Shown here: positions 1 through 64,000 of the stretch, piece by piece | Numbering within the stretch: the first letter of the stretch is position 1 | Layout of the letters: each line of letters begins with the position of its first letter | Assembly (NCBI GenBank): GCA_020072785.1 | Contig: JAIQGG010000002.1 | Coordinates: 806,001-870,000 of the forward strand | Direction of reading: 5' to 3' | DNA: 64,000 nt | DNA from: Terriglobia bacterium | Lineage (GTDB): Bacteria > Acidobacteriota > Terriglobia > Acidiferrales > UBA7541 | Translations under genes and position numbers: made by a program | Notes under the pieces: generated by a model | The model's database searches: none | What the model was told of the DNA's origin: nothing | The model's input: the letters and a program-made list of their open reading frames with translations, nothing else

Positions 1-57
1 TGGTCACTCCGCCGCCCAACAAGCAGCCCTAAGCTGCGGCCGCCGGAAGGACACGCG

Positions 58-642
58 ATGCTGCTTGCCGGATTGCGCCGCGGAGCGAGCCTGGCCGCGA
101 GATGCAGAGATCTTTTTTCCCGAAGTCCCAAGGGGGTTCCCTACTGCCCAACACCGTTCGCGGTGGCGCGGCAGATGCTGGAGTTCGCCAGCGTGGGACC
201 CGCGGACGTTGTCTATGACCTGGGGTCGGGCGACGGGCGGATACCCATTCTGGCGGCGCAGGAGTTCGGGTGCCGCGCCGTGGGAGTGGAGATCAACGGC
301 AAGCTGTGGCGCGATTCGAATGATCTGGTGAAGCGCCTGCGGCTGGAAGAGCGCGTGCAGTTCCAGCGAGGCAGCTTTTTCGAAACGGATGTGCGGGCGG
401 CCACGGTGGTGACGCTGTACCTTCTGACCGCCACGAATGCCGCCTTGCAATTCCATCTGGCAAGTCAGCTGTCGCCGGGCGCGCGCGTGGTGACGATCGA
501 TTACCCCGTGCCGGGATGGCGCGCCGAGCAGCAGGTCGAGGTGAAGTCCGAGAACAACGTTTCCTACCTGTTGTTTCTCTACCGGCGCCAGGCGGTTCCC
601 ACTGCGGAAGGAGCCACTGCCGCGGATCTGCGCGAAGTGTGA
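58..642 (+). CDS. Class I SAM-dependent methyltransferase
   Basis: A 194-residue Rossmann-fold methyltransferase. The SAM-binding motif I, DLGSGDG, lies at residues 54-60 and is followed by the acidic end of strand 2 (GVEIN, residues 76-80). The segment before motif I (VPYCPTPFAVARQMLEFA) resembles small Dot1/FAM173-like methyltransferases, which methylate protein lysines. The substrate here cannot be read from the sequence. The start is supported by GGAAGGA just upstream. It converges on the DUF5916 gene, and a strong terminator follows at 708-737. The family is secure and the substrate unknown. Confidence 0.8.
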   Translation: MLLAGLRRGASLAARCRDLFSRSPKGVPYCPTPFAVARQMLEFASVGPADVVYDLGSGDGRIPILAAQEFGCRAVGVEINGKLWRDSNDLVKRLRLEERVQFQRGSFFETDVRAATVVTLYLLTATNAALQFHLASQLSPGARVVTIDYPVPGWRAEQQVEVKSENNVSYLLFLYRRQAVPTAEGATAADLREV

Positions 643-707
643 GGCTGGCGGATGCAGTCGAGGTGATTTGAACGCAGATGTGAGATGGGTTGACGGATTT
701 TCTTGCC

Positions 708-737
708 GGGGCACGGTACATCGTGCCCCTTTTTTTT
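708..737 (+). terminator. Intrinsic terminator after the methyltransferase gene
   Basis: A perfect 8-bp stem GGGGCACG/CGTGCCCC (708-715 with 722-729) encloses a 6-base loop and runs directly into eight T residues. It lies 66 bases after the methyltransferase stop codon. Confidence 0.85.
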
Positions 738-755
738 GCCCGGCGTGGCGCGGAA

Positions 756-771
756 GCGCGATTTATCGCGC
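756..771. repeat. Short palindromic hairpin GCGCGA-TTTA-TCGCGC
   Basis: A 6-bp perfect stem with a TTTA loop, followed by CCCC. It sits between the terminator and the convergent DUF5916 gene. It aligns with the 708-729 hairpin on the pattern GC.CG.T..ATCG.GCCCC, so the two look like relatives. There is no T-run, so it is not a classical terminator. Confidence 0.5.
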
Positions 772-821
772 CCCGGCGGTCGCAGCACCGCCCGCGACGC
801 AGCCAGGAAGGATGCGGCGGG

Positions 822-3107
822 TTAGAAGTCGAAGAGGTAGGAGAACTTGACGAAGAATTCGTTGCCCAGGTCGGAGGGGTGCCTGGGGTTAAGCAGGGGA
901 AGGGGGGAGAGCTGGAAGATGTCGTGGCTCTTCTGGTAGTTGTAGCCGGCGAGAAAGGCGGAGCGCGCGGTGAAGTCGTAAGCCATGATGGAGTTGACGT
1001 TCCAGCTGCCCCCGTGGCGGTTGTTTTCGAACTGCGCGAGGATGCGGGCGCGCCATCGGGTGGTGAACTGCTGGTTGATGCGGGTGATGAGCAGGCGGCG
1101 GTCTTGGAAGGGCGTGCCGTCCATGAGAAATTCGCGGTCGTACACGCCGCTGAACTGCACTTTAGTGCGGCCAAAGGCGTGGGCCAGCAGGCCCAGTTCG
1201 TGGCGCTGTTCGCGGCCGTAAAAATTCTCGTGGAACTCGGCTACTTTGCGGTGTACGAAGAGGTAAGTGAAGGAGACCGGCCGGTTTTCGTTGGTGGTGA
1301 TCTGGAATTGCTCGCGCGGCTGGATGTAGACGCGCGTGGGAACCAGCAGGGCGAAATTGGGCGTGAACTGGTTATAGCGCGTGCGGTCGTAGGAGTAGTC
1401 CACGGTCACCGTCCAGAAATTCTTGAGTTGCGCTTTCACGAGGGCATCGCCGCCGGCCCCCTGGAGCAGCCCGGCGGTGTCGCTGAGGGTGTCATAGTTC
1501 AGCTCGAAAAAGAGCTGGCGGATGTAGAAGCGGTTGAGGAAGGGCTTGTAGATGAGGTCCAGACCGGCGCGGTGGCGGTCGGTCTCGGGCTCGATACCGA
1601 TCTGGGTGATATCGAAGCCGCGGCCGAGGAACTTGTACGTGGCGATGAGTTCCCACTTTTCGGAGTTGTACTTGGCCAGCGAGCCGAACGTGGCGCGCTG
1701 GATGCCGCCGCTGGAGGTGATCTGGTTCTGGTTGTAGCCGGCCTGGTTCTGCCACGACCAGTGCGGGCCAAGGACGAGGTTGAGGTCCACGGCGTGGACG
1801 CGCTCGGTAGAGCCCACGTCGCCCGCAGCCTGGTCGCGGTTGACGGTGAGGAAGCCGATGGAGGAATTCTTGCCGATGTCGTGGGCCACGCGCAGGACAA
1901 AAAAGTTGGCGCCGGGGGCGAATTCGTTGCGGCGGTTACCCGTCACGGGATCGGTGACCGTGAAATCGCCGGCCTGCGTCCGGGTCTCCATCAGGCCGAT
2001 GGACCACGGCCCCTGCTTGCCGGTGAGTTTGGCGCCGAAGAGGATGCGCTGCGGCTGGCCGTTGCTGAGACCGTTGGCGTCGGTGAGCCGTGCGCCGATG
2101 CGCCGGGAATAGAAAAGATTCATAGGGGTGGAGAAGAAATCGGCGCCCTCGGTGAAAAAGGTGCGCTTTTCCGGAAAAAAGAGTTCGTAGCGCGAGATGG
2201 TGATGTTGATTTCGTCGGCTTCGGTGTCCGCGAAATCGGGATTGAGCGTGGCGTTGATGGCCAGGTTGGGGCCGAGCCCCCAGCGCAGGTCGGCGCCGCC
2301 CTCGTATTTCTGGCCGTTGTCGAGGGGGCTGGGAGCGCCGCGCCGGGTGCGCGCGGAGAAGTACGGAATGACCTCAATGTTGCGCCCGGAGCGCACACCT
2401 TCGATGCCGGTAAGCTCCCCGGCCTTGGAGGGGCGCATGAAGCCGTCGAAGCGCGTAACGATCTGCCAGTTGTCGTTCTCGTTCTTGCGCACGATGTCGC
2501 GGCCCAGATTCAGGCCCCAGCTCTCCCCCAGGCGGAAGCGGATGGACTTGAAGGGGATGGCCACTTCCACGGACCAGCCCCAGTCCTCGAGGCGCGCGGC
2601 GCTCTGCCAGATGCCGTCCCAGGTGCCGTCGAGCGGCTGGCCTTCCTTCATCAGCCCGTCATACTGCACGCCGCGGGCGTTGACGCTGAAGAAGTAGCCG
2701 GTGCGACGGTCGCCGTAAGGGCCGAGGAAGATGTTGATGCTGTCGGAGTTCGTGCGCGCGTCGTGGGTGTCGTAGCGGGCGACGATTTTGCGCGGCTCGG
2801 AATCGTAGCATTTGAACCCGAAATAGAGGTTCTCGTCGTCGTAGAAGAGGAAGGCCTCGGTCTTTTCGCTGGCGGGGGCGCCTTCGCTGGGCTCGGTCTG
2901 CACGAAGTCGGTGATGGGGGTGAGCTGGCTCCAGACGGGCTCGTCGAGACGCCCGTCCACGTGGATGGCGGCGCGCACGTGAGGGGTGGAGGCGGTGTGC
3001 GCGGCGGGAGCCTGCGCGGCCACCGGCAGGGAGACGAAAAGAGCGAGCACGCAGGCCAGGGGCCATGCCGAGCAGGGAGGATTCAGAGCTTGTCTTTCGC
3101 GGCGCAA
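822..3107 (-). CDS. DUF5916 outer-membrane beta-barrel protein with CBM9-like domain
   Basis: A 761-residue exported protein. A hydrophobic signal peptide with VAAQA-type cleavage covers about the first 33 residues. A carbohydrate-binding family 9-like domain follows (about residues 45-230, opening with VDGRLDEPVW). The rest is a long beta-rich DUF5916 region. The last residues (FSYLFDF) end in phenylalanine, the usual beta-barrel insertion signal, so an outer-membrane location is inferred. No enzymatic role is known for the family. The start at 3107 is TTG without a clear ribosome binding site, so the exact N-terminus is uncertain. A TATACT box (3138-3143, minus strand) lies about 30 bases upstream. 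Confidence 0.85.
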   Translation of the reverse strand: MRRERQALNPPCSAWPLACVLALFVSLPVAAQAPAAHTASTPHVRAAIHVDGRLDEPVWSQLTPITDFVQTEPSEGAPASEKTEAFLFYDDENLYFGFKCYDSEPRKIVARYDTHDARTNSDSINIFLGPYGDRRTGYFFSVNARGVQYDGLMKEGQPLDGTWDGIWQSAARLEDWGWSVEVAIPFKSIRFRLGESWGLNLGRDIVRKNENDNWQIVTRFDGFMRPSKAGELTGIEGVRSGRNIEVIPYFSARTRRGAPSPLDNGQKYEGGADLRWGLGPNLAINATLNPDFADTEADEINITISRYELFFPEKRTFFTEGADFFSTPMNLFYSRRIGARLTDANGLSNGQPQRILFGAKLTGKQGPWSIGLMETRTQAGDFTVTDPVTGNRRNEFAPGANFFVLRVAHDIGKNSSIGFLTVNRDQAAGDVGSTERVHAVDLNLVLGPHWSWQNQAGYNQNQITSSGGIQRATFGSLAKYNSEKWELIATYKFLGRGFDITQIGIEPETDRHRAGLDLIYKPFLNRFYIRQLFFELNYDTLSDTAGLLQGAGGDALVKAQLKNFWTVTVDYSYDRTRYNQFTPNFALLVPTRVYIQPREQFQITTNENRPVSFTYLFVHRKVAEFHENFYGREQRHELGLLAHAFGRTKVQFSGVYDREFLMDGTPFQDRRLLITRINQQFTTRWRARILAQFENNRHGGSWNVNSIMAYDFTARSAFLAGYNYQKSHDIFQLSPLPLLNPRHPSDLGNEFFVKFSYLFDF

Positions 3108-3191
3108 GTGTCGGGCCCAAAAAAAAGTGGAACGGTGAGTATAGCAGGCTTAGAGCAAAGGAGAAGCGGTTCGCGCGGAATTGCCGGACGG

Positions 3192-3740
3192 TCAGCGCAG
3201 CAGGAAACTGTTCAGCGCCAGCGCGGCGCAGCCCAAGCCGGTTCCCAGCAGCGCGCCGGCGAGCACATCGCTGAGGAAGTGCATCCCCAGGACGATGCGG
3301 GACACGGCGATACTGCAGGCCACAAAAAAGAAAGGGCCTTCGAGAACCGGGTAAAACGAGCTGAGCACCACGGCAATGGAGAAAGCCGTCATGGTGTGGC
3401 CGGAAGGAAAGGAAAACTGGTCGGGAGGCAGAACCTGGGCCCAGCAGTGGGACTCGATCTGGCAGGGGCGCGGACGGTGACTGACTTTCTTGAGCAGCTT
3501 GAAAAGAAAGACCCCGGCGATGGCGGCGGATGCGGCTGCGCCAACCGCGGCAAAGCGCTGCGAACCGCCGAAGAGAAGCAGAATCACGCCGAGCGTGTAC
3601 CACAGCCAGCCGTCGCCCGCGCGGGTGGACGAAATCATCCAGCAGCGGATCCAGCGCGGGGCGCGCCAACGGTTCACGGTGCGCATCAGGCGGTGGTCGC
3701 GGGTTTCAATCATTCCCCAGACGGTGCGTGCGACAGCCAT
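3192..3740 (-). CDS. PAP2-family membrane phosphatase
   Basis: A 182-residue integral membrane phosphatase of the type-2 phosphatidic acid phosphatase family, acting on lipid phosphates or diphosphates such as undecaprenyl pyrophosphate or phosphatidate. All three catalytic motifs are visible: K-x6-RP at 84-92, PSGH at 112-115, and SR-x5-H-x3-D at 147-158. I chose the ATG at 3740 because GGAGGGAGGTG lies just upstream. That ribosome binding site sits inside the last codons of the PHP gene, whose stop is 4 bases before this start, so the two genes are probably translationally coupled. The lipid substrate is not identifiable. Confidence 0.88.
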   Translation of the reverse strand: MAVARTVWGMIETRDHRLMRTVNRWRAPRWIRCWMISSTRAGDGWLWYTLGVILLLFGGSQRFAAVGAAASAAIAGVFLFKLLKKVSHRPRPCQIESHCWAQVLPPDQFSFPSGHTMTAFSIAVVLSSFYPVLEGPFFFVACSIAVSRIVLGMHFLSDVLAGALLGTGLGCAALALNSFLLR

Positions 3741-3744
3741 GGCT

Positions 3745-4629
3745 TCACCTCCCTCCGTTGGTTTCCCACTGCGCATCGAGATCCCAGAGCATGTGCGGCG
3801 CCTGCGCGTCCGTTTCCAGAAGAGAGGACCACTGCCGGCAGAACCGCTGTTCCTGCAGCCAGTGCCCCAGGGTAATGGCCGGGACGAAAACGGCGAGTGG
3901 TGCGAGGAGCAGGGCCGCCGGTTTTTCGCGGAAGAGCGCTCTGGCAATGCGCAGGACATCGCCGGTGAGCTTGGCATAGCTGCCGTGCGCGCCATGGATG
4001 CTGCCGCGGCCGGCGCGCAACCCGGTGAGGAACTCGTCCACCGTGCGTGCGCCGGGGACTTCGGTGTAGGTGGCGCCGGCGTGGGCCAGAGTATGGGCAT
4101 CGCTGCCGCCGATGGCGATTTTGCGGTGGCGGACCGCCAGGCGCTCTGCGGCGGCGTTCTGTTGCGGGGGCATCTGGCCGTTGCGCGTCTCATAGGCAGG
4201 GACGTAAGAGGCGAACCACTGGAAATCCTCTTCGCTACGGTGGCCCGTGAGTCCGGAAAAGACGTGATTCACGCTGAAGAAGAGCTTGCGCTCGGTGAGG
4301 TACATGAGGAGCGCCAGGAAGTCGTTGCGGCGGCGCTGGATCTCCAGGTGCTCGCGTTCGGCGATGCCGTAGACGGCGAGGTGCATCTGGGTGCCGCTGG
4401 GGAGGGTGCAGGTGACCTCTTCGCTGACGAAAAAGTCCGGGTGGCGGCGAAGGCTCTCCGCGGCATCGATAGAGTCGTGGTCGGTGATGGTGACCAGGGA
4501 CATGCCACGCTGTTTCAGACGCGAATACAATTCCGCGGGGTGGTTGTAGGACTCCCGGCAGATCCGGCGGATGCCGGGGGTGTTGCACATACCCGAGGCG
4601 GCCGTGTGAACATGCAGGTCGCAGCGCAT
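3745..4629 (-). CDS. PHP-domain metal-dependent hydrolase
   Basis: A 294-residue PHP-superfamily protein. The metal-binding motifs appear in order: HVH at residues 6-8, TDHDS at 49-53, a Glu-Glu at 71-72, NH at 121-122 and SDAH at 176-179. This layout matches PHP phosphoesterases. A hydrophobic stretch near residues 225-250 could be membrane-associated, which would suit its coupling to the membrane phosphatase downstream. The start MRCDLHVHT is chosen from the family pattern because there is no good ribosome binding site. It is transcribed divergently from the glycosyltransferase at 4794. The substrate is unknown. Confidence 0.8.
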   Translation of the reverse strand: MRCDLHVHTAASGMCNTPGIRRICRESYNHPAELYSRLKQRGMSLVTITDHDSIDAAESLRRHPDFFVSEEVTCTLPSGTQMHLAVYGIAEREHLEIQRRRNDFLALLMYLTERKLFFSVNHVFSGLTGHRSEEDFQWFASYVPAYETRNGQMPPQQNAAAERLAVRHRKIAIGGSDAHTLAHAGATYTEVPGARTVDEFLTGLRAGRGSIHGAHGSYAKLTGDVLRIARALFREKPAALLLAPLAVFVPAITLGHWLQEQRFCRQWSSLLETDAQAPHMLWDLDAQWETNGGR

Positions 4630-4793
4630 GCTATATAAGTAACGGGTGGCGATGAATGCACCATGAAAGGGCGGCGAATTGTCTGTGAATGTGCCCCCGA
4701 AACTCCTTGAGCACATGCGACTTACGTCATGCGAAATGTGGCGGGCCGCTTGCTCTTGCTGCGCGCCGCCCAAGACATGCCAGAATGCCCGGG

Positions 4794-5990
4794 ATGAAAA
4801 CAATTCAAATTGTTTTTCACGACGCTGGCGGCGGGCACCGCAATGCCGCCCTGGCGCTGCAAAAAATCATCGCGGAGCAGAAGAGGCCCTGGAATGTGCA
4901 ATTGGTGCACCTACAGGAGATCCTCGATGATCTGGACTGGTTCCGGCAGTTGACGGACATCCGCACGCAGGAGTGCTACAACAGCTTGCTGCAGAACGGC
5001 TGGACGCTCGGCAGCACCTGGCTGCTGCGCTTGCTGCAAGCGACCATCCGTGTCTATCACCCTGCGGCGCTCAAGCGCTTGCAAGCCTATTGGGAGCAGC
5101 ACCCGGGGGACCTGCTGATCTCGGTCGTGCCCCATTTCAACCGCGTTCTGCGGGAAAGCTGGCGCGCGGTCCACGGGGAAACGCCGTTCGTCACCATCCT
5201 CACCGATTTGGCCGATTATCCCCCGCACTTCTGGATCGAGAAACAGGAGCAGCATTTTGTCTGCGGCACCGACCGGGCCGTCGAACAGGTGCGCCAGTTC
5301 GGCGGCGAAAAAGCGCAGATCTCCCGCGTCTCCGGGATGATTTTGCGGCCGGAATTCTACGCGCCGGATGATTCCGATCCGCTGGCGCTGCGGCGGGAGC
5401 TGGGACTGCAGGAGGATTTGCCGACGGGCATCGTGCTTTTCGGCGGGCAGGGTTCGAAAGCGATGTACGAGATCACCGAGCGGCTGGATGCAGCGGGGCT
5501 GCCGATCCAGCTCATTCTGATTTGCGGAAAGAACGAGGCGCTGGCGGCGAAGCTGCGCGCCCGGCCGTGGCGCATGCCGGTCCACGTGATGGGCTTCACC
5601 GCGGAAGTACACCGGATCATGCGCGCCGCGGATTTTTTCATCGGCAAGCCCGGGCCGGGGAGCATTTCCGAAGCGATGACGCGCGGCCTCCCGGTGATCA
5701 TCGAGTGCAACGCCTGGACCCTGCCGCAGGAGCGCTACAACGCCGAGTGGATAAAGGAGAAGCGCGTCGGTGTGGTGCTGAAGAATTTCGAGGGGATTGC
5801 CGCGGCCGTTGCGCAGTTCCTCGCGGCGGGGACGCTGGCGCAGTACCGCGCCAACGCCCGAGCGCTTGAAAACCGTGCCGTGTTTGAGATCGCCGAACTC
5901 CTGGCGCAGCTTCTCGCCGGGCAAGGACCGGCGCTGGCTCGCTCCGAAACCGGAAACGCTCCTGCGGCGCATGCTTGCGCACCGGCCTGA
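4794..5990 (+). CDS. MGDG synthase-like (MurG/GT28-type) glycosyltransferase
   Basis: A 398-residue GT-B glycosyltransferase. The N-terminal AGGGHRNAA motif (residues 11-19) and a C-terminal GKPGPGSISEA motif (around residue 287) are characteristic of the MGDG synthase/processive diacylglycerol glucosyltransferase group. The predicted reaction is transfer of a hexose from a UDP-sugar to diacylglycerol or a similar lipid at the inner membrane face. The start is placed at the ATG that gives the family N-terminus MKTIQIVFHDAGGGH. The donor and acceptor cannot be decided. Its divergent partner is the PHP-PAP2 pair, also plausibly lipid-related. Confidence 0.82.
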   Translation: MKTIQIVFHDAGGGHRNAALALQKIIAEQKRPWNVQLVHLQEILDDLDWFRQLTDIRTQECYNSLLQNGWTLGSTWLLRLLQATIRVYHPAALKRLQAYWEQHPGDLLISVVPHFNRVLRESWRAVHGETPFVTILTDLADYPPHFWIEKQEQHFVCGTDRAVEQVRQFGGEKAQISRVSGMILRPEFYAPDDSDPLALRRELGLQEDLPTGIVLFGGQGSKAMYEITERLDAAGLPIQLILICGKNEALAAKLRARPWRMPVHVMGFTAEVHRIMRAADFFIGKPGPGSISEAMTRGLPVIIECNAWTLPQERYNAEWIKEKRVGVVLKNFEGIAAAVAQFLAAGTLAQYRANARALENRAVFEIAELLAQLLAGQGPALARSETGNAPAAHACAPA

Positions 5991-6304
5991 ACCTGGTGGC
6001 CTCTTAGCTGCATTTCACGGATGAAAATTCCAACGATCTGCTGCCTCCGCTCTGGATATGCCCGCTCAGAACCGGGTAAACCAGTGTAACAAGATGAGGT
6101 ATGGTTAAGGATTGCCGGGAGAAACCTGGCGGGAGAGCGCCAACAGGAGTGCGAGCGCGCACGAAAGACAAAAATCGATAAGCCACGTGAAGTTCCGAAT
6201 TAGAACGCGACCCGGTGGCGCGTGCCGAATTGAACTAACAAAGAAATAAAAGCAGCGGTATGGTGAGATTTCGGCGCCGCTAAGCGCAAGGTTTTAAGGA
6301 CGTT
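5991..6304. other. Intergenic stretch without a recognisable gene
   Basis: About 310 bases, less GC-rich than the flanking genes. I see no open frame with a ribosome binding site and no terminator directly after the glycosyltransferase gene. Its right end probably holds the promoter of the structured RNA and small ORF that follow, but no convincing -35/-10 pair is visible. Confidence 0.5.
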
Positions 6305-6376
6305 ATGAAAAAAGCTGAGAAATGGTATTTGGCCTTGCAGTTGCAAGTTCAGTTGCCGTGGGCGCGTTTCGGTTGA
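6305..6376 (+). CDS. Possible 23-residue leader peptide
   Basis: A small ORF, MKKAEKWYLALQLQVQLPWA then RFG, preceded by AAGGA at a suitable distance. Its last codons overlap the 5' strand of the long closing stem of the RNA at 6361-6518. Ribosomes reaching the stop would therefore disrupt that stem, as in attenuation leaders. There is no sign of conservation to lean on, so this could be chance. Confidence 0.3.
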   Translation: MKKAEKWYLALQLQVQLPWARFG

Positions 6377-6518
6377 CGATCTGAACAGAGAGCCGAGTGA
6401 GGGGGAAGGGGCTTGCTCGGTGCTTTGAACAGGTCGTTCCCACCTGCCTCTGAGAGGGAAGCTAGGATGGATGACCCCACGCTCCGGTGTGAAAACGACG
6501 CCGGAAACGAAACGCGCC
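6361..6518 (+). ncRNA. Structured non-coding RNA, identity unknown
   Basis: A closing stem of 11 perfect base pairs joins GGCGCGTTTCG (6361-6371) to CGAAACGCGCC (6508-6518). Inside it are four further hairpins: GCCGAG/CTCGGT (6392-6397 with 6416-6421), CAGGT/ACCTG (about 6430-6446), CCTC/GAGG (about 6447-6457) and CCGGTGT/ACGCCGG (6484-6490 with 6498-6504). A strong intrinsic terminator begins four bases after the closing stem, and no coding gene precedes it. Together these indicate a transcribed RNA of about 160-200 nt. Size and architecture are compatible with 6S RNA or a lineage-specific RNA, but I cannot recognise a family signature. Confidence 0.6.
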
Positions 6519-6522
6519 TTCG

Positions 6523-6558
6523 GGGGTTCCCGTTCCCAAGCGGGGACCCCTATTTTTT
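6523..6558 (+). terminator. Intrinsic terminator of the structured RNA
   Basis: A 10-bp stem GGGGTTCCCG/CGGGGACCCC (6523-6532 with 6541-6550, one G-U pair) with an 8-base loop, then TATTTTTT. No protein gene lies on the plus strand for 530 bases upstream, so its job must be to end the RNA described at 6361-6518. Confidence 0.85.
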
Positions 6559-6597
6559 CTCCGCCGTTTGTTCCGCCCTCTCGCCCGCCTGCTCCGG

Positions 6598-6619
6598 GTT
6601 GACCGCTTCGCGGTCACAG
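6598..6619 (-). repeat. Dispersed 22-bp palindromic repeat, copy 1
   Basis: An exact copy, on the minus strand, of the unit made of the palindrome TGACCGCGAAGCGGTCA (7-bp stem, GAA loop) flanked by CTG and AC. Identical copies are at 29967-29988 and 52096-52117, with near copies at 41803-41823 and 60631-60650. This one lies just downstream of the HMA-like gene. Confidence 0.85.
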
Positions 6620-6638
6620 ATAAAACTGACCGTTCCGC

Positions 6639-6860
6639 TTAGTTGACCTTGCGCGTGACCGCGATGCGCGCCGCGTGCAGAATGTGCGCCACCTGCGTTT
6701 CGCGCAGGCGCGAGGCGTCGTATTCGAACGACAACTGCTTGTTGGGATCGTCCACGCGGAAGCGGCGCAGGCCGTAGGTGTTGGCGAACTGCCCGAGGCA
6801 GCGCAGTTCCTCCAGGCTCAGCGGGGCTTGCAGTTCGTAGGTGACTTCGACGAGTGTCAT
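6639..6860 (-). CDS. HMA-like small protein without the CXXC motif
   Basis: A 73-residue soluble protein with a beta-alpha-beta-beta-alpha-beta pattern, reminiscent of the heavy-metal-associated ferredoxin fold. It lacks the CXXC pair that binds copper in true HMA chaperones and has only one cysteine (near residue 21). It lies back-to-back with the copper ATPase gene, which suggests a role linked to that locus. This is inference and I do not recognise a named family. The start has no ribosome binding site. Instead TATAAT ends six bases before the ATG, which points to a leaderless transcript. Confidence 0.6.
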   Translation of the reverse strand: MTLVEVTYELQAPLSLEELRCLGQFANTYGLRRFRVDDPNKQLSFEYDASRLRETQVAHILHAARIAVTRKVN

Positions 6861-6866
6861 GCGATT

Positions 6867-6872
6867 ATTATA
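6867..6872 (-). promoter_or_regulatory. -10 box for a leaderless transcript of the HMA-like gene
   Basis: Perfect TATAAT on the minus strand, separated from the ATG at 6860 by exactly six bases. Transcription would start at or next to the A of the ATG. No good -35 hexamer is seen. Confidence 0.6.
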
Positions 6873-6921
6873 CCAGCCGGTGCAAATTCAGGGACAGAGC
6901 AACGCAGGACCGGAATTCATC

Positions 6922-6927
6922 TAATAT
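6922..6927 (+). promoter_or_regulatory. -10 box for a leaderless transcript of the copper ATPase gene
   Basis: TAATAT ends six bases before the ATG at 6934, mirroring the arrangement of the divergent gene. The six-base spacer is AGGGCC, which has little ribosome-binding-site character. Confidence 0.45.
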
Positions 6928-6933
6928 AGGGCC

Positions 6934-9306
<2,373 letters not shown>

Positions 9307-9360
9307 TGCGGCTTGAAGCGAGAAGGAGGCATATGTAGGTCAAGATTTGAGGGAGGAATT

Positions 9361-9648
9361 ATGAGCGGTTTGCTTTCGTTGCTGCTGTTCGCAGCGTTTT
9401 TCTACCTGATGATGCGCTTCGGCTGTGGCGCCCATATGGTGCACGGCCATCACCCCGGTCACGGACCGGGCGCCGGCGAGGGCCTGGGCGGTAGCACAGG
9501 CAGAGACCCAGTCTGTGGCATGCAGGTTCATCCCGGGCAGGGCTATGCCAAGTTGCAGGATGGGCGGGAGTACCGCTTCTGTTCCAGGAAATGTCTGGAT
9601 CAGTTTGAGGCCGACCCGGGGCGGTACATTTCGAGTGGCAGGAGTTAA
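9361..9648 (+). CDS. YHS-domain membrane-anchored protein
   Basis: A 95-residue protein with one N-terminal membrane helix (about residues 3-18), a His/Gly-rich linker (HMVHGHHPGHGPG, residues 25-37) and a C-terminal YHS domain with DPVCGM (49-54) and the CSRKC pair (74-78). The domain matches the N-terminus of the adjacent ATPase, so it probably binds or hands over copper at the membrane. The start at 9361 is fixed by GGGAGGAATT immediately upstream. It lies 54 bases after the ATPase gene and two bases before the DUF5676 gene. Confidence 0.8.
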   Translation: MSGLLSLLLFAAFFYLMMRFGCGAHMVHGHHPGHGPGAGEGLGGSTGRDPVCGMQVHPGQGYAKLQDGREYRFCSRKCLDQFEADPGRYISSGRS

Positions 9649-9650
9649 AC

Positions 9651-9914
9651 ATGAGACAAGGTCTTTCGCTGAAGGGAGTGGGCCACGCAACCAGTTTGTT
9701 CTTGGCGATCACTTTTGCAGCCTGCGTGGCGTTCGACTTGCTTCTCCCGCAACATGCGATGTTCCAGGCATGGCAGAAACTGTTGCCTGGTTTCCAGTGG
9801 ATCAGTTGGAAGAGTTTCCTTCTCGGATTGGTCGAAAGCTACGGTTACGGATGGTACTTCGCGCTGATCTGGGTGCCGCTGTACAACGTATTCGCTGCGC
9901 GCGGCCAGCGTTAG
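9651..9914 (+). CDS. DUF5676 family small membrane protein
   Basis: An 87-residue inner-membrane protein with two predicted helices (about 12-32 and 55-80) and the pattern ACVAFDLLLP...LLPGFQWISWKSFLLGLVE typical of DUF5676. Genes of this family often accompany copper and other metal-export loci. The molecular role is unknown. It starts two bases after the YHS gene with AGGAG as ribosome binding site, so it belongs to the same operon. Confidence 0.75.
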   Translation: MRQGLSLKGVGHATSLFLAITFAACVAFDLLLPQHAMFQAWQKLLPGFQWISWKSFLLGLVESYGYGWYFALIWVPLYNVFAARGQR

Positions 9915-10296
9915 CTGCCGGAAGCTCGTCCGTTCGATCGATCTGGAGTTCTGGTACCGGGAAAAACAGGGAGAAAGGGGCCCTGTATGTGAACGCGAGC
10001 AAGCCCGGTTGTGGTTGGGATTCTGTGGATTCTGATCGGTGTCGGTCATTGGAAACGCCCTGCGGCTGTATAAGCCGGCCCTGCGATAAGCAAACCCCCT
10101 TTCTTCGAGCCGTTAAACGGTTGACCGATTTGACCGTTAAACGCACCGCACTACCCGTAAGAAACCGCCCCGCAGAAGGATATCCCCCCCGACTATTTCG
10201 CATGCTCCGCGTCTATAAGCATATAGGGTGGAACATTTCCCAGGGTCCTGGCGTATGGTTCATTAGAAGCGACATTTGAGCCGCTGGGGGTTTCCT
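9915..10296. other. Intergenic region upstream of the MacA-like gene
   Basis: About 380 bases without a credible ORF. It holds the paired palindromes described at 10110-10143. An AT-rich stretch TATAAGCATATAGGG around 10213-10227 could contain the -10 element of the efflux operon, but the -35 is not clear. Confidence 0.5.
10110..10143. promoter_or_regulatory. Paired operator-like palindromes CCGTTAAACG
   Basis: CCGTTAAACGG (10110-10120) is a perfect 11-bp palindrome. Ten of its bases recur in the same orientation at 10134-10143, 24 bases downstream. Two TTGACC elements that could serve as -35 hexamers lie between or across the copies. The arrangement resembles a dimer-binding operator pair spaced by about two helical turns, upstream of the efflux operon. 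Confidence 0.4.
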
Positions 10297-11523
10297 ATGG
10301 CAGGCAACGGCAACGGAAACGGCAAGAACGGAAAAAAGCGCCGGCGGCGGATTATCTGGATTTCGGTGGCGGCCGCGGTGCTGATTGCCGGGGGCTACGG
10401 GGTGACCGCTGCCTTGCGCCCGAACCGCACGATTGACCCCTCGAAGCTGGCCGCGGTGGAACGCGGCGACCTGGCGCGGGTGGTGGTGGCCACGGGGAAG
10501 ATCCAGCCGCTGGCCAAGGTGGAGATCAAATCCAAGGCCAGCGGGATCGTGAAGCGCCTGTACGTGGATTATGGCGACCGGGTGAAGGCCGGGCAGGTGC
10601 TGGCGGAGCTGGACAAGGTGCAGCTGGAAGCCAATGTGCGCGAAGCCCAGGCCAATTTGCAGGTGGCCCAGGCGGCGCGGGATTCGGCAGTCTCCACTCT
10701 GGAGCGCAATAAGGTCGACGCCGAAGGCCCGGATGTGCCGTTCCTGAAGACCAACATGGAGCGCGCAGAGAAGATGTACAAGGACGGCCTGATCGCCAAG
10801 TCCTTCGTCGAGGATGCCGAGAAGAATTATCAGATGGCGCTGAACCACCAGATGAGCGCGCAGCGCACCCTGGCGGTTTCGCGCGCGGAGATCGCCAAGG
10901 CCGAGGCGCAGGTAGCGCAGACACGGGCGGCGCTGGAGCGGGTGGCCGAGGATCTGCGGAATTCGACGATCGTCAGCCCCATCGACGGAATCGTGCTGTC
11001 GCGCGACGTGCAGGTCGGCGACGCGGTCAGCTCCATCCTGGTCCTGGGCTCGCAGGCCACGCTGCTGCTGACCCTGGGGGACATCCGCGAGGTCTACGTG
11101 CAGGGCAAGGTGGACGAGGCGGATATCGGCAAGGTCTATCTGGATCAGCCCGCGCGCATCGTCGTGGAATCCTTCAAGGACAAAAAGTTCACCGGCAAGG
11201 TGACCAAGATTTCTCCCCTGGGCAAGGAGAAGGACAACGTGACCACCTTCGAAGTGCGCGTCTCCATCTCCAACCCCACCGGCGAGCTGAAGGCCAACAT
11301 GAGCGCCAACGCCGAGATCCTCCTCGAAGAAAAGAAGAACGTCCTCATGATTCCCGAAGCCGCGCTGATCTACGACAAGGAAAGAAAAGCCTCGGTGGAG
11401 ACGCCGGATGCCAAGGCGGATAACGGCAAGAAGAAAGTCCCGGTGCAGCTGGGGATCTCCAACGGCGTGAAAACGGAGATCGTGGCCGGGCTCAACGAGA
11501 AGCAGCAGGTCGTGCTGCAGTAG
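10297..11523 (+). CDS. MacA-like periplasmic adaptor (HlyD/RND membrane fusion protein)
   Basis: A 408-residue membrane fusion protein. A basic N-terminus and one membrane helix (residues 19-40) anchor it in the inner membrane. Then come a biotinyl-lipoyl-like hairpin (GKIQPLAKVEIKSKASG), a coiled-coil arm (about 100-220) and beta-barrel and membrane-proximal domains. It would link inner-membrane permeases to an outer-membrane channel. The ATG at 10297 is preceded by a G-rich stretch; a TTG at 10276 in the same frame is an alternative start. The next gene begins 21 bases downstream. Confidence 0.85.
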   Translation: MAGNGNGNGKNGKKRRRRIIWISVAAAVLIAGGYGVTAALRPNRTIDPSKLAAVERGDLARVVVATGKIQPLAKVEIKSKASGIVKRLYVDYGDRVKAGQVLAELDKVQLEANVREAQANLQVAQAARDSAVSTLERNKVDAEGPDVPFLKTNMERAEKMYKDGLIAKSFVEDAEKNYQMALNHQMSAQRTLAVSRAEIAKAEAQVAQTRAALERVAEDLRNSTIVSPIDGIVLSRDVQVGDAVSSILVLGSQATLLLTLGDIREVYVQGKVDEADIGKVYLDQPARIVVESFKDKKFTGKVTKISPLGKEKDNVTTFEVRVSISNPTGELKANMSANAEILLEEKKNVLMIPEAALIYDKERKASVETPDAKADNGKKKVPVQLGISNGVKTEIVAGLNEKQQVVLQ

Positions 11524-11544
11524 CGGCCGGAGGGAGCGAAAGTC

Positions 11545-12801
11545 ATGTCCTTCCTGGACCTGTTGCGGGACACCCTGGCGACGCTGTGGGCCCACAAGCG
11601 CCGCACGCTGCTGACCATGTTCGGCATCGCCTGGGGGATCATCTCCATCACCCTGATGGTGGCGGCCAGCGAGGGCCTGGGCGAGGGGATCCAGAAGCAG
11701 CAGGAAACGTTCGGCAAAGACGTAATGATCGTCTTTTCCGGGCGCACCAGCATGCAGGCCGGGGGAGCGCGGGCCGGACGCGTCGTGCGCTGGGGCGAAG
11801 ACGACTACGTGCAGGTGGCCGCGGAATCGCCGGCCTGCAAATACGTCATGCCCGAGCTGGGCAATGAGTTGCAGGTGCACAGCCTCTTCAACAGCGGAAC
11901 GATCCTCACGGTCGGCTCCCTGCCGGCCTTCCGTGAAATCCGCGGCGTCACCGTGGCCCAGGGCCGCTTCTACAACCAGCAGGACAACGAAGACGGCCGG
12001 CGCGTGGCCTTCCTCGGAAGCGACACCAAGAAGCAGCTCTTTGCCTCCCGCGAGGCCCTCGGCGCGACGATCTGGATGAACGGCATTCCCTACGTCGTGA
12101 TCGGGGTGATGAAGGCCAAGGACCAGGATTCCAGCTACGACGGCAGAGACGTGCGCAAAATTTTTATCCCCTTCAATGCCATGCGCCGGGATTTCCCGAA
12201 CAAGCCCCCGGCTGTCGAGCACACCGTGAACCGCCTGCTGGTGGCGCCCTGGTCGCTGGAGACCCACCTGGATTGCGTGCGGCAGCTGCGGCGCTCCCTG
12301 GGCCGCCTGCACGACTTTGACCCCCGCGACAAGGAAGCCGCGAGCATCTGGGACACCGTGAAAAATGCCCAGGCCAACCGCATGATCATCGTGGGCATGG
12401 AGATTTTCATGGGCGCGGTGGGCGTGGTCACCCTGTTTCTGGGCGGGCTGGGCGTGATGAACGTGATGCTGGTCTCCGTACGGGAGCGCACCCGGGAGAT
12501 CGGCGTGCGCATGGCCTTGGGCGCCACGCGGCGCTCCATCCTCCGCCAGTTCTTTTTGGAAACGGTCATCGTGGCCCTGCTGAGCGGCGGCACGGGCCTG
12601 GCCGTCTCCTACGGCTTTTGCGCGCTCGTGAATCTGCTGCCCATGCCGCCGTTTTTTGCGGGGCTCGTGGCAAGTTGGAAGCTCGCGGCGCTGTCGGTCA
12701 CGCTGCTGGGCGGCATCGCGGTTCTGTCCGGGGTCTATCCGGCGAACCGTGCGGCCTCGGTGGACCCCATCGAGGCGCTGCGCTTCGAGGCGGGAGGCTA
12801 G
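11545..12801 (+). CDS. MacB-like ABC transporter permease (first copy)
   Basis: A 418-residue permease with one N-terminal membrane helix (about 20-42), a large periplasmic MacB_PCD domain and three C-terminal helices of an FtsX domain. The motif REIGVRMALGAT after the second helix is typical of the family. There is no ATP-binding domain, unlike Escherichia coli MacB. The start is backed by GGAGGGAG. Its stop codon is immediately followed by the start of the second permease, so the two probably form a heterodimer served by an ATPase encoded elsewhere. Confidence 0.87.
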   Translation: MSFLDLLRDTLATLWAHKRRTLLTMFGIAWGIISITLMVAASEGLGEGIQKQQETFGKDVMIVFSGRTSMQAGGARAGRVVRWGEDDYVQVAAESPACKYVMPELGNELQVHSLFNSGTILTVGSLPAFREIRGVTVAQGRFYNQQDNEDGRRVAFLGSDTKKQLFASREALGATIWMNGIPYVVIGVMKAKDQDSSYDGRDVRKIFIPFNAMRRDFPNKPPAVEHTVNRLLVAPWSLETHLDCVRQLRRSLGRLHDFDPRDKEAASIWDTVKNAQANRMIIVGMEIFMGAVGVVTLFLGGLGVMNVMLVSVRERTREIGVRMALGATRRSILRQFFLETVIVALLSGGTGLAVSYGFCALVNLLPMPPFFAGLVASWKLAALSVTLLGGIAVLSGVYPANRAASVDPIEALRFEAGG

Positions 12802-14055
12802 ATGCTACTCGAGATCTTTCGCGAGGCCTGGGCCGCGCTGGGGCGCAATCCGGTGCGCAGCCTGCTGACTATGACCGGGATCGCCTGGGGCATCGTGGCG
12901 GTCACCCTGCTCCTGAGCTATGGCTCGGGTTTCCGCAGCGTGCTGATGTACACCTTCGAGGTCTTCGGCAAGGGCGCGGTAGTCTGCTGGCCGGGGACCA
13001 CCAGCGAGCAGGCCGGCGGCGAGCGCGCGGGCAAGGCCGTGCACTTCGAAAAAGAGGACGCGGAGTGGATCAAAGCGCAATCCCCGCTGGTGAAGCGCGT
13101 GACCCTGGAGACGGTGCGCTTCCGCGGCATCACCCACGAGGAGCGGCTTTCGGACACCGCGATCCGCGGCGTCTATCCCGAATACGGAGAGATGCGCAAC
13201 GAGGTCCCCGTGGAAGGGCGCTGGATTTCTCCGGAAGACGTCGCCGAGCGGCGTCGCGTGGTCTTTCTGGGCGCTATTCTGCGCAAGAAGCTCTTCAGCG
13301 GGACCCCGGCGGTCGGGGAGATGGTGCGCATCAACGGCGTGCGCTTCAACGTGATCGGCGCGATGGACACCAAGTTTTCCGACAGCAACTACTTCACCAG
13401 CGACGACGAATCGGCTTTCATTCCCTACACCGCGGCGGGCGACCTGTGGGACACCCGCTATGCCAGCGTGCTGCTGTTCGAGCCGGTGGCCCCGGTCTTC
13501 GAAGCGCAGGCCATGCAACAGGTGCGCGCGGCAGTGGCCACTCGCCAGCGCTTTTCCGCGAACGACAAGCGTGCCATCACCATGTACGGCCGGGAAGAGT
13601 TCAAGCCCATCTATGAAGGCATCACCCTGGGGATCGAGGCTCTGCTGTTTTTCGTGGGCGCGCTGACCTTGGGAATCGGCGGCGTGGGCGTGATGAATAT
13701 CATGCTGGTGTCGGTGGAGGAGCGCGTGCGCGAGATCGGCTTGCGGCGCGCCCTGGGCGCCAGACGCGCGCACATCCGCTGGCAATTCCTGATGGAAGCC
13801 CTGGTCATGACCCTGGCCGCCGGCGCCATCGGAATGCTGCTCTCCGCCGCCATCACCTCCTCGATCGGGACGCTGCCGTTCCTGGGGCCGGCCTACGAAG
13901 ACGATTCCGGAAAAGTGGACATCCACCTCACGCTGTCCGTGGCCACCATGCTGCTCTCCACCGGAATTCTCGTGGTGGTCGGTGTGCTCAGCGGCTGGCT
14001 GCCCGCTATGCAGGCCGCCAAGCTCGACCCCGTGGAAGCCCTGCGCTACGAGTAG
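12802..14055 (+). CDS. MacB-like ABC transporter permease (second copy)
   Basis: A 417-residue paralogue of the preceding gene with the same plan: N-terminal helix, MacB_PCD periplasmic domain and FtsX domain with REIGLRRALGAR. It starts at the base after the stop of the first copy, so translation is probably coupled. With the MacA-like adaptor it makes a three-gene efflux operon that lacks its own nucleotide-binding subunit. The substrate is unknown: macrolides, peptides and lipids are all transported by relatives. Confidence 0.87.
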   Translation: MLLEIFREAWAALGRNPVRSLLTMTGIAWGIVAVTLLLSYGSGFRSVLMYTFEVFGKGAVVCWPGTTSEQAGGERAGKAVHFEKEDAEWIKAQSPLVKRVTLETVRFRGITHEERLSDTAIRGVYPEYGEMRNEVPVEGRWISPEDVAERRRVVFLGAILRKKLFSGTPAVGEMVRINGVRFNVIGAMDTKFSDSNYFTSDDESAFIPYTAAGDLWDTRYASVLLFEPVAPVFEAQAMQQVRAAVATRQRFSANDKRAITMYGREEFKPIYEGITLGIEALLFFVGALTLGIGGVGVMNIMLVSVEERVREIGLRRALGARRAHIRWQFLMEALVMTLAAGAIGMLLSAAITSSIGTLPFLGPAYEDDSGKVDIHLTLSVATMLLSTGILVVVGVLSGWLPAMQAAKLDPVEALRYE

Positions 14056-14072
14056 GCCCTTCGGAAAGAATA

Positions 14073-14121
14073 GCCACGGAGAGCGAAAAATAATTTGCTC
14101 TCTTCTCTGTGCCTCTGTGGC
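14073..14121. terminator. Hairpin between convergent genes
   Basis: GAGAGC (14079-14084) pairs with GCTCTC (14097-14102), with an outer GCCAC/GTGGC pair (14073-14077 with 14117-14121). It separates the second permease from the convergent thioredoxin gene. The right arm (CTGTGCCTCTGTGGC) resembles the degenerate CAGAG-type intergenic repeat also seen near 31.1 kb. Confidence 0.45.
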
Positions 14122-14138
14122 AGATTTTCTTCTACTCG

Positions 14139-14666
14139 TTAGGGCTGGCCGAGCAGGGCGTCGAAGTAAGCGAGCATTTCCGGGGAGTCCCACTTCTGCG
14201 GGCCGATAATCTTGCGGGCGATTCTGCCGTGGCGGTCCACCACGTAGGTTTCCGGATACATCGAGGTGCCGTAATCGAGCGGAATCTGCTTGGAGGGATC
14301 GCGGAAGGTGGGGAAGACCACCCCCTGCTGCCGGAGAAAGCTCTGGTAGGCCGCCTCGTCCTCGTCCACGCTCACGCCCAGGACCACGCCTCCGCGCGAC
14401 GCGATGTGTTCTTGCAAGAGGTTGAGCGCGGGAGTCTCTTCGACGCACGGCGGGCACCAGGTGGCCCAGAAATTCACCACCACCACCTTGCCGCGCAGAT
14501 CCGAGAGGTGCAGCTCCTTCTTGTCCATCGTCAGCGCGAAATCCGGAGCTTTTTTTCCGGCAACCGAGGCTTCTCCCTGGCGATAGAGAGGCCGGACGAA
14601 GGCAAGAAGCAGAAGAGCGGCGAGCGCAAGGCCGCCCCAGGCGAAGAGTTTCCGCATGAATTCCAT
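14139..14666 (-). CDS. TlpA/ResA-type thiol-disulfide oxidoreductase
   Basis: A 175-residue membrane-anchored thioredoxin-fold protein. One N-terminal helix (about 8-24) holds it in the periplasm. The active site is WCPPC with cysteines at 71 and 74, and the cis-proline loop MYPETYVVD lies near residue 137. Proteins of this type keep periplasmic thiols reduced, for example during cytochrome c maturation. A TATTAT box ends eight bases before the ATG and there is no ribosome binding site, so the message may be almost leaderless. MRKLF, three codons later, is an alternative start. Confidence 0.87.
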   Translation of the reverse strand: MEFMRKLFAWGGLALAALLLLAFVRPLYRQGEASVAGKKAPDFALTMDKKELHLSDLRGKVVVVNFWATWCPPCVEETPALNLLQEHIASRGGVVLGVSVDEDEAAYQSFLRQQGVVFPTFRDPSKQIPLDYGTSMYPETYVVDRHGRIARKIIGPQKWDSPEMLAYFDALLGQP

Positions 14667-14726
14667 CGAGTGCTATAATACAACTTCTGCCCCGGACCGG
14701 GAAACGGTCCTTTACTCCTTACAGCG

Positions 14727-15809
14727 ATGCCAAGAGACTTCTCCAACGGTCCTGCTGCCTGCGCACCTCTTTCCGCGGCCGTAGGCGCGCCAATCTGCGC
14801 CATTGTCCCGGCGCGCAATGAAGAAGCGATCCTCGCCGCGTGCGTCGCGTCGCTGGCGCGCCAGCCGGAGATCGGCGAAATCATCGTGGTGAACGACGAA
14901 TCCACGGACGGCACCGCGGCGCTTCTGCGCCGCTTGCAGGAGACGATTCCGCGCTTGCGCGTTGTCGAGTCGCCGGGCGTGCCGCCCGGCTGGGTGGGAA
15001 AGAACCACGCAGTCTGGCTGGGCGCGCAGCAGGCCCGTCTGCCGTGGCTGCTCTTCACGGATGCCGATGCCGAGCATCTGGCGGGAGCGGCTGCGCGCGC
15101 CCTGCACCTGGCGCAAGAGCACGATGCCGCGCTGGTCTCCTTTTCCCCGCAGCAGGCGACCGAGGCATGGTGGGAGAAGGCGCTCATTCCCTTCATCTAT
15201 TGCCGGCTGGCGCGGCGCTTCTCCTACGCGGCCGTGAACGATGCGGCGGCGCCCGCGGCCGCGGCCAACGGCCAATATCTGCTGCTCTGCCGCGCGGCCT
15301 ACGATGCCGTGGGAGGCCACCGCGCTGTGGCGGGAGAGATTCTGGAGGACGTGGCGCTGGCCGGGCGCGTGAAGGGCGCGGGCTTCCGGCTGTGGTTCGG
15401 GCCGGGCCAGGGCGTGGTGCGCGTGCGCATGTACCGCAGCTTCGGCGCCATGTGGGAAGGGTGGCGGAAGAACCTCTTCCAGTTGATGGGCGGCAACGCC
15501 GCGGGGATGCGGCGGGAGCTGCTGACGGCCGTGCCGTGGATTCCCGGCGTGTTGCTGCTCGCGGGCCTGGCGTGGCCCGTGAGTGCGCTGGCGGGGCTGC
15601 TTCTGCTCCTGCTGCGCCACGCCACCTATGCCGCGGCTTTGGCGCGTAACCATTTCCCGGTTTCTCGAATCCTTTATTACGTGCCCGCCGTCCTAATGTA
15701 TGCCGCCGTGCTGGCCGCTTCCTGGATCAGCCATGCGCGGGGCCGGGTTAGCTGGAAGGGCCGGGAATATCCGGTGGGCACGCCGGCGGCGGAGGGTCAG
15801 GGACGCTGA
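14727..15809 (+). CDS. Family 2 glycosyltransferase, HpnB/CrtQ-like
   Basis: A 360-residue membrane glycosyltransferase. An N-terminal GT-A domain carries the nucleotide-sugar motif VNDEST (about 55-60) and the DAD metal site (112-114); three or so C-terminal helices follow (about 270-340). The pattern resembles carotenoid and hopanoid-associated glycosyltransferases, so a polyprenoid or lipid acceptor is inferred. The TGA overlaps the ATG of the first pterin synthase by one base, which places it at the head of that operon. A TATAAT at 14674-14679 lies about 50 bases upstream. Confidence 0.8.
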   Translation: MPRDFSNGPAACAPLSAAVGAPICAIVPARNEEAILAACVASLARQPEIGEIIVVNDESTDGTAALLRRLQETIPRLRVVESPGVPPGWVGKNHAVWLGAQQARLPWLLFTDADAEHLAGAAARALHLAQEHDAALVSFSPQQATEAWWEKALIPFIYCRLARRFSYAAVNDAAAPAAAANGQYLLLCRAAYDAVGGHRAVAGEILEDVALAGRVKGAGFRLWFGPGQGVVRVRMYRSFGAMWEGWRKNLFQLMGGNAAGMRRELLTAVPWIPGVLLLAGLAWPVSALAGLLLLLLRHATYAAALARNHFPVSRILYYVPAVLMYAAVLAASWISHARGRVSWKGREYPVGTPAAEGQGR

Positions 15810-16231
15810 TGGTCACGATCACGCGCAAGATCGAGTTCGCCGCCTCGCACCGGTATCACAACCCGGCATTCTCCGAGGAAGAGAACCGCCGCGTCTTCGG
15901 CAAGTGCAATAATCCGCACGGGCACGGCCACAATTACACGCTGGAAGTGACCGTGGCGGGGGAGCCGGACCCGGTGACGGGAATGGTCCTGGACTTGAAG
16001 GAGCTGAAGGATCTGCTGGAGCGGGAAGTGATGCAGCGCATGGACCACCGCCACTTGAATTTCGAAGTGCCGGAACTGGCCGGGAAAATTCCCACCTGCG
16101 AGAATGTCGCGCGGGTGATCTGGGACCTGCTGGAGCCGAAGATCACGCAGGGGCGGCTGCACCGCATCCGGCTGCATGAGTCGGCGGACCTTTTCGTGGA
16201 TTGCTACCGCCACGGAGCGCTGCGCGCATGA
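15809..16231 (+). CDS. 6-pyruvoyl/6-carboxy-tetrahydropterin synthase family protein (first copy)
   Basis: A 140-residue T-fold enzyme acting on dihydroneopterin triphosphate, the product of FolE encoded two genes downstream. The zinc histidines are H14, H39 and H41, and the catalytic cysteine is C33. The spacing C-x5-HGH matches mammalian-type 6-pyruvoyl tetrahydropterin synthase, not the C-x3-HGH of E. coli QueD. The product may therefore be a tetrahydropterin instead of the queuosine precursor. It overlaps the upstream glycosyltransferase by one base and the second copy by four bases (ATGA). Confidence 0.85.
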   Translation: MVTITRKIEFAASHRYHNPAFSEEENRRVFGKCNNPHGHGHNYTLEVTVAGEPDPVTGMVLDLKELKDLLEREVMQRMDHRHLNFEVPELAGKIPTCENVARVIWDLLEPKITQGRLHRIRLHESADLFVDCYRHGALRA

Positions 16232-16671
16232 GCTTCGCCCCAAAAACCATCGGACTTGGCGAGCTGAAGTTCGAGCTGTGCCGCAGGTACCGTTTTGCGG
16301 CGTCGCACCGCCTGCACAGCGCCCGGTTGAGCACGGAAGAGAACCAGCGGGTGTACGGCAAGTGCAACAACCCCTACGGCCACGGACACAATTATGTGCT
16401 GGAAGTGAGCGTGTCCGGCGCGGTGGACCCGGCGACGGGCATGATCGCGAATCTCACCGAGCTGGACGGCTACGTCGCGCGCCAGGTGCTGCAGGCGTTC
16501 GATCACCGCAACCTGAACGAAGAGGTTGCGGCGTTCCGCGGCGTGGTGCCGACGACGGAAAACCTGTGCGTGGAGATTTACGCGCGGCTGCAGGGGTTCC
16601 CGGCCGCGCGCCTCGAGCGCGTGCGCGTCGAGGAGACGGGCAACAACAGTTTTGAGTATGCTGGAGAATGA
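16228..16671 (+). CDS. 6-pyruvoyl/6-carboxy-tetrahydropterin synthase family protein (second copy)
   Basis: A 147-residue paralogue of the preceding enzyme with H27, C46, H52 and H54 in the same C-x5-HGH arrangement ([11 protein letters not shown]). The tandem copies are clearly related but diverged, for instance in the loop before the zinc histidines. They could form a hetero-oligomer or divide queuosine and tetrahydropterin duties. The start is the ATG in the ATGA overlap with the first copy. folE follows 13 bases later. Confidence 0.85.
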
Positions 16672-16684
16672 AAGGGAGCGCGTC

Positions 16685-17287
16685 ATGGCCAAACAGGCTG
16701 CGGAAATTCTGCTGAACGAGAAGAAGGGCGAGACCATCGCCGACCTCGTGCGCCGCATGCTGGTCCTGGTGGGCGAGGACCCCGAGCGCGAGGGGCTGCA
16801 CAAGACCCCGGAGCGCTTCGAGAAGGCGCTGCGCTTTCTCACCAGTGGCTATCACATGAACGCGGACCAGGTGCTGAACGGGGCCACCTTCGCCGTATGC
16901 TACGACGAGATGGTGGTGGTGAAGGACATCGAGTTCTTCAGCCTCTGCGAGCACCACCTGCTGCCGTTCTTCGGGAAGTGCCACGTGGCCTACCTCCCGA
17001 GCAAGCGCGTGATCGGACTCAGCAAGGTGGCGCGCCTGGTCAACATGTTCGCCCGGCGCCTGCAGATCCAGGAGCGCCTGACCAGCCAGATCGCCCAGGC
17101 CATCCAGGAGAAGATCAGCCCGGAAGGCGTGGGTGTGATCATCGAAGCGCGGCATTTGTGCATGCAGATGCGCGGCGTCGAAAAACAGCACGGCCAGGCG
17201 GTGACCAGCGCCATGCTCGGCGCCTTCCGCACCAGCAAGCAGACCCGCGACGAATTCCTCTCCCTGGCGCACACCCGGCGGCGCTGA
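16685..17287 (+). CDS. folE: GTP cyclohydrolase I
   Basis: A 200-residue cytosolic enzyme converting GTP to 7,8-dihydroneopterin triphosphate, the entry point of folate, tetrahydropterin and queuosine synthesis. The zinc ligands are present: C88 and H91 in CEHH, and C159 in RHLCMQMRG. Length and the EGLHKTPER motif fit the FolE family. The start at MAKQ is preferred because GGGAG lies in front of it; an upstream ATG at 16658 is in frame but overlaps the pterin synthase. It closes the glycosyltransferase-PTPS-PTPS-folE operon. Confidence 0.95.
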
Positions 17288-17513
17288 GCGCCCAGTATGT
17301 TAGGCGCTTCTCTTCATCCGAAGCTGTCCGGCGGTTCCATTCCGCCCGGGAACTCCCCTCCGGAGTTGAGCCGCCCCCGGATGCCCTGGGCCGGCTGCTC
17401 ACAAACCGGCGTGATTTGGGTCACAGCAAAGGAAAATGCCGATTTGCTAGTCTGAGTGTGAATTGTGGCTCTTTCGCTAGCCTTTCGTCTGCAGCCCGGT
17501 CAGGGAGGCAGGT

Positions 17514-18629
17514 ATGCCCGAAACAAATCAGAAAGCCAGGACGCAGGAAGTGCTGGGGCTTGCGGACATCCGCATCAATGGAGACCGCCCCTGGGATATC
17601 GCGGTCCACGACGACCGCTTTTATCGAGTGGTGCCGCAGAGAGGCTCCCTGGGACTGGGCGAATCCTATATGGACGCCTGGTGGGATTGTCCGGAGTTGG
17701 ACCAGATGTTCTGCAGGATCTTCACGGCCGATCTGGAACGGAAAGTGCCCTTCGGCTGGCAACTCGCCTTGTCTTATCTCAAGGCTTTCTTTCTCAACCT
17801 GCAAATAAAAGCCAGAGCTTCCGGCAATGTGAAAAGGCACTACGACATCGGGAACGACTTATACACGCGCATGCTGGACCAGCGCATGGTTTATTCGTGT
17901 GCCAACTGGGAGCGGGCTTCCAGCTTGGACGAAGCTCAGGAAAACAACCTGCACTTCGTTTGCCGGAAGCTGAATCTGCGGCCGAATTCGCAAGTCCTCG
18001 ATATCGGCTGTGGTTGGGGAAGTTTTGCGAAATTTGCGGCGGAGAAATACGGGGCTAAGGTTCTGGGGATCACCCTTTCCGAGAATCAGCTTCAACTGGC
18101 TCGGCAGAACTGCAAGGGCCTGCCGGTTGAAATTCGGCTGCAGGATTACCGCGATCTCCGCGGACAGTTTGACCATATCGTATCGCTCGGGATGTTCGAA
18201 CACGTCGGCTACAAGAACTACCGGACCTATATGGAGATTGCGCATCGCTGTTTGAAAAAGGACGGGCTCTTTGTCCTGGGCACTATCGGCACAAACCTCT
18301 CCACCCGCTCGATGGATCCCTGGATGGATAGGTATATTTTCCCGAACGCGTTGCTGCCGTCCATGAAGCAGATCGGGGCCTCGATCGACGGACTATTTAT
18401 CGTCGAGGAACTGCAGAATTGGGGGCACTACTACGACAAGACGCTGATGGCCTGGTTCCACAATTTCCAGGAACACTGGGGCGCGCTCGCGTCCCACTAT
18501 GGCGAGCGATTCCACAGAATGTGGAAATATTATCTGCTGGCAAGCGCGGGGTACTTTCGTTCCCGGAGAATTCAGCGATGGCAGTTCCTGTTTGCCCCCA
18601 CAGGACCGTCAGCACCCTCAGCCAGCTAG
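17514..18629 (+). CDS. cfa: Cyclopropane-fatty-acyl-phospholipid synthase family methyltransferase
   Basis: A 371-residue SAM-dependent enzyme that methylenates double bonds of membrane phospholipid acyl chains. The family signature HYDIGNDLY (109-117) is followed by the SAM motif VLDIGCGWGS (161-170) and the C-terminal block WGHYYDKTLMAW. Length fits E. coli Cfa (382). GGGAGG lies in front of the start. It stands alone, with 226 bases to the previous gene, so it probably has its own promoter in that gap. No terminator is evident behind it. Confidence 0.92.
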   Translation: MPETNQKARTQEVLGLADIRINGDRPWDIAVHDDRFYRVVPQRGSLGLGESYMDAWWDCPELDQMFCRIFTADLERKVPFGWQLALSYLKAFFLNLQIKARASGNVKRHYDIGNDLYTRMLDQRMVYSCANWERASSLDEAQENNLHFVCRKLNLRPNSQVLDIGCGWGSFAKFAAEKYGAKVLGITLSENQLQLARQNCKGLPVEIRLQDYRDLRGQFDHIVSLGMFEHVGYKNYRTYMEIAHRCLKKDGLFVLGTIGTNLSTRSMDPWMDRYIFPNALLPSMKQIGASIDGLFIVEELQNWGHYYDKTLMAWFHNFQEHWGALASHYGERFHRMWKYYLLASAGYFRSRRIQRWQFLFAPTGPSAPSAS

Positions 18630-18659
18630 GGCTGCGCCGGGACGCCGGTTCCCAATCGA

Positions 18660-20312
18660 TCATCCTTCTGAACGCAAATGCGGCTCCGGTTGGGCAGCGG
18701 CCGGCGAGCCCGCCGCCTTGTTCCCGTCGCGGCGGTCCGCATAGTGGATCACCCGGTCGTAGGCGTCGCGGATCACGTCATTGATCGGAATGACCGTGCC
18801 GCTGACGCTTTGCTCGGCCAGCAGATCCAAGTCCACATCCGAGAGGACCATCTGCTCCTGGTTGACGATGCCCTCGGCCGCCACCCCGTCGCGGGCAAAG
18901 AAATAGTCCGAGGGCGTGAGGATCGCTGCCTGGCCGTAGTGCGTGGCCATGCACGGCACGTCGGGAAGGTTGCCCACGGTCCCCGCCATGGCCACGTAGA
19001 TCTGATTCTCGATCGCCCGCGCCTGGGCGCAGTAGCGCACCCGGCAGAATCCCTGCCGCTCGTCCGTGCACGACGGCACGAACAGAATCTGCGCTCCGCC
19101 TTCCGCCAGCGCCCGCGCGGCTTCCGGAAACTCCACGTCGTAACACACCAGAATGGCGATCCTGCCGTAGTCCGTATGGTAGACATAAAATCCGTGGCCC
19201 CGGCTCATCTGGTAGAGATTCCTCTCCGTGGGCGTGAGGTGCACCTTCTTCTGCCGGAACACCCGGCCGTTCGGGGTGAACAGGTGCGCCGCGTTAAACA
19301 GCGCGCCTTGCTGAATAACGGGATGCGTCCCGGCGATGATGTACAGCCCGGTTTCCGCCGCCAGCCGCTGGAAGAGGTCCTCGTACTCCAGGGTGAGCTG
19401 TGCCAGACGGCGCACCGCGCGGCCCGGAGCCGGCTCGCGCAGGTAGCTCAGCAGTTGCATCGTGAAGTACTCGGGGAAGACCACGAAGTGGCTGCGGTAA
19501 TCGCGGGCGCTGCGCACGAAGAACTCCACCTGGGTCGCAAAGTCCTCGAAGCGCCGGATGGGGCGGAGCAGGTACTGCAGCGCGGCGATGCGCACGCGCG
19601 ACGGGCCCAATCGTTCGCGCAGGGCCTCTTCGCCCGGTTCCTCCAGGGCCGCGTGCTGCTCGCCGGCCTCCAGGCTTACGGTCGCCACGTATTCCGGGTT
19701 CAGCCATTCCAGCAGCGTCGCGTAGCCCCGCGACTCGATGTCTTCCAGATATTCCGGGACGACGTCCAGAACCACCAGCCCGTTTGCCAGCTGGAAGCTC
19801 AGCGTCGGGTCCTTTCTTTTTCCCTGCACCACTTCTTCCACGTATTCCCGCGGCGTCATCTTCTGCGCGATCTCCGCGTAGCCCGGAATCCGTCCGCCGG
19901 TCAGCAGGCGCTTCAGCCCGCGCTCCCGCACCATCTTCTTGCGCGCGTCGTAGAAGCGCGAGCCCACGCCATTCCGGCGCGCCAGCGGGTCCACGCACAT
20001 GTCCGCGCCGTAGAGGGTCTTGCCGAGCGGGTCATGGGTGTCGAATGTTCCGCGTCCGGTGATCGCGGACCACTTGGCCGACTCGGCGTAGTCGTCCCAA
20101 TCGATGATGAGGGAACTCGCGGAACCCAGCAGCCGCCCGGTCTCGTCCACGGCGACCAGCTGGCCTTCGGGGAAGACGGAAAGATGGTGGGAAAGCTCCT
20201 CGGTCGTCCAGCTCAGCATTTCCGGGAAGACCCGGACCTGCAGCTCCACTACCCCCGGTATGTCCTCCAGGGTCATCGGTCTTACTAGCACGCGAGATCT
20301 CTCGGCGCTCAT
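18660..20312 (-). CDS. GNAT acetyltransferase fused to a carbon-nitrogen hydrolase
   Basis: A 550-residue two-domain cytosolic protein. Residues 1 to about 200 form a GNAT acetyltransferase with the acetyl-CoA loop ARRNGVGSRFYDAR (111-124). Residues from about 238 to 520 form a nitrilase-superfamily amidohydrolase with the catalytic triad E281 (FPEYF), K356 (KKVHLTP) and C390 (VCYDVEFPE). Such fusions are known, but the substrates are not. An acylated amine or amidated metabolite handled by both active sites is a reasonable guess. The start has no strong ribosome binding site. The gene converges on cfa. Confidence 0.85.
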   Translation of the reverse strand: MSAERSRVLVRPMTLEDIPGVVELQVRVFPEMLSWTTEELSHHLSVFPEGQLVAVDETGRLLGSASSLIIDWDDYAESAKWSAITGRGTFDTHDPLGKTLYGADMCVDPLARRNGVGSRFYDARKKMVRERGLKRLLTGGRIPGYAEIAQKMTPREYVEEVVQGKRKDPTLSFQLANGLVVLDVVPEYLEDIESRGYATLLEWLNPEYVATVSLEAGEQHAALEEPGEEALRERLGPSRVRIAALQYLLRPIRRFEDFATQVEFFVRSARDYRSHFVVFPEYFTMQLLSYLREPAPGRAVRRLAQLTLEYEDLFQRLAAETGLYIIAGTHPVIQQGALFNAAHLFTPNGRVFRQKKVHLTPTERNLYQMSRGHGFYVYHTDYGRIAILVCYDVEFPEAARALAEGGAQILFVPSCTDERQGFCRVRYCAQARAIENQIYVAMAGTVGNLPDVPCMATHYGQAAILTPSDYFFARDGVAAEGIVNQEQMVLSDVDLDLLAEQSVSGTVIPINDVIRDAYDRVIHYADRRDGNKAAGSPAAAQPEPHLRSEG

Positions 20313-20454
20313 GGAGCCGCTCTAGCAAGGAGGATAGCAAATATTAAACGAGGATGTCATGAGTGCGGCGGTTTTCCCCCGGTGGCGGGAAGATAGGAAC
20401 GGCCTAAAGGGGCTTTGCGGGAATCGGCCCTCAGGGACGCGCAAACGCTGCGCC

Positions 20455-21162
20455 CTAGCTGATCAGCCGGGCGATGAAGAAGGCGGCGCCGGCGGCCAGG
20501 CCGCCGGTGGAGACGGTTTGCAGGGCGCCGCGCAGCGGGGCGATGCCGGTGTAATGCGCCTTCACCCCGCCGAAGATGGCCAGGGCCAGCAGGGTGATGC
20601 CCACCGAATACCACAGCCCGGTGATGACGTTGTGCTGGAGCATGTAGGGGGCGAGGGGAATGAGGCCGCCGAAGATGTACGAGGCGGCGATGGTCAAGGC
20701 GCTGCGGCTGGCGCGCTGCGGGTGCGGCTCTTCGAGGCCCAGTTCGAAGCGCATCATGAAGTCCACCCAGCGCTTGTTGTCGGAGCAGATGGCGGTGACT
20801 ACCGGGGCCATCTGTTCGGGGGTGAGCCCGTAGCCGTGGAAAATGTCCATCACCTCCTGGACTTCGTGCTCGCGCAGATCGACGATTTCGTGGTATTCGC
20901 GCTGGAGCTCGCTGGCGTAGTGTTCGGCGTCGGTTTTGGCGGCCAGGTAGCCGCCGAGGCCCATGGCAATGGAACCAGCGGCGATTTCCGCCAGGCCGGC
21001 GGTGACCACCAGGCCGCTGGCGCCGGCCACGGCGGCGACGGCGCCGGAAATCCCCGCGGCCAGGGCGAAGGGCACGGTCAGGCCGTCGGCCATGCCGATG
21101 ACCACGTCGCGGACCGATGCGCTGGCGGTGAAGTGCTTTTCCACGTGCGGTGTGGTGGGCAT
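20455..21162 (-). CDS. VIT1/CCC1 family membrane transporter
   Basis: A 235-residue membrane protein of the vacuolar iron transporter/CCC1 group, expected to move Fe2+ or Mn2+. The first helix contains the family motif VVIGMADGLTVPFALAAG. A Glu-rich cytoplasmic segment (EYHEIVDLREHEVQEVMDIF, about 92-111) corresponds to the metal-binding domain, and paired C-terminal helices follow. The ATG at 21162 is chosen because GAGGA precedes it and it gives the usual N-terminus. It is divergent from rpsO. Confidence 0.82.
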   Translation of the reverse strand: MPTTPHVEKHFTASASVRDVVIGMADGLTVPFALAAGISGAVAAVAGASGLVVTAGLAEIAAGSIAMGLGGYLAAKTDAEHYASELQREYHEIVDLREHEVQEVMDIFHGYGLTPEQMAPVVTAICSDNKRWVDFMMRFELGLEEPHPQRASRSALTIAASYIFGGLIPLAPYMLQHNVITGLWYSVGITLLALAIFGGVKAHYTGIAPLRGALQTVSTGGLAAGAAFFIARLIS

Positions 21163-21300
21163 GAAGGGTTCCTCGATTTCCGGCGCTCTGCGCCGTGGCC
21201 CGCAGGGTGCGCGGCAAAAGACCGCGCAGTATACCATTACGGCAGGGGCTGCGGAGCGGCTGCCAGGCGGGAAGAGGGCGGGGCGGGAGTTTTACATTTC

Positions 21301-21330
21301 TTTACACCTTTGCGGATGTTGTGTTAGCCT
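21301..21330 (+). promoter_or_regulatory. Candidate promoter for rpsO
   Basis: TTTACA (21301-21306) and TAGCCT (21325-21330) are separated by 18 bases in the AT-richer part of the gap, about 50 bases before the S15 gene. The match to consensus is moderate. Confidence 0.4.
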
Positions 21331-21387
21331 GTTTGTGGTCGAAGAAAAGAGAAAAACACTTTTGTGGGAATGACGGAGAGGGCGGCC

Positions 21388-21648
21388 TTGAGCGACGCGA
21401 AAATGGTGTTGATCGAACAGTTCCGTAGCCATGTGAAGGATACGGGCTCGCCGGAAGTGCAAATCGCTCTTTTGAGCGAGCGGATCAACTATCTTACCTC
21501 GCATCTCAAGTCGCACATGAAGGACCATGCTTCGCGGCGGGGGTTGATCATGATGGTCAACAAGCGCCGGCGCCTGCTGGACTACCTCAACCGCCGTGAC
21601 CCAGAACGGTATCGCGAGATTGTCGAACGTCTTAGCCTGCGCAAGTAG
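21388..21648 (+). CDS. rpsO: 30S ribosomal protein S15
   Basis: An 86-residue primary 16S rRNA-binding protein of the small subunit. The family core [20 protein letters not shown] and the downstream KDHASRRGL...LLDYL motif are intact. I place the start at a TTG (21388) because GGAGAGGG precedes it at good distance and it gives nearly the standard length. An in-frame ATG at 21370 would add six residues. It is followed by pnp, as in many bacteria. Confidence 0.93.
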
Positions 21649-21864
21649 CCGACTTTACCGCCGGCTTCTTCCTTTACAGAGCGAAATTACGCTGATGCAG
21701 CCGAGTCTGCCCGCAGCGTTGCGGCTCGTTGGCCGCACGCCCGGGCCTCTCTCTGTCTGACGCCGCTCGTTTGCGCCTCGCCATCTCTCTTCTTTCCGGC
21801 ACCCGATGGAGCATTGCGCTTCCACGGGAAAAGGCCCCGCAACGGGGAAAAAGGAAAGTAACTT

Positions 21865-24030
<2,166 letters not shown>

Positions 24031-24053
24031 CCCCGCTTCCATCAAGAACCGAG

Positions 24054-24095
24054 AAGGCCCGGCCCCTGCAGAGGGCGCCGGGCCTTTTCTTTTTG
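24054..24095 (+). terminator. Intrinsic terminator of pnp
   Basis: A 10-bp stem AAGGCCCGGC/GCCGGGCCTT (24054-24063 with 24077-24086), a 13-base loop and the T-rich tail TTTTCTTTTT. It lies 23 bases after the pnp stop. Confidence 0.92.
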
Positions 24096-24739
24096 GGGAA
24101 GAGTGAAAGTTTTTGTTTAGATATGCCGGCGCGGGGGATACCCCACCCCCGGGTGTTTTTGCAAAGAGTGCGCATCGGCTTGATTTCAAGAGAGTTGCGG
24201 CACGCTCCTGTTTTCGGGAGTGCGTAAGAGCGGCAAATAAAGGAGTTAGAGGGGCAGTTAACAGTTGACGGTTAAAAGTTGAAAGCAAGAGGAGGCGGGA
24301 AGGACACCGGGAAAGTTTTCGAACTGTGAATTGACGTAACACAGAGAAGGATAGCTGAAGAGTTACATTTTTTCAACAGATTACTGAGTGGTATTCGAAT
24401 GGGCTGTGGAAAAATACGATGGTGACGCGCGCTTGCAGCCAGAAACGTCAAAACCCCCACACGCAACACCTTCGCTCTTATCGAGGGCCACCCGCCCGAG
24501 ACGGAGTGAAGAGAGATTTCTCACGTTCGTTCGAAATGACGGGCGAGGAGGACCCGCAAGAGAAAGAAAAAACCCGCACCCTGCACCAAAAACGCGAAGG
24601 GATGCGGCACCCAGGCTCTGCCGAATCATCGAGGAACTGCCACCCGCCTTCGTGTGTGCGGTCATCTGGCGTGCACAGGGTCCCGACCGAGTCGGGACAA
24701 GTTCCGCCTGTGCTACCGGGTTTTGCCGCGGGCTGGCGG
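24096..24739. other. Long intergenic region without a gene
   Basis: About 640 bases between convergent pnp and sorB-like genes. It contains low-complexity TTAAC/GTTGA-type sequence (about 24256-24285). There is also a stretch around 24500-24545 with the palindromic GAGAGATTTCTC and GTTCGTTCGAAATGACGGG. That second piece recalls the TTCAGGATGACAAG tail of the hairpin at 35668. I see no convincing ORF on either strand. Confidence 0.5.
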
Positions 24740-25153
24740 CTACGGCTGGCGGGTTTCCGGGGTGTAGTGGGTTTGCAGGTAGTGGATGATTTTGGGGGCG
24801 ACGGCGTCGGGGATGGTGGCGCCGAGAGCCTTTTTCATTTTGTTGACTTCGGCTTCCCAGACGGCGGCGGGCAGGGGCGGCTGCATGGTGATGTAGCGGG
24901 TGCTGTGGCACATGCCGCAGTAGCCTTCGACTTCCGCTTTGCCGTCGCCGGGGGCCAGCTCCGGCGGGTAGAGAGGATAGGAAGCGCCGCCGTAGCGGGA
25001 GTCCGGGGCGAGATCGGGCGGGGCGGGCTGCTGCAATTGGCCGAGCGCCGGGGGCTGGTAATCGCCGTTCTGGAGCTGGGCGTAGACCGCGAAGCCTGCG
25101 AGGAAGATAACGGCGCAGGAGAGAAGAATCAGGACCGGCACTCTTGTTTTCAT
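24740..25153 (-). CDS. Monohaem cytochrome c subunit (SorB-like)
   Basis: A 137-residue periplasmic cytochrome c. A signal peptide or anchor covers about residues 6-25, and the haem-binding CGMCH is at 79-83. It directly follows the molybdenum oxidoreductase gene with 14 bases between them and AGGAG before its start. This matches SorB, the electron-accepting subunit of SorAB sulfite dehydrogenases. Electrons would pass from the molybdenum centre to this haem and on to respiratory cytochrome c. Assignment as SorB depends on the neighbour. Confidence 0.8.
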   Translation of the reverse strand: MKTRVPVLILLSCAVIFLAGFAVYAQLQNGDYQPPALGQLQQPAPPDLAPDSRYGGASYPLYPPELAPGDGKAEVEGYCGMCHSTRYITMQPPLPAAVWEAEVNKMKKALGATIPDAVAPKIIHYLQTHYTPETRQP

Positions 25154-25167
25154 GGGGTGGCTCTCCT

Positions 25168-26466
25168 TTATCCCGCGCTTCCGACGATGAATTCCTGGCG
25201 CTCGATGCGATTCCAGAGATAGCCGCCGGGATTCCAGACCGGCTCATCGGGCTGGATGTTTCCTTTTTCATCCGTGGCGCGCACGGCCACGGTATAGCGG
25301 CCCGGGGATTTCGGGGTCCACAGCGCCTCCCAGGTGCGGAAGGAGTAGGGGCCGTGATCCTCGCCGAGCCGGGCGGCGAACCAGGTCTTGCCGCCGTCCT
25401 CGGAAATTTCGGTTTTGATGACGCGGCCGTTGCCGCTGAAAGCGATGCCGCGCAGGGTTACGGTCATGCCGGCGGGGATCTTCGAGCCGCCGTCCGGGGA
25501 GATGAGAAACGAGCGGACGACCATGCGATTGATGGGGATGGTTTTGACGGCGCCGGCCTGCATCTCCGCGGGAGTGGTGTTGCCGCGCGGGGTATCGGGA
25601 ACGCGGTAGGCGGTCTTGACCCAGAAATTTTCATCGGGCTGGTCGAGGACGCGGATCCAAGTGAGGCACTTCGTCCAATAGGTGGCGAAGTAGCCGGGGA
25701 CGATCAGGCGCACGGGGAAGCCGTTGAGGACGGGCAGGGGCTCGCCATTCATGAGGTAGGCGACCACGGCTTCGTCGAGCGCGGGATTGGTGAGGTCCAG
25801 GGACTTGAGGAAGCGGTTGGAGCCGAAGCCTTTGGGGCCGGAGCCGGTCTCGAGACCCTGAACCTGGACTTGCAGGGAGCCGGGTTTCACTTTGGCGGCG
25901 TCGAGGAGCTCACGCAGACGCACGCCGGTCCACAGGGCGTTGCCCATGGCGCCGTGGCCCCATTGCCCGCCGGGGACGCGGGGCTGGAAGCGGCTGCGGC
26001 TGTTGCCGGAGCACTGGTTGACGGCGGCGAGGGAGACGGGCTTGAATTTGGACATGAGGTCGGGAAGGGTGAAGGAGAGAGGCTTCTCGACGTTGCCATC
26101 GATGGTCAGCTTCCAGGTTTTGAGGTCCACGGCGTTGGGGATGCCGTCGAGATGCCAGCGCACGTAGAAGGCTTCGTTGGGGGTGAAGGCGGTGCGAAAG
26201 TAGTGGCGCGGGGTTTCGAGCTGCACGGGGCGGTCGGTGAGGAGAATGAGCGGGGCCTTTTGCGGCTCGCTGACGTAGGGGCCGACGGAATTCCAGTAGG
26301 GATTGGCGCCGGGGCCGGTGAAGGTCTGGAGGGGAGCGGCGGGGACCGGCTCCTGGGCGAGGGCGTCGTTGGCGGCGGTCCAGCCGGCGAGGGCGAGGCC
26401 GCCGGTGGTTGCGCCGAGCAGCTTCAGCAGGCCGCGGCGGGAAAGTTCATGAGCGATTCGGTTCAT
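25168..26466 (-). CDS. Molybdopterin-dependent sulfite oxidase-family oxidoreductase (SorA-like)
   Basis: A 432-residue periplasmic enzyme exported folded by the Tat pathway: the twin-arginine signal SRRGLLKLLG is at residues 9-18. The oxidoreductase molybdopterin-binding domain (about 85-290) has the molybdenum-ligating cysteine C152 in VNQCSGNSR. A Mo-co dimerisation domain follows (about 310-430). With the downstream cytochrome it is best read as a sulfite dehydrogenase oxidising sulfite to sulfate, but other substrates occur in the family. CGGAGG precedes the start. Confidence 0.87.
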   Translation of the reverse strand: MNRIAHELSRRGLLKLLGATTGGLALAGWTAANDALAQEPVPAAPLQTFTGPGANPYWNSVGPYVSEPQKAPLILLTDRPVQLETPRHYFRTAFTPNEAFYVRWHLDGIPNAVDLKTWKLTIDGNVEKPLSFTLPDLMSKFKPVSLAAVNQCSGNSRSRFQPRVPGGQWGHGAMGNALWTGVRLRELLDAAKVKPGSLQVQVQGLETGSGPKGFGSNRFLKSLDLTNPALDEAVVAYLMNGEPLPVLNGFPVRLIVPGYFATYWTKCLTWIRVLDQPDENFWVKTAYRVPDTPRGNTTPAEMQAGAVKTIPINRMVVRSFLISPDGGSKIPAGMTVTLRGIAFSGNGRVIKTEISEDGGKTWFAARLGEDHGPYSFRTWEALWTPKSPGRYTVAVRATDEKGNIQPDEPVWNPGGYLWNRIERQEFIVGSAG

Positions 26467-26898
26467 TCAGGGAACCTCCGAAGGTAAACATATTCTTTGC
26501 GCGCGCGCGGAAAGTCAATCGTGGGTTTGGGCGTTGTGCGAAACGCGGAATTGATCCCTAAAGCGGGTGTCGGGAATTTGAATCTCCGCAGCCCCAGCAG
26601 AGCTTACCGTTCGTCCATACCTGATTGGTTAAGACATGAGTGCCGGCCTGGCACAGGCTGCGACAGCGCGCTTTACTTGTTGCCTGCGAGTCAGGTAGCC
26701 TCTTCCCCGGGCCCTGCATCTTTTCTTGGGCTGACTAACTTCCGCGCACGACACTGGTTCTCATTGGCGCAAGAGTTCGTCCTCTGCGGGCTGGCCTGGG
26801 CAGCCAATGTGCGGGCCTGGCGGCGCATGTGAAGAAGAAGCACGCATGCAGCACGGTCCCGTGGTCCACGGCCAAGGGAGAAGCGCGAATCCCCGGGG
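26467..26898. other. Intergenic region between divergent genes, nothing recognised
   Basis: About 430 bases separating the sulfite dehydrogenase operon from the radical SAM gene. A CG-repeat (CGCGCGCGCGG, near 26500) is the only striking element. An open frame of about 110 codons at 26497-26832 has no ribosome binding site and no protein-like composition. Both flanking promoters must lie here but I cannot place them. Confidence 0.5.
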
Positions 26899-28500
26899 AT
26901 GGCGGGAGTCGCGCAGGAGAGGCCAACTTTGCGAATTCTTCTGTACAACCCGGATAACGGCGTCACGCGCAATTTCATGCCGCATCTTTGGATGTTTTTG
27001 CTGAAAGCGCTCACGCCGGCCGGCCATGAGGTCCTGCTCATTGACGGGAATGCGCAGCCCATGGATGAAGAAGGCATCGCGCGATACGTGCGCGAACAAA
27101 ACATCGGACTCGTGGGCATCGGAGCCATGACGCGCATGATCGCCAAAGCGTATCGCGTCGCCGACGCGGTGCGCGCAGCAGGCGTGCCGGTGGTGATGGG
27201 CGGGCCGCACGTGACCGAAATGGCCGAGGAAGCGCTGGGGCGAAACGGCGGATCACGTCATGCGGATGCGGTAGCGCTCGGGGAGGCCGATCAAACGTGG
27301 CCGCGAATCGTGGCGGACGCGGCGCAGGGCAAGCTGAAGGATATTTACGCCCCCGTGGATGCGTTTGGCCAGGAAAGCAAACCTTCCCTGGAGGCGTATC
27401 CGGAAATTCCGTGGGACAAAATCGACCTGGAGCAATTTAATCTGGTTCCCAAAGTGGCGACCCCGCTGCTGCGCAAGCTGGGGGCCGGGTGGGGAACGTT
27501 CCGCATCATTCCGGTGGAATCCGGGCGCGGTTGTCCTTACGGATGCGAGTTCTGCACGGTCACCGGCTTTTTTGGAGACTCGATCCGCTTCCGCAGCAAC
27601 GAAAGCGTGGTCAACGAGCTGCTGCTATTAAAGGCGCGCGCAACGAAAGAGCGCGGGCAGATGGCCGTCTTTTTCATCGACGACAACTTTGCGATCAATG
27701 TGAAGCGCACCAAGTCTCTTCTGCGGGACATCATCGCCGCCGGCGCCCAGGTGCACTGGGTGGCGCAGATCAGCGCCAATCTGCTGCGCGACGAGGAACT
27801 GGTGGACCTGATCGCAGCGGCGGGCGGCAAGTGGATCTTCATCGGCATGGAGTCCATCGATCCCGCCAACCTCAAGGACGTGAACAAAGGGTTCAACAAG
27901 CCGGGTGAGTATGCGGCGGTGCTGGAGAGATTGGCGCAGCGCAACGTCTTTGCCATTACATCGTTTATTTTCGGGATGGATAACGACACCACGGGAGTTG
28001 CGGAACGCACGCTGCAGGAAATCCGCGGTTGGCCTCCCGGGCTGCCCATATTTGGTTTACTTACCCCGCTGCCCGGGACGCCACTTTTCAAAAGACTGGA
28101 AGCTGCGGGGCGTTTGACGCGGCCGAAGCATTGGCAGGAATTTATACCCTTCGCGATGGCGCACACGCCGCTGAAAATGAGCATCGCGGAAGCACATGCC
28201 GAGGTGAAGAAGGGCTGGGCCAATTCCTATAGCCCGGAAGCCATCGAACATGCCGTCAACTCAGTGGGTCACAAACCTCTTGGGTACCGTGTAAACATTC
28301 TGATCTCACGCCTCTGTTTTCGCGGGATCTACTTCCCGCAGATGGGTCCACGGGCCTGGTGGCAGGTGCTGAAAGAAAATCGCCGGGTGATCTTCAGTCT
28401 TATGAAGGAGGGTTACCGCGCCTGGCGTGGAGTTCCCGCTGCTGTCGTACCGGACTTGGGATCGGATGCGGGAGCCGTCGCTCCTTCCCTGGAACAATAA
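26899..28500 (+). CDS. B12-binding domain radical SAM protein
   Basis: A 533-residue enzyme with an N-terminal cobalamin-binding Rossmann domain (about 12-150, GGPHVT near 105), a radical SAM domain with the 4Fe-4S motif CPYGCEFC (C212, C216, C219) and a C-terminal extension of about 150 residues. The order matches class B radical SAM methylases, whose relatives modify hopanoids, bacteriochlorophylls and antibiotics. The product is unknown, and no pathway genes flank it. The ATG at 26899 is the first start; a TTG at 26929 has a better ribosome binding site (CAGGAGAGG). Confidence 0.82.
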   Translation: MAGVAQERPTLRILLYNPDNGVTRNFMPHLWMFLLKALTPAGHEVLLIDGNAQPMDEEGIARYVREQNIGLVGIGAMTRMIAKAYRVADAVRAAGVPVVMGGPHVTEMAEEALGRNGGSRHADAVALGEADQTWPRIVADAAQGKLKDIYAPVDAFGQESKPSLEAYPEIPWDKIDLEQFNLVPKVATPLLRKLGAGWGTFRIIPVESGRGCPYGCEFCTVTGFFGDSIRFRSNESVVNELLLLKARATKERGQMAVFFIDDNFAINVKRTKSLLRDIIAAGAQVHWVAQISANLLRDEELVDLIAAAGGKWIFIGMESIDPANLKDVNKGFNKPGEYAAVLERLAQRNVFAITSFIFGMDNDTTGVAERTLQEIRGWPPGLPIFGLLTPLPGTPLFKRLEAAGRLTRPKHWQEFIPFAMAHTPLKMSIAEAHAEVKKGWANSYSPEAIEHAVNSVGHKPLGYRVNILISRLCFRGIYFPQMGPRAWWQVLKENRRVIFSLMKEGYRAWRGVPAAVVPDLGSDAGAVAPSLEQ

Positions 28501-28590
28501 CGTCGCATACATGCAACGGGTAGGCCGCACGCGCTGTCCAGCGGCGGGATCGTTCGGTTAGAGGTCAAAAAAGGAATTTGCCGGCATGCG

Positions 28591-28635
28591 CCCCACTCTT
28601 TTGCGAAGGCAGAAGAGTGGGGATTTTTGTTTTTG
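28591..28635 (+). terminator. Intrinsic terminator of the radical SAM gene
   Basis: A perfect 10-bp stem CCCCACTCTT/AAGAGTGGGG (28591-28600 with 28613-28622), followed by ATTTTTGTTTTT. It separates the radical SAM gene from the convergent murA. Confidence 0.92.
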
Positions 28636-28655
28636 CGGGGAGGCGATGTGCGGAG

Positions 28656-29939
28656 TTAGGAGGAGGGGGCGTGGACGCGGTGGATGTCCGCGCCGACGGC
28701 GGAGAGTTTTTCGACGATGCCTTCGTAGCCGCGGTCGATATGGTAGACGCGGTCGATGAGGGTTTCGCCCTGGGCGACGAGGCCGGCGAGGACCAGGGAG
28801 GCGCTGGCGCGGAGGTCGGAGGCGAGGACGGAGGTGCCGGTGAGGGGAGCGGGGCCGCGAACGACGGCGCGGCGGCCGTCGATGGAGATGTTGGCGCCCA
28901 TGCGCATCATTTCGCTGGCGTGGAGGAAGCGGTTCTCGAAGATGGTTTCGGTGATGATGGAGGTGCCTTCGGCCTGAGTGGCCAGGGCCATGTACTGGGC
29001 CTGCATGTCGGTGGCGAAGCCGGGGTACTCCTCGGTGGTGACGTCGGCGGCCACGAGATTTTTGGCGGGGCGGACGCGCATGGTGCCGGGAGTGTCCGTG
29101 TCAATGCGCACGCCGGTCTGGCGAAGCTTCTCGAGGACGGCGCCGAGGTGTTCGGGGGCGCAGCCGGTGAGGAGGAGATCACCGCCGGTGATGGCGCCGG
29201 CGACGAGGAAGGTGCCGGCTTCGATGCGGTCGGGGATGACGGTGTGCTCGGCGCCGTGCAGCTTATCCTTGCCGCGAATGCGCAGGGTGGAGGTGCCGTC
29301 GCCGGAAATGTCCGCGCCCATCTTGCGGAGGAGCTCGAGGAGGTCGGTGATCTCCGGCTCGCGCGCGGAATTTTCGAGGATGGTTTCGCCCTCGGCGAGA
29401 GCCGCGGCCATGAGGATATTTTCCGTGCCGGTGACGGTGATCTTTTCAAAGACGATGTGCGCGCCCTGGAGGCGGCCGCCTTTGGGTACGGCGGCTTCGA
29501 CGTAGCCGTGGCTGGTGGTGATCTCCGCGCCCATTTTTTCGAGGGCGGAGAGATGGAGATCCACGGGGCGGGCGCCGATGGCGCAGCCGCCGGGGAGGGA
29601 GACGCGGGCCTTGCCGAGGCGGGCGACGAGCGGGCCGAGGGTGAGGATGGAGGCGCGCATGGTGCGCACAAGCTCGTAGGGAGCTTCGGCGTCGTTGAGG
29701 GTGGCGGCTTCGATGAGGTAGTCGGTGGCGGGAAATTCCTGAGTGAAGACGTGCGCGGACATGTGCGCGAGGAGTTTGCCCATGGTGATGATGTCGCGGA
29801 CGCGGGGGATGTTGTGGAGCTTGACGGGTTCGGCGGTGAGCAGGGCCGCGGCCATCAACGGCAGCGCGGAGTTCTTGGCGCCGCTGATGGCCACCGTGCC
29901 GTGCAGCGGCTTGCCGCCGCGAATGAGGAATTTGTCCAT
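28656..29939 (-). CDS. murA: UDP-N-acetylglucosamine 1-carboxyvinyltransferase
   Basis: A 427-residue cytosolic enzyme transferring enolpyruvate from PEP to UDP-GlcNAc, the first committed step of peptidoglycan synthesis. K22 (GAKNSALP) and the active-site cysteine C119 in PGGCAIGARPVDLH are present, so it should be fosfomycin-sensitive. The start MDKFLIRGG is chosen from the family. The frame stays open for 16 more codons, but those fall in the repeat at 29967-29988. It lies downstream of murQ on the same strand, with a hairpin-filled 129-base gap between them. Confidence 0.95.
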   Translation of the reverse strand: MDKFLIRGGKPLHGTVAISGAKNSALPLMAAALLTAEPVKLHNIPRVRDIITMGKLLAHMSAHVFTQEFPATDYLIEAATLNDAEAPYELVRTMRASILTLGPLVARLGKARVSLPGGCAIGARPVDLHLSALEKMGAEITTSHGYVEAAVPKGGRLQGAHIVFEKITVTGTENILMAAALAEGETILENSAREPEITDLLELLRKMGADISGDGTSTLRIRGKDKLHGAEHTVIPDRIEAGTFLVAGAITGGDLLLTGCAPEHLGAVLEKLRQTGVRIDTDTPGTMRVRPAKNLVAADVTTEEYPGFATDMQAQYMALATQAEGTSIITETIFENRFLHASEMMRMGANISIDGRRAVVRGPAPLTGTSVLASDLRASASLVLAGLVAQGETLIDRVYHIDRGYEGIVEKLSAVGADIHRVHAPSS

Positions 29940-29966
29940 GGGCCGTCTTTGTACCGTCCTTGATTT

Positions 29967-29988
29967 CTGTGACCGCGAAGCGGTCAAC
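29967..29988 (+). repeat. Dispersed 22-bp palindromic repeat, copy 2
   Basis: An exact copy of the 22-bp unit (TGACCGCGAAGCGGTCA flanked by CTG and AC) in the murQ-murA gap, partly overlapping the next hairpin. Confidence 0.85.
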
Positions 29989-30016
29989 GTTTCGACGAAA
30001 TGCTCGTTGAAACGTT
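29986..30016. repeat. 13-bp hairpin in the murQ-murA gap
   Basis: AACGTTTCGACGA (29986-29998) pairs with TCGTTGAAACGTT (30004-30016) through 13 contiguous pairs including one G-U, with a 5-base loop. It shares three bases with the adjacent palindromic repeat. Confidence 0.75.
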
Positions 30017-30036
30017 ACCTTTCTTACTGGAAAGGC

Positions 30037-30055
30037 CGCGGGGCTTCGCCCCGCG
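30037..30055. repeat. GC-rich hairpin with TTC loop
   Basis: CGCGGGGC-TTC-GCCCCGCG, an 8-bp perfect stem with a three-base loop, immediately before the end of murQ. The TTC loop is shared with other hairpins in the window (GAA on the opposite strand). Confidence 0.75.
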
Positions 30056-30068
30056 CTACAGGTTTCCG

Positions 30069-30971
30069 CTACTCGCCGAGCGCGCGGCGGAGATTGCCGC
30101 CGGCGCGCCGCAGGAGAGTGCGCGCTTCGCGAGCCGTGACGCCGCGCTTGAGCATGACCAGCGCGGCGCGGAGATCATGTCGGGCCTGACGCAGGGCGTG
30201 TGCCGCGGCAGACGGCCGGCGGCCGCTTGCTTCGCTGAGGATGCGCAAGCCGCGCCGGCGTAACTTCCGATTGGTCAGCGCCACGTCAATCATCCAATTA
30301 TCGTACACATGGCCGAGGCGCGCCATCGCGGCGGTAGAGAGCATGTTGAGGACCAATTTCTGTGCGGTGCCGGCTTTCAGGCGCGTGGAGCCGGTGAGGA
30401 CTTCGGAGCCGACGGCAGGAACGATGGGGATGCGGGCGGCGCGGGCCAGGGACGAACCGGGATCGGAAGTGATGGCCACGGTGACGGCGCGGCGCTGGCG
30501 TGCATAGGCGAGCGCGCCGAGGACGTAGGGAGTGGCGCCGCTGGCGGCGATGCCGACGACGACGTCGCGGGCGGTGAGGTTCTTGCGCCGCAGGTCGCGC
30601 GCACCGTGGGGGTAGGAATCTTCCGCGCCTTCGACGGCGCCGGTGAGGGCGCGGCGGCCTCCGGCGATCACCGCCTGCACGAGGCGGGGGGAGGTGCCGA
30701 AGGTGGGCGGGCACTCGGCGGCGTCGAGGACGGCGAGGCGGCCGCTGGTGCCGGCGCCGACGTAGAAAAGCCTGCCGCCGCTGCGGATGGCGCGGACGAT
30801 GGCGTCCACGGCGCGGGCGATCGCGGGAATTTCGCGGGCGACGGCGCGGGGGACCTTGGTGTCTTCGCGGTTCATCACGCGGAGAATTTTTTCCGAGGAG
30901 AGGCGGTCCAGGCCGCGCGAGGCGGGGTTGCGCTGTTCGGTGCGGCGGACGGCGTTCTTGCGGGGAGGCAT
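30069..30971 (-). CDS. murQ: N-acetylmuramic acid 6-phosphate etherase
   Basis: A 300-residue cytosolic enzyme cleaving the D-lactyl ether of MurNAc-6-phosphate to GlcNAc-6-phosphate. It has the SIS fold with GAGTSGR at 72-78 and catalytic glutamates E86 (DAAECPP) and E117 (EGAEDS). Length matches E. coli MurQ (298). The C-terminal 60 residues are unusually arginine-rich. The start has no ribosome binding site, but TATAAT ends exactly six bases before it, pointing to a leaderless transcript. It is the final catabolic step of the recycling locus upstream. Confidence 0.93.
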   Translation of the reverse strand: MPPRKNAVRRTEQRNPASRGLDRLSSEKILRVMNREDTKVPRAVAREIPAIARAVDAIVRAIRSGGRLFYVGAGTSGRLAVLDAAECPPTFGTSPRLVQAVIAGGRRALTGAVEGAEDSYPHGARDLRRKNLTARDVVVGIAASGATPYVLGALAYARQRRAVTVAITSDPGSSLARAARIPIVPAVGSEVLTGSTRLKAGTAQKLVLNMLSTAAMARLGHVYDNWMIDVALTNRKLRRRGLRILSEASGRRPSAAAHALRQARHDLRAALVMLKRGVTAREARTLLRRAGGNLRRALGE

Positions 30972-30977
30972 CGCCGC

Positions 30978-30983
30978 ATTATA
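30978..30983 (-). promoter_or_regulatory. -10 box for a leaderless murQ transcript
   Basis: Perfect TATAAT on the minus strand, six bases (GCGGCG) before the murQ ATG. This places transcription start at the start codon and separates murQ from the NagZ-fusion gene upstream. Confidence 0.6.
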
Positions 30984-31088
30984 CCCGCGGGATGAGCGGA
31001 TGCGCGGGCGATGCGTGGGGAAAGAGTGCGGAAAGTGACATCTTTTGCGGCCGGGGTGGCGGGAGAGGGGAGAAGAAGGAAAAAGATA

Positions 31089-31125
31089 ACGCAGAGACGC
31101 AGAGGGCGCGGAGAAGGACGCAGAG
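31089..31125 (+). repeat. Three copies of ACGCAGAG
   Basis: Two tandem copies (31089-31096, 31097-31104) and a third at 31118-31125 in the gap between the NagZ fusion and murQ. It is a member of the CAGAG-type low-complexity repeats common in bacterial intergenic DNA. Confidence 0.6.
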
Positions 31126-31213
31126 AAAATAGGGGAGGAGGGGAGTTGAGATGCGGAGACCCCGGAAAAAGCGGGCGGGGGCTTGGGAGGAGAGACGCCA
31201 AAAGGAAAGGATG

Positions 31214-34186
31214 TCAGCGGGGGGCGGAGGCGGGGGAGGCGGCCGCGGGGGCGAGGCCCAGACCCTGGAGGACGGCGTCGTGGACGGCGGGGCGGACGTC
31301 GGCGATCTTGTGGTTTTCGCGGGTGGGGTGGACGCGGTTGGTGAGCAGGATGACGAAGAGCTGGCGATCGGGGTCGATCCAGATGGAGGTGCCGGTGAAG
31401 CCGGTGTGGCCGAAGCTGTGCGGCGAGAAGAAGTGTCCGCTGGAGGAGTTTTCGGTGGGCACGGCCCAGCCGAGGGTGCGCGCGCCGTTGGCGAGCTTTT
31501 CCGGGGCGGTGAACTGTACGACGGTCGAGCGGCGGAGCAGGCGGTGGTGGGCGTAGATGCCGCCGTTGAGGAGCATCTGGCAGAAGACGGCGAGATCCGG
31601 GGCGGTGCTGAAGAGGCCGGCGTGTCCGGCGACGCCGCCCATGACGAAGGCATTTTCGTCGTGGACCTGGCCCTGGACGAGACGCTTGCGCAGGATCTTG
31701 TCGAATTCGGTGGGGGCGATGAGCGGCCAGAGTTTTTTCGGGGGATTGTATTGCGTGTCGTGCATGCCGAGGGGCACGAAAAGCTGCTGCTGGGCCAGTG
31801 CGTCGAGGGGCTGGCCGGTGAGGCGCTCGATGATTTCTCCGAGGAGGATGATGCCCAGGTCGGAATAGACCTCTTTGGCGCCGGGCTCGGATTCGAGCGG
31901 CTCGGCGAAGATCGCGGCGAGGGTTTCGCGCTTGCTTTTGGAGGTGCGCCAGTATTCCTTGAAGGGCGGCAGGCCGGAAGTGTGCGTGAGGAGATGGCGG
32001 GCGGTGACGCGGTGGCGCCATTCGGGCTGCGGGCCGGTCTTCCATTCGGGGAGATAGCGCTCGATGGGCAGGTCCAGATCGAGAGGAACGGGGAAGTCCC
32101 CCTCGACCAGGCGCGCGGTGAGCGTGGTGGTGCTGACGACTTTGCTGAGCGAGGCGATGTCGTAAATGGTGGCGGGGGTGACGGCGGGAGATTTGGCGGC
32201 GTAGCTGAGGTTGCCGAAGGGGTGCACGGCGAGCTTGCCGCGGTAGCCGACGGCCAAGACCGCGCCGGGAAAGGCTTTGTCGGCGACGGCACGCTCGATC
32301 ACGCCGTAGGCCGGGTGGAGCAGGGCTTCGCCGCGGGTGTCCATGGGCTCGAGGGTCATGGGATTGGCGGGGAGAGCGATGCCGTCGCCGGCCTTGAGAT
32401 TGGCGGCGGGAATGCTGACGGGCAGGCGCCCGGCGATGGCGATCTGGCCGAAGAGGGCGCGCGCGGCGGAGATCTGCACGACATCACTGATGCCCATTGC
32501 CGCCAGCCAGGTTTCCGCCTGGGGAAAGCGCTCGATGAGATAGGGGCTGCCGAAGCCGATGCAGACGACGGGCTTGCCGCTGGAGAAGACCTGCCGGACG
32601 AGCGCGGCCTGCTCCGCGGGAAGTTCGACGCTGCCTTTGCGGTCGCTGACGCGGACGAAGAGGGCGACGATGGCTACGTCATAGCTGCCAGGAGGCGGGA
32701 GCTTGACGGTTTGGGCCAGCACGAATTGGGTGTCGGTGCGCACGGTGGTGAGGGAATCGACGCGCCAGCGCAGCTCGCGCTCGAGGTCTTCGGCGGGGTA
32801 AGGTTCGGGATCGCCGGAGACGGCGAGAAGGAGTGCGCGAACGGGCTTGGTGGGGTCGAGAGGGAGAAGGTGCGCGGTGTCGCGGAGCAGGGTGATGCCG
32901 CGGTCGCCGATGTCTTGCGCGGCCTGCTCGAAGCCGGTTTTGGCAAAGTGGTTGTTGAGTGCGTTGACGTCCACCAGGCGATTTTTCTGGAGGCCGAGGC
33001 GGGCCTTGGCGCGGAGAATGCGGCGCACGGATTCGTCGAGGCGCTGGCGCGGGATGCGGCCGGAGGCCACGGCGTCTTTGAGGGCTTCGAAGGCGGCGTT
33101 GGGCACCGGGGGCATGAGCAGGCAATCAGCGCCGGCGAGGACGGCGCGCACGGCGGCTTCGCCGGGGGCGTAGCGCACGGTGATGCCACCCATGTTCATG
33201 GCATCGGTGACGATGAGGCCGTGGAAGCCGAGTCGCTGGCGCAGCAGGCCGGTGAGGATGTTGGAAGAGAGCGTAGCGGGCGTGTCGGGATCGGGCTCCA
33301 GAGCGGGGACGGAGAGGTGGCCGGTCATGATGGAGCTGACGCCGGCGGCGATGGCGGCGCGGAAGGGCGCGAGCTCGAGCCGGTCGAGGCGCTCTTTATC
33401 GGCGTGGACCACAGGGAGATCGAGGTGCGAGTCGGTGGAGGTGTCGCCGTGGCCGGGGAAGTGCTTGGCGGTGGCCAGGGCGCCGTTATCCTCGACGCCG
33501 CGGATGAACTGCGTGACGAATTGGGAGACGCGCGCGGGATCTTCGCCGAAGGAGCGGGTGTTGATGATGGGATTGGCGGGATTGCTGTTGACGTCGGCAT
33601 CGGGGGCGTAAATCCACTGGATACCGGTAGCGCGGGCTTCGAGAGCGGTGATCTTGCCCATAGTGTAGGCGTCCTGCGGGCGGCCGGCGGCGGCGACGGC
33701 CATGGCCATGGGGAAGGAGGTGCCTTCGTCGAGGCGCATGGCGGTGCCGCGCTCGAAGTCGGCGCCGATGAGCAGGGGAAGCTTGGCCATGGACTGGAAT
33801 TGGTTGGCGAGGACGGCGCTGGGGTAGGCCTGGCTTTTGACGATGCCCAGGGGCGAGATCAGGGTGGCGTTGATGAGGCCGCCGACGTGCAGCTTCTGGA
33901 TGTCGTGCTGGAGTTCCGCGTAGGGCGCGCGGTCGGTAGCCAGCAGGCTGCCGTGATAGGTGGTGAAGAGCAGCTGGCCGACCTTTTCCTCGACACTCAT
34001 CTTGCGGAGTGTGGATTCGACCCACTTCTCGGCGGCGGGAGAGAGGCGGCGCTGGTCCGGCTTGGCTTTTTTCGCGGCTGGAGCCGGGGGTTTCGCCTGC
34101 GGTGTGGAGCGGCTGTGGCTGCGCGAAGTGTTGGCCATAAGAAGAAGCAGTGGAAGAAGAAAGAGTCCGGCGATGCGTCCTTTCAT
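31214..34186 (-). CDS. NagZ-type GH3 beta-N-acetylhexosaminidase fused to a class C beta-lactamase-like serine hydrolase
   Basis: A 990-residue exported protein. After a signal peptide (about 1-20) comes a family 3 glycoside hydrolase with the NagZ signature KHFPGHGD (241-248) and nucleophile D328 (VTDAMNM). A GH3 C-terminal domain (about 400-590) follows, then a serine hydrolase domain with S679-x-x-K682, Y774 (YSD) and HTG. NagZ removes GlcNAc from peptidoglycan fragments. In Bacillus subtilis the neighbouring AmiE, a MurNAc-L-alanine amidase, also has this beta-lactamase fold, so the fusion may do both steps. It is divergent from the NamZ gene. Confidence 0.9.
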   Translation of the reverse strand: MKGRIAGLFLLPLLLLMANTSRSHSRSTPQAKPPAPAAKKAKPDQRRLSPAAEKWVESTLRKMSVEEKVGQLLFTTYHGSLLATDRAPYAELQHDIQKLHVGGLINATLISPLGIVKSQAYPSAVLANQFQSMAKLPLLIGADFERGTAMRLDEGTSFPMAMAVAAAGRPQDAYTMGKITALEARATGIQWIYAPDADVNSNPANPIINTRSFGEDPARVSQFVTQFIRGVEDNGALATAKHFPGHGDTSTDSHLDLPVVHADKERLDRLELAPFRAAIAAGVSSIMTGHLSVPALEPDPDTPATLSSNILTGLLRQRLGFHGLIVTDAMNMGGITVRYAPGEAAVRAVLAGADCLLMPPVPNAAFEALKDAVASGRIPRQRLDESVRRILRAKARLGLQKNRLVDVNALNNHFAKTGFEQAAQDIGDRGITLLRDTAHLLPLDPTKPVRALLLAVSGDPEPYPAEDLERELRWRVDSLTTVRTDTQFVLAQTVKLPPPGSYDVAIVALFVRVSDRKGSVELPAEQAALVRQVFSSGKPVVCIGFGSPYLIERFPQAETWLAAMGISDVVQISAARALFGQIAIAGRLPVSIPAANLKAGDGIALPANPMTLEPMDTRGEALLHPAYGVIERAVADKAFPGAVLAVGYRGKLAVHPFGNLSYAAKSPAVTPATIYDIASLSKVVSTTTLTARLVEGDFPVPLDLDLPIERYLPEWKTGPQPEWRHRVTARHLLTHTSGLPPFKEYWRTSKSKRETLAAIFAEPLESEPGAKEVYSDLGIILLGEIIERLTGQPLDALAQQQLFVPLGMHDTQYNPPKKLWPLIAPTEFDKILRKRLVQGQVHDENAFVMGGVAGHAGLFSTAPDLAVFCQMLLNGGIYAHHRLLRRSTVVQFTAPEKLANGARTLGWAVPTENSSSGHFFSPHSFGHTGFTGTSIWIDPDRQLFVILLTNRVHPTRENHKIADVRPAVHDAVLQGLGLAPAAASPASAPR

Positions 34187-34335
34187 CGAGTGCGTATCTC
34201 CCGGTTGACGCCCCCCGGTTGACGGCAAGACCCTGCGTCTGTATATAGCACAGGGCCAGTGCGCTCACAACGCAGCGCGGGCGGCGGCGTTCCAGCATAT
34301 CATTGTGGGCGGTTCGGGGAAGAGACAGGAGAAAA

Positions 34336-35604
34336 ATGGGGCTGAGGAGAGAAGGTTGGTTTCGTGGGGCGCGGGTGCTGCTGGTGATTGCGGCGTGCCT
34401 GCTGGGGAATTGGCCCGCGGCCGCGGCGAAGCGCGGGGCAGCAAAACACGCCGCAGGCAAGCGCGGGCGCGGAGTGCGCACGCAAACGGGGCTGGACGTG
34501 CTAGAGGCGGAGAAGTTTGCGGCGCTGCGCGGGAAGCGCGTGGGGCTGATCACCAACCACACGGGGGTGGACGCGCAAGGCCGCTCGGCGATCGAGCTGC
34601 TGGCGCACGCGCCCGGCGTGCACCTGGTGGCGCTGTTCAGCCCGGAGCACGGCATTGCGGGACGCGCCGATGACAAAGTGGCGGGTTCGAAAGATCCCGC
34701 GACCGGACTGCCGGTCTACAGCCTCTATGGCGAGACGCGGCGCCCGACCGAGGAGATGCTGCAGGGCATTGACGCGCTGGTCTTCGACATCCAGGACGCG
34801 GGCGTGCGGTTCTATACCTACACGACGACGATGGCCTATTGCATGGAGGAAGCCGCGAAGCAGGGGATCGCGTTTTACGTGCTGGACCGGCCCAATCCGC
34901 TGGGCGGGGAGATTGTGGAGGGGCCGGTTCTGGACCCGGATAAGACCAGCTTCACGGGCTATTTTCCGCTGCCGGTGCGTTACGGGCTGACGATCGGCGA
35001 ACTGGCGCAGCTCTTCAACGCGGAGAACAAGATCGGGTGCGAGCTGCACGTGATTGCCATGCGCAACTGGCGGCGCGGCGCGTACTACGACAATACCGGC
35101 GTACGCTGGATTCCGCCTTCGCCGGCCCTGCGCACGCTGAAGGGTGCGGTGCTCTATCCCGGGCTGGAGATTCTGCAGAACGCGAATCTGTCGGTGGGGC
35201 GGGGCACGGAGATGCCGTTCGAGAAGTTCGGCGCGCCGTGGCTGGACGGCGAGCGCGTGGCCGCGGAATTGAACGCGCGGCGGTTGCCGGGGCTGAAGTT
35301 CAAGGCGGCGCCGTTCCTGCCGGGGGCGGGGCCGTACAGGGGGCAACGCTGCGGCGGCGTGGCCGTGCGGGTGACCGACCGCAACGTGGCGCGGCCGCTG
35401 CGCATGGGCATGGAGATCGCGACGGTGCTGAAGAAGCTATACCCGCAGCAGTTCGATGCGGGGAAGATGCTGCTGCTGTTGGGCAACACCGCGACGGTAG
35501 AGATGCTGGAGCAGGGCGCGGCGCCGGAAGAAGTGGTGCGCAGCTGGGCGGCGGATCTCGCCGCGTATGAAACGCTGCGGCGGAAGTATTTCCTCTACAA
35601 ATAG
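34336..35604 (+). CDS. namZ: NamZ-type exo-beta-N-acetylmuramidase (DUF1343)
   Basis: A 422-residue exported protein with a signal peptide (about 12-31, ending AAAA). The DUF1343 domain shows LITNHTGVD (71-79) and FSPEHG (101-106), carrying the conserved glutamate. Characterised members cleave non-reducing terminal MurNAc from peptidoglycan, complementing NagZ, which is encoded divergently 150 bases away. AGGAGA precedes the start. Assignment to the family is firm; the exo-muramidase activity is inferred from characterised relatives and the locus context. Confidence 0.88.
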   Translation: MGLRREGWFRGARVLLVIAACLLGNWPAAAAKRGAAKHAAGKRGRGVRTQTGLDVLEAEKFAALRGKRVGLITNHTGVDAQGRSAIELLAHAPGVHLVALFSPEHGIAGRADDKVAGSKDPATGLPVYSLYGETRRPTEEMLQGIDALVFDIQDAGVRFYTYTTTMAYCMEEAAKQGIAFYVLDRPNPLGGEIVEGPVLDPDKTSFTGYFPLPVRYGLTIGELAQLFNAENKIGCELHVIAMRNWRRGAYYDNTGVRWIPPSPALRTLKGAVLYPGLEILQNANLSVGRGTEMPFEKFGAPWLDGERVAAELNARRLPGLKFKAAPFLPGAGPYRGQRCGGVAVRVTDRNVARPLRMGMEIATVLKKLYPQQFDAGKMLLLLGNTATVEMLEQGAAPEEVVRSWAADLAAYETLRRKYFLYK

Positions 35605-35667
35605 AGAATGCAGAGCGCGAAGAATCGCAACATCCAGTATTTCAAACACAGATGGTGGAAATCTTTT

Positions 35668-35687
35668 GGGTTCGACTTCGTCGACCC
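35668..35687. repeat. Imperfect hairpin with TTC loop
   Basis: GGGT(T)CGAC-TTC-GTCGACCC: eight base pairs with one bulged T and a TTC loop. It is followed by TTCAGGATGACAAG. It lies between the convergent NamZ and APC transporter genes and has no T-run. Confidence 0.5.
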
Positions 35688-35748
35688 TTCAGGATGACAA
35701 GTGCGCAGGAGTTTGCGCGGGGTGTGAAGTGCGCTGCGGGAGAGCGGC

Positions 35749-37152
35749 TCAGGCGGGAGTTTGGTAGCGGGTCCAGCGGCGGTAGAAGGGCAGGCCGGCG
35801 AGGATTACGAGCAGGCCGATGGAAGAGCGGCCGGGGCGGTCGAGCCAGAGATTGACGGTGAGGGCCAGAGCGCCGGCGACGAAGAGGCCGGGGACCCAGG
35901 GATAGCCCCAGCAGCGGTAGGGGCGGGGCAGGTCCGGCTCGGTGCGGCGCAGGCGGAAGAGAGCCACGACGGCAAGGCCGTAGAAAATCCATCCCGCAAA
36001 AATGAAGAGGTTGGTCAGCTCCTCGAAGGTGCCGGTGAGGGCCATGACGCTGGCCAGGACGCCCTGAAAGACGAGGGCGCGGCCGGGAGTGCGGAACTTG
36101 GGGTGGATGCCGCCGGCGATGCGGAAGAAGATGCCGTCGCGGGCCATGGCGTAAGGGACGCGGGCGCCGCTGAGGATGGAAGAGTTCATGGAGCCGAGAG
36201 CGGAGATGGCCATCGCCAAGGTGATCCAGATGGCGGCGTTGCTGCCGGCGACGCGGGCGACGACGTCGGAGGCCACGTGCGCCGAGGCGGCCACTTCGCC
36301 GAAGGGGAGCACGCGCAGGCAAGCAGCGTTGAAGAGCAGATAGACCAGGGCGACGAAGGCCACGCCGCCGACCAGGGCCCGGGGAAAATTGCGCTGCGGA
36401 TCCTGCACCTCCGAGCCCACCAGGTTCAGATCTTCCCAGCCGTCATAGGCCCACAGCGCGGCGGCCAGGGCCGCGAGGAAGGCCCCGAAGACGCCGCGAT
36501 CGAGCGCGGCGGGCCAGATGGGACCGGGCGCGGCGTGTGCGGCGTGGGATGGCGCGAAAAGCGCCACGCCGATAACGATGAGCACGGAAAAAACCTTGAT
36601 CAGCGTGAGCCCCACCTGGACACGGCCGCCGAGGCGCACGCCGAGATAGTTGATGCCGGTCATCAGGGCGAGCCACAGGACGGCCAGGGGTTGGGCCCAG
36701 GTGAAGACGAAATCGTAGGGCGGAATCCAGCGCTGCAGACCCGGGAGGGCGATGTGCACGGTGAAGAGCGGCGCGGCCACGGCGGGCAGGAGAAAGCCGA
36801 GAAAGCGCATCAGGCCGGCGGCGATGGAGGCGGCGGAGGCGGTGCGGCCGACGATGGAGTGCATCCAGCCGAAGAGGAAGCCCCAGACGGGACTGAAGCC
36901 GCGGCGCAGATAGGCGTATTCGCCGCCGGCCTCCGGGATGGCCGCGCCGAGTTCGGCGAAGGCGAGGGCGCCGAAGAGCGAAAGCACCGCGCCGACGATC
37001 CACGCGGCAAAGACCACGGAGACGAAACGGCCCTCGCGGGCCATCTCCGCGGGCTTGAGGAAGATGCCGGTGCCGATCATGGTGCCCACGACGATGGCCG
37101 CCGAGGACCAGGTACCCAGGCCGCGGACAAGCTCGAGGCGTTTCTCGGTCAT
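35749..37152 (-). CDS. APC-superfamily amino acid permease
   Basis: A 467-residue inner-membrane transporter with about 12 helices. The first helix carries the APC motif VVGTMIGTGIFLKP. Members exchange or import amino acids and polyamines. Its ATG overlaps the TGA of the upstream SSS symporter by four bases (ATGA), so the two are co-translated. In a peptidoglycan-salvage setting an alanine or other wall amino acid is plausible, but the substrate cannot be read. Confidence 0.87.
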   Translation of the reverse strand: MTEKRLELVRGLGTWSSAAIVVGTMIGTGIFLKPAEMAREGRFVSVVFAAWIVGAVLSLFGALAFAELGAAIPEAGGEYAYLRRGFSPVWGFLFGWMHSIVGRTASAASIAAGLMRFLGFLLPAVAAPLFTVHIALPGLQRWIPPYDFVFTWAQPLAVLWLALMTGINYLGVRLGGRVQVGLTLIKVFSVLIVIGVALFAPSHAAHAAPGPIWPAALDRGVFGAFLAALAAALWAYDGWEDLNLVGSEVQDPQRNFPRALVGGVAFVALVYLLFNAACLRVLPFGEVAASAHVASDVVARVAGSNAAIWITLAMAISALGSMNSSILSGARVPYAMARDGIFFRIAGGIHPKFRTPGRALVFQGVLASVMALTGTFEELTNLFIFAGWIFYGLAVVALFRLRRTEPDLPRPYRCWGYPWVPGLFVAGALALTVNLWLDRPGRSSIGLLVILAGLPFYRRWTRYQTPA

Positions 37153-38606
37153 GCGGGTCCCATCTCCGGCGGGTGATCTTCCCGCGGGGCTGCCAGGCGG
37201 CTGACGGCGGCGCCGGCGGTGTAGGTAATGGCCGCGCCCAGTAAGACGTACCACGTGAAGGCGACCGTGGTAAAGGCATGGATGGCGAGTACGGCGGCGA
37301 GGCCGGCGAACATGCCAACCAGCGCGCCGTTGGGAGTGGCGCGGCGGTCGAGCGTGCCGAGGAGAAACAGGCCGAGCAGGCTGCCGAAAGAGATGGAAGC
37401 CACGGTGAGGCCGGCTTTGAGGAGCGGACCCCAGTTGACCAGGCCGAAGCCCAAGAGCACGCCGCCCCAGACCAGGGTCATGCGTCGCGAGAAGCGCAGG
37501 AAGCGCACGGGGTCGCCGGAGCGGCCGCGCAGGGCGGCGAAATCGAAGACGCTGGAAGCGGCGAGGGAGTTGAGGGAGCCGCTGGCGTTGGACATGGCCA
37601 CGGCGAGGATGGAGGCGAGGAGCAGGCCGGCGAGGCCGGGGGGCATTTCGCGGACGAGGAAGAGCGGGAGGACGCGGTCGGTGCGCTCGCCGGGAGCGAG
37701 AAGCGGGGTGTGCTGGGCGAAAACGAAGAGGAGCACGCCGATGAGCAAGAATACGGCGAACTGCGCGAGGATGATGACGCCGCTGGCGAGGAGGGCGCGG
37801 CGGCTGTCGCGCTGATCGCGGGCGGCGAGCAGGCGCTGCACGATGGTCTGGTCGGTGCCGTGGCTGGCCATGGTGAGAAAAGCCCCGCCGAGCACGCCGG
37901 ACCAGATGGTGAATTCGGTGGAGAGGTTCCAGGAAAAATCGAGGAAGCGCAGCTTGTGGCCGGAGGCCGCGGCGGTCTGCGCGACTTCCGTCCAACCGCC
38001 GGGAATGCGGTGAAGAAGGACGAAGAAGGTGACGGCGGAGCCGGTGAGATAGAGGAGGAGCTGGGCGACGTCGGTCCAGATGACGGCTTTCATGCCGCCT
38101 TCGAAGGTGTAGAGGATGGTGAGGGTGATGACGAGGACTACGGCGAGACGCTCAGAGGTGCCAAGGACGACGCTGACAACCAGGGCGATGGCCGAAACGC
38201 GCACGCCTTCGGCGACGGCGCGGGTGACCAGAAACGTAGTGGCAGCCACGGAGCGCATGCGTTCGCCGAAACGCTTTTCGATGAGCTCGTAGGCGGTGTA
38301 GAGCTCTCCGCGGAAATAGCCGGGAAGCAACAGGAGGACGATCAAGACGCGGCCGAGCAGATAGCCGAAGACGAGCTGAAGGAAGGCCAGGTTGCCGGTG
38401 TAGGAGAGCGCCGGGGTGCCGATGATGGTCAGCGTGGAGGTTTCCGTGGCCACGATGGAGAAGGCCAGGGCCCACCAGGGAGCGGTGCGCCCGCCGAGAA
38501 AATAGTCGTGGACGGTGTGCTGGCCGCGGCGGAAATAGACGCCGAGGGAGGTCACGCCCAGAAGATAGGCGACGACGATGGCCAGATCGATGGGATGGAT
38601 GCGCAT
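37149..38606 (-). CDS. Sodium:solute symporter (SSS family)
   Basis: A 485-residue inner-membrane symporter with about 13 helices. The N-terminal pattern DYFLGGRTAPWWALAFSIVA and the segment GGMKAVIWTDVAQ are typical of the family. The start at MRIHPID is set by the promoter at 38656-38684, which rules out the longer frame. It sits between NamZ and a BadF-type sugar kinase, so MurNAc, GlcNAc or a muropeptide product is the likely cargo. This is inference; other members carry sialic acid, glucose or proline. Confidence 0.85.
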   Translation of the reverse strand: MRIHPIDLAIVVAYLLGVTSLGVYFRRGQHTVHDYFLGGRTAPWWALAFSIVATETSTLTIIGTPALSYTGNLAFLQLVFGYLLGRVLIVLLLLPGYFRGELYTAYELIEKRFGERMRSVAATTFLVTRAVAEGVRVSAIALVVSVVLGTSERLAVVLVITLTILYTFEGGMKAVIWTDVAQLLLYLTGSAVTFFVLLHRIPGGWTEVAQTAAASGHKLRFLDFSWNLSTEFTIWSGVLGGAFLTMASHGTDQTIVQRLLAARDQRDSRRALLASGVIILAQFAVFLLIGVLLFVFAQHTPLLAPGERTDRVLPLFLVREMPPGLAGLLLASILAVAMSNASGSLNSLAASSVFDFAALRGRSGDPVRFLRFSRRMTLVWGGVLLGFGLVNWGPLLKAGLTVASISFGSLLGLFLLGTLDRRATPNGALVGMFAGLAAVLAIHAFTTVAFTWYVLLGAAITYTAGAAVSRLAAPREDHPPEMGPA

Positions 38607-38655
38607 GCGGTGCTTGCGCCGCGCGGCCCGGCAGAGGCCGCGGGGAAGCGGGTTG

Positions 38656-38684
38656 AGGATAGAGGGGGAAGTGCGGGGCGTCAA
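38656..38684 (-). promoter_or_regulatory. Sigma-70-type promoter of the symporter operon
   Basis: On the minus strand, TTGACG (38684-38679) and TATCCT (38661-38656) are separated by exactly 17 bases. The predicted start is about 40 bases before the symporter ATG. Confidence 0.7.
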
Positions 38685-38758
38685 GGGAAGGGAGCGGGGC
38701 TGCAGACTTTTTGGCGACGCGGGGGCGGAGAAGAGCTACGTTTCGCGCCGTTCTGGCA

Positions 38759-38764
38759 TATGCT
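38759..38764 (+). promoter_or_regulatory. -10-like box for a leaderless kinase transcript
   Basis: TATGCT ends six bases before the ATG at 38771 and no ribosome binding site is present. The same geometry is seen at 6867, 6922, 30978 and, with seven bases, 42283. Confidence 0.35.
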
Positions 38765-38770
38765 TTTGCT

Positions 38771-39709
38771 ATGCGCTGCGTTTTGGGGCTGGACGGCGGG
38801 GGGACGAAGACCGAGTGCGTGCTGCTGGACGAGCAGGGGCGCGTGCAGGCGCGCAGCCGCTCGGGACCGTCGAATCCGCTGCGCGTGGGGGTGGAAGCGG
38901 CGGTGGCGGCTGTGGAAGAGGCGGCGCAGGCGGCCCTGGTTGCAGCGCAGGCGGCGCGTGCAGATGTGGCCGCGCTGGTTGCGGGGCTAGCAGGCGCGGG
39001 ACGCGCAGAGATGGCGGAGCGGATGCGCGCGGAACTGCAGCGTGGCTTCCCGGGTTGCGCGGTGAGGGTGTGCACGGACCTGGAGCTGGCGCTGGTGGCG
39101 GTGGGCAAGAGTCCGGCGGTGGTGCTGGTGGCCGGAACGGGTTCCGCGGCGATCGGGCGCGACGCGGCCGGAAACGTAATGCGCGCGGGCGGCCTGGGAC
39201 CGAGCACGGGCGATGAGGGCAGCGCGTACGACATTGGGCGCAAGGCGGTAGCCGCGGCGCGGGAAGAGCGGGAGCGCAGCGGCGTGGAATCCGCGCTGGG
39301 GCGGAGGATTCTGCAGGGGCTGGGAGTTTCGTCGTGGGAGGAAGTGCAGGCGCGGGCGCGGGAAGCGGCGGATGAGATCTACCCGCGGGTGTTTCCGTAT
39401 CTCGCGGAAGAAGCTGCGGCCGGTGACGCGACGGCGCAGGGTCTTCTGCGCGAGGCCGCGGCGGAGCTGGCCAGGCTAGCGGGCGGGCTGGCCGAGCGCA
39501 TGGGGCTCGGCGGGATGCCGTTTGCGCTGGCCAAGGCCGGCGGGCTCATCGGGCGCAGCGCGTATTTCGATGCGCAGCTCGACGAACGGCTGCGCCAGGC
39601 GGCGCCGCAAGCGAAAATCTGCCTGCCGGCGGTGCCGCCGGCGGAAGCGGCGGCGCGGCTGGCGCTGAAATTGGCGGGCGGAGCGGGGCGCGGCGCGACA
39701 AAGCAGTGA
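38771..39709 (+). CDS. BadF/BcrA-type amino-sugar kinase (MurK/NAGK-like)
   Basis: A 312-residue ASKHA-fold kinase. The phosphate-1 motif LDGGGTKTE is at 7-15, and AGTGS (phosphate 2) and GDEGSAYDIG lie in the middle. Relatives include human GlcNAc kinase and Clostridium MurK, which phosphorylates MurNAc and GlcNAc. Here it could convert symporter-imported MurNAc to MurNAc-6-phosphate for MurQ. It is divergent from the symporter with about 165 bases between them. The gene 9 bases downstream is probably co-transcribed. Confidence 0.85.
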   Translation: MRCVLGLDGGGTKTECVLLDEQGRVQARSRSGPSNPLRVGVEAAVAAVEEAAQAALVAAQAARADVAALVAGLAGAGRAEMAERMRAELQRGFPGCAVRVCTDLELALVAVGKSPAVVLVAGTGSAAIGRDAAGNVMRAGGLGPSTGDEGSAYDIGRKAVAAAREERERSGVESALGRRILQGLGVSSWEEVQARAREAADEIYPRVFPYLAEEAAAGDATAQGLLREAAAELARLAGGLAERMGLGGMPFALAKAGGLIGRSAYFDAQLDERLRQAAPQAKICLPAVPPAEAAARLALKLAGGAGRGATKQ

Positions 39710-39718
39710 CGGAGCAGG

Positions 39719-40510
39719 ATGGAAGACCAGAGCACAATTCGCGAGCGGGCGCTGACGGCGAGCGGGGAAGAGCTCGCGGCGCTGCTGCAGCACTCCTCGC
39801 CGGACGTGCTGCGGGCGCTGCTGGACAACCGGGCGCTGAAGGAAGCGCAGCTGTGCCGGCTGCTGGAGCGCAAGGATCTTCCGGGAGAAATTCTCGAGGA
39901 AGTAGCGCGGCGCAAGGCGGTGCTGAAGAGCTACCGGGTGAAGCGGGCGATTGCGTTTCATCCGCACGCGCCGCGGCTGGTGAGCCTGCGGCTGCTGCGC
40001 GACCTGTATCTGATGGATTTGGTGCAGCTGGCGCTGCTGCCCGGAGTTTCCGCGGAGCTGAAGCGCCAGGCGGAGGAGCAATTGCTGGCCCGGATGCCGC
40101 AGATTGCGCTGGGGCAGAAGGTGACGCTGGCGCGGCGCGGTCCGGGACGCGTGGCGGGGGCGCTGCTGGCGGAGGGGCATGCGCACGTGCTGGCGGTAGT
40201 GCTGGACAATCCGAATTTGAACGAAGGGCACGTGCTGAAGGTGCTGGCGCGGGAGAAGCTGCCGGAGGCGGTGCTGCAGGCGGTGGCGCACCACCGCAAG
40301 TGGTCGGTCTCCTACAACGTACGGATCGCGCTGGTGCGGAATCCGGCTTCGCCGCTGGGGGTGGTGCTCAGTTTCTTGCCCCACCTGACGCTGAGCGACC
40401 TGCGGGAACTGGCCGCGCCGGGGCTGCTGGCGGAAAGTTTGCGCAAGTATCTGCAGGCGGAAGTGGCGCGACGGATGCATGCGGGAGCCGGGGAGAAGGC
40501 GGAGAAGTAG
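39719..40510 (+). CDS. Conserved-looking alpha-helical repeat protein, function unknown
   Basis: A 263-residue soluble, almost entirely alpha-helical protein rich in Leu, Ala and Arg. Regularly spaced helices contain repeated RNP/DNP-type turns (VVLDNPNLNE, ALVRNPASPLG), resembling HEAT or leucine-rich-variant repeats, so a protein-binding scaffold is plausible. No catalytic motif or signal peptide is visible. GGAG precedes the start. It lies nine bases after the sugar kinase and 54 bases before the PilZ gene. I do not recognise a named family. Confidence 0.7.
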   Translation: MEDQSTIRERALTASGEELAALLQHSSPDVLRALLDNRALKEAQLCRLLERKDLPGEILEEVARRKAVLKSYRVKRAIAFHPHAPRLVSLRLLRDLYLMDLVQLALLPGVSAELKRQAEEQLLARMPQIALGQKVTLARRGPGRVAGALLAEGHAHVLAVVLDNPNLNEGHVLKVLAREKLPEAVLQAVAHHRKWSVSYNVRIALVRNPASPLGVVLSFLPHLTLSDLRELAAPGLLAESLRKYLQAEVARRMHAGAGEKAEK

Positions 40511-40564
40511 CAGGGTGGCGGGAACAAATCCGGATGGCGCGGTGTCCTGTAAGGTAGACTGCGC

Positions 40565-40933
40565 ATGCCGGCGGGGGGCGTGGCGCGCCGTATGGGCAAC
40601 AGAGAACTGAGGGAGAGGAATCTGGAGCGGCGGAGGATGCCGCGGTTTGCATGCAGCGTGGAACTGGAGATGGAGTGGGGCTCGGAGCGGCTGCGCGGGC
40701 GAATTTGCGACGCCAGCGCCAGCGGCATGTTCATCGAATCGGCGGACCCGCTGTGGGTGGGCGCGGGATTCCGTGCGTGGCTGACGCTGGACCAGCCGGT
40801 GCAGGTGGATTGCTTCGTGCGGCGGGTCGAGGCGGGGCGGGGCATGGGAGTGAGCGTGGCGCTGCCGGAAGAAGGGCCGCGCCAGCACTATCAGCAGTTT
40901 GTACAGGCGCTCGCGCGGAGCGAGCCGGGATAA
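40565..40933 (+). CDS. PilZ-domain protein
   Basis: A 122-residue protein that is essentially one PilZ domain. The c-di-GMP-binding elements are the arginine cluster ERRRMPR (about 21-27) and the DASASG motif (about 49-54, consensus D-x-S-x-x-G). It probably responds to cyclic di-GMP, though some PilZ domains do not bind it. The first ATG is used; ATG 40592 would shorten it by nine residues. The zinc-ribbon gene starts four bases after it. Confidence 0.75.
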   Translation: MPAGGVARRMGNRELRERNLERRRMPRFACSVELEMEWGSERLRGRICDASASGMFIESADPLWVGAGFRAWLTLDQPVQVDCFVRRVEAGRGMGVSVALPEEGPRQHYQQFVQALARSEPG

Positions 40934-40937
40934 GGTC

Positions 40938-41528
40938 ATGAAGCGCTGTCTGGAGTGCGGCGCCGAGCGCGGCGCGGAGCAGTGCCCAGGCTGCGGGCTG
41001 ACGGCCGCGGCCGCGGAAGTGCTGCTGCTGCGGCGATTGCTGCGGCGGACACTGGTCTTTCTCGGCGGTTCGCTGCTGTTTCCCTACATCAGCCAGATCT
41101 ATCCGCCGCTGGATCTCGACGCGATGATGGTGTTCTACGGCATCGTCTTTTTCCTGGCGATCGCCCTGGCGGTGCTGATCGAGCGGCGCACGCGCAGCCA
41201 CGGCGAAGTGGAGGTGCTCAAGCGCATCTATTTTGGGATCATCCCATTGCCGTGGGTGCTGGCGGCGACACTGTTCGTCAACGGGCGGCTGGACACGGGC
41301 AAGCCGGAGTTTCATCCGACGATGGTGGTGGGGAAGTTCGAGATGAAGGGCATCGTGCGGGGCAGCCGGCGGCTGGTGGTGCCGTCGTGGCGCGCGGGGC
41401 ACCGCGTCGAGCGGCTGGCGGCGGAGGCCGACGATTTCGACCGCTTTCGCGACGGCGACGCGATCGTGGTCGGGGTCATGTCCGGGGCGCTAGGGATCCC
41501 GTGGCTGTACGGGGTGTACCGGAGATAA
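40938..41528 (+). CDS. Zinc-ribbon membrane protein, function unknown
   Basis: A 196-residue protein with an N-terminal zinc ribbon (CLECG...CPGCG, residues 4-20), three predicted membrane helices (about 37-55, 63-82, 98-115) and a C-terminal soluble domain. Zinc-ribbon membrane proteins of this size are common but mostly uncharacterised. AAGGT precedes the ATG. It is four bases from the PilZ gene and likely in the same operon as the kinase and helical-repeat genes. Confidence 0.72.
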   Translation: MKRCLECGAERGAEQCPGCGLTAAAAEVLLLRRLLRRTLVFLGGSLLFPYISQIYPPLDLDAMMVFYGIVFFLAIALAVLIERRTRSHGEVEVLKRIYFGIIPLPWVLAATLFVNGRLDTGKPEFHPTMVVGKFEMKGIVRGSRRLVVPSWRAGHRVERLAAEADDFDRFRDGDAIVVGVMSGALGIPWLYGVYRR

Positions 41529-41594
41529 GGAATTAAAGAATCAGAGAAGTAAAGAAGTAAAAAAATAAAAAAAGAAGAAGGAAGAAGAAAGAGA

Positions 41595-41612
41595 ACAGGC
41601 AGGAATGCCTGT
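41595..41612 (-). terminator. Hairpin plus pyrimidine tract after the exported hypothetical gene
   Basis: ACAGGCA/TGCCTGT (7 bp, 4-base loop). On the minus strand it is followed by a long T/C-rich run with T7 and T6 blocks (41593 down to about 41555). It probably terminates the gene ending at 41620. The plus strand here is A/G-rich. Confidence 0.6.
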
Positions 41613-41619
41613 CGTACGA

Positions 41620-42114
41620 TCAGTAGATGGGGCGGCCGTCGGCGCGCTGCGGAAGCTGGATTTCGACAGCGTGACCCTTCTTGCCGAAGCGGAAGCGCAC
41701 ACGGTGCAGCGGGCCGACGTCGCGCTCATTCCATTCTGTAATCTCCACGGGTTTTTCCGGGAGTTCCGCCAGCGGCCATTCCAGCGATGCGCCCTTAGTC
41801 TGTGTGACCGCGGAGCGGTCAACGGGGACGAACTTCTGGGGGTCCAGATCGAAGACCTCCTGCTCGCGGAGATCCACGAGCAGGTAGCGCTTCCAGAGGC
41901 GGATGAGGATCCAGCCGCGGCGGCCTTCGGCGTGGTAGGCGTTCCAGGATTTCGGAGGCTCATTGTCGAATTTCAGGATGGCAAATTCCACCGGCTTCCA
42001 GAGGAGCTTCTTTTCCGGGGCCTGCGCGCGCGCGGGGGCGGCCGAAGACAACAGGGCCGCCGCGAGGAGCAGGCAGGCGAAGGGAAGCGGCAGGGAAGCA
42101 GTCCGGGAGCTCAT
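41620..42114 (-). CDS. Exported hypothetical protein
   Basis: A 164-residue protein with a clear signal peptide (about 8-31, ending APARA-Q) and a small beta-rich mature domain with several Trp and Arg residues (NAYHAEGRRGWILIRLWKRY). I do not recognise the family. It carries the segment VDRSAVTQ, which is encoded by a copy of the dispersed palindromic repeat (41803-41823), so the repeat appears to have inserted in frame. The start at MSSRT is chosen for the signal peptide; no ribosome binding site is seen. Confidence 0.6.
   Translation of the reverse strand: MSSRTASLPLPFACLLLAAALLSSAAPARAQAPEKKLLWKPVEFAILKFDNEPPKSWNAYHAEGRRGWILIRLWKRYLLVDLREQEVFDLDPQKFVPVDRSAVTQTKGASLEWPLAELPEKPVEITEWNERDVGPLHRVRFRFGKKGHAVEIQLPQRADGRPIY
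41803..41823 (+). repeat. Dispersed palindromic repeat, copy 3 (inside a coding sequence)
   Basis: TGTGACCGCGGAGCGGTCA followed by AC. It differs from the consensus only by GAA to GGA in the loop. It is read in frame on the minus strand as VDRSAVT in the exported hypothetical protein. Confidence 0.75.
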
Positions 42115-42282
42115 GCGCGGCACGGTTGGGGCGCGAGCACTGCGCTGGGGGTTGCGGGCTTTGCCGAAATGGCCACGACGTGGATCCTCGGTCGGTCGAA
42201 GGAGTCGCAAACAGTTTACGCTTGCGCGGCGTTCGGGGCAAACGCCGGCTTAAGAGCAGCGAAGCGCGACAGTCCAGGCAGG

Positions 42283-42288
42283 TATACT
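42283..42288 (+). promoter_or_regulatory. -10 box for a leaderless yihY transcript
   Basis: TATACT ends seven bases before the ATG at 42296. No ribosome binding site fits between them. Confidence 0.45.
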
Positions 42289-42295
42289 AGTTAGG

Positions 42296-43138
42296 ATGCT
42301 TTCCTCGTCCGGATTGAGCGCACGCGTCTACCGCATTATCCGCCGGGTCTTTCCGCGCTGCGGGATGATTTCGCAGGCCATCGCATTTAACCTGTTTCTG
42401 GCGTTTTTCCCGACGCTGCTGATCGCCATCGCCTTTGCCACCAGCCCGGCGGGGGGGCGCGCCAATCTGCCCGAGTTGATCGCCGACCTCACGAGTTTTC
42501 TTCCGCCGGGCAGCCAGCAGTTCGTGGAGGAATATCTGATCAAGCGCGGACCGCACGCATGGAAATGGGTGCTGGTGGGCTGGACGGGAACGCTGCTGGC
42601 GGGCTCGCAGGTGATGAAGTTGGTGATGGAAGGCATTCACGTGATCTACGGGGACCACGAGCGAATCGGCTTCTGGCACCGGCAATTCCGGGGACTGGTG
42701 CTGCTGCTGGTGACCCTGGTGCCGATGCTGGCGGCGTCGATCCTGGGCGTGCTGGGAAGGCCCTTGCGGCACTGGTTGGCGGAAGAGTTTGGGCGGCGCA
42801 GCCTGCTGCATAATAGCTGGACGGTGCTCTTCCAGGTCGCCGCGATCCTCCTGAGCATGACCGCGCTGACCATAATTTACCGGGTGGCGCGCCCGGCGGA
42901 GCACGGCCTGCGCGGGGTGCTGCCCGGAGCGGTGCTGGCCACGCTGCTGTGGTGGTTCGCGGACCTGCTCCTGGGCGGCTACGTGCGCAGGATGCAGTAC
43001 GGGCAGGTTTATGGGGGATTGGCCGCGGTCATCGGACTGATGGTGTGGATGCAGCTCTCCGCGGTGGTGATTTTCCTGGGCGCGGCGTGGAATGCGGAGA
43101 GGGATTCGCGGCGGCGCAAGGCGGAAGCCCACGATTGA
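42296..43138 (+). CDS. YihY/UPF0761 (BrkB-like) inner-membrane protein
   Basis: A 280-residue protein with six predicted helices and the family core, including GMISQAIAFNLFLAFFPTL in the first third and YGGLAAVIGLMVWMQLSAVV near the end. Once named ribonuclease BN, the family is not a nuclease. Its physiological role is uncertain, with transport proposed. It probably has a leaderless message from the TATACT box just upstream. It is followed at 23 bases by a small hypothetical gene. Confidence 0.82.
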   Translation: MLSSSGLSARVYRIIRRVFPRCGMISQAIAFNLFLAFFPTLLIAIAFATSPAGGRANLPELIADLTSFLPPGSQQFVEEYLIKRGPHAWKWVLVGWTGTLLAGSQVMKLVMEGIHVIYGDHERIGFWHRQFRGLVLLLVTLVPMLAASILGVLGRPLRHWLAEEFGRRSLLHNSWTVLFQVAAILLSMTALTIIYRVARPAEHGLRGVLPGAVLATLLWWFADLLLGGYVRRMQYGQVYGGLAAVIGLMVWMQLSAVVIFLGAAWNAERDSRRRKAEAHD

Positions 43139-43160
43139 AGCGCCCGTGGTGGAGGCGGCC

Positions 43161-43451
43161 ATGGCGGAAAAATCCAGCACAGAAAAAACGGTTCAGGTGG
43201 AATGCTACGCGGGGTATCGCGCCGACGAGCGGCCCGTGCGCTTCGTTCTGGACGGGCATCCCTACGAGGTCACTTCCGTTGAGGACCAGTGGTATTCGCC
43301 CGGCGCGGCCTATTTTCGGGTGATCGCCACGGACGGCAACCGCTACATCCTGCGCCACGACGAAGCCCAGGACGTGTGGAGCCTCACCGGTTTCCGCGCC
43401 ACGCCCGCTTCACCTCCGCCCGGCACCGACGACACCGGCACGGTGCACTGA
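43161..43451 (+). CDS. Small hypothetical protein
   Basis: A 96-residue soluble, beta-rich protein (VQVECYAGYRADERPVRF, then DQWYSPGAAYFRV and GNRYILRHDEAQDVWSL) with a disordered Pro/Thr tail. The composition is protein-like and GGAGG precedes the ATG, so it is real. Similar small proteins occur in several phyla as domains of unknown function; I cannot name the family with certainty. It lies 23 bases after the yihY-type gene. Confidence 0.65.
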   Translation: MAEKSSTEKTVQVECYAGYRADERPVRFVLDGHPYEVTSVEDQWYSPGAAYFRVIATDGNRYILRHDEAQDVWSLTGFRATPASPPPGTDDTGTVH

Positions 43452-43469
43452 GCTGCGCAGCGACAAAGA

Positions 43470-43489
43470 CCGCCCTCTGAAGAGGGCGG
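43470..43489 (+). repeat. Hairpin CCGCCCTC-TGAA-GAGGGCGG
   Basis: A perfect 8-bp stem with a TGAA loop, 18 bases after the small hypothetical gene. It is followed by CTATAGC, not a T-run. It could slow exonucleases at the 3' end of the yihY operon. Confidence 0.6.
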
Positions 43490-43554
43490 CTATAGCATCC
43501 CGCAGGATGAAAGAGCGAGAACGGGCAGGATCGATCGTGCCCTTGCGCAAAAAT

Positions 43555-43585
43555 GAAACGGGGCGGCTGGTGGCCGCCCCGTTTC
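43555..43585 (-). terminator. Bidirectional terminator after the H+-pyrophosphatase gene
   Basis: A 13-bp stem GAAACGGGGCGGC/GCCGCCCCGTTTC with a 5-base loop. On the minus strand it is followed by ATTTTTG, on the plus strand by GCTTTT. It lies 31 bases past the end of the pyrophosphatase gene. Confidence 0.85.
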
Positions 43586-43615
43586 GCTTTTAACTGCCAA
43601 CTGTGGACTCGCTCT

Positions 43616-46078
43616 CTAGTGCGCTTCCGAGCGGATGCGCATGCCGTAGAAGGAGCGGTAGACGAAGGTGAAGGAGATGACGAAGAAAGCCGCAGCCAGG
43701 ACGTGGGTCAGTGCGCCGCCGGTCTCCGAGGTGAGCTTCACGGCCAGTTCGACGGCCAGCAGGCCGAAGAGGGTGGTGAACTTGATGACCGGGTTGAGGG
43801 CAACCGAAGAGGTGTCCTTGAAAGGATCGCCGACGGTGTCGCCCACGACAGTGGCGTCATGCAGCGGCGTGCCTTTCTGCTTGAACTCGACCTCGACGAT
43901 CTTCTTGGCGTTGTCCCAGGCCGCGCCGGCGTTGGCCATGAAGATGGCCTGGTACAAGCCGAAGATGGCGATGGACAGGAGGTAGCCGATGAAAAAGAAG
44001 GGATCGACGAAGGCGAAAGCCAGGGTGGCGAAGAACACCGCGATGAAGATGTTCAGCATGCCCTTCTGCGCGTACTGGGTGCAAATCTGCACGACCTTCT
44101 TGCTGTCGGTGACGGAAGCCTTCTCGACGCCCTCCAGCTTCATGTTGGCTTTGATGAATTCCACGGCGCGGTAGGCGCCGGTGGTGACGGCCTGGGTGGA
44201 AGCGCCGGTGAACCAGTAGATCATGGCGCCGCCGGTGACCAAGCCGAGGACGAAAGGCGCGTGGAGGAGCGAGAGCTTGTCCACGCCGGAGGTGAGGCCC
44301 TGGGTCAGCGCCATGATGATGGAAAAGATCATGGTGGTGGCGCCGACGACCGCGGTGCCGATGAGCACGGGCTTGGCGGTGGCCTTGAAAGTGTTGCCGG
44401 CGCCGTCGTTCTCTTCCAACAGGTGCTTGGCGCGGTCAAACTTCACGTCGATGTTGAAGTCCTTCTTCAGCTCTTCCTTGATGCCGGGGAGATGCTCGAT
44501 CAGCGAAAGCTCATAGACGGACTGAGCGTTGTCGGTGACCGGGCCGTAGGAGTCCACGGCGATGGTGACCGGGCCCATGCCCAGGAAACCGAAGGCCACC
44601 AGGCCGAAGGCGAAGACCGGCGCGGCGATCATCAGGTTGGCGAGGCCGTGCAGGCTGACCAGGTAGCTGATGGACATCAGGGAAACCATGGACAAGCCCA
44701 GGTAGTAGGCGGAGAAGTTGCCGGCCACGAAGCCGGACAGGATGCCCAGAGACGCGCCGCCTTCCTGCGCCGAACTGACCACTTCGCGGACGTGGCGGGA
44801 GTCAACGGAGGTGAAGACCTTGACGAACTCCGGAATGATGGCGCCGGCCAGCGTGCCGCAGGAGATGATGGTGGCCAGCTTCCACCATTGCGAGGAATCG
44901 CCGCCCAGGGCCGGAATGATCAGGGAAGAGACGACGAAGGTCAGGATGATGGAGACGAGGGAGGTGATCCAGACCAGGGAAGTGAGCGGGGCCTCAAAGT
45001 TCATCTTGTCGGCGTGGGCGTAGCGGGCCTTGGCGATGGCGCCGTTGAGGAAGTAGGCGGCGGCGCTGGCGATGAGCATGACGATGCGCATCACGAAGAT
45101 CCACACCAGCAACTGGACCTGGACGGTGGGGTTCTTGACGCCCAGCAGGATGAAGGTGATGAGGGCAACGCCGGTGACGCCGTAGGTCTCGAAGCCGTCG
45201 GCGGTCGGCCCGACGGAGTCGCCGGCGTTGTCGCCGGTGCAATCGGCGATGACGCCGGGGTTGCGTGGGTCGTCTTCCTTGACCTTGAAAACGATCTTCA
45301 TCAAATCGGCGCCGATGTCCGCGATCTTGGTGAAGATGCCGCCGGCGATGCGCAGGGCGGCCGCGCCGAGGGATTCGCCGATGGCGAAGCCGATGAAGCA
45401 GGGCCCGGCGTAATCACGAGGAATGAAGAGCAGGATGAAGAGCATCATCAGCAGTTCGACGCTGATGAGCATCATGCCGATGCTCATGCCTGCTTCCAGG
45501 GGAATGTCGTAGATGGGATAGGGCTTGCCGCGCAGGCTGGCGAAGGCGGTGCGCGAGTTGGCGAAAGTGTTCACGCGGATGCCGAACCAGGCCACGCCGT
45601 AGCTGCCGGCGATGCCGATGAGGCTGAAGAGCAGGATGATGGCCACGCGCATGGCCTCAAACTTCAGGAGCACGCCGAAGTACAGGATGATGACCACGGC
45701 GATGAAGCTCTCCAGCAGCAGCAGGAACCTGCCCTGGGTGACCAGGTAGGTCTTGCAGGTCTCGTAGATCAGCTCGGAGATCTCGCGCATGGCCCGGTGC
45801 ACGGGCAGGTTCTTCAGCCGGGTGTAGATGGTCAGGCCGAAGAGCAGACCGAAGACGCAGAAGAGAATGCCGATGGTCAGCAGGCGGTGGCCATCGATGC
45901 CGAGGAACTGGACCTGTGAGAGGTCCGGGAGCTTCAGGGCGGCCTCGCCGCCGGCGGCTTCCGGGGCGGGCTGGGCCAGAACGACGGGCGCGGTGATCAG
46001 CAGCAGGGCGGCGAGTGCCGCCAGGGTCTTCGCGGCGCGGCCGCGGAAAGACCAAAGGGTGGTAAGCCAGTTGCGCAT
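43616..46078 (-). CDS. hppA: Membrane-bound proton-translocating pyrophosphatase
   Basis: An 820-residue inner-membrane pump coupling pyrophosphate hydrolysis to H+ export. It has about 16 helices. The substrate site shows DIGADL, EDDPRNPGVIAD and GDNAGDSVG in the first half and GDTVGDPFKDTSS near the end. The GNTFKAT segment carries the lysine of potassium-independent enzymes in place of alanine. A signal-like first helix precedes the usual core. The start MRNW is favoured by GGAGG 11 bases upstream; MEDRVR (46096) is the alternative. The promoter lies 250 bases upstream, giving a long leader. Confidence 0.93.
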   Translation of the reverse strand: MRNWLTTLWSFRGRAAKTLAALAALLLITAPVVLAQPAPEAAGGEAALKLPDLSQVQFLGIDGHRLLTIGILFCVFGLLFGLTIYTRLKNLPVHRAMREISELIYETCKTYLVTQGRFLLLLESFIAVVIILYFGVLLKFEAMRVAIILLFSLIGIAGSYGVAWFGIRVNTFANSRTAFASLRGKPYPIYDIPLEAGMSIGMMLISVELLMMLFILLFIPRDYAGPCFIGFAIGESLGAAALRIAGGIFTKIADIGADLMKIVFKVKEDDPRNPGVIADCTGDNAGDSVGPTADGFETYGVTGVALITFILLGVKNPTVQVQLLVWIFVMRIVMLIASAAAYFLNGAIAKARYAHADKMNFEAPLTSLVWITSLVSIILTFVVSSLIIPALGGDSSQWWKLATIISCGTLAGAIIPEFVKVFTSVDSRHVREVVSSAQEGGASLGILSGFVAGNFSAYYLGLSMVSLMSISYLVSLHGLANLMIAAPVFAFGLVAFGFLGMGPVTIAVDSYGPVTDNAQSVYELSLIEHLPGIKEELKKDFNIDVKFDRAKHLLEENDGAGNTFKATAKPVLIGTAVVGATTMIFSIIMALTQGLTSGVDKLSLLHAPFVLGLVTGGAMIYWFTGASTQAVTTGAYRAVEFIKANMKLEGVEKASVTDSKKVVQICTQYAQKGMLNIFIAVFFATLAFAFVDPFFFIGYLLSIAIFGLYQAIFMANAGAAWDNAKKIVEVEFKQKGTPLHDATVVGDTVGDPFKDTSSVALNPVIKFTTLFGLLAVELAVKLTSETGGALTHVLAAAFFVISFTFVYRSFYGMRIRSEAH

Positions 46079-46096
46079 GCGAACTCTATCCTCCAT

Positions 46097-46329
46097 AAAA
46101 AATCGAACTTCAGCACGAAGCCATATCTGGACACTTCTTGCCGGCACCGAATTTCTACCGGACGCTTGTTCTAGAAGCGGCGCGGAGCAGATTGCCGGAG
46201 ATGAATGCAGGCCTCCACAGCAAATACGCGAAAGGAGTGCTGAGCTTGCGCTCGCAGCGCCTCCGAATTCCGGCGGCACGGCGGGCAGGGAGCTTCCCGG
46301 TCCCCGCGAGCCCACAAGCAAAGTGAACT
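46097..46329 (-). other. Long 5' leader of the pyrophosphatase gene
   Basis: Between the promoter at 46330-46358 and the start codon lie about 245 transcribed bases. The frame of the gene is open all the way, but composition and family length argue against translation. It contains a stable hairpin, GCTG(C)GAGC-GCAA-GCTCAGC, at about 46241-46260 (minus strand). I do not recognise a riboswitch class. Confidence 0.45.
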
Positions 46330-46358
46330 TTTATAACATTTTGCGCGGGGTTGGTCAA
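46330..46358 (-). promoter_or_regulatory. Sigma-70-type promoter of the pyrophosphatase gene
   Basis: On the minus strand, TTGACC (46358-46353) and TATAAA (46335-46330) are separated by exactly 17 bases. It is one of the best consensus promoters in the window. Confidence 0.75.
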
Positions 46359-46519
46359 ACCATGGGCGGGGTTGGCGATGGGGCGCAGGAGCCCGCCGGG
46401 GCGCGAGGCTGGGGGCCGCCGGCTTCATCAAAAACGGCAGGAGCATGAAGGCACCGAGCGATGGTACCATTTCTTTTTTGTTCGAAGCTTCATCCGGTCA
46501 TCTTAGGGAACGAGGGATC

Positions 46520-47509
46520 ATGCAGACAGGCATGCGGGCAGGCGCGCCAGGGCTTTTGCGCCACGATTGGAAGCGGGAAGAAGTAGCCGCGATCTACCGG
46601 CTGCCGCTGCCGGAGCTGGTTTTCCGGGCGCAGAGCGCGCACCGCGAACATCACGCGCCGGAGTGCGTGCAAACCTGCCAGCTCATATCCATCAAGACCG
46701 GAGGCTGCCCGGAAGACTGCGCGTATTGTCCGCAGAGCGCGCACTACGACGCGGAAGTGAGCGGGCACGGGCTGTTGGACCCGCAAGAGGTGATTGCGGC
46801 GGCGAAAGAGGCGGCGGGGCGCGGGGTGACGCGCTTCTGCATGGGCGCGGCGTGGCGGGAAGCGCCGCAGGGGAAAGAGTTCGAGGCGGTGCTGGAGATG
46901 GTGCGCGGCGTGGCGGCGGCGGGATTGGAAGTGTGCTGCACGCTGGGCATGCTGCGGGAAGAACAGGCGCAGCGGCTCAAGGACGCGGGGCTGACGGCCT
47001 ACAACCACAACCTGGACACCTCGCCGGAGTTCTACGGCAACATCATCACCACGCGGGTGTATGAGGACCGGCTGCGCACGCTGGCGGCGGTGCGCAAGGC
47101 GGGCATCACGGTGTGCTGCGGGGGCATTCTGGGCATGGGCGAGAGCGAGCAGGACCGCATCGGCCTGCTGCAGCAACTGGCCACGCTGCAGCCGCATCCG
47201 GAAAGCGTGCCGGTGAACATGCTGGTGCGAGTGGAGGGCACGCCGCTGGCCGATGTGCCGGCGCTGGACCCGCTGGAGATGGTGCGCGCGATTGCCACGG
47301 CGCGCATCCTGATGCCGGCCTCGCGGGTGCGCCTGGCCGCGGGGCGCAAGCAGCTTTCGCCGGAGGCCGTGGCGCTCTGCTTCCTGGCGGGAGCCAACTC
47401 CATCTTCGTGGGAGAACGGCTGCTGACCACGCCGAATCCCGGCCCGGACGAGGATTACCAGATGCTGGAAGCGCTGGGAATGAAGCCGCTCGAACCGCAT
47501 GCCCACTAA
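46520..47509 (+). CDS. bioB: Biotin synthase
   Basis: A 329-residue radical SAM enzyme inserting sulfur into dethiobiotin. The SAM-cluster cysteines C63, C67 and C70 are in [13 protein letters not shown]. The downstream [12 protein letters not shown] block and conserved cysteine and arginine positions of the barrel are present. The start MQTG follows GAGGG; the frame stays open upstream to 46445 but that region lacks BioB similarity. It heads the operon bioB-F-D-A, whose genes all overlap. Confidence 0.97.
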
Positions 47510-48677
47510 GACCCACGCCCGATTGCGGCAAGAGCTAGAGCGCGAGTTGCGCGCGCTCGAAGCGCGGCGGCAGCGGCGCACGCTGGCCGCGCCGGCCGGC
47601 GTCAATCTATGCTCCAACGATTATCTCGGGCTAGCGGAGAATGCGGAGCTGCATGCCGCGGTGGTGCGGGCGGTCGAGGATACGCTGCGCGTCGGCGGCA
47701 CCGGCTCGCGCCTGCTCTCCGGGCACAGCGCGGTTTGGGAGGAGCTCGAGGAGGAGTTTGCGCGCTTTGCGGGAACGGAGGCGGCGCTGTATTTCGGCAG
47801 CGGGTATGCGGCGAATCTCGGGCTGCTCGGGGCGCTGCTCGGCAAGGACGACCTGGCCTTTTCCGACGCATTGAACCATGCCAGCTTGATCGACGGCCTG
47901 CGGCTTTCCGGGGCGCGCAAGGTGGTCTACCCGCATCTCGATCTGGGGGCGCTGGAGTCCGCGCTGCGCGAGCACGCCGCCGCACCCGGGCGCAAGGTCA
48001 TCGTCACGGAAAGCGTTTTCGGCATGGACGGCGACTGCGCGCCGATCGCGCAACTTCTGGAATTGGGGGAGCGGCACGGCGCCGGGCTGATCGTGGACGA
48101 GGCCCACGCCACGGCGGTGCACGGCCCGGCGGGGCGCGGGCTGGCAGCGGCGGCCGGCGCGGAGCAGCACGCGTGGGCGGTCCTGCACATGTGCGGGAAG
48201 GCGCTGGCCAGCGCCGGGGCGTTCGTCTGCGGAAGCGAACTGCTGAAGCAGATGCTGGTGAATCGCGCGCGCCCGCTGATCTTCAGCACGGCCATGCCCC
48301 CGTATCTCACGGGGCAGATCCGCGCGGCGCTGCGCCTGGCGCGGGCCATGGACGCGGAGCGGGCCGCGCTGCTGGAGCGTTCGCGGAGCTTTGCGGCGGA
48401 TCTGCGCAGCGCGGGCTGGAATACGGCGGGCAGCGCTTCGCAGATTGTTCCGGTGCTGATCGGCGGGAACGGCGAGGCCATCGCCGCAGCGGAACACCTG
48501 CAGGCCGCGGGCTTTGCCGTGCGCCCGATTCGCCCGCCCACGGTACCGGAAGGCACGTCGCGGCTGCGGCTTTCGCTTACTTCCGCGATTACCGCGGAAA
48601 CGCTGCAGCGGCTCGGCGCGGCGCTGAAGGACTGGCGCGAGCAGCGTCCGCAGGGCGCCGCCGTGATCCACGCATGA
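47499..48677 (+). CDS. bioF: 8-amino-7-oxononanoate synthase
   Basis: A 392-residue PLP enzyme condensing pimeloyl-ACP or pimeloyl-CoA with L-alanine. [10 protein letters not shown], the substrate-side [10 protein letters not shown] and the PLP lysine K234 ([12 protein letters not shown]) are present. Its start overlaps the end of bioB by 11 bases, and its end overlaps the start of bioD by four. Length fits the family (about 385). Confidence 0.93.
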
Positions 48678-49309
48678 ACAAGCACTTCTTCGTCACCGGC
48701 ACGGACACGGGAGTCGGCAAGACCGTTCTCTCGGCGGTGCTGTGCGCGGGGCTGGATGCCTGGTATTGGAAGCCGGTGCAGACCGGCACGGCGGAAGGTT
48801 CCGACCGGGCGACGGTGATGCGCCTGGCAGGCATCGGCGCGGAGCGCACCCTGGAGGAGACGTATTCCTTTGTTCCGCCGGTGTCGCCGCACCTGGCGGC
48901 GCACTGGGCCGGCGTGAGGATTGAGCTGGAGCGCTTCCGGGTCCCGGCGGAGGTCGGCGGGCAGTGGCTGATCGTGGAGGGAGCGGGCGGACTGCTCGTG
49001 CCGCTCAACGACCGGCAGTTCATGCTGGACCTGATCGTCCGGCTGCACATGCCGGTGATTCTCGCCGCGCGCAGCGGACTGGGCACGATCAACCACACGC
49101 TGCTTTCGCTGGCTGCGCTGCACTCGGCGGAAGTTCCGGTGCACGGCGTGGTGCTGATCGGCGAACCCAACAAGGACAATCGCGCGACCATCGAACGCTA
49201 CGGCCACACCCGGGTGCTCGGGGAAATTCCCATGCTCGCGCAATTGCACCGCAGCGCGCTGCTGCAGGTCTTTCTGACCCAATTTGACCGCGACGCCTTC
49301 CCGCGATGA
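48674..49309 (+). CDS. bioD: Dethiobiotin synthetase
   Basis: A 211-residue ATP-dependent carboxylase closing the ureido ring of dethiobiotin from 7,8-diaminopelargonate and CO2. The P-loop GTDTGVGKT is at residues 9-17, with KPVQTG and EGAGGLLVPL later. The ATG overlaps the bioF stop (ATGA), and the bioA ATG overlaps its own stop in the same way. Confidence 0.95.
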   Translation: MNKHFFVTGTDTGVGKTVLSAVLCAGLDAWYWKPVQTGTAEGSDRATVMRLAGIGAERTLEETYSFVPPVSPHLAAHWAGVRIELERFRVPAEVGGQWLIVEGAGGLLVPLNDRQFMLDLIVRLHMPVILAARSGLGTINHTLLSLAALHSAEVPVHGVVLIGEPNKDNRATIERYGHTRVLGEIPMLAQLHRSALLQVFLTQFDRDAFPR

Positions 49310-50613
49310 AGTCCATGCGCCCCGCTCTTCGCATCTGGCATCCCTTCACGCAGGCGGCGCTGGACCCGCCGCCGCTGCGCGTGGTGCGCGGCGAAGGCGC
49401 GCACCTGATCCTGGAGGACGGCAGCCGCGTGGTGGACGCCATCTCCTCCTGGTGGGTGAACCTCCACGGCCACGCCCATCCGCGCATCGCCGCGGCCATC
49501 GCCGCGCAGGCGCAGAAGCTGGAGCAGGTGATCCTCGCGGGATTCACGCACGATGCCGCGGAGGAGCTGGCGCAGCGGCTGCGCAAGTGGCTGCCGGCCG
49601 AGCTGACGCACATGTTTTTCTCGGACGACGGCTCGACGGCGGTGGAGGTGGCGCTGAAGCTCGCCGTGCAGTACTGGAGCAACCTGGGACAGGCGGAGCG
49701 CAACGAGATCGTGGCGCTGGAGCACGGCTATCACGGGGACACCGTGGGGGCCATGTCCGTGAGCGACGATTCGCCGTTTACCGCGCCCTTCCGGGAGATG
49801 CGTTTCCCCGCGCACCGCGCGCACTCCGCGTATTGCCACCGCTGCCCGGTGGGACTGAAGAGAGAGTCGTGCGGCATCGACTGCGCCGCGAGTCTCGAGA
49901 AGCTGCTGGCGGAGCGCGGCGAACGGATCGCGGCGGTGATCGTGGAGCCGCTGCTGCAGGGCGCGGGCGGAATGATCGTGCACCCCGTGGAATTCCTGCA
50001 GAAGGTGCGCGAACTCTGCACGCGGCACGGCGTGCTGCTGATCGCGGATGAGGTGCTCACCGGCTTCGGGCGCACCGGGAAGATGTTCGCCTGCGAGCAT
50101 GCCGGCGTCATGCCCGACCTCATGTGCCTGTCCAAAGGGCTGACCGCGGGGTTTCTGCCCATGGCCCTGACGCTCACGACCGACCGTGTGGAAGCGGCGT
50201 TCCGCAGCGAAGACCGGCTGCGCACGTTTTTTCACGGGCACTCCTTCACCGGGAACGCGCTGGCTTGCGCGGCGGCCTGCGCCAGCCTGCAGATCTTCGA
50301 CGACGAGCCGGTCTTCGAGCGCATCGCGGGGATCGCCCGGATTCATGCCGAGCGGCTGGCGCAGCTGAAGGGGCATGCGGCGGTGGGGGAGGTGCGGCAG
50401 ATCGGGACCGTGGCGGCCGTCGAGCTGCGCGCCGAAGACGCCGGCTATCTTTCCAGCCTGCGCCCGCGGCTGTACCGCTTTTTCCGCGAACGCGGGGTGC
50501 TCCTGCGCCCGCTGGGCAACGTGATTTACGTGCTGCCGCCATACGTGATCGAGCCGGGCGAGCTGCATCGCGTCCACGACGTGGTCGCCGAGGCGATCCA
50601 GACGCTGCTCTGA
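49306..50613 (+). CDS. bioA: Adenosylmethionine-8-amino-7-oxononanoate aminotransferase
   Basis: A 435-residue class III PLP aminotransferase using SAM as amino donor to form 7,8-diaminopelargonate. SSWWVNLHGHAHP near the N-terminus, DEVLTGFGRTG and the PLP lysine K277 (LSKGLTAGFLPM) are intact. It is the last gene of the bio operon. No bioC or bioH is present, so the pimelate moiety must be supplied from elsewhere in the genome. Confidence 0.96.
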   Translation: MKSMRPALRIWHPFTQAALDPPPLRVVRGEGAHLILEDGSRVVDAISSWWVNLHGHAHPRIAAAIAAQAQKLEQVILAGFTHDAAEELAQRLRKWLPAELTHMFFSDDGSTAVEVALKLAVQYWSNLGQAERNEIVALEHGYHGDTVGAMSVSDDSPFTAPFREMRFPAHRAHSAYCHRCPVGLKRESCGIDCAASLEKLLAERGERIAAVIVEPLLQGAGGMIVHPVEFLQKVRELCTRHGVLLIADEVLTGFGRTGKMFACEHAGVMPDLMCLSKGLTAGFLPMALTLTTDRVEAAFRSEDRLRTFFHGHSFTGNALACAAACASLQIFDDEPVFERIAGIARIHAERLAQLKGHAAVGEVRQIGTVAAVELRAEDAGYLSSLRPRLYRFFRERGVLLRPLGNVIYVLPPYVIEPGELHRVHDVVAEAIQTLL

Positions 50614-50673
50614 CGAGTGGGCGCGCGCTGGCGCTCCCTGCTAAACTGGCAGGAAGCCAGGGAGGGATCGGGT

Positions 50674-51306
50674 TTGCCATCGAAGCTGGTTCTGGTGCGG
50701 AACAAAATTGCGGCGTTTGCCGGCGGCCTGGGCGCCACCGGACTCTTTACCATCTCCTTTCTCGATTCCTCGGTGCTCAGTTTTCCGATCCTCAACGATC
50801 TTCTGCTCATCGATTTGTCCATCAAGCATCCGGCGCGCATGCCGCTCTATGCGCTCTCGGCAACGGTGGGGTCGGTCGCGGGCTGCGTCCTGCTCTACTT
50901 TCTGGCGCGCAAGGGCGGGGAAGCGCTTTTCCACCAGAAGGCCGGGGGGCGCGCGGGCGTCATCCGCCACTGGGTCGAGCAGAACGGATTTTTCGGGGTG
51001 TTGATTGCCGCGCTGCTGCCGCCGCCGACGCCGTTCAAAGTGTTTGTCTTTGCCGCGGGCGTTTTCGAAGTGCCGTTGCTGCGATTTATCCTGGCGGTTC
51101 TCTCGGCGCGGCTGTTCCGCTATTTCGGCATCGGCTACCTGTCCATCCGCTACGGCGCGGACGCTTTGCCCTACCTCGCGCACCACAAGCTGCATGTGAC
51201 GGTGCTGGTGATCGGACTGGTGACCGTGAGCTACATGCTTTCACAGATTGTGCTGAAGAAGCGGCATCCCGAAACACCCCCCGCGGCAAAATCCGACCAG
51301 GTTTAA
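50674..51306 (+). CDS. DedA/SNARE-associated (VTT-type) membrane protein
   Basis: A 210-residue inner-membrane protein of the YqaA/DedA group: FLDSSVLSFPILNDLLLI early, GSVAGCVLLYFLARKGGE with the glycine-rich re-entrant region, and LLPPPTPFKVFVFAAGVF in the middle. Members act in lipid flipping and envelope homeostasis. I place the start at a TTG (50674) because GGGAGGG lies just upstream; the frame extends to a GTG at 50617 without support. It may be transcribed on from bioA, 60 bases earlier. Confidence 0.8.
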   Translation: MPSKLVLVRNKIAAFAGGLGATGLFTISFLDSSVLSFPILNDLLLIDLSIKHPARMPLYALSATVGSVAGCVLLYFLARKGGEALFHQKAGGRAGVIRHWVEQNGFFGVLIAALLPPPTPFKVFVFAAGVFEVPLLRFILAVLSARLFRYFGIGYLSIRYGADALPYLAHHKLHVTVLVIGLVTVSYMLSQIVLKKRHPETPPAAKSDQV

Positions 51307-51325
51307 GGGATAGGCAGAAGGAGCG

Positions 51326-52360
51326 TCACTGCGTGAGGTCGCGTTCCCAGACGATGGCCTGGCGGCGGATCTGTGCGTCCGGGCTGAGGTCGATGACGGC
51401 CGCTAGCGCCCGCGCGCTCTCGCCCGCCGCGGCGCAGGCCAGGTCGCGCAGCGCGACGCGGTAGCCTTCGGGCGTTTTTTCCACCGTGGCTTTGGGAAAG
51501 CGCGCCACGGCCAGAAAGCGGCGCGCGGCGTCCGTGTCGCGGGCGGCGTCCAGCGCGGCGGAAGGCTCCGGCTTGAAGATGGTCTGCCCCGCTTCGGGAT
51601 TGAACGATGCTCCGGGCCCGGCGGGAACCGCAACCAGGTGCAGGGCGCTTTCCGTTTCCACGATGCCACGCCAGGCGAACGGCGAGGCGGCTTCCGGAAA
51701 CGCCGCGGCGCGGCGCGCGATCTGGCCGCGATAGGTGCGCGATTCGAGCGCCGCAACCGCGCCGGCGTGAAGAGAAGCGCGCGCACCGGTGTAGGCCAGC
51801 ACCGCAAGCAGCGCCAGCACAGCGCCCGCGCGTCCGCGCGGACCTTTTTCTTTGGCACCGATCTCCTCGGTGACCAGGCGCAGCAACATGGGAAAGAGCA
51901 CGCCGGCCGCAAGGATGGCCAGAATCCACGGGTCAACTCCGCCCAGCCAGTCCAGCGCATAGCGGTGGGTGCGGAACGGCCAGAACAGCGCCACGCCCCC
52001 GGCTTGCGCCAGATCCATCGCCAGGTGCAGCGCTGCGGCCAGAAGGGCCGCGGCGAAGGCGGGAAGAAACCGCGGGAGGTGGTGATCTTTGCTGGCTGTG
52101 ACCGCGAAGCGGTCAACTCCTGGAAAGAGGGCGGAAAGCAGCGCGGCGGCGAAAAGCGCGAGAAGGACGGTTCCCAGGAGGGAGTGCGTCCAGGTATGGT
52201 GCGCGGCGAAATAGGCCGAGGGACCGAAGAAGGCGCTGAGTTCGTCGAGATCGGCGGCGGTGCCCGCAGCGACGGCGGCGACGATCGTGAGGCGCGAGGC
52301 GCGGGGAAAGAACGCCCGCGTGGCGGCGAACGATGCGAGGCCATGTGTGAGCGGATCCAT
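51326..52360 (-). CDS. YdjM-type membrane-bound metal-dependent hydrolase
   Basis: A 344-residue protein. The N-terminal half has several membrane helices with the family histidines (MDPLTHGLASF, AHHTWTHSLLG, AAALHLAMDLAQ). The C-terminal half is a soluble, probably periplasmic domain. The reaction is unknown for the family. Residues VDRFAVTA in the loop after the third helix are encoded by an exact copy of the dispersed palindromic repeat (52096-52117), in frame. It starts eight bases after the lipid kinase gene, so the two are an operon. Confidence 0.78.
   Translation of the reverse strand: MDPLTHGLASFAATRAFFPRASRLTIVAAVAAGTAADLDELSAFFGPSAYFAAHHTWTHSLLGTVLLALFAAALLSALFPGVDRFAVTASKDHHLPRFLPAFAAALLAAALHLAMDLAQAGGVALFWPFRTHRYALDWLGGVDPWILAILAAGVLFPMLLRLVTEEIGAKEKGPRGRAGAVLALLAVLAYTGARASLHAGAVAALESRTYRGQIARRAAAFPEAASPFAWRGIVETESALHLVAVPAGPGASFNPEAGQTIFKPEPSAALDAARDTDAARRFLAVARFPKATVEKTPEGYRVALRDLACAAAGESARALAAVIDLSPDAQIRRQAIVWERDLTQ
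52096..52117 (+). repeat. Dispersed 22-bp palindromic repeat, copy 4 (inside a coding sequence)
   Basis: An exact copy of the unit TGACCGCGAAGCGGTCA with CTG and AC flanks, inside the YdjM-type gene. It is translated in frame on the minus strand as VDRFAVTA in a loop between predicted helices, so the gene stays intact. Confidence 0.9.
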
Positions 52361-52368
52361 GACAGCGC

Positions 52369-55424
<3,056 letters not shown>

Positions 55425-55507
55425 TTCATTTGAGCTATTGGAACCGTTGAACTGTTCAACCGTTTAACTTTTGAGCGGCCTTTTCCCGCATGGGCAGCGC
55501 TTCGAGG

Positions 55508-55513
55508 TATAAT
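55508..55513 (+). promoter_or_regulatory. -10 box of the RNase P RNA gene
   Basis: Perfect TATAAT ending five bases before the first base of the P1 stem, consistent with transcription starting at or near position 55519. The -35 region is poor. Confidence 0.7.
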
Positions 55514-55518
55514 AGGAG

Positions 55519-56009
55519 TTGGCGGGTGGGCCGGGCGATCGCTGGTTTGGTCATCGCAAGATGGCTGGACGGGAGGAAAGTCCGGACACCCTGGTCCAGG
55601 CCGCAAGGCTGGGGACCAGAGGGCAACGCGCCTGGTAACGCCAGGGGGCCGGGTTGGGAACGATCCGGTCACGGACAGCGCCACAGAGAAGATACCGCCG
55701 GCGGAACGCAGCTCGGTGACAGCTCGGAGGAAAACCTTCGAGACGTCTTCGGATCGCACGCTTCGTTTGGTAAGGGTGAAAAGGTGGGGTAAGAGCCCAC
55801 CGCCCCGGTGGCAACATCGGGGGCACGGCAAACCCCGCGTGGTGCAAGGCCAAATAGGAGGGGAGGGCTGGCCCGGCCCGTTATCAACCCTCGGGTAGGC
55901 TGCTGGAGTCACGGCGCGAGCCGTGACCTAGAGGAATGGTCGCCGCAGCGCGCAGGCCGCATTTGGGACGCGCGCCGCACAGAATCCGGCTTACAGGCCC
56001 ATCCGCCAA
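55519..56009 (+). ncRNA. rnpB: RNase P RNA, class A
   Basis: The catalytic RNA that removes tRNA 5' leaders. The P1 stem is formed by TTGGCGGGTGGGCC (55519-55532) and GGCCCATCCGCCAA (55996-56009). The conserved core GAGGAAAGTCCGGAC lies near 55574, with CTAGAGGAATGGTCGCCGC near 55930 and ACAGAATCCGGCTTACAGGCCC at the 3' end. At about 490 nt it is longer than most class A RNAs (350-450), so some peripheral helices must be extended. TTTTTAG follows. Confidence 0.95.
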
Positions 56010-56012
56010 ATT

Positions 56013-56254
56013 TTTAGCTTAAAGTCTTTTGCTGTCATCCGTTATCAATTGATCTTTTCTTCAGCTTGTTCTGACTGTGTCCAGAATGTGTCCAACTTCT
56101 TCTCCAAAACTTCGCCATTCTCCATGATTCGTCTTACCGGATATCTAACGATGTGCTCTCGCGGGCTAGCTTGGCAGGGCAATTCGGCGATGCACGCGCT
56201 GTCATACCAGGGCGGGCGCTTTCATCCTTGCGTGACGGGCGGCGAGGAGATCGC
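56013..56254. other. AT-rich gap downstream of rnpB
   Basis: About 240 bases, the left half markedly more AT-rich than its surroundings. On the minus strand a frame of about 50 codons is open from 56230 to a stop at 56045. It includes ATG-initiated MENGEVLEKKLDTFWTQSEQ plus AEEKIN (56125-56045), but lacks a ribosome binding site. It could be a gene remnant. Nothing else is recognisable. Confidence 0.4.
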
Positions 56255-56926
56255 TTACGCGAGTGCCTTTTTCAGGAAGTCGAGCGTCCTCTCCCACGCC
56301 GTCTTTGCAGATACCGCGTCATACACCTGGGGACGGGCTTCGTTCATGAAAGCGTGCTGCGCGTCGTAGCGATAGAATTCGAACGGTGATTTCGACTGCT
56401 TGAGCGCGGCCTCCAGTTCGTTCACCTTGGCGGGCGTGCACCAGTCATCCCTGTTCGCGAAGTGGCAAATCAGGGGAATTTTGATTTTCTTCAAATCGGC
56501 GGCGTCGAGGGACGGAATGCCATAGAAGCAGGCGCCCGCGTCCATCTCCGGCACCCGGACGGCAGACAGGATGGTCAGCGCCCCACCCATGCAGAAGCCG
56601 CCCACGGCCACCTTCTTCGAGGATTGTTTCAGGTACTGCACGGCGCCGCGGATGTCTTGACCGGCGGCATCGGGGAAGTTGAGGTTCGTCATCAGGTGGT
56701 TGGCCTCGTCGTTGGCCGTGGTGACCTTGCCGCGGTAGAGGTCCGGCACGAGCGCCCGGTAACCGGCCCCGGCGAGCCGGTCCGCAGTCTTTTTGATTTG
56801 ATCGTTTAGTCCCCACCACTCCTGGATGACCACAAAGCCGGGCGCGCTCGATCCCGTCTTGGGCATCGCCAGATAGCCCGGGCAGGTTTTTCCATCCGGC
56901 CGCTGGAACTGAATGATCTCACCCAT
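56255..56926 (-). CDS. Dienelactone hydrolase family protein
   Basis: A 223-residue cytosolic alpha/beta hydrolase with the DLH cysteine nucleophile C112 in GFCMGG, E36 (QEWWGL) that activates it, an Asp in NRDDW (about 158) and a His in AQHAF (about 190). Substrates of bacterial members range from dienelactones to unidentified esters. GAGGGA precedes the start. It lies 79 bases downstream of the exported hydrolase on the same strand, so the two may share a transcript. Confidence 0.85.
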   Translation of the reverse strand: MGEIIQFQRPDGKTCPGYLAMPKTGSSAPGFVVIQEWWGLNDQIKKTADRLAGAGYRALVPDLYRGKVTTANDEANHLMTNLNFPDAAGQDIRGAVQYLKQSSKKVAVGGFCMGGALTILSAVRVPEMDAGACFYGIPSLDAADLKKIKIPLICHFANRDDWCTPAKVNELEAALKQSKSPFEFYRYDAQHAFMNEARPQVYDAVSAKTAWERTLDFLKKALA

Positions 56927-57005
56927 GGAATCCCTCCACTCGCAATCGGAATTTCCCCGCCATCCCCTCATCCTTGCAAAACCCGCAAGGATTGGCTACT
57001 CCCCT

Positions 57006-58100
57006 CTATTGGGGCAGCTGGAAATCGCCCTGGGGTGGCGCGGTCGGGTTGTGCGCCCAGTAGTCGATCCAGGTGACGAGCTGCGCGTTGAACTGCTCGG
57101 GGTGCTCGCGGTACATGAAGTGGCCGCTGTTGGTGAAGACGATCATCTGCACCTTCGTGTTTTTCGCGGCGATCACGTCGAACAGGGCCAACTCTCCGGA
57201 AAGTTTCGCCGTCGCGTCGTTTTCGCCCCAATCGAGCACATCGTTTTTCCCGGCCACCAGCAGCACAGGCATCTGTAACACGCCGTCTTTCTCCACACGA
57301 TCCAGCATCTGCTGCCGGAAGGCGGGGAACTCCTTCGAGCGCAAGGGTTCGCCGGCGCCGGCGGCCAGCTTGGCCTGGGCTTCCTTCGACTTCGGGAGAT
57401 TCGCCATGTAGCGGTCCGCTCTCCAGTACTCGTCGTCGAAGGTGGTCGGCAACCAGGCGAGCTCATACACCCGGCAGCGCAAGCCTTCATACTGCGACTG
57501 ATCGGGACACTTCTTCAGCATGTTGACCAGCTTGCTCGGGCCCTGTGGCGGATTCTCCGGGCCGACGGCGAGGATGGAGAGGGTCTTCACGATTTCCGGA
57601 TGCTGGATCGCCAGGTACCACGCGATCGCGCCGCCGGCGGAGTGGCCCACCAGGTGGATCTGCCCGAGGTTCAGCGTCTGGATGAAGTTGTAAATGAAGT
57701 TGACGTCGCCCTGATAGTTGTAGTCGCTGTCGTTCAGGGGATTGCCGGACATGCCGCTGCCTTGCCGGTCCACGGCGTAGACGTGGAAGAGTTTGGCGAG
57801 GCCGGGAATGTTCCGTGAAAAGACGTTGGCAGTCGAGGAGCCGGCGGTGAATCCGCCGTGGATCATCACCAGGGGTTCGCCCGAGCCGGCTTCGTAGTAG
57901 CGAGCCCGGACGCCCTTGACGTCCACAAACTTGGATTTGAGCCCGGCGATCTCGGACTGCGGATCGGGGGTGTCCGCCGGCGATGCAACCACCCGGCCGC
58001 CGGCGAGCATGAACAACATTGCCGCGCCGAGCGCCGTGTCTCTCCACCAGGCGTGCCGGCGCACTGCCGTCACTTTACAACGTTCCTGTGCGATCGACAT
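57006..58100 (-). CDS. Exported alpha/beta hydrolase
   Basis: A 364-residue alpha/beta-fold hydrolase with an N-terminal membrane or signal segment (about 22-40), the oxyanion motif HGGF (81-84), nucleophile S154 in GHSAGG and a cap domain of about 80 residues. A C-terminal NSGHFMY supplies the histidine. It should act in the periplasm on a small ester, epoxide or similar compound; the sequence gives no substrate. GGGAGGAAC lies before the ATG. Confidence 0.83.
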   Translation of the reverse strand: MSIAQERCKVTAVRRHAWWRDTALGAAMLFMLAGGRVVASPADTPDPQSEIAGLKSKFVDVKGVRARYYEAGSGEPLVMIHGGFTAGSSTANVFSRNIPGLAKLFHVYAVDRQGSGMSGNPLNDSDYNYQGDVNFIYNFIQTLNLGQIHLVGHSAGGAIAWYLAIQHPEIVKTLSILAVGPENPPQGPSKLVNMLKKCPDQSQYEGLRCRVYELAWLPTTFDDEYWRADRYMANLPKSKEAQAKLAAGAGEPLRSKEFPAFRQQMLDRVEKDGVLQMPVLLVAGKNDVLDWGENDATAKLSGELALFDVIAAKNTKVQMIVFTNSGHFMYREHPEQFNAQLVTWIDYWAHNPTAPPQGDFQLPQ

Positions 58101-58426
58101 TTTTGTTCCTCCCATTCTTCCACGCACGTTCTTTCTTCAGCAGCGGCGGGTGGCGAACCCCTAAAGAGCAGGCACCCTCGTCTCATTAAGCCGGCAGAGA
58201 GTACAGCAGAGGTATACTCCGCTCCTGCTTCGCCCTCAAGACAGAAAAGCAGAACTATGAGTGCGCGACCCGCGGCGGCTTCAGGGGGCTAAAGCCCCAT
58301 TTTATTTTGCGCACTTTGCGGCACGGCTAATGCTGTGCCCTCTCGAAAAAAATATCCTTACACTCGCGTGAATGCCTTGCCCATGTTGGCGAGATTTGGC
58401 AGAGGGTATTCTGGATGAACTCGAGT
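58101..58426. other. Intergenic region with one hairpin
   Basis: About 325 bases between the exported hydrolase and the nicotinamidase gene, both on the minus strand. Apart from the hairpin at 58285-58308 I see no gene or clear promoter. Confidence 0.5.
58285..58308 (+). terminator. Hairpin GGGGC-TAAA-GCCCC followed by a T-rich tail
   Basis: A 5-bp GC stem with a TAAA loop, then ATTTTATTTT, which has terminator form on the plus strand. No plus-strand gene precedes it, and the flanks AGTGCGC and GCGCACT can pair around it. It is more likely a mobile-type palindrome than a functional terminator. Confidence 0.4.
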
Positions 58427-59083
58427 TCAAGCAGAAGGCACAGGCGAAACGCCGACGAGAGCCAAGGCTTCCACGGTGGTGAGGAATCGAGCGCCGCGGG
58501 ATTGCAGGCTGGCGAGGATCTGGCGTCCCTGGTCCGGGTCGAGGGAGCGCACGGCGTCGGTGACCAGTGCCACGCGGCGGCCCCGGCGCAGCAGGCCTTC
58601 GGCTTCACAGCGGACGCAATATTCCGTTGCCACGCCGAAGAGAACAAATTCGGGATTGGGATCGAAGGCGGGCGAAGCTGTGGGGTTCAGACGCGCCAGG
58701 AGCGCGTCGGTATGCGGATTGTCGAAGACGTCGAGTGTGTTTTTCTGAAGAGTGACCTGCTGGTAGGCACCGAGATCTTCCGGGAGAACGAATCCTTTCT
58801 GGTTGGGGATCACCAGCCGGCTGGGAGCGCATGCTTCCGGCAGGAGGTCGGCGCCGGGAGTGCCTAGCAGGCAGTGGGCTGGCCATTCGCGAAGCTCGGG
58901 ATCGTCCGGATTGTGCGCGTCGGCCGAAGAAATTAGAAAGACGCGGCCCTGGCGGACAGCTTCGACGAGGCGATTGAGGTTGGGGATGATCTTCTCGGCG
59001 CCAGGGATGTAAAGCCTCCCGCCGGGGAACATGAAGTCGGCCTGCACATCAACTTCCCAGAAAACTGTCTTCGGTGAGATCAA
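58427..59083 (-). CDS. pncA: Nicotinamidase (cysteine hydrolase family)
   Basis: A 218-residue enzyme of the isochorismatase fold. The catalytic triad is visible as Asp in VDVQADF (D12), Lys in NQKGF and Cys in TEYCVRC, and the metal site as SADAHNPDD. It deamidates nicotinamide to nicotinate, which the upstream NAPRTase converts to NaMN. No ATG is available. The TTG at 59083 follows GGGGGTG and is preferred; GTG 59089 is the alternative. It begins 16 bases after the NAPRTase stop. Confidence 0.85.
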   Translation of the reverse strand: MISPKTVFWEVDVQADFMFPGGRLYIPGAEKIIPNLNRLVEAVRQGRVFLISSADAHNPDDPELREWPAHCLLGTPGADLLPEACAPSRLVIPNQKGFVLPEDLGAYQQVTLQKNTLDVFDNPHTDALLARLNPTASPAFDPNPEFVLFGVATEYCVRCEAEGLLRRGRRVALVTDAVRSLDPDQGRQILASLQSRGARFLTTVEALALVGVSPVPSA

Positions 59084-59099
59084 GAGCACCCCCGCGAAT

Positions 59100-60479
59100 T
59101 CAGCCGCGCGCGGCCTTGACGACGGATTGCCGGATCTGCTCGCACAGTTCCTCGAGACGAGCGCTATAGGAGACAGGGAAGGGCGGATCGGCCGGGGCCA
59201 GCGCCAGGACGGGAGCGGGCAAGTGCGCCCGGGCAGCCAGGAATCGTTGCTGAGCCGTTCGGACCGTGGCGGCGGCATCTTGCGCAGCGGCCTCGAGGCG
59301 CCGGCCTTGACGCATCACCGGAACGAGCAGCGGATCCGCCGGCGGGAATGTCTCCTCCTCAAGGCCGATGATGTCGCCGGAAAATGTTCCCTCTGCGCTG
59401 GTGAAGCGGAAAACCTGCTTGCGGCCGGGATAAGTTTTTTTGGCCTCGCTGAATTTGGCGGTGCTGCGCACGTGGCCAGCGAGCTCGACCTCGACCAGCT
59501 TATAGATGACGCCGATGAAGGGGGCATCCGCAGAGGTGGAGAGCGCCGTGCCGACGCCAAAGGCGTCAATACGCGCCCCGCCGTGCAGCAGGGCGGCGAT
59601 GCGATTCTCGTCCAAGTCGCCGGAGGTGAAAATCTGCACGTCGCTCCACCCGGCGCTGTCGAGCCGCTGGCGGGCCCAGAGGCTGTCGGCCAGGACATCG
59701 CCGCTGTCGAGACGGATGCCGCCGGGCTTGCGGCCGAGGGCAATGATTTTGTCGATGGCCGCGCGAACGTCGTAGGTGTCCACGAGAAGGGTGGACTGTT
59801 CGGGAAACACCTCCAGGAAATTGCGGAAGGCTTCGGCTTCGTCGTCGTGGGCCATGATCCAGGAGTGCGCCTGGGTGCCATAGACGGGGATGCCGAAGCG
59901 ATGGCCAGCGTAAGTGTTCGACGTTCCCGCGCAGCCGCCAACGAAGGCGGCACGCGCGGCGAGCACACCGGCTTCGCTGCCGTGGGCGCGGCGGGAACCG
60001 AATTCAACGACGGGGCGGCCTGCGGCGGCGGTGGTCACGCGCGCGGCCTTGCTGGCGATCAGGGTCTGGAAATGAAGTACGGCGAGGAGGCTGGTCTCGA
60101 CGAGCTGGGCTGCGGCGATCGGGGCAGTGACGCGGAGCAGGGGCTCGCCGGGGAAGAGGATCGTACCCTCGGGGAGGGCCCAGACATCGCCGGTGAAACG
60201 GAATTGCGCCAGGTAGTCGAAGAAGGAGGAATGGACATGGCGAAAGAACGGCAGGGCGCGGACGTAGGAGATCTCTTCTGCGGAAAAACGGACGTTTTCG
60301 AGGAAGTCGAGGGCCTGTTCGAGGCCGGCGGCGACGAGATAGTTGCGATGGGGCGGCAAGTGACGGACAAAGAGCTCGAAGGTGGCGCGGGCGTCAAAGC
60401 GATTCTGCACATAGCCCGCCGCCATGGTGAGTTCATAGAGGTCGGTGAGAAGACCGGAGAATAGTCCGCTCGGGAACAT
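59100..60479 (-). CDS. pncB: Nicotinate phosphoribosyltransferase
   Basis: A 459-residue type II phosphoribosyltransferase forming nicotinate mononucleotide from nicotinate and PRPP in the Preiss-Handler NAD salvage route. LTDLYELTMAAGY near the N-terminus, VEFGSRRAHG in the middle and RLDSGD later are typical. The nicotinamidase gene follows directly, so the pair makes a complete nicotinamide-to-NaMN module. The ATG at 60479 has no obvious ribosome binding site. Confidence 0.92.
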   Translation of the reverse strand: MFPSGLFSGLLTDLYELTMAAGYVQNRFDARATFELFVRHLPPHRNYLVAAGLEQALDFLENVRFSAEEISYVRALPFFRHVHSSFFDYLAQFRFTGDVWALPEGTILFPGEPLLRVTAPIAAAQLVETSLLAVLHFQTLIASKAARVTTAAAGRPVVEFGSRRAHGSEAGVLAARAAFVGGCAGTSNTYAGHRFGIPVYGTQAHSWIMAHDDEAEAFRNFLEVFPEQSTLLVDTYDVRAAIDKIIALGRKPGGIRLDSGDVLADSLWARQRLDSAGWSDVQIFTSGDLDENRIAALLHGGARIDAFGVGTALSTSADAPFIGVIYKLVEVELAGHVRSTAKFSEAKKTYPGRKQVFRFTSAEGTFSGDIIGLEEETFPPADPLLVPVMRQGRRLEAAAQDAAATVRTAQQRFLAARAHLPAPVLALAPADPPFPVSYSARLEELCEQIRQSVVKAARG

Positions 60480-60630
60480 GCTGCAAAAGAGATTATTCCA
60501 GCGGAAAGAAAAGAGCAAAGGGCAGAAGAGGAAATACTGCATCCGCGGCCACACCGCCCAAGGGCAGGAAAAGCGCCTGCCGGTGCAACGCGCGGCGCCT
60601 TCGCGTATCCTGATGCCACGCTTTTTATGC

Positions 60631-60650
60631 GTGACCGCGAAGCGGTAAAC
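60631..60650 (+). repeat. Dispersed palindromic repeat, copy 5
   Basis: GTGACCGCGAAGCGGTAAAC, identical to the consensus except for one base (TCAAC to TAAAC). It lies five bases before the ribosome binding site of the FAD oxidoreductase gene, within its 5' untranslated region or promoter. Confidence 0.7.
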
Positions 60651-60666
60651 GCGCGGAGGGAGAACC

Positions 60667-61788
60667 TTGCCAGGTTCCTCGACAAAAACGCGCTGGGGGA
60701 AACCGCCCTGGACGATTGATTTCCATCCGGCACGGCGCCCGCTGCCCGAGGAAGTTGATTTCGCGGTAATCGGAGGAGGTTTCTCGGGCCTGGCGGCTGC
60801 GGCGTGGCTGCGGCGTCTCGCTCCGCTGCAAAGCGTCGCTTTGTTTGAAGCCGCATCCATCGGCGCCGGCTCCAGCGGCCATACGGGCGGCGTGCCGCTG
60901 GCAGAAACCGCCGCGGGCGATCTCCCCGGGCTCGGCGATGTGCTGGCCGGCTTTTCCGGTGTGCTGTGCGAGCTTGGCGTGGATTGCGACCTCGCGCTTC
61001 CCGGGGCATGGGAGCTGAGCCGAGACGGCGGGTTGCCGAATTTGCCGGTCGCCTGGGCGGATTCCGGCATGCTGCGCGTGGCCCGGGAAGTTCCCGGCGG
61101 GACGCTAGACCCGGGAAAACTGGTGAGCGGATTGGCGCGCGCCGCGCAGGACTCGGGCGCACTCTTGTTTGAAAACGCACGCGTCGAAGAGATCGTGTTC
61201 GAAGAACCGTTGCGCGTGCGCGTTTCCGGCGGGCAACTGCGCGCGCAGCATGTGCTGATCGCCACCAATGCGGAATCCCTCGAGCTGAGCGGTCTGGCGG
61301 GTCGTGCGCAGCCCACGTTTACCCTTGCCGTGGCGACCGAGCCGCTCACGGCTGCACAACTGGAGGCTCTGGGACTGCTGGCGCGGAAGCCTTTCTACAC
61401 GATTGATCTGCCCTATCTCTGGGGCCGCCTCCTGGCCACAAATGGCGTCGTTTTCGGAAGCGGGCTTGTGCACCTGGAGGATTGGCGCGAACTGGCCGCG
61501 CTGGACATCGCAGCGGGAGAAGCGGCCGAGCTCATCGCCAGACTCGAACAGCGCGTGCGCGGAATGCATCCCATGCTGCAGTCCGTTCAATTCACGCACC
61601 GGTGGGGAGGGCCGATCCTGATCGCCGAGGACAGACGTCCCGTGTTTACGCGGCACGCAAGGAGTTCGCGCGTGTTCGTGCTGGGCGCCTACAGCGGGCA
61701 CGGCGTGGCGCTCTCCGTCCATCTGGGGCGCTGGGCCGCCGAAGCAATGCTGGGACGGAAGAAACTGCCGGAGTGGTATGCGGCCTGA
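60667..61788 (+). CDS. FAD-dependent oxidoreductase of the DAO (PuuB-like) family
   Basis: A 373-residue flavoprotein with the dinucleotide motif VIGGGFSG (34-41) at the start of a D-amino-acid-oxidase-type domain and the closing YSGHGVALS segment that contacts the flavin. Relatives oxidise glycine, sarcosine or gamma-glutamylputrescine. The substrate here is unknown. The start is TTG, strongly supported by GGAGGGAG. It is divergent from the NAD salvage genes and converges on the activase-type gene. Confidence 0.83.
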   Translation: MPGSSTKTRWGKPPWTIDFHPARRPLPEEVDFAVIGGGFSGLAAAAWLRRLAPLQSVALFEAASIGAGSSGHTGGVPLAETAAGDLPGLGDVLAGFSGVLCELGVDCDLALPGAWELSRDGGLPNLPVAWADSGMLRVAREVPGGTLDPGKLVSGLARAAQDSGALLFENARVEEIVFEEPLRVRVSGGQLRAQHVLIATNAESLELSGLAGRAQPTFTLAVATEPLTAAQLEALGLLARKPFYTIDLPYLWGRLLATNGVVFGSGLVHLEDWRELAALDIAAGEAAELIARLEQRVRGMHPMLQSVQFTHRWGGPILIAEDRRPVFTRHARSSRVFVLGAYSGHGVALSVHLGRWAAEAMLGRKKLPEWYAA

Positions 61789-61852
61789 ATGGTGAGGGGG
61801 TTTCGCGAAACGCAGAATTGTGCGCCCCGGTTGCCGGTGGGGCAGCCCCGTT

Positions 61853-64000
61853 CTAGTCCGCCGCCGCTTGCCGTGCGTCCTGGGCGATCTGCTGACGCAA
61901 CTGCATCGCGTACTGCGCCAGTTGGGCTGCGATTTCCTCCTCCACCTTGCGCCTTTTGGCGATTTGCTCGCGGTAACGCCGCAGAAAGTAATCGATGGTC
62001 TCCACGCGGAGCCGGATCGATCCGGAGGGCTTGTTCTCGTCGAGATCCTTGAAGCAGAAGTAGGGTGTTCCGGATTGTTCGACGATCCCTTCGATCACGC
62101 CGTAAATGGGTGCGTCATGGCCGCATTTGAAACTCGATATTTCCAGGGCGACCAGGTTGGGGTGACGAGCGGTAAATTTGGCCGCCCAGATCTTGTGGTT
62201 TGCGCTGCAGGAAAAGGAGTTCTTCCAGCAGTCCGAAATATCTAGCGCGTGACTGATCACCCCTGCCCGGACCTCGTCCCCAAAGAGACGTTCCAGAATG
62301 TCTTCGTCGAGCGGCAATGTATTCTGGGAGAAGATCGGATAGCCCAACTTCTGAAACTCTTCCAGGATTCCGTGATTCAGGCCGGGATCGTGGTGGTACG
62401 GCCGGCCCAGCATGACGATGCCGATGCGGTCTTCGCGTTCGAGCTGGTCCAGCACGACGCGTGCCCGCGCGCGGATGCTGAGTTCGTAATCGCGCAGCGC
62501 CTGGTAGCCCGCTTCGACGGCCCGGCCATTTTCTTCCTCGGACAAGCCCAGGATGGGCTGCCATGCCCGGTACATCTGAAAGGCAAACAGCTTGCGGTCC
62601 GTAAAGTTCAGGATGGGATTCAGATATTTTACGTGGAGCTCAGCGAAGAGGTCGTTCTCCTTGGTGAACGCGGCCTTCACCGTCTCGGCCGTGGCCATTG
62701 CGGTGGGGCAGGCGTTCGTTCCGGTCAGCTTCACCAGCGAAGAATGCAGAACGTCATACATCGGCAGAAAGATCGCCTGGAGGGGCTTTTTCTGGTGTTT
62801 GACCTGGAGAAGGTCATACACGTGCGGGATAGCGATCTTGGCCGGGAAGCAGGGATCAATTGCCCCGCGGCTGGAGCCGCTGCGATAGAGTTCGGGAGTG
62901 GTGTAATCCGAATAGACGATGTTCTCCGGCTGCAGGCCCAGGCTTTCCAGGTAGGCGTTGAACAGCGGGGCGTAAACGTAGGCATTCAAGACGCGCGGGA
63001 TCCCGACGCGCAGGTCCTCGCGGTTCTTCATCAGCGCGGCGCGCTCCTGATCGCGCTTGGACCAGGCGCATTGCGGAATCGGGTCAGCCACCAGCTTGGA
63101 GTTCCGCGAGCGGAAGACTTCCCGGGCAGCGATGTCCACAAAGTTGGGATTGGCGTCCTTGATCTGATCGATGCCGGCCTTGATGGCCTTCATCTCGCTG
63201 AGGTCCTCGACCGTGCCTTTCTCACAGGTGGCGATAATCAGGCGCTGCTCGCCCGCCAGCAGCGGGACTTTGGTCACCTTGGGGACGGAGGAAGAGCCGA
63301 GCTGCTCCAGCCGGATGTCGATGAACGTGCGCAGGCAGGTGTTTTTACAGAAATTGCAGCGGGTCTCTTCGCTGCGTGTAGTCCGGTATTCGATGCTGCG
63401 CACTGCATCGAGGCCGATAAAGGTTGTGCGCATCCCATTGCGCCACAGGCGCAGCGCCTCGAGGCCCGCGCCGATTGCGCCGGACTCGCCGCAATGCTCG
63501 TGAACGATGATCTCCGGCTCCTGGCCAGCGCCGCGGAAGCTGCCGCGGATAAAGTCCACCTCCGCCTTTACCACCGCTAGATTGTTTTGGGTCCCCCCTT
63601 GCAGGACGAAGCGCGAACCGAGCGCCGCCAGGTTTGGAATGCGGGCGACGTAGAGGAAGACGTTTTTCGGCAGCACCGCCGCCAGACCAGCGAGAATTTC
63701 TTCCGCGCGCCAGCCTTGGCGCTGGTAGTTCACGATGTCCGACTGCAGGAACACGGCGCAGCCATAACCGAAAACGGGCATGGCCTGAGCGGTGAAAGCC
63801 AGATCCGCGAACTCTTCCACCTTGAGTCCGAACTCTTCCGCCGTGGATTGCAGGAAGTAGCCGTTGCCCGCCGAGCATTGGGTGTTGAGCTTGAAGTCCT
63901 TTACCCGGCCGTCTTTGAGAATGATGAGTTTGATGTCCTGCCCGCCCACGTCCACGATCACATGGGGGTCGTCGTAGAACCGGAGCGCGGATTCGGTGTG
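61853..64000 (-). CDS. BadF/BcrA-type ATPase with DUF2229, 5' part beyond the window
   Basis: The 715 C-terminal residues of a large protein whose start lies past the right edge. The visible part begins inside an ASKHA ATPase domain (VDVGGQDIKLI...CSAGNGYFLQ) and continues with a DUF2229/2-hydroxyglutaryl-CoA dehydratase-like region. A cysteine cluster, CNFCKNTC, may bind an iron-sulfur cluster. Full-length relatives carry two ATPase domains and resemble activators of (R)-2-hydroxyacyl-CoA dehydratases, but their own role is unclear. No dehydratase gene is in view. The stop TAG is at 61853. Confidence 0.85.
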   Translation of the reverse strand, partial: HTESALRFYDDPHVIVDVGGQDIKLIILKDGRVKDFKLNTQCSAGNGYFLQSTAEEFGLKVEEFADLAFTAQAMPVFGYGCAVFLQSDIVNYQRQGWRAEEILAGLAAVLPKNVFLYVARIPNLAALGSRFVLQGGTQNNLAVVKAEVDFIRGSFRGAGQEPEIIVHEHCGESGAIGAGLEALRLWRNGMRTTFIGLDAVRSIEYRTTRSEETRCNFCKNTCLRTFIDIRLEQLGSSSVPKVTKVPLLAGEQRLIIATCEKGTVEDLSEMKAIKAGIDQIKDANPNFVDIAAREVFRSRNSKLVADPIPQCAWSKRDQERAALMKNREDLRVGIPRVLNAYVYAPLFNAYLESLGLQPENIVYSDYTTPELYRSGSSRGAIDPCFPAKIAIPHVYDLLQVKHQKKPLQAIFLPMYDVLHSSLVKLTGTNACPTAMATAETVKAAFTKENDLFAELHVKYLNPILNFTDRKLFAFQMYRAWQPILGLSEEENGRAVEAGYQALRDYELSIRARARVVLDQLEREDRIGIVMLGRPYHHDPGLNHGILEEFQKLGYPIFSQNTLPLDEDILERLFGDEVRAGVISHALDISDCWKNSFSCSANHKIWAAKFTARHPNLVALEISSFKCGHDAPIYGVIEGIVEQSGTPYFCFKDLDENKPSGSIRLRVETIDYFLRRYREQIAKRRKVEEEIAAQLAQYAMQLRQQIAQDARQAAAD

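Follow-up and report, generated by a model that had tools for sequence, protein, structure and literature searches.

The window, i.e. the whole stretch of 64,000 nucleotides that was analysed (C2:806001-870000 of genome G000, which is 3.73 Mb in size and 98.9% complete), carries dispersed copies of a short palindrome. A pattern search recovered these copies at the positions reported in an earlier sequence-only reading: the exact palindrome TGACCGCGAAGCGGTCA is found at 6600-6616 (in reverse orientation), 29970-29986 and 52099-52115, and versions with one mismatch at 41805-41821 and 60632-60648. When up to three mismatches are allowed, the window contains 10 strand-wise matches, compared to the 0.41 expected from shuffles. 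The 22-bp unit originally proposed corresponds to the most conserved part of the repeat; the conserved and mobile unit, however, is 27 bp long, as indicated by the consensus, the spacing in arrays and the comparison of filled and empty sites. As had been surmised, three of the copies are intergenic and two are translated in frame within genes. The intergenic units are located at 6598-6624 on the plus strand and, on the minus strand, at 29962-29988 (upstream of the start of gene 28656-29939(-), with the 3' flank AAGG at 29958-29961) and at 60624-60650 (one stem change, GTTTACC; 3' flank AAGC). The genic units are both on the minus strand: the one at 41797-41823 encodes VDRSAVTQT (3' flank AAGG) in gene 41620-42114(-), a 164-aa protein with no Pfam family, and the one at 52091-52117 encodes VDRFAVTAS (3' flank AAAG) in gene 51326-52360(-), a 344-aa protein of the YdjM inner-membrane family (PF04307).

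Several other features of the window were identified. A 201-base intergenic block at 6358-6558 is much more strongly conserved than the adjacent genes (94% identity in the related genome G009, 98% in G007), is placed differently relative to its neighbours in G009, and terminates in a hairpin followed by a T-run; it looks like a conserved small RNA, with Rfam matches that are sub-threshold only (BjrC68, E 0.0024). A second dispersed repeat, at 31070-31128 (AACGCAGAGACGCAGAGGGCGCGGAGAA...), matches many places in G000 and in many congeners. The region 55523-56009 (+) corresponds to the bacterial RNase P RNA class A (Rfam RF00010, 213.8 bits).

The copy number of the palindrome is far above chance: TGACCGCnnnGCGGTCA is present in 210 exact copies across G000, compared to 0 for the reversed-pattern control, in agreement with the extrapolation from the window to hundreds of copies genome-wide. 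A consensus derived from 121 units, taken from the initial stretches of G000 and G007, reads GTTGACCGC-TYC-GCGGTCAC, the loop of the representative unit being TTC, followed by a weaker acatAxA, for a total of 27 bp that include a 7-bp stem, a 3-nt loop and an 8-nt tail; one end is fixed at GTT and the other lies after the tail. On the opposite strand, where the unit is preceded by the target CCTT, the sequence reads 5'-CCTT-TGTATGTGTGACCGCGAAGCGGTCAAC and the unit ends in CAAC. The predicted hairpin has a folding energy of -7.6 kcal/mol, compared to -1.7 kcal/mol for shuffles (z -4.6), and some compensated stem variants exist: the outermost pair is doubly changed in 14 cases versus approximately 5 expected, in a count uncontrolled for the relatedness of the copies. 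The units occur singly or as head-to-tail arrays with a 27-bp period; the array step is exactly 27 bp in 31 of the 36 same-strand neighbour pairs, and steps of 26 bp also exist.

Within the genus, the repeat is abundant in three genomes, namely G000 (210 copies), G007 (187; taken as the sister MAG SRVP_26) and G005 (85; taken as AA85), with 0 to 14 copies in the others; outside the genus, copies were detected in 0 of the 25 genomes of other genera. In a scan of approximately 85,000 species genomes, a set that possibly does not include G000, the tandem form matched only the MAGs SRVP_26 (JAIQEV01, Terriglobia) and gp2 AA85 (QHYP01); the host is a soil Acidobacteriota relative. No exact match to the unit was found in viral contigs, and no description of the 27-bp repeat was found in the literature. 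G009 is more similar to G000 (84% identity) than G005 is (78%) in the single gene for which the comparison was made, yet G009 has only 2 copies, which implies that the amplification, or the loss, is recent. In low-copy congeners, a small number of TTGACCGC..GCGGTCA palindromes recur at equivalent positions across several species. Two of these congeners (L026 and L027, near position 1500) have a TTGACCGCGGCGCGGTCA palindrome at a distance of 21 nt before a pyrR-like gene; another palindrome, near an MFS gene, is common to L021 and L025, and its flank is matched in L020 and L028. These palindromes may be promoters or operators, and the mobile unit may have descended from them.

Comparison with G007, which is approximately 90% identical to G000 (roughly 100 kb aligned), provides direct evidence of movement and bears out the suggestion of recent spread. 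Sites that are filled in G000 show clean gaps in G007, for example, GCGCAGGAC[GTTGACCGCTTCGCGGTCACAGCGATA]GATGACGC, where the bracketed part is the gap. Conversely, the window contains an empty target site at 801-832 (minus strand CATCCTT^CCTGGCT, with the junction between 807 and 808), the counterpart of which is filled in G007 (L271:16173), namely CATCCTT-TGTATGCGTGACCGCGAGGCGGTCAAC-CCCGGCT, where TGTATGCGTGACCGCGAGGCGGTCAAC is the 27-mer. Arrays differ in length as well: at the place matching the window unit 6598-6624, G007 has 5 units (L271:10420-10547), a difference of 108 bp, or 4 x 27. Among the 19 interpretable loci with differing unit numbers in G000 and G007, tallied by hand, 12 differ by exactly 27, 54, 81 or 108 bp, 5 differ by 26, 28, 29, 52 or 53 bp, i.e. 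by at most 2 nt from a multiple of 27, and 2 are complex; additional units are found on both sides of the comparison. No target-site duplication was detected at the filled/empty pairs, and the two flanks of the units differ. Units arise at new sites and in arrays by 27-bp steps.

The insertions follow a one-sided target rule. In 764 kb of G000 and 370 kb of G007, many stretches of which were chosen for holding copies, so that densities are biased upward although flank and length statistics are not obviously affected, the right (3') flank is RNNG in 96 of the 124 arrays (background, 17%) and RAKG, that is, [AG]A[GT]G, in 48 (39%; background, 1.5%), the commonest tetranucleotides being AAGG (24), GAGG (12) and AATG (9). 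The left flank of 85 arrays shows no consensus. For a unit in the GTTGACC orientation, [AG]A[GT]G follows immediately on the 3' side; on the complementary strand, this corresponds to C[AC]T[CT] immediately 5' of the unit. In our reading of the alignments, the G at position +4 is already present in the empty allele in 7 of the 8 new-site pairs; this G is therefore part of the target rather than of the element, and insertion is one-sided, into a pre-existing target. The target is similar to the Shine-Dalgarno sequence on the one hand and to the GTTG with which the unit begins on the other. The former likeness would explain why 18% of the intergenic arrays end 5 to 25 nt upstream of a start codon, compared to 3.5% of random intergenic points, and the latter would explain the head-to-tail arrays. 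With respect to GC skew, there is a strand bias (78:46, p 0.005) in the direction expected for insertion into the lagging-strand template, but its significance is lost with larger windows or stricter skew cut-offs.

Most of the arrays (105 of 124) are intergenic even though 79% of the DNA is coding; approximately 15% are genic, with genes predicted by a simple caller that misses those at the ends of stretches. The genic units are found in 14 well-scored genes, in the frames VDRFAVT (14), DREAV (7) and LTASRS (4), all of which are stop-free. Given that 27 nt equal 9 codons and that four of the six frames of the unit are stop-free, genic insertions stay in frame. Among the proteins that carry units are asparaginase, peptidase C26, GyrB, a TonB protein and a pyridoxamine oxidase. 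In asparaginase, two units account for 18 extra residues that are exactly missing in most of the 22 orthologues, and the peptide PVDRSAVTQTKG of gene 41620-42114(-) aligns with orthologues in G009 and G003 that lack exactly 9 residues; the possibility that VDRxAVT is a conserved protein motif is thereby dismissed. In gene 51326-52360(-), the peptide is GVDRFAVTASK, in a region where the alignment of orthologues is loose. The TonB gene has four units in G007 versus one in G000.

The search for the enzyme that moves the unit centred on Y1-like genes. Three PF01797 genes were identified in G000, along with one weak match readable as a RAYT (REP-associated tyrosine transposase) and of a type missing from G007, and one such gene was identified in G007. 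The RAYT type common to G000 (C2:747449 and C1:581615) and G007 (C59:61346) is the sole Y1 gene detected in G007. The anticipated link to a RAYT failed: none of the RAYT genes of G000, G007 and G005 is flanked by the unit, the nearest units being at least 1.3 kb away, except for one weak degenerate match approximately 1 kb from one G005 gene, and the Y1-like genes of G000 and G007 that were read have different hairpins, belonging to other REPs. In G000, RAYT genes (L119 ~5536-6064; L303 ~1100-2210; L246 ~1790-1830) are flanked by the REPs GTAGGCGCCGGGCTTTAGCCCGG and GTAGGGGCACGGCATGCCGTGCCCGT and by a CCCCA..TGGGGCACC hairpin; this genome harbours several REP systems side by side. The class-3 TnpA-Y1 signature was not found by motif in about one fifth of G000. 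The IS91-type Y2 transposase (PF04986) is absent from G000, G007 and G005, and one-ended transposition of the IS91 kind was rejected on this ground.

We propose, with a probability of roughly 0.6, that the repeat is a 27-bp non-autonomous mobile palindromic element that is acted upon in trans by an HUH enzyme of the Y1 type. The involvement of such an enzyme is suggested by the fixed ends, the lack of duplication, the one-sided 4-nt target and the hairpin, the features that in IS608 and ISDra2 are the signature of single-strand HUH-Y1 transposition (PMC6006769). A strand-cutting enzyme of this type, as in IS200/IS605 and REP, would act on the single-stranded hairpin, making one cut 3' of the tetranucleotide target and another at the CAAC end of the unit before rejoining the strands; the target-like GTTG start would make the unit itself a preferred target and would yield head-to-tail arrays. 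Counting against this proposal are the lack of a unit-flanked Y1 gene in G000 and G007, the other hairpins that their Y1-like genes carry, the limited robustness of the strand bias, the single hairpin, which is unlike IS200/IS605, and the few loci that are off at 26, 28 and 29 bp along with the 26-bp array steps. A bolder and less likely reading is that the 27-nt hairpin is a complete mobile unit whose mover falls outside both the known RAYTs and the IS200-type TnpAs, with the one-sided RAKG rule favouring Shine-Dalgarno sequences along with the unit's own end.

Three other explanations have to be weighed. Perfect hairpins provoke template switching, and spread of the hairpin by polymerase template switching or slippage, with no transposase and with arrays built by slippage, fits the tandem steps of one unit, which are the expected slippage product; such a process does not predict single units at new sites with a fixed length, fixed ends and a one-sided 4-nt target, so that slippage accounts for the arrays only, and as a full explanation it appears improbable. 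Still harder to defend is the view that the palindromes are immobile regulatory operators or promoters (with a TTGACC -35-like box) that arose repeatedly and are maintained by selection. The palindromes at matching places across the low-copy congeners (pyrR-like, MFS) and the many copies just before start codons speak for it, but the exact gains of 9 and 18 residues in unrelated genes, the arrays, and the filled/empty polymorphism with exact ends do not, and the genic insertions together with the empty sites largely refute it. Mobilisation in trans by a resident ordinary RAYT, of the type shared by G000 and G007, with the unit as an off-type REP, is the least implausible of the three, albeit unlikely. 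This type is present in both high-copy sisters, and RAYTs or other transposases have been brought up as possible movers of the CGTC REPs (PMC3733652); however, the unit lacks the GTAG guide with which the studied TnpA-REP enzymes cut REP hairpins (PMC8266576). Furthermore, the RAYTs of the shared type have flanking hairpins of their own, with GGGGCACC tails, and RAYTs are plentiful in congeners with zero copies of the unit.

The non-autonomous element moved by an HUH enzyme in trans is thus our preferred reading. To our knowledge, direct evidence for the movement of REP-like palindromes is scarce, and no mover is known for the tagless and CGTC types. Here, the comparison of two genomes that are approximately 90% identical reveals exact filled and empty sites, a unit of constant length, a rule for the target and proteins lengthened in frame, which makes for unusually clear evidence of insertion for an element of the REP/RPE kind. 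Given the exact sites, length and target rule, the mechanism is testable on defined oligonucleotides. The findings also show how a very small element can lengthen conserved enzymes in nine-residue steps and come to lie at ribosome-binding sites.

Among known systems, IS200/IS605 elements and their miniatures resemble the unit in the lack of target duplication and in the tetranucleotide on one side, as well as in the recognition of a single-strand hairpin that is suggested here; the unit differs in being 27 nt long, too short to encode a protein, with one hairpin instead of one per end and with no transposase gene inside or beside it. The class 3 TnpA-Y1-linked structures of Acidobacteria, with approximately 600 copies in Solibacter usitatus and a foot reported as CnGA (PMC6006769), are similar in phylum, high copy number and atypical hairpin, but their foot is not seen in the unit consensus. 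The terminal inverted repeats and target-site duplication characteristic of MITEs are both missing. PARCELs, 25-residue protein repeats that are often found in membrane-targeted proteins (PMC2996958), are likewise palindromic, tandem and coding, whereas the unit contributes 9 residues per copy and its copies are mainly non-coding.

The closest likeness is to the REPs, which comprise GTAG and CGTC super-families, including Rickettsia RPE-4 and RPE-6, with no dedicated transposase for the CGTC families (Di Nocera 2013, PMC3733652), and none was found for the unit either. Like REPs (PMC3733652), the unit is a palindrome of 20 to 40 bp, with more than 100 copies that are mainly intergenic and in some cases genic, but neither a GTAG nor a CGTC tag is present at the hairpin foot, in the consensus or in the left flank; the unit further differs in its 7-bp stem, 3-nt loop and defined one-sided target, and in the head-to-tail arrays of 27-bp period, which the GTAG and CGTC families show rarely or to a negligible extent. 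BIMEs are pairs of REPs in alternating orientation, unlike these arrays. As with RPEs, the palindrome is inserted in frame within unrelated genes, although the CGTC tag of RPE-4 and RPE-6 is missing from its consensus. The REP/RPE assignment made in the sequence-only reading accordingly stands with respect to copy number, in-frame genic copies and recent spread, but not with respect to the BIME arrangement and the RAYT link. The 27-bp repeat is genuine and has been active recently; it is a mobile palindrome and, within the REP/RPE kind, a variant without a tag.

Follow-up and report, generated by a model that had tools for sequence, protein, structure and literature searches.

A conserved acidobacterial locus predicted to salvage peptidoglycan amino sugars without a phosphotransferase system

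Introduction

A group of genes in a Terriglobia bacterium raises the question of how N-acetylmuramic acid (MurNAc) may be recovered from peptidoglycan without a phosphotransferase system (PTS), and which of the encoded proteins would bring it into the cell. The genes lie in the window, by which we mean the whole analysed stretch of 64,000 nucleotides (positions 806001-870000 of its contig), in a genome of 3.73 Mb assembled into 11 contigs and 98.9% complete. A preliminary description had proposed that they form a complete MurNAc salvage locus, in which wall fragments are trimmed in the periplasm, MurNAc enters through a symporter of the SSS family, and a kinase supplies MurNAc-6-phosphate to the etherase MurQ, and that such a route would be a distinct version of the pathway.

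Two characterized systems are the natural points of reference. In Bacillus subtilis, the genes are arranged as murQ-murR-murP-amiE-nagZ-namZ (ybbC), and MurP is a PTS transporter (PMC5061867). In Tannerella forsythia, ybbC (the DUF1343/NamZ gene), murT, murK and murQ are carried by one transcript, and murTKQ encode a MurNAc transporter of the sodium-symporter superfamily, a MurNAc kinase and MurQ (PMC5790795, PMC5388701). Among the matches listed in a literature search for acidobacterial MurNAc recycling, there were only general papers on wall hydrolases and recycling.

Results

Organization of the locus

The six salvage genes and the adjoining murA were all recovered, by Pfam and NCBIfam matches and the list of open reading frames, in the positions given by the preliminary description. 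At the left end murA (28656-29987, minus strand, start probably at 29939; TIGR01072, 571 bits), encoding UDP-GlcNAc enolpyruvyl transferase, stands next to murQ (30069-30971, minus strand), which encodes a MurNAc-6-phosphate etherase of 300 amino acids (TIGR00274, 371.5 bits against a cut-off of 302). The start of murQ is at about 30971, the 658-amino-acid version being an open frame only, and the protein shares 63-72% identity with MurQ of the nearest Acidobacteriota, the closest named relatives including Candidatus Acidiferrales. MurA belongs to the de novo pathway and is a conserved neighbour of murQ outside salvage. Such direct adjacency of murA and murQ, that is, of a gene for synthesis and a gene for breakdown, was seen in many acidobacterial loci (twelve noted).

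The genes murA, murQ and nagZ-amiE are directed leftward, with namZ divergent from them across 149 bases (34187-34335); similarly, the SSS and APC genes are directed leftward, and the kinase gene diverges from them across 164 bases (38607-38770). With genes on both strands and two divergent arrangements, the locus is therefore not one operon, and this possibility was ruled out. A search for sigma-70-like promoters gave one site, on the SSS strand of the region 38607-38770, which does not exceed the chance level, and none of the locus genes that were identified encodes a MurR regulator. The 10-mer TTGACGCCCC occurs in both divergent intergenic regions, on opposite strands, and is the only candidate for a shared operator; the sequence CCGGTTGACG is repeated within the region 34187-34335. 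Further to the left, the open reading frame translations include a sulfite-oxidase-like frame (25168-26466) adjoining a small protein (24740-25153) that contains a CxxCH haem motif, the two together spanning 24740-26466.

Hydrolases predicted to be exported

The nagZ-amiE gene (31214-34186, minus strand) encodes a protein of 990 amino acids with three Pfam matches: Glyco_hydro_3 (GH3, residues 65-392), Glyco_hydro_3_C (431-596) and a Beta-lactamase, or AmiE-like, domain (630-961). B. subtilis NagZ/YbbD structures are among the best PDB sequence matches, and the NagZ half keeps the Asp-x-His dyad (PMC6403190) in a motif (KHFPGHGDTSTDSH) that aligns with that of Bacillus NagZ. The AmiE part carries SxxK, YSD and HTG motifs, and it is 36% identical to an AmiE-like protein whose gene stands between murQ and nagZ in B. 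sonorensis. There, nagZ and namZ come after the AmiE-like gene, and their products are 31% and 44% identical to the NagZ part and to NamZ, respectively. In the B. subtilis cluster murQ-murR-murP-amiE-nagZ-ybbC, as it is given in PMC5061867, amiE has the corresponding position and its product is named a MurNAc-L-alanine amidase. Because of this identity and synteny with B. sonorensis, the fusion partner of NagZ is an AmiE-like domain, predicted to act as an amidase. A resistance beta-lactamase was considered as the partner and rejected, as its scores against class C models are far below their cut-offs and AmiE matches by sequence and synteny.

The product of namZ (34336-35604, plus strand) belongs to the exo-beta-N-acetylmuramidase family (DUF1343) and has both NamZ_N and NamZ_C domains (PF07075, 288 bits; PF20732, 151 bits), each scoring above its cut-off. 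Hydrophobic, signal-like N-terminal segments are present in the NagZ-AmiE fusion and in NamZ, and absent from MurQ and the kinase. Therefore, two exported proteins would share the trimming, one taking off both GlcNAc and the peptide and the other setting MurNAc free, in accordance with the trimming outside the cytoplasm that had been suggested for NagZ and NamZ.

Kinase

The sugar kinase gene (38771-39709, plus strand) encodes a protein of the BadF type (BcrAD_BadFG; PF01869, 116 bits), which we regard as a candidate MurNAc/GlcNAc kinase. In a profile search it matched Clostridium acetobutylicum MurK (8zo3) with an E-value of 4.6e-91, human NAGK with 4.5e-44 and Tannerella MurK with 1.1e-13. 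Its AlphaFold2 model (pLDDT 93.7) likewise placed 8zo3 first (Z 34.8 over 303 residues, with 27% identity over the alignment), followed by hexokinase and NAGK (Z 30-32) and Tannerella MurK (Z 22-24). Asp103, the catalytic residue, does not vary across the alignment and is preceded by Thr, as in Tannerella MurK. Where the latter has Ser-Pro-Leu, a position that gives space for the lactyl group, the window kinase has Gly-Gly-Leu and no bulky Glu or His; this would be permissive for the lactyl group, yet it would suit a GlcNAc kinase as well, human NAGK being an example. A Trp position of Clostridium MurK is Leu in the window kinase. As Clostridium MurK, the closest relative, is described as a MurNAc/GlcNAc kinase (in the molecule name of 8zo3 and in the title of Reith 2011, cited in PMC5061867), use of both sugars by the window kinase is likely, and it would fit the release of GlcNAc by NagZ. 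The proposal that a BadF kinase would feed MurQ is supported, with GlcNAc as a likely additional substrate.

Directly 3' of the kinase gene, on the same strand, lies a frame of 263 amino acids (39719-40510) that matched neither Pfam nor NCBIfam. Two BadF-type ATPase domain matches were found also in a frame of 1168 amino acids at the right edge of the window (63455-64000) and beyond it (869455-871287 of the contig), which has the appearance of the CoA-dehydratase activator kind.

Symporter and its APC partner

The SSS-family Na+/solute symporter (37149-38606, minus strand; TIGR00813, 208 bits against a cut-off of 184), the candidate MurNAc importer, represents a subfamily that we call type A. 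Its gene overlaps by 4 bases that of a permease of the APC superfamily (35749-37152, minus strand; PF13520, 202 bits), which reached no NCBIfam cut-off. The best PDB sequence match of the symporter is the sialic acid symporter SiaT of Proteus mirabilis (5nv9, E-value 2.3e-59), in which Ser60 and Thr63 bind the sialic acid carboxylate (PMC5931594). Equivalents of these two residues are kept in 55/55 type A sequences compared. The window protein retains also the equivalents of Asp182, Arg260, Ser342 and Ser345; in contrast to SiaT, Ser343 is replaced by Asn and Ser346 by Gly (the sites compared being Na2, Ser342/Ser343, and Na3, Asp182/Ser345/Ser346), and Gln82 is not conserved. SiaT Arg135 corresponds to Ala in type A, where arginines occur in TM3 three residues before and four after it, Arg129 being invariant (55/55) and Arg136 present in 53/55. 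These two arginines plausibly share a helix face, although they could instead pair with nearby acidic residues. The invariant TM3 arginine and the retained residues of the carboxylate site make an acidic sugar such as MurNAc the favoured solute, and a function of the window symporter as a MurNAc importer is plausible.

Conservation

The conservation of the locus was counted in 43 genomes of the order, including its own. The kinase gene is present in 39 of them, the SSS gene in 38, namZ in 38 and murQ in 33, and 31 have all four. Starts of the kinase and SSS genes are at most 3 kb apart in 30 of the 38 genomes with both, and the distance between namZ and murQ is no more than 20 kb in 27/31, while by our estimate a random gene pair in a 4 Mb genome would fall within 20 kb in about 1% of cases. 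The grouping is far beyond chance. Three loci show the full order kinase-SSS-APC-namZ-nagZ/amiE-murQ-murA, and the APC gene adjoins the SSS gene in most of the order, as well as in some genomes of sister orders. Symporter relatives 39-48% identical to the window protein occur in Pyrinomonas and another Acidobacterium, in two Calditrichota, and in one genome each from a Planctomycete and the Bacteroidetes, where their genes stand beside nagZ, amiE, namZ or murQ. The preliminary description had proposed a search for co-occurrence in related genomes, with lack of conservation as evidence against its reading; the clustering extends well beyond this genome.

Remainder of the pathway

No match to PTS EIIC was found in this genome, and only 1/61 genomes searched had one over the cut-off, which supports uptake of the free sugar and agrees with the suggestion of salvage without a PTS. 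The term complete, by which the locus had been described, was an overstatement. The search for NagA in this genome was negative (the best TIGR00221 match had an E-value of 4.6e-5); NagA is over the cut-off in 46/61 genomes searched, and most of the genus has it. Since the assembly is 98.9% complete, a gap in it is a possible cause. The genes found thus do not account for the use of GlcNAc-6-phosphate, nor for a complete pathway. AmpG, the importer of anhydromuropeptides, was not found in this genome and is present in some members of the genus; AnmK is encoded here, at 1291290-1292438 of the same contig.

Discussion

We consider it probable that the locus serves PTS-free salvage of peptidoglycan amino sugars, by trimming outside the cytoplasm, import of free MurNAc by the type A symporter, and the action of a MurK-like kinase and MurQ; in this scheme we infer all of the substrates, the direction of transport and the own or foreign origin of the wall material. 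Outside the cytoplasm, the NagZ part of the fusion would remove GlcNAc and the AmiE part the stem peptide, and NamZ would take MurNAc off the non-reducing end. MurNAc, presumably in its free form, would then pass into the cell through the type A symporter. The kinase resembling Clostridium MurK would convert it to MurNAc-6-phosphate, and probably phosphorylate GlcNAc too, and cleavage of the lactyl ether by MurQ would yield GlcNAc-6-phosphate and D-lactate. A role for the APC permease in importing an amino acid or peptide product is a guess.

A rival to this scheme concerns the import step. Another SSS subfamily, which we call type B (about 590 amino acids, 27.5% identical to type A), adjoins the kinase, murQ, nagA, namZ or amiE in sister orders (six loci), where type A is found elsewhere, in some genomes beside APC. 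It is therefore conceivable that MurNAc enters through a type B protein encoded elsewhere, and that the window symporter imports another product, either GlcNAc or, together with APC, an amino acid or peptide product. The separate type A and APC unit in some sister-order genomes (three loci, one of them near a gamma-glutamyltranspeptidase gene) would agree with this, as would the clusters in one family of the same order, which hold both types (two loci). We nevertheless regard such an arrangement as unlikely. Outside Acidobacteriota type A itself lies beside murQ, nagZ, amiE or namZ; SiaT Ser60 is missing from type B in 33/38 sequences, and no arginine is found at the TM3 positions compared, as expected of a carrier of a neutral solute; and the type B gene of this genome (1232327-1234108 of the same contig) is placed outside the salvage cluster, beside a GH2 glycosidase and an M49 peptidase and no salvage genes. 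The likeliest interpretation is that two symporters serve two solutes, with type A carrying MurNAc. The claim that MurNAc enters through the window symporter thus remains plausible as far as the residues for an acidic sugar are concerned, but it was put too strongly, given the position of type B beside murQ in sister orders. A broader form of this division is rather unlikely and offered tentatively: in Acidobacteriota and some other phyla, the two subfamilies would differ in their pockets, type A (Glu55-Thr56-Ser57, TM3 Arg129) taking MurNAc as an acidic sugar and type B (Thr-Phe-Ala, TM3 Asn) a neutral one, for example GlcNAc, one MurNAc/GlcNAc kinase would serve both, and the APC permease paired with type A would import a stem-peptide product, so that muropeptides would be taken in piecewise without AmpG or a PTS. 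As separate observations, APC stays beside type A in the three sister-order loci even without the rest of the cluster, and compact runs of kinase, SSS, murQ and nagA occur in two of the type B loci.

Two other readings leave the import of free MurNAc aside or alter only its purpose. The kinase could phosphorylate solely GlcNAc, released by NagZ, and MurQ could receive its MurNAc-6-phosphate from AnmK acting on anhydro-MurNAc. The only NCBIfam match of the kinase is indeed to a GlcNAc kinase model, NagK_SO3507, and anmK is present, but that match reaches 101.6 bits where the cut-off is 370, C. acetobutylicum MurK is the nearest kinase of solved structure, a search of this genome gave no AmpG, and kinases of the BadF family adjoin murQ in several phyla; this makes the bypass very unlikely. 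A stronger case can be made for a locus that scavenges foreign peptidoglycan as food instead of recycling the cell's own wall, which differs from our main reading in the source of the wall only. It would be in line with the export-like N-termini of NagZ-AmiE and NamZ, and with record titles of related loci, which refer to soil-type and groundwater samples (palsa, fen, groundwater isolates). However, B. subtilis uses the same enzymes in turnover recycling (PMC5061867), own and foreign sources are inseparable by sequence, and both may hold; we thus treat exclusive scavenging as possible and lean against it.

The PTS-free salvage that we favour closely resembles the ybbC-murT-murK-murQ system of Tannerella (PMC5790795, PMC5388701, PMC10465942), with which it shares a NamZ-family gene, a BadF/NagK-type kinase clustered with murQ, and a MurQ scoring over the cut-off. 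MurT is of the sodium-symporter superfamily, and the likeness of the window protein to it is one of SSS family membership only. In Tannerella free MurNAc is imported without a PTS and phosphorylated in the cytoplasm, and the same is predicted here by analogy. The symporter-plus-kinase route is thus already known from that organism and is not a new version of the pathway, contrary to what had been proposed. Unlike in Tannerella, the kinase is similar to Clostridium MurK, NagZ-AmiE and the APC permease are added, murA is kept, and there are two divergent arrangements; AmpG, as noted, was not found in this genome. With B. subtilis the locus has in common MurQ and exported NagZ, AmiE and NamZ, whereas SSS and the kinase stand in place of the MurP PTS, NagZ and AmiE form one fused protein, and MurR is lacking among the genes identified. 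To what was known, the present case adds the conserved locus in an acidobacterial clade, the NagZ-AmiE fusion and APC within it, the Clostridium-type kinase, and the two alternating SSS subfamilies.

If the proposed route is correct, import and phosphorylation of MurNAc without a PTS would be standard in free-living Acidobacteria that still make MurNAc, as the presence of murA indicates, in contrast to the oral pathogen unable to make MurNAc from which the route is known. The SSS subfamily with the TM3 arginine signature offers a testable genomic marker for MurNAc transporters, and the alternation of two symporter subfamilies beside murQ makes transporter specificity directly testable. For the bacteria themselves, the locus would constitute a plausible route of feeding on bacterial necromass.
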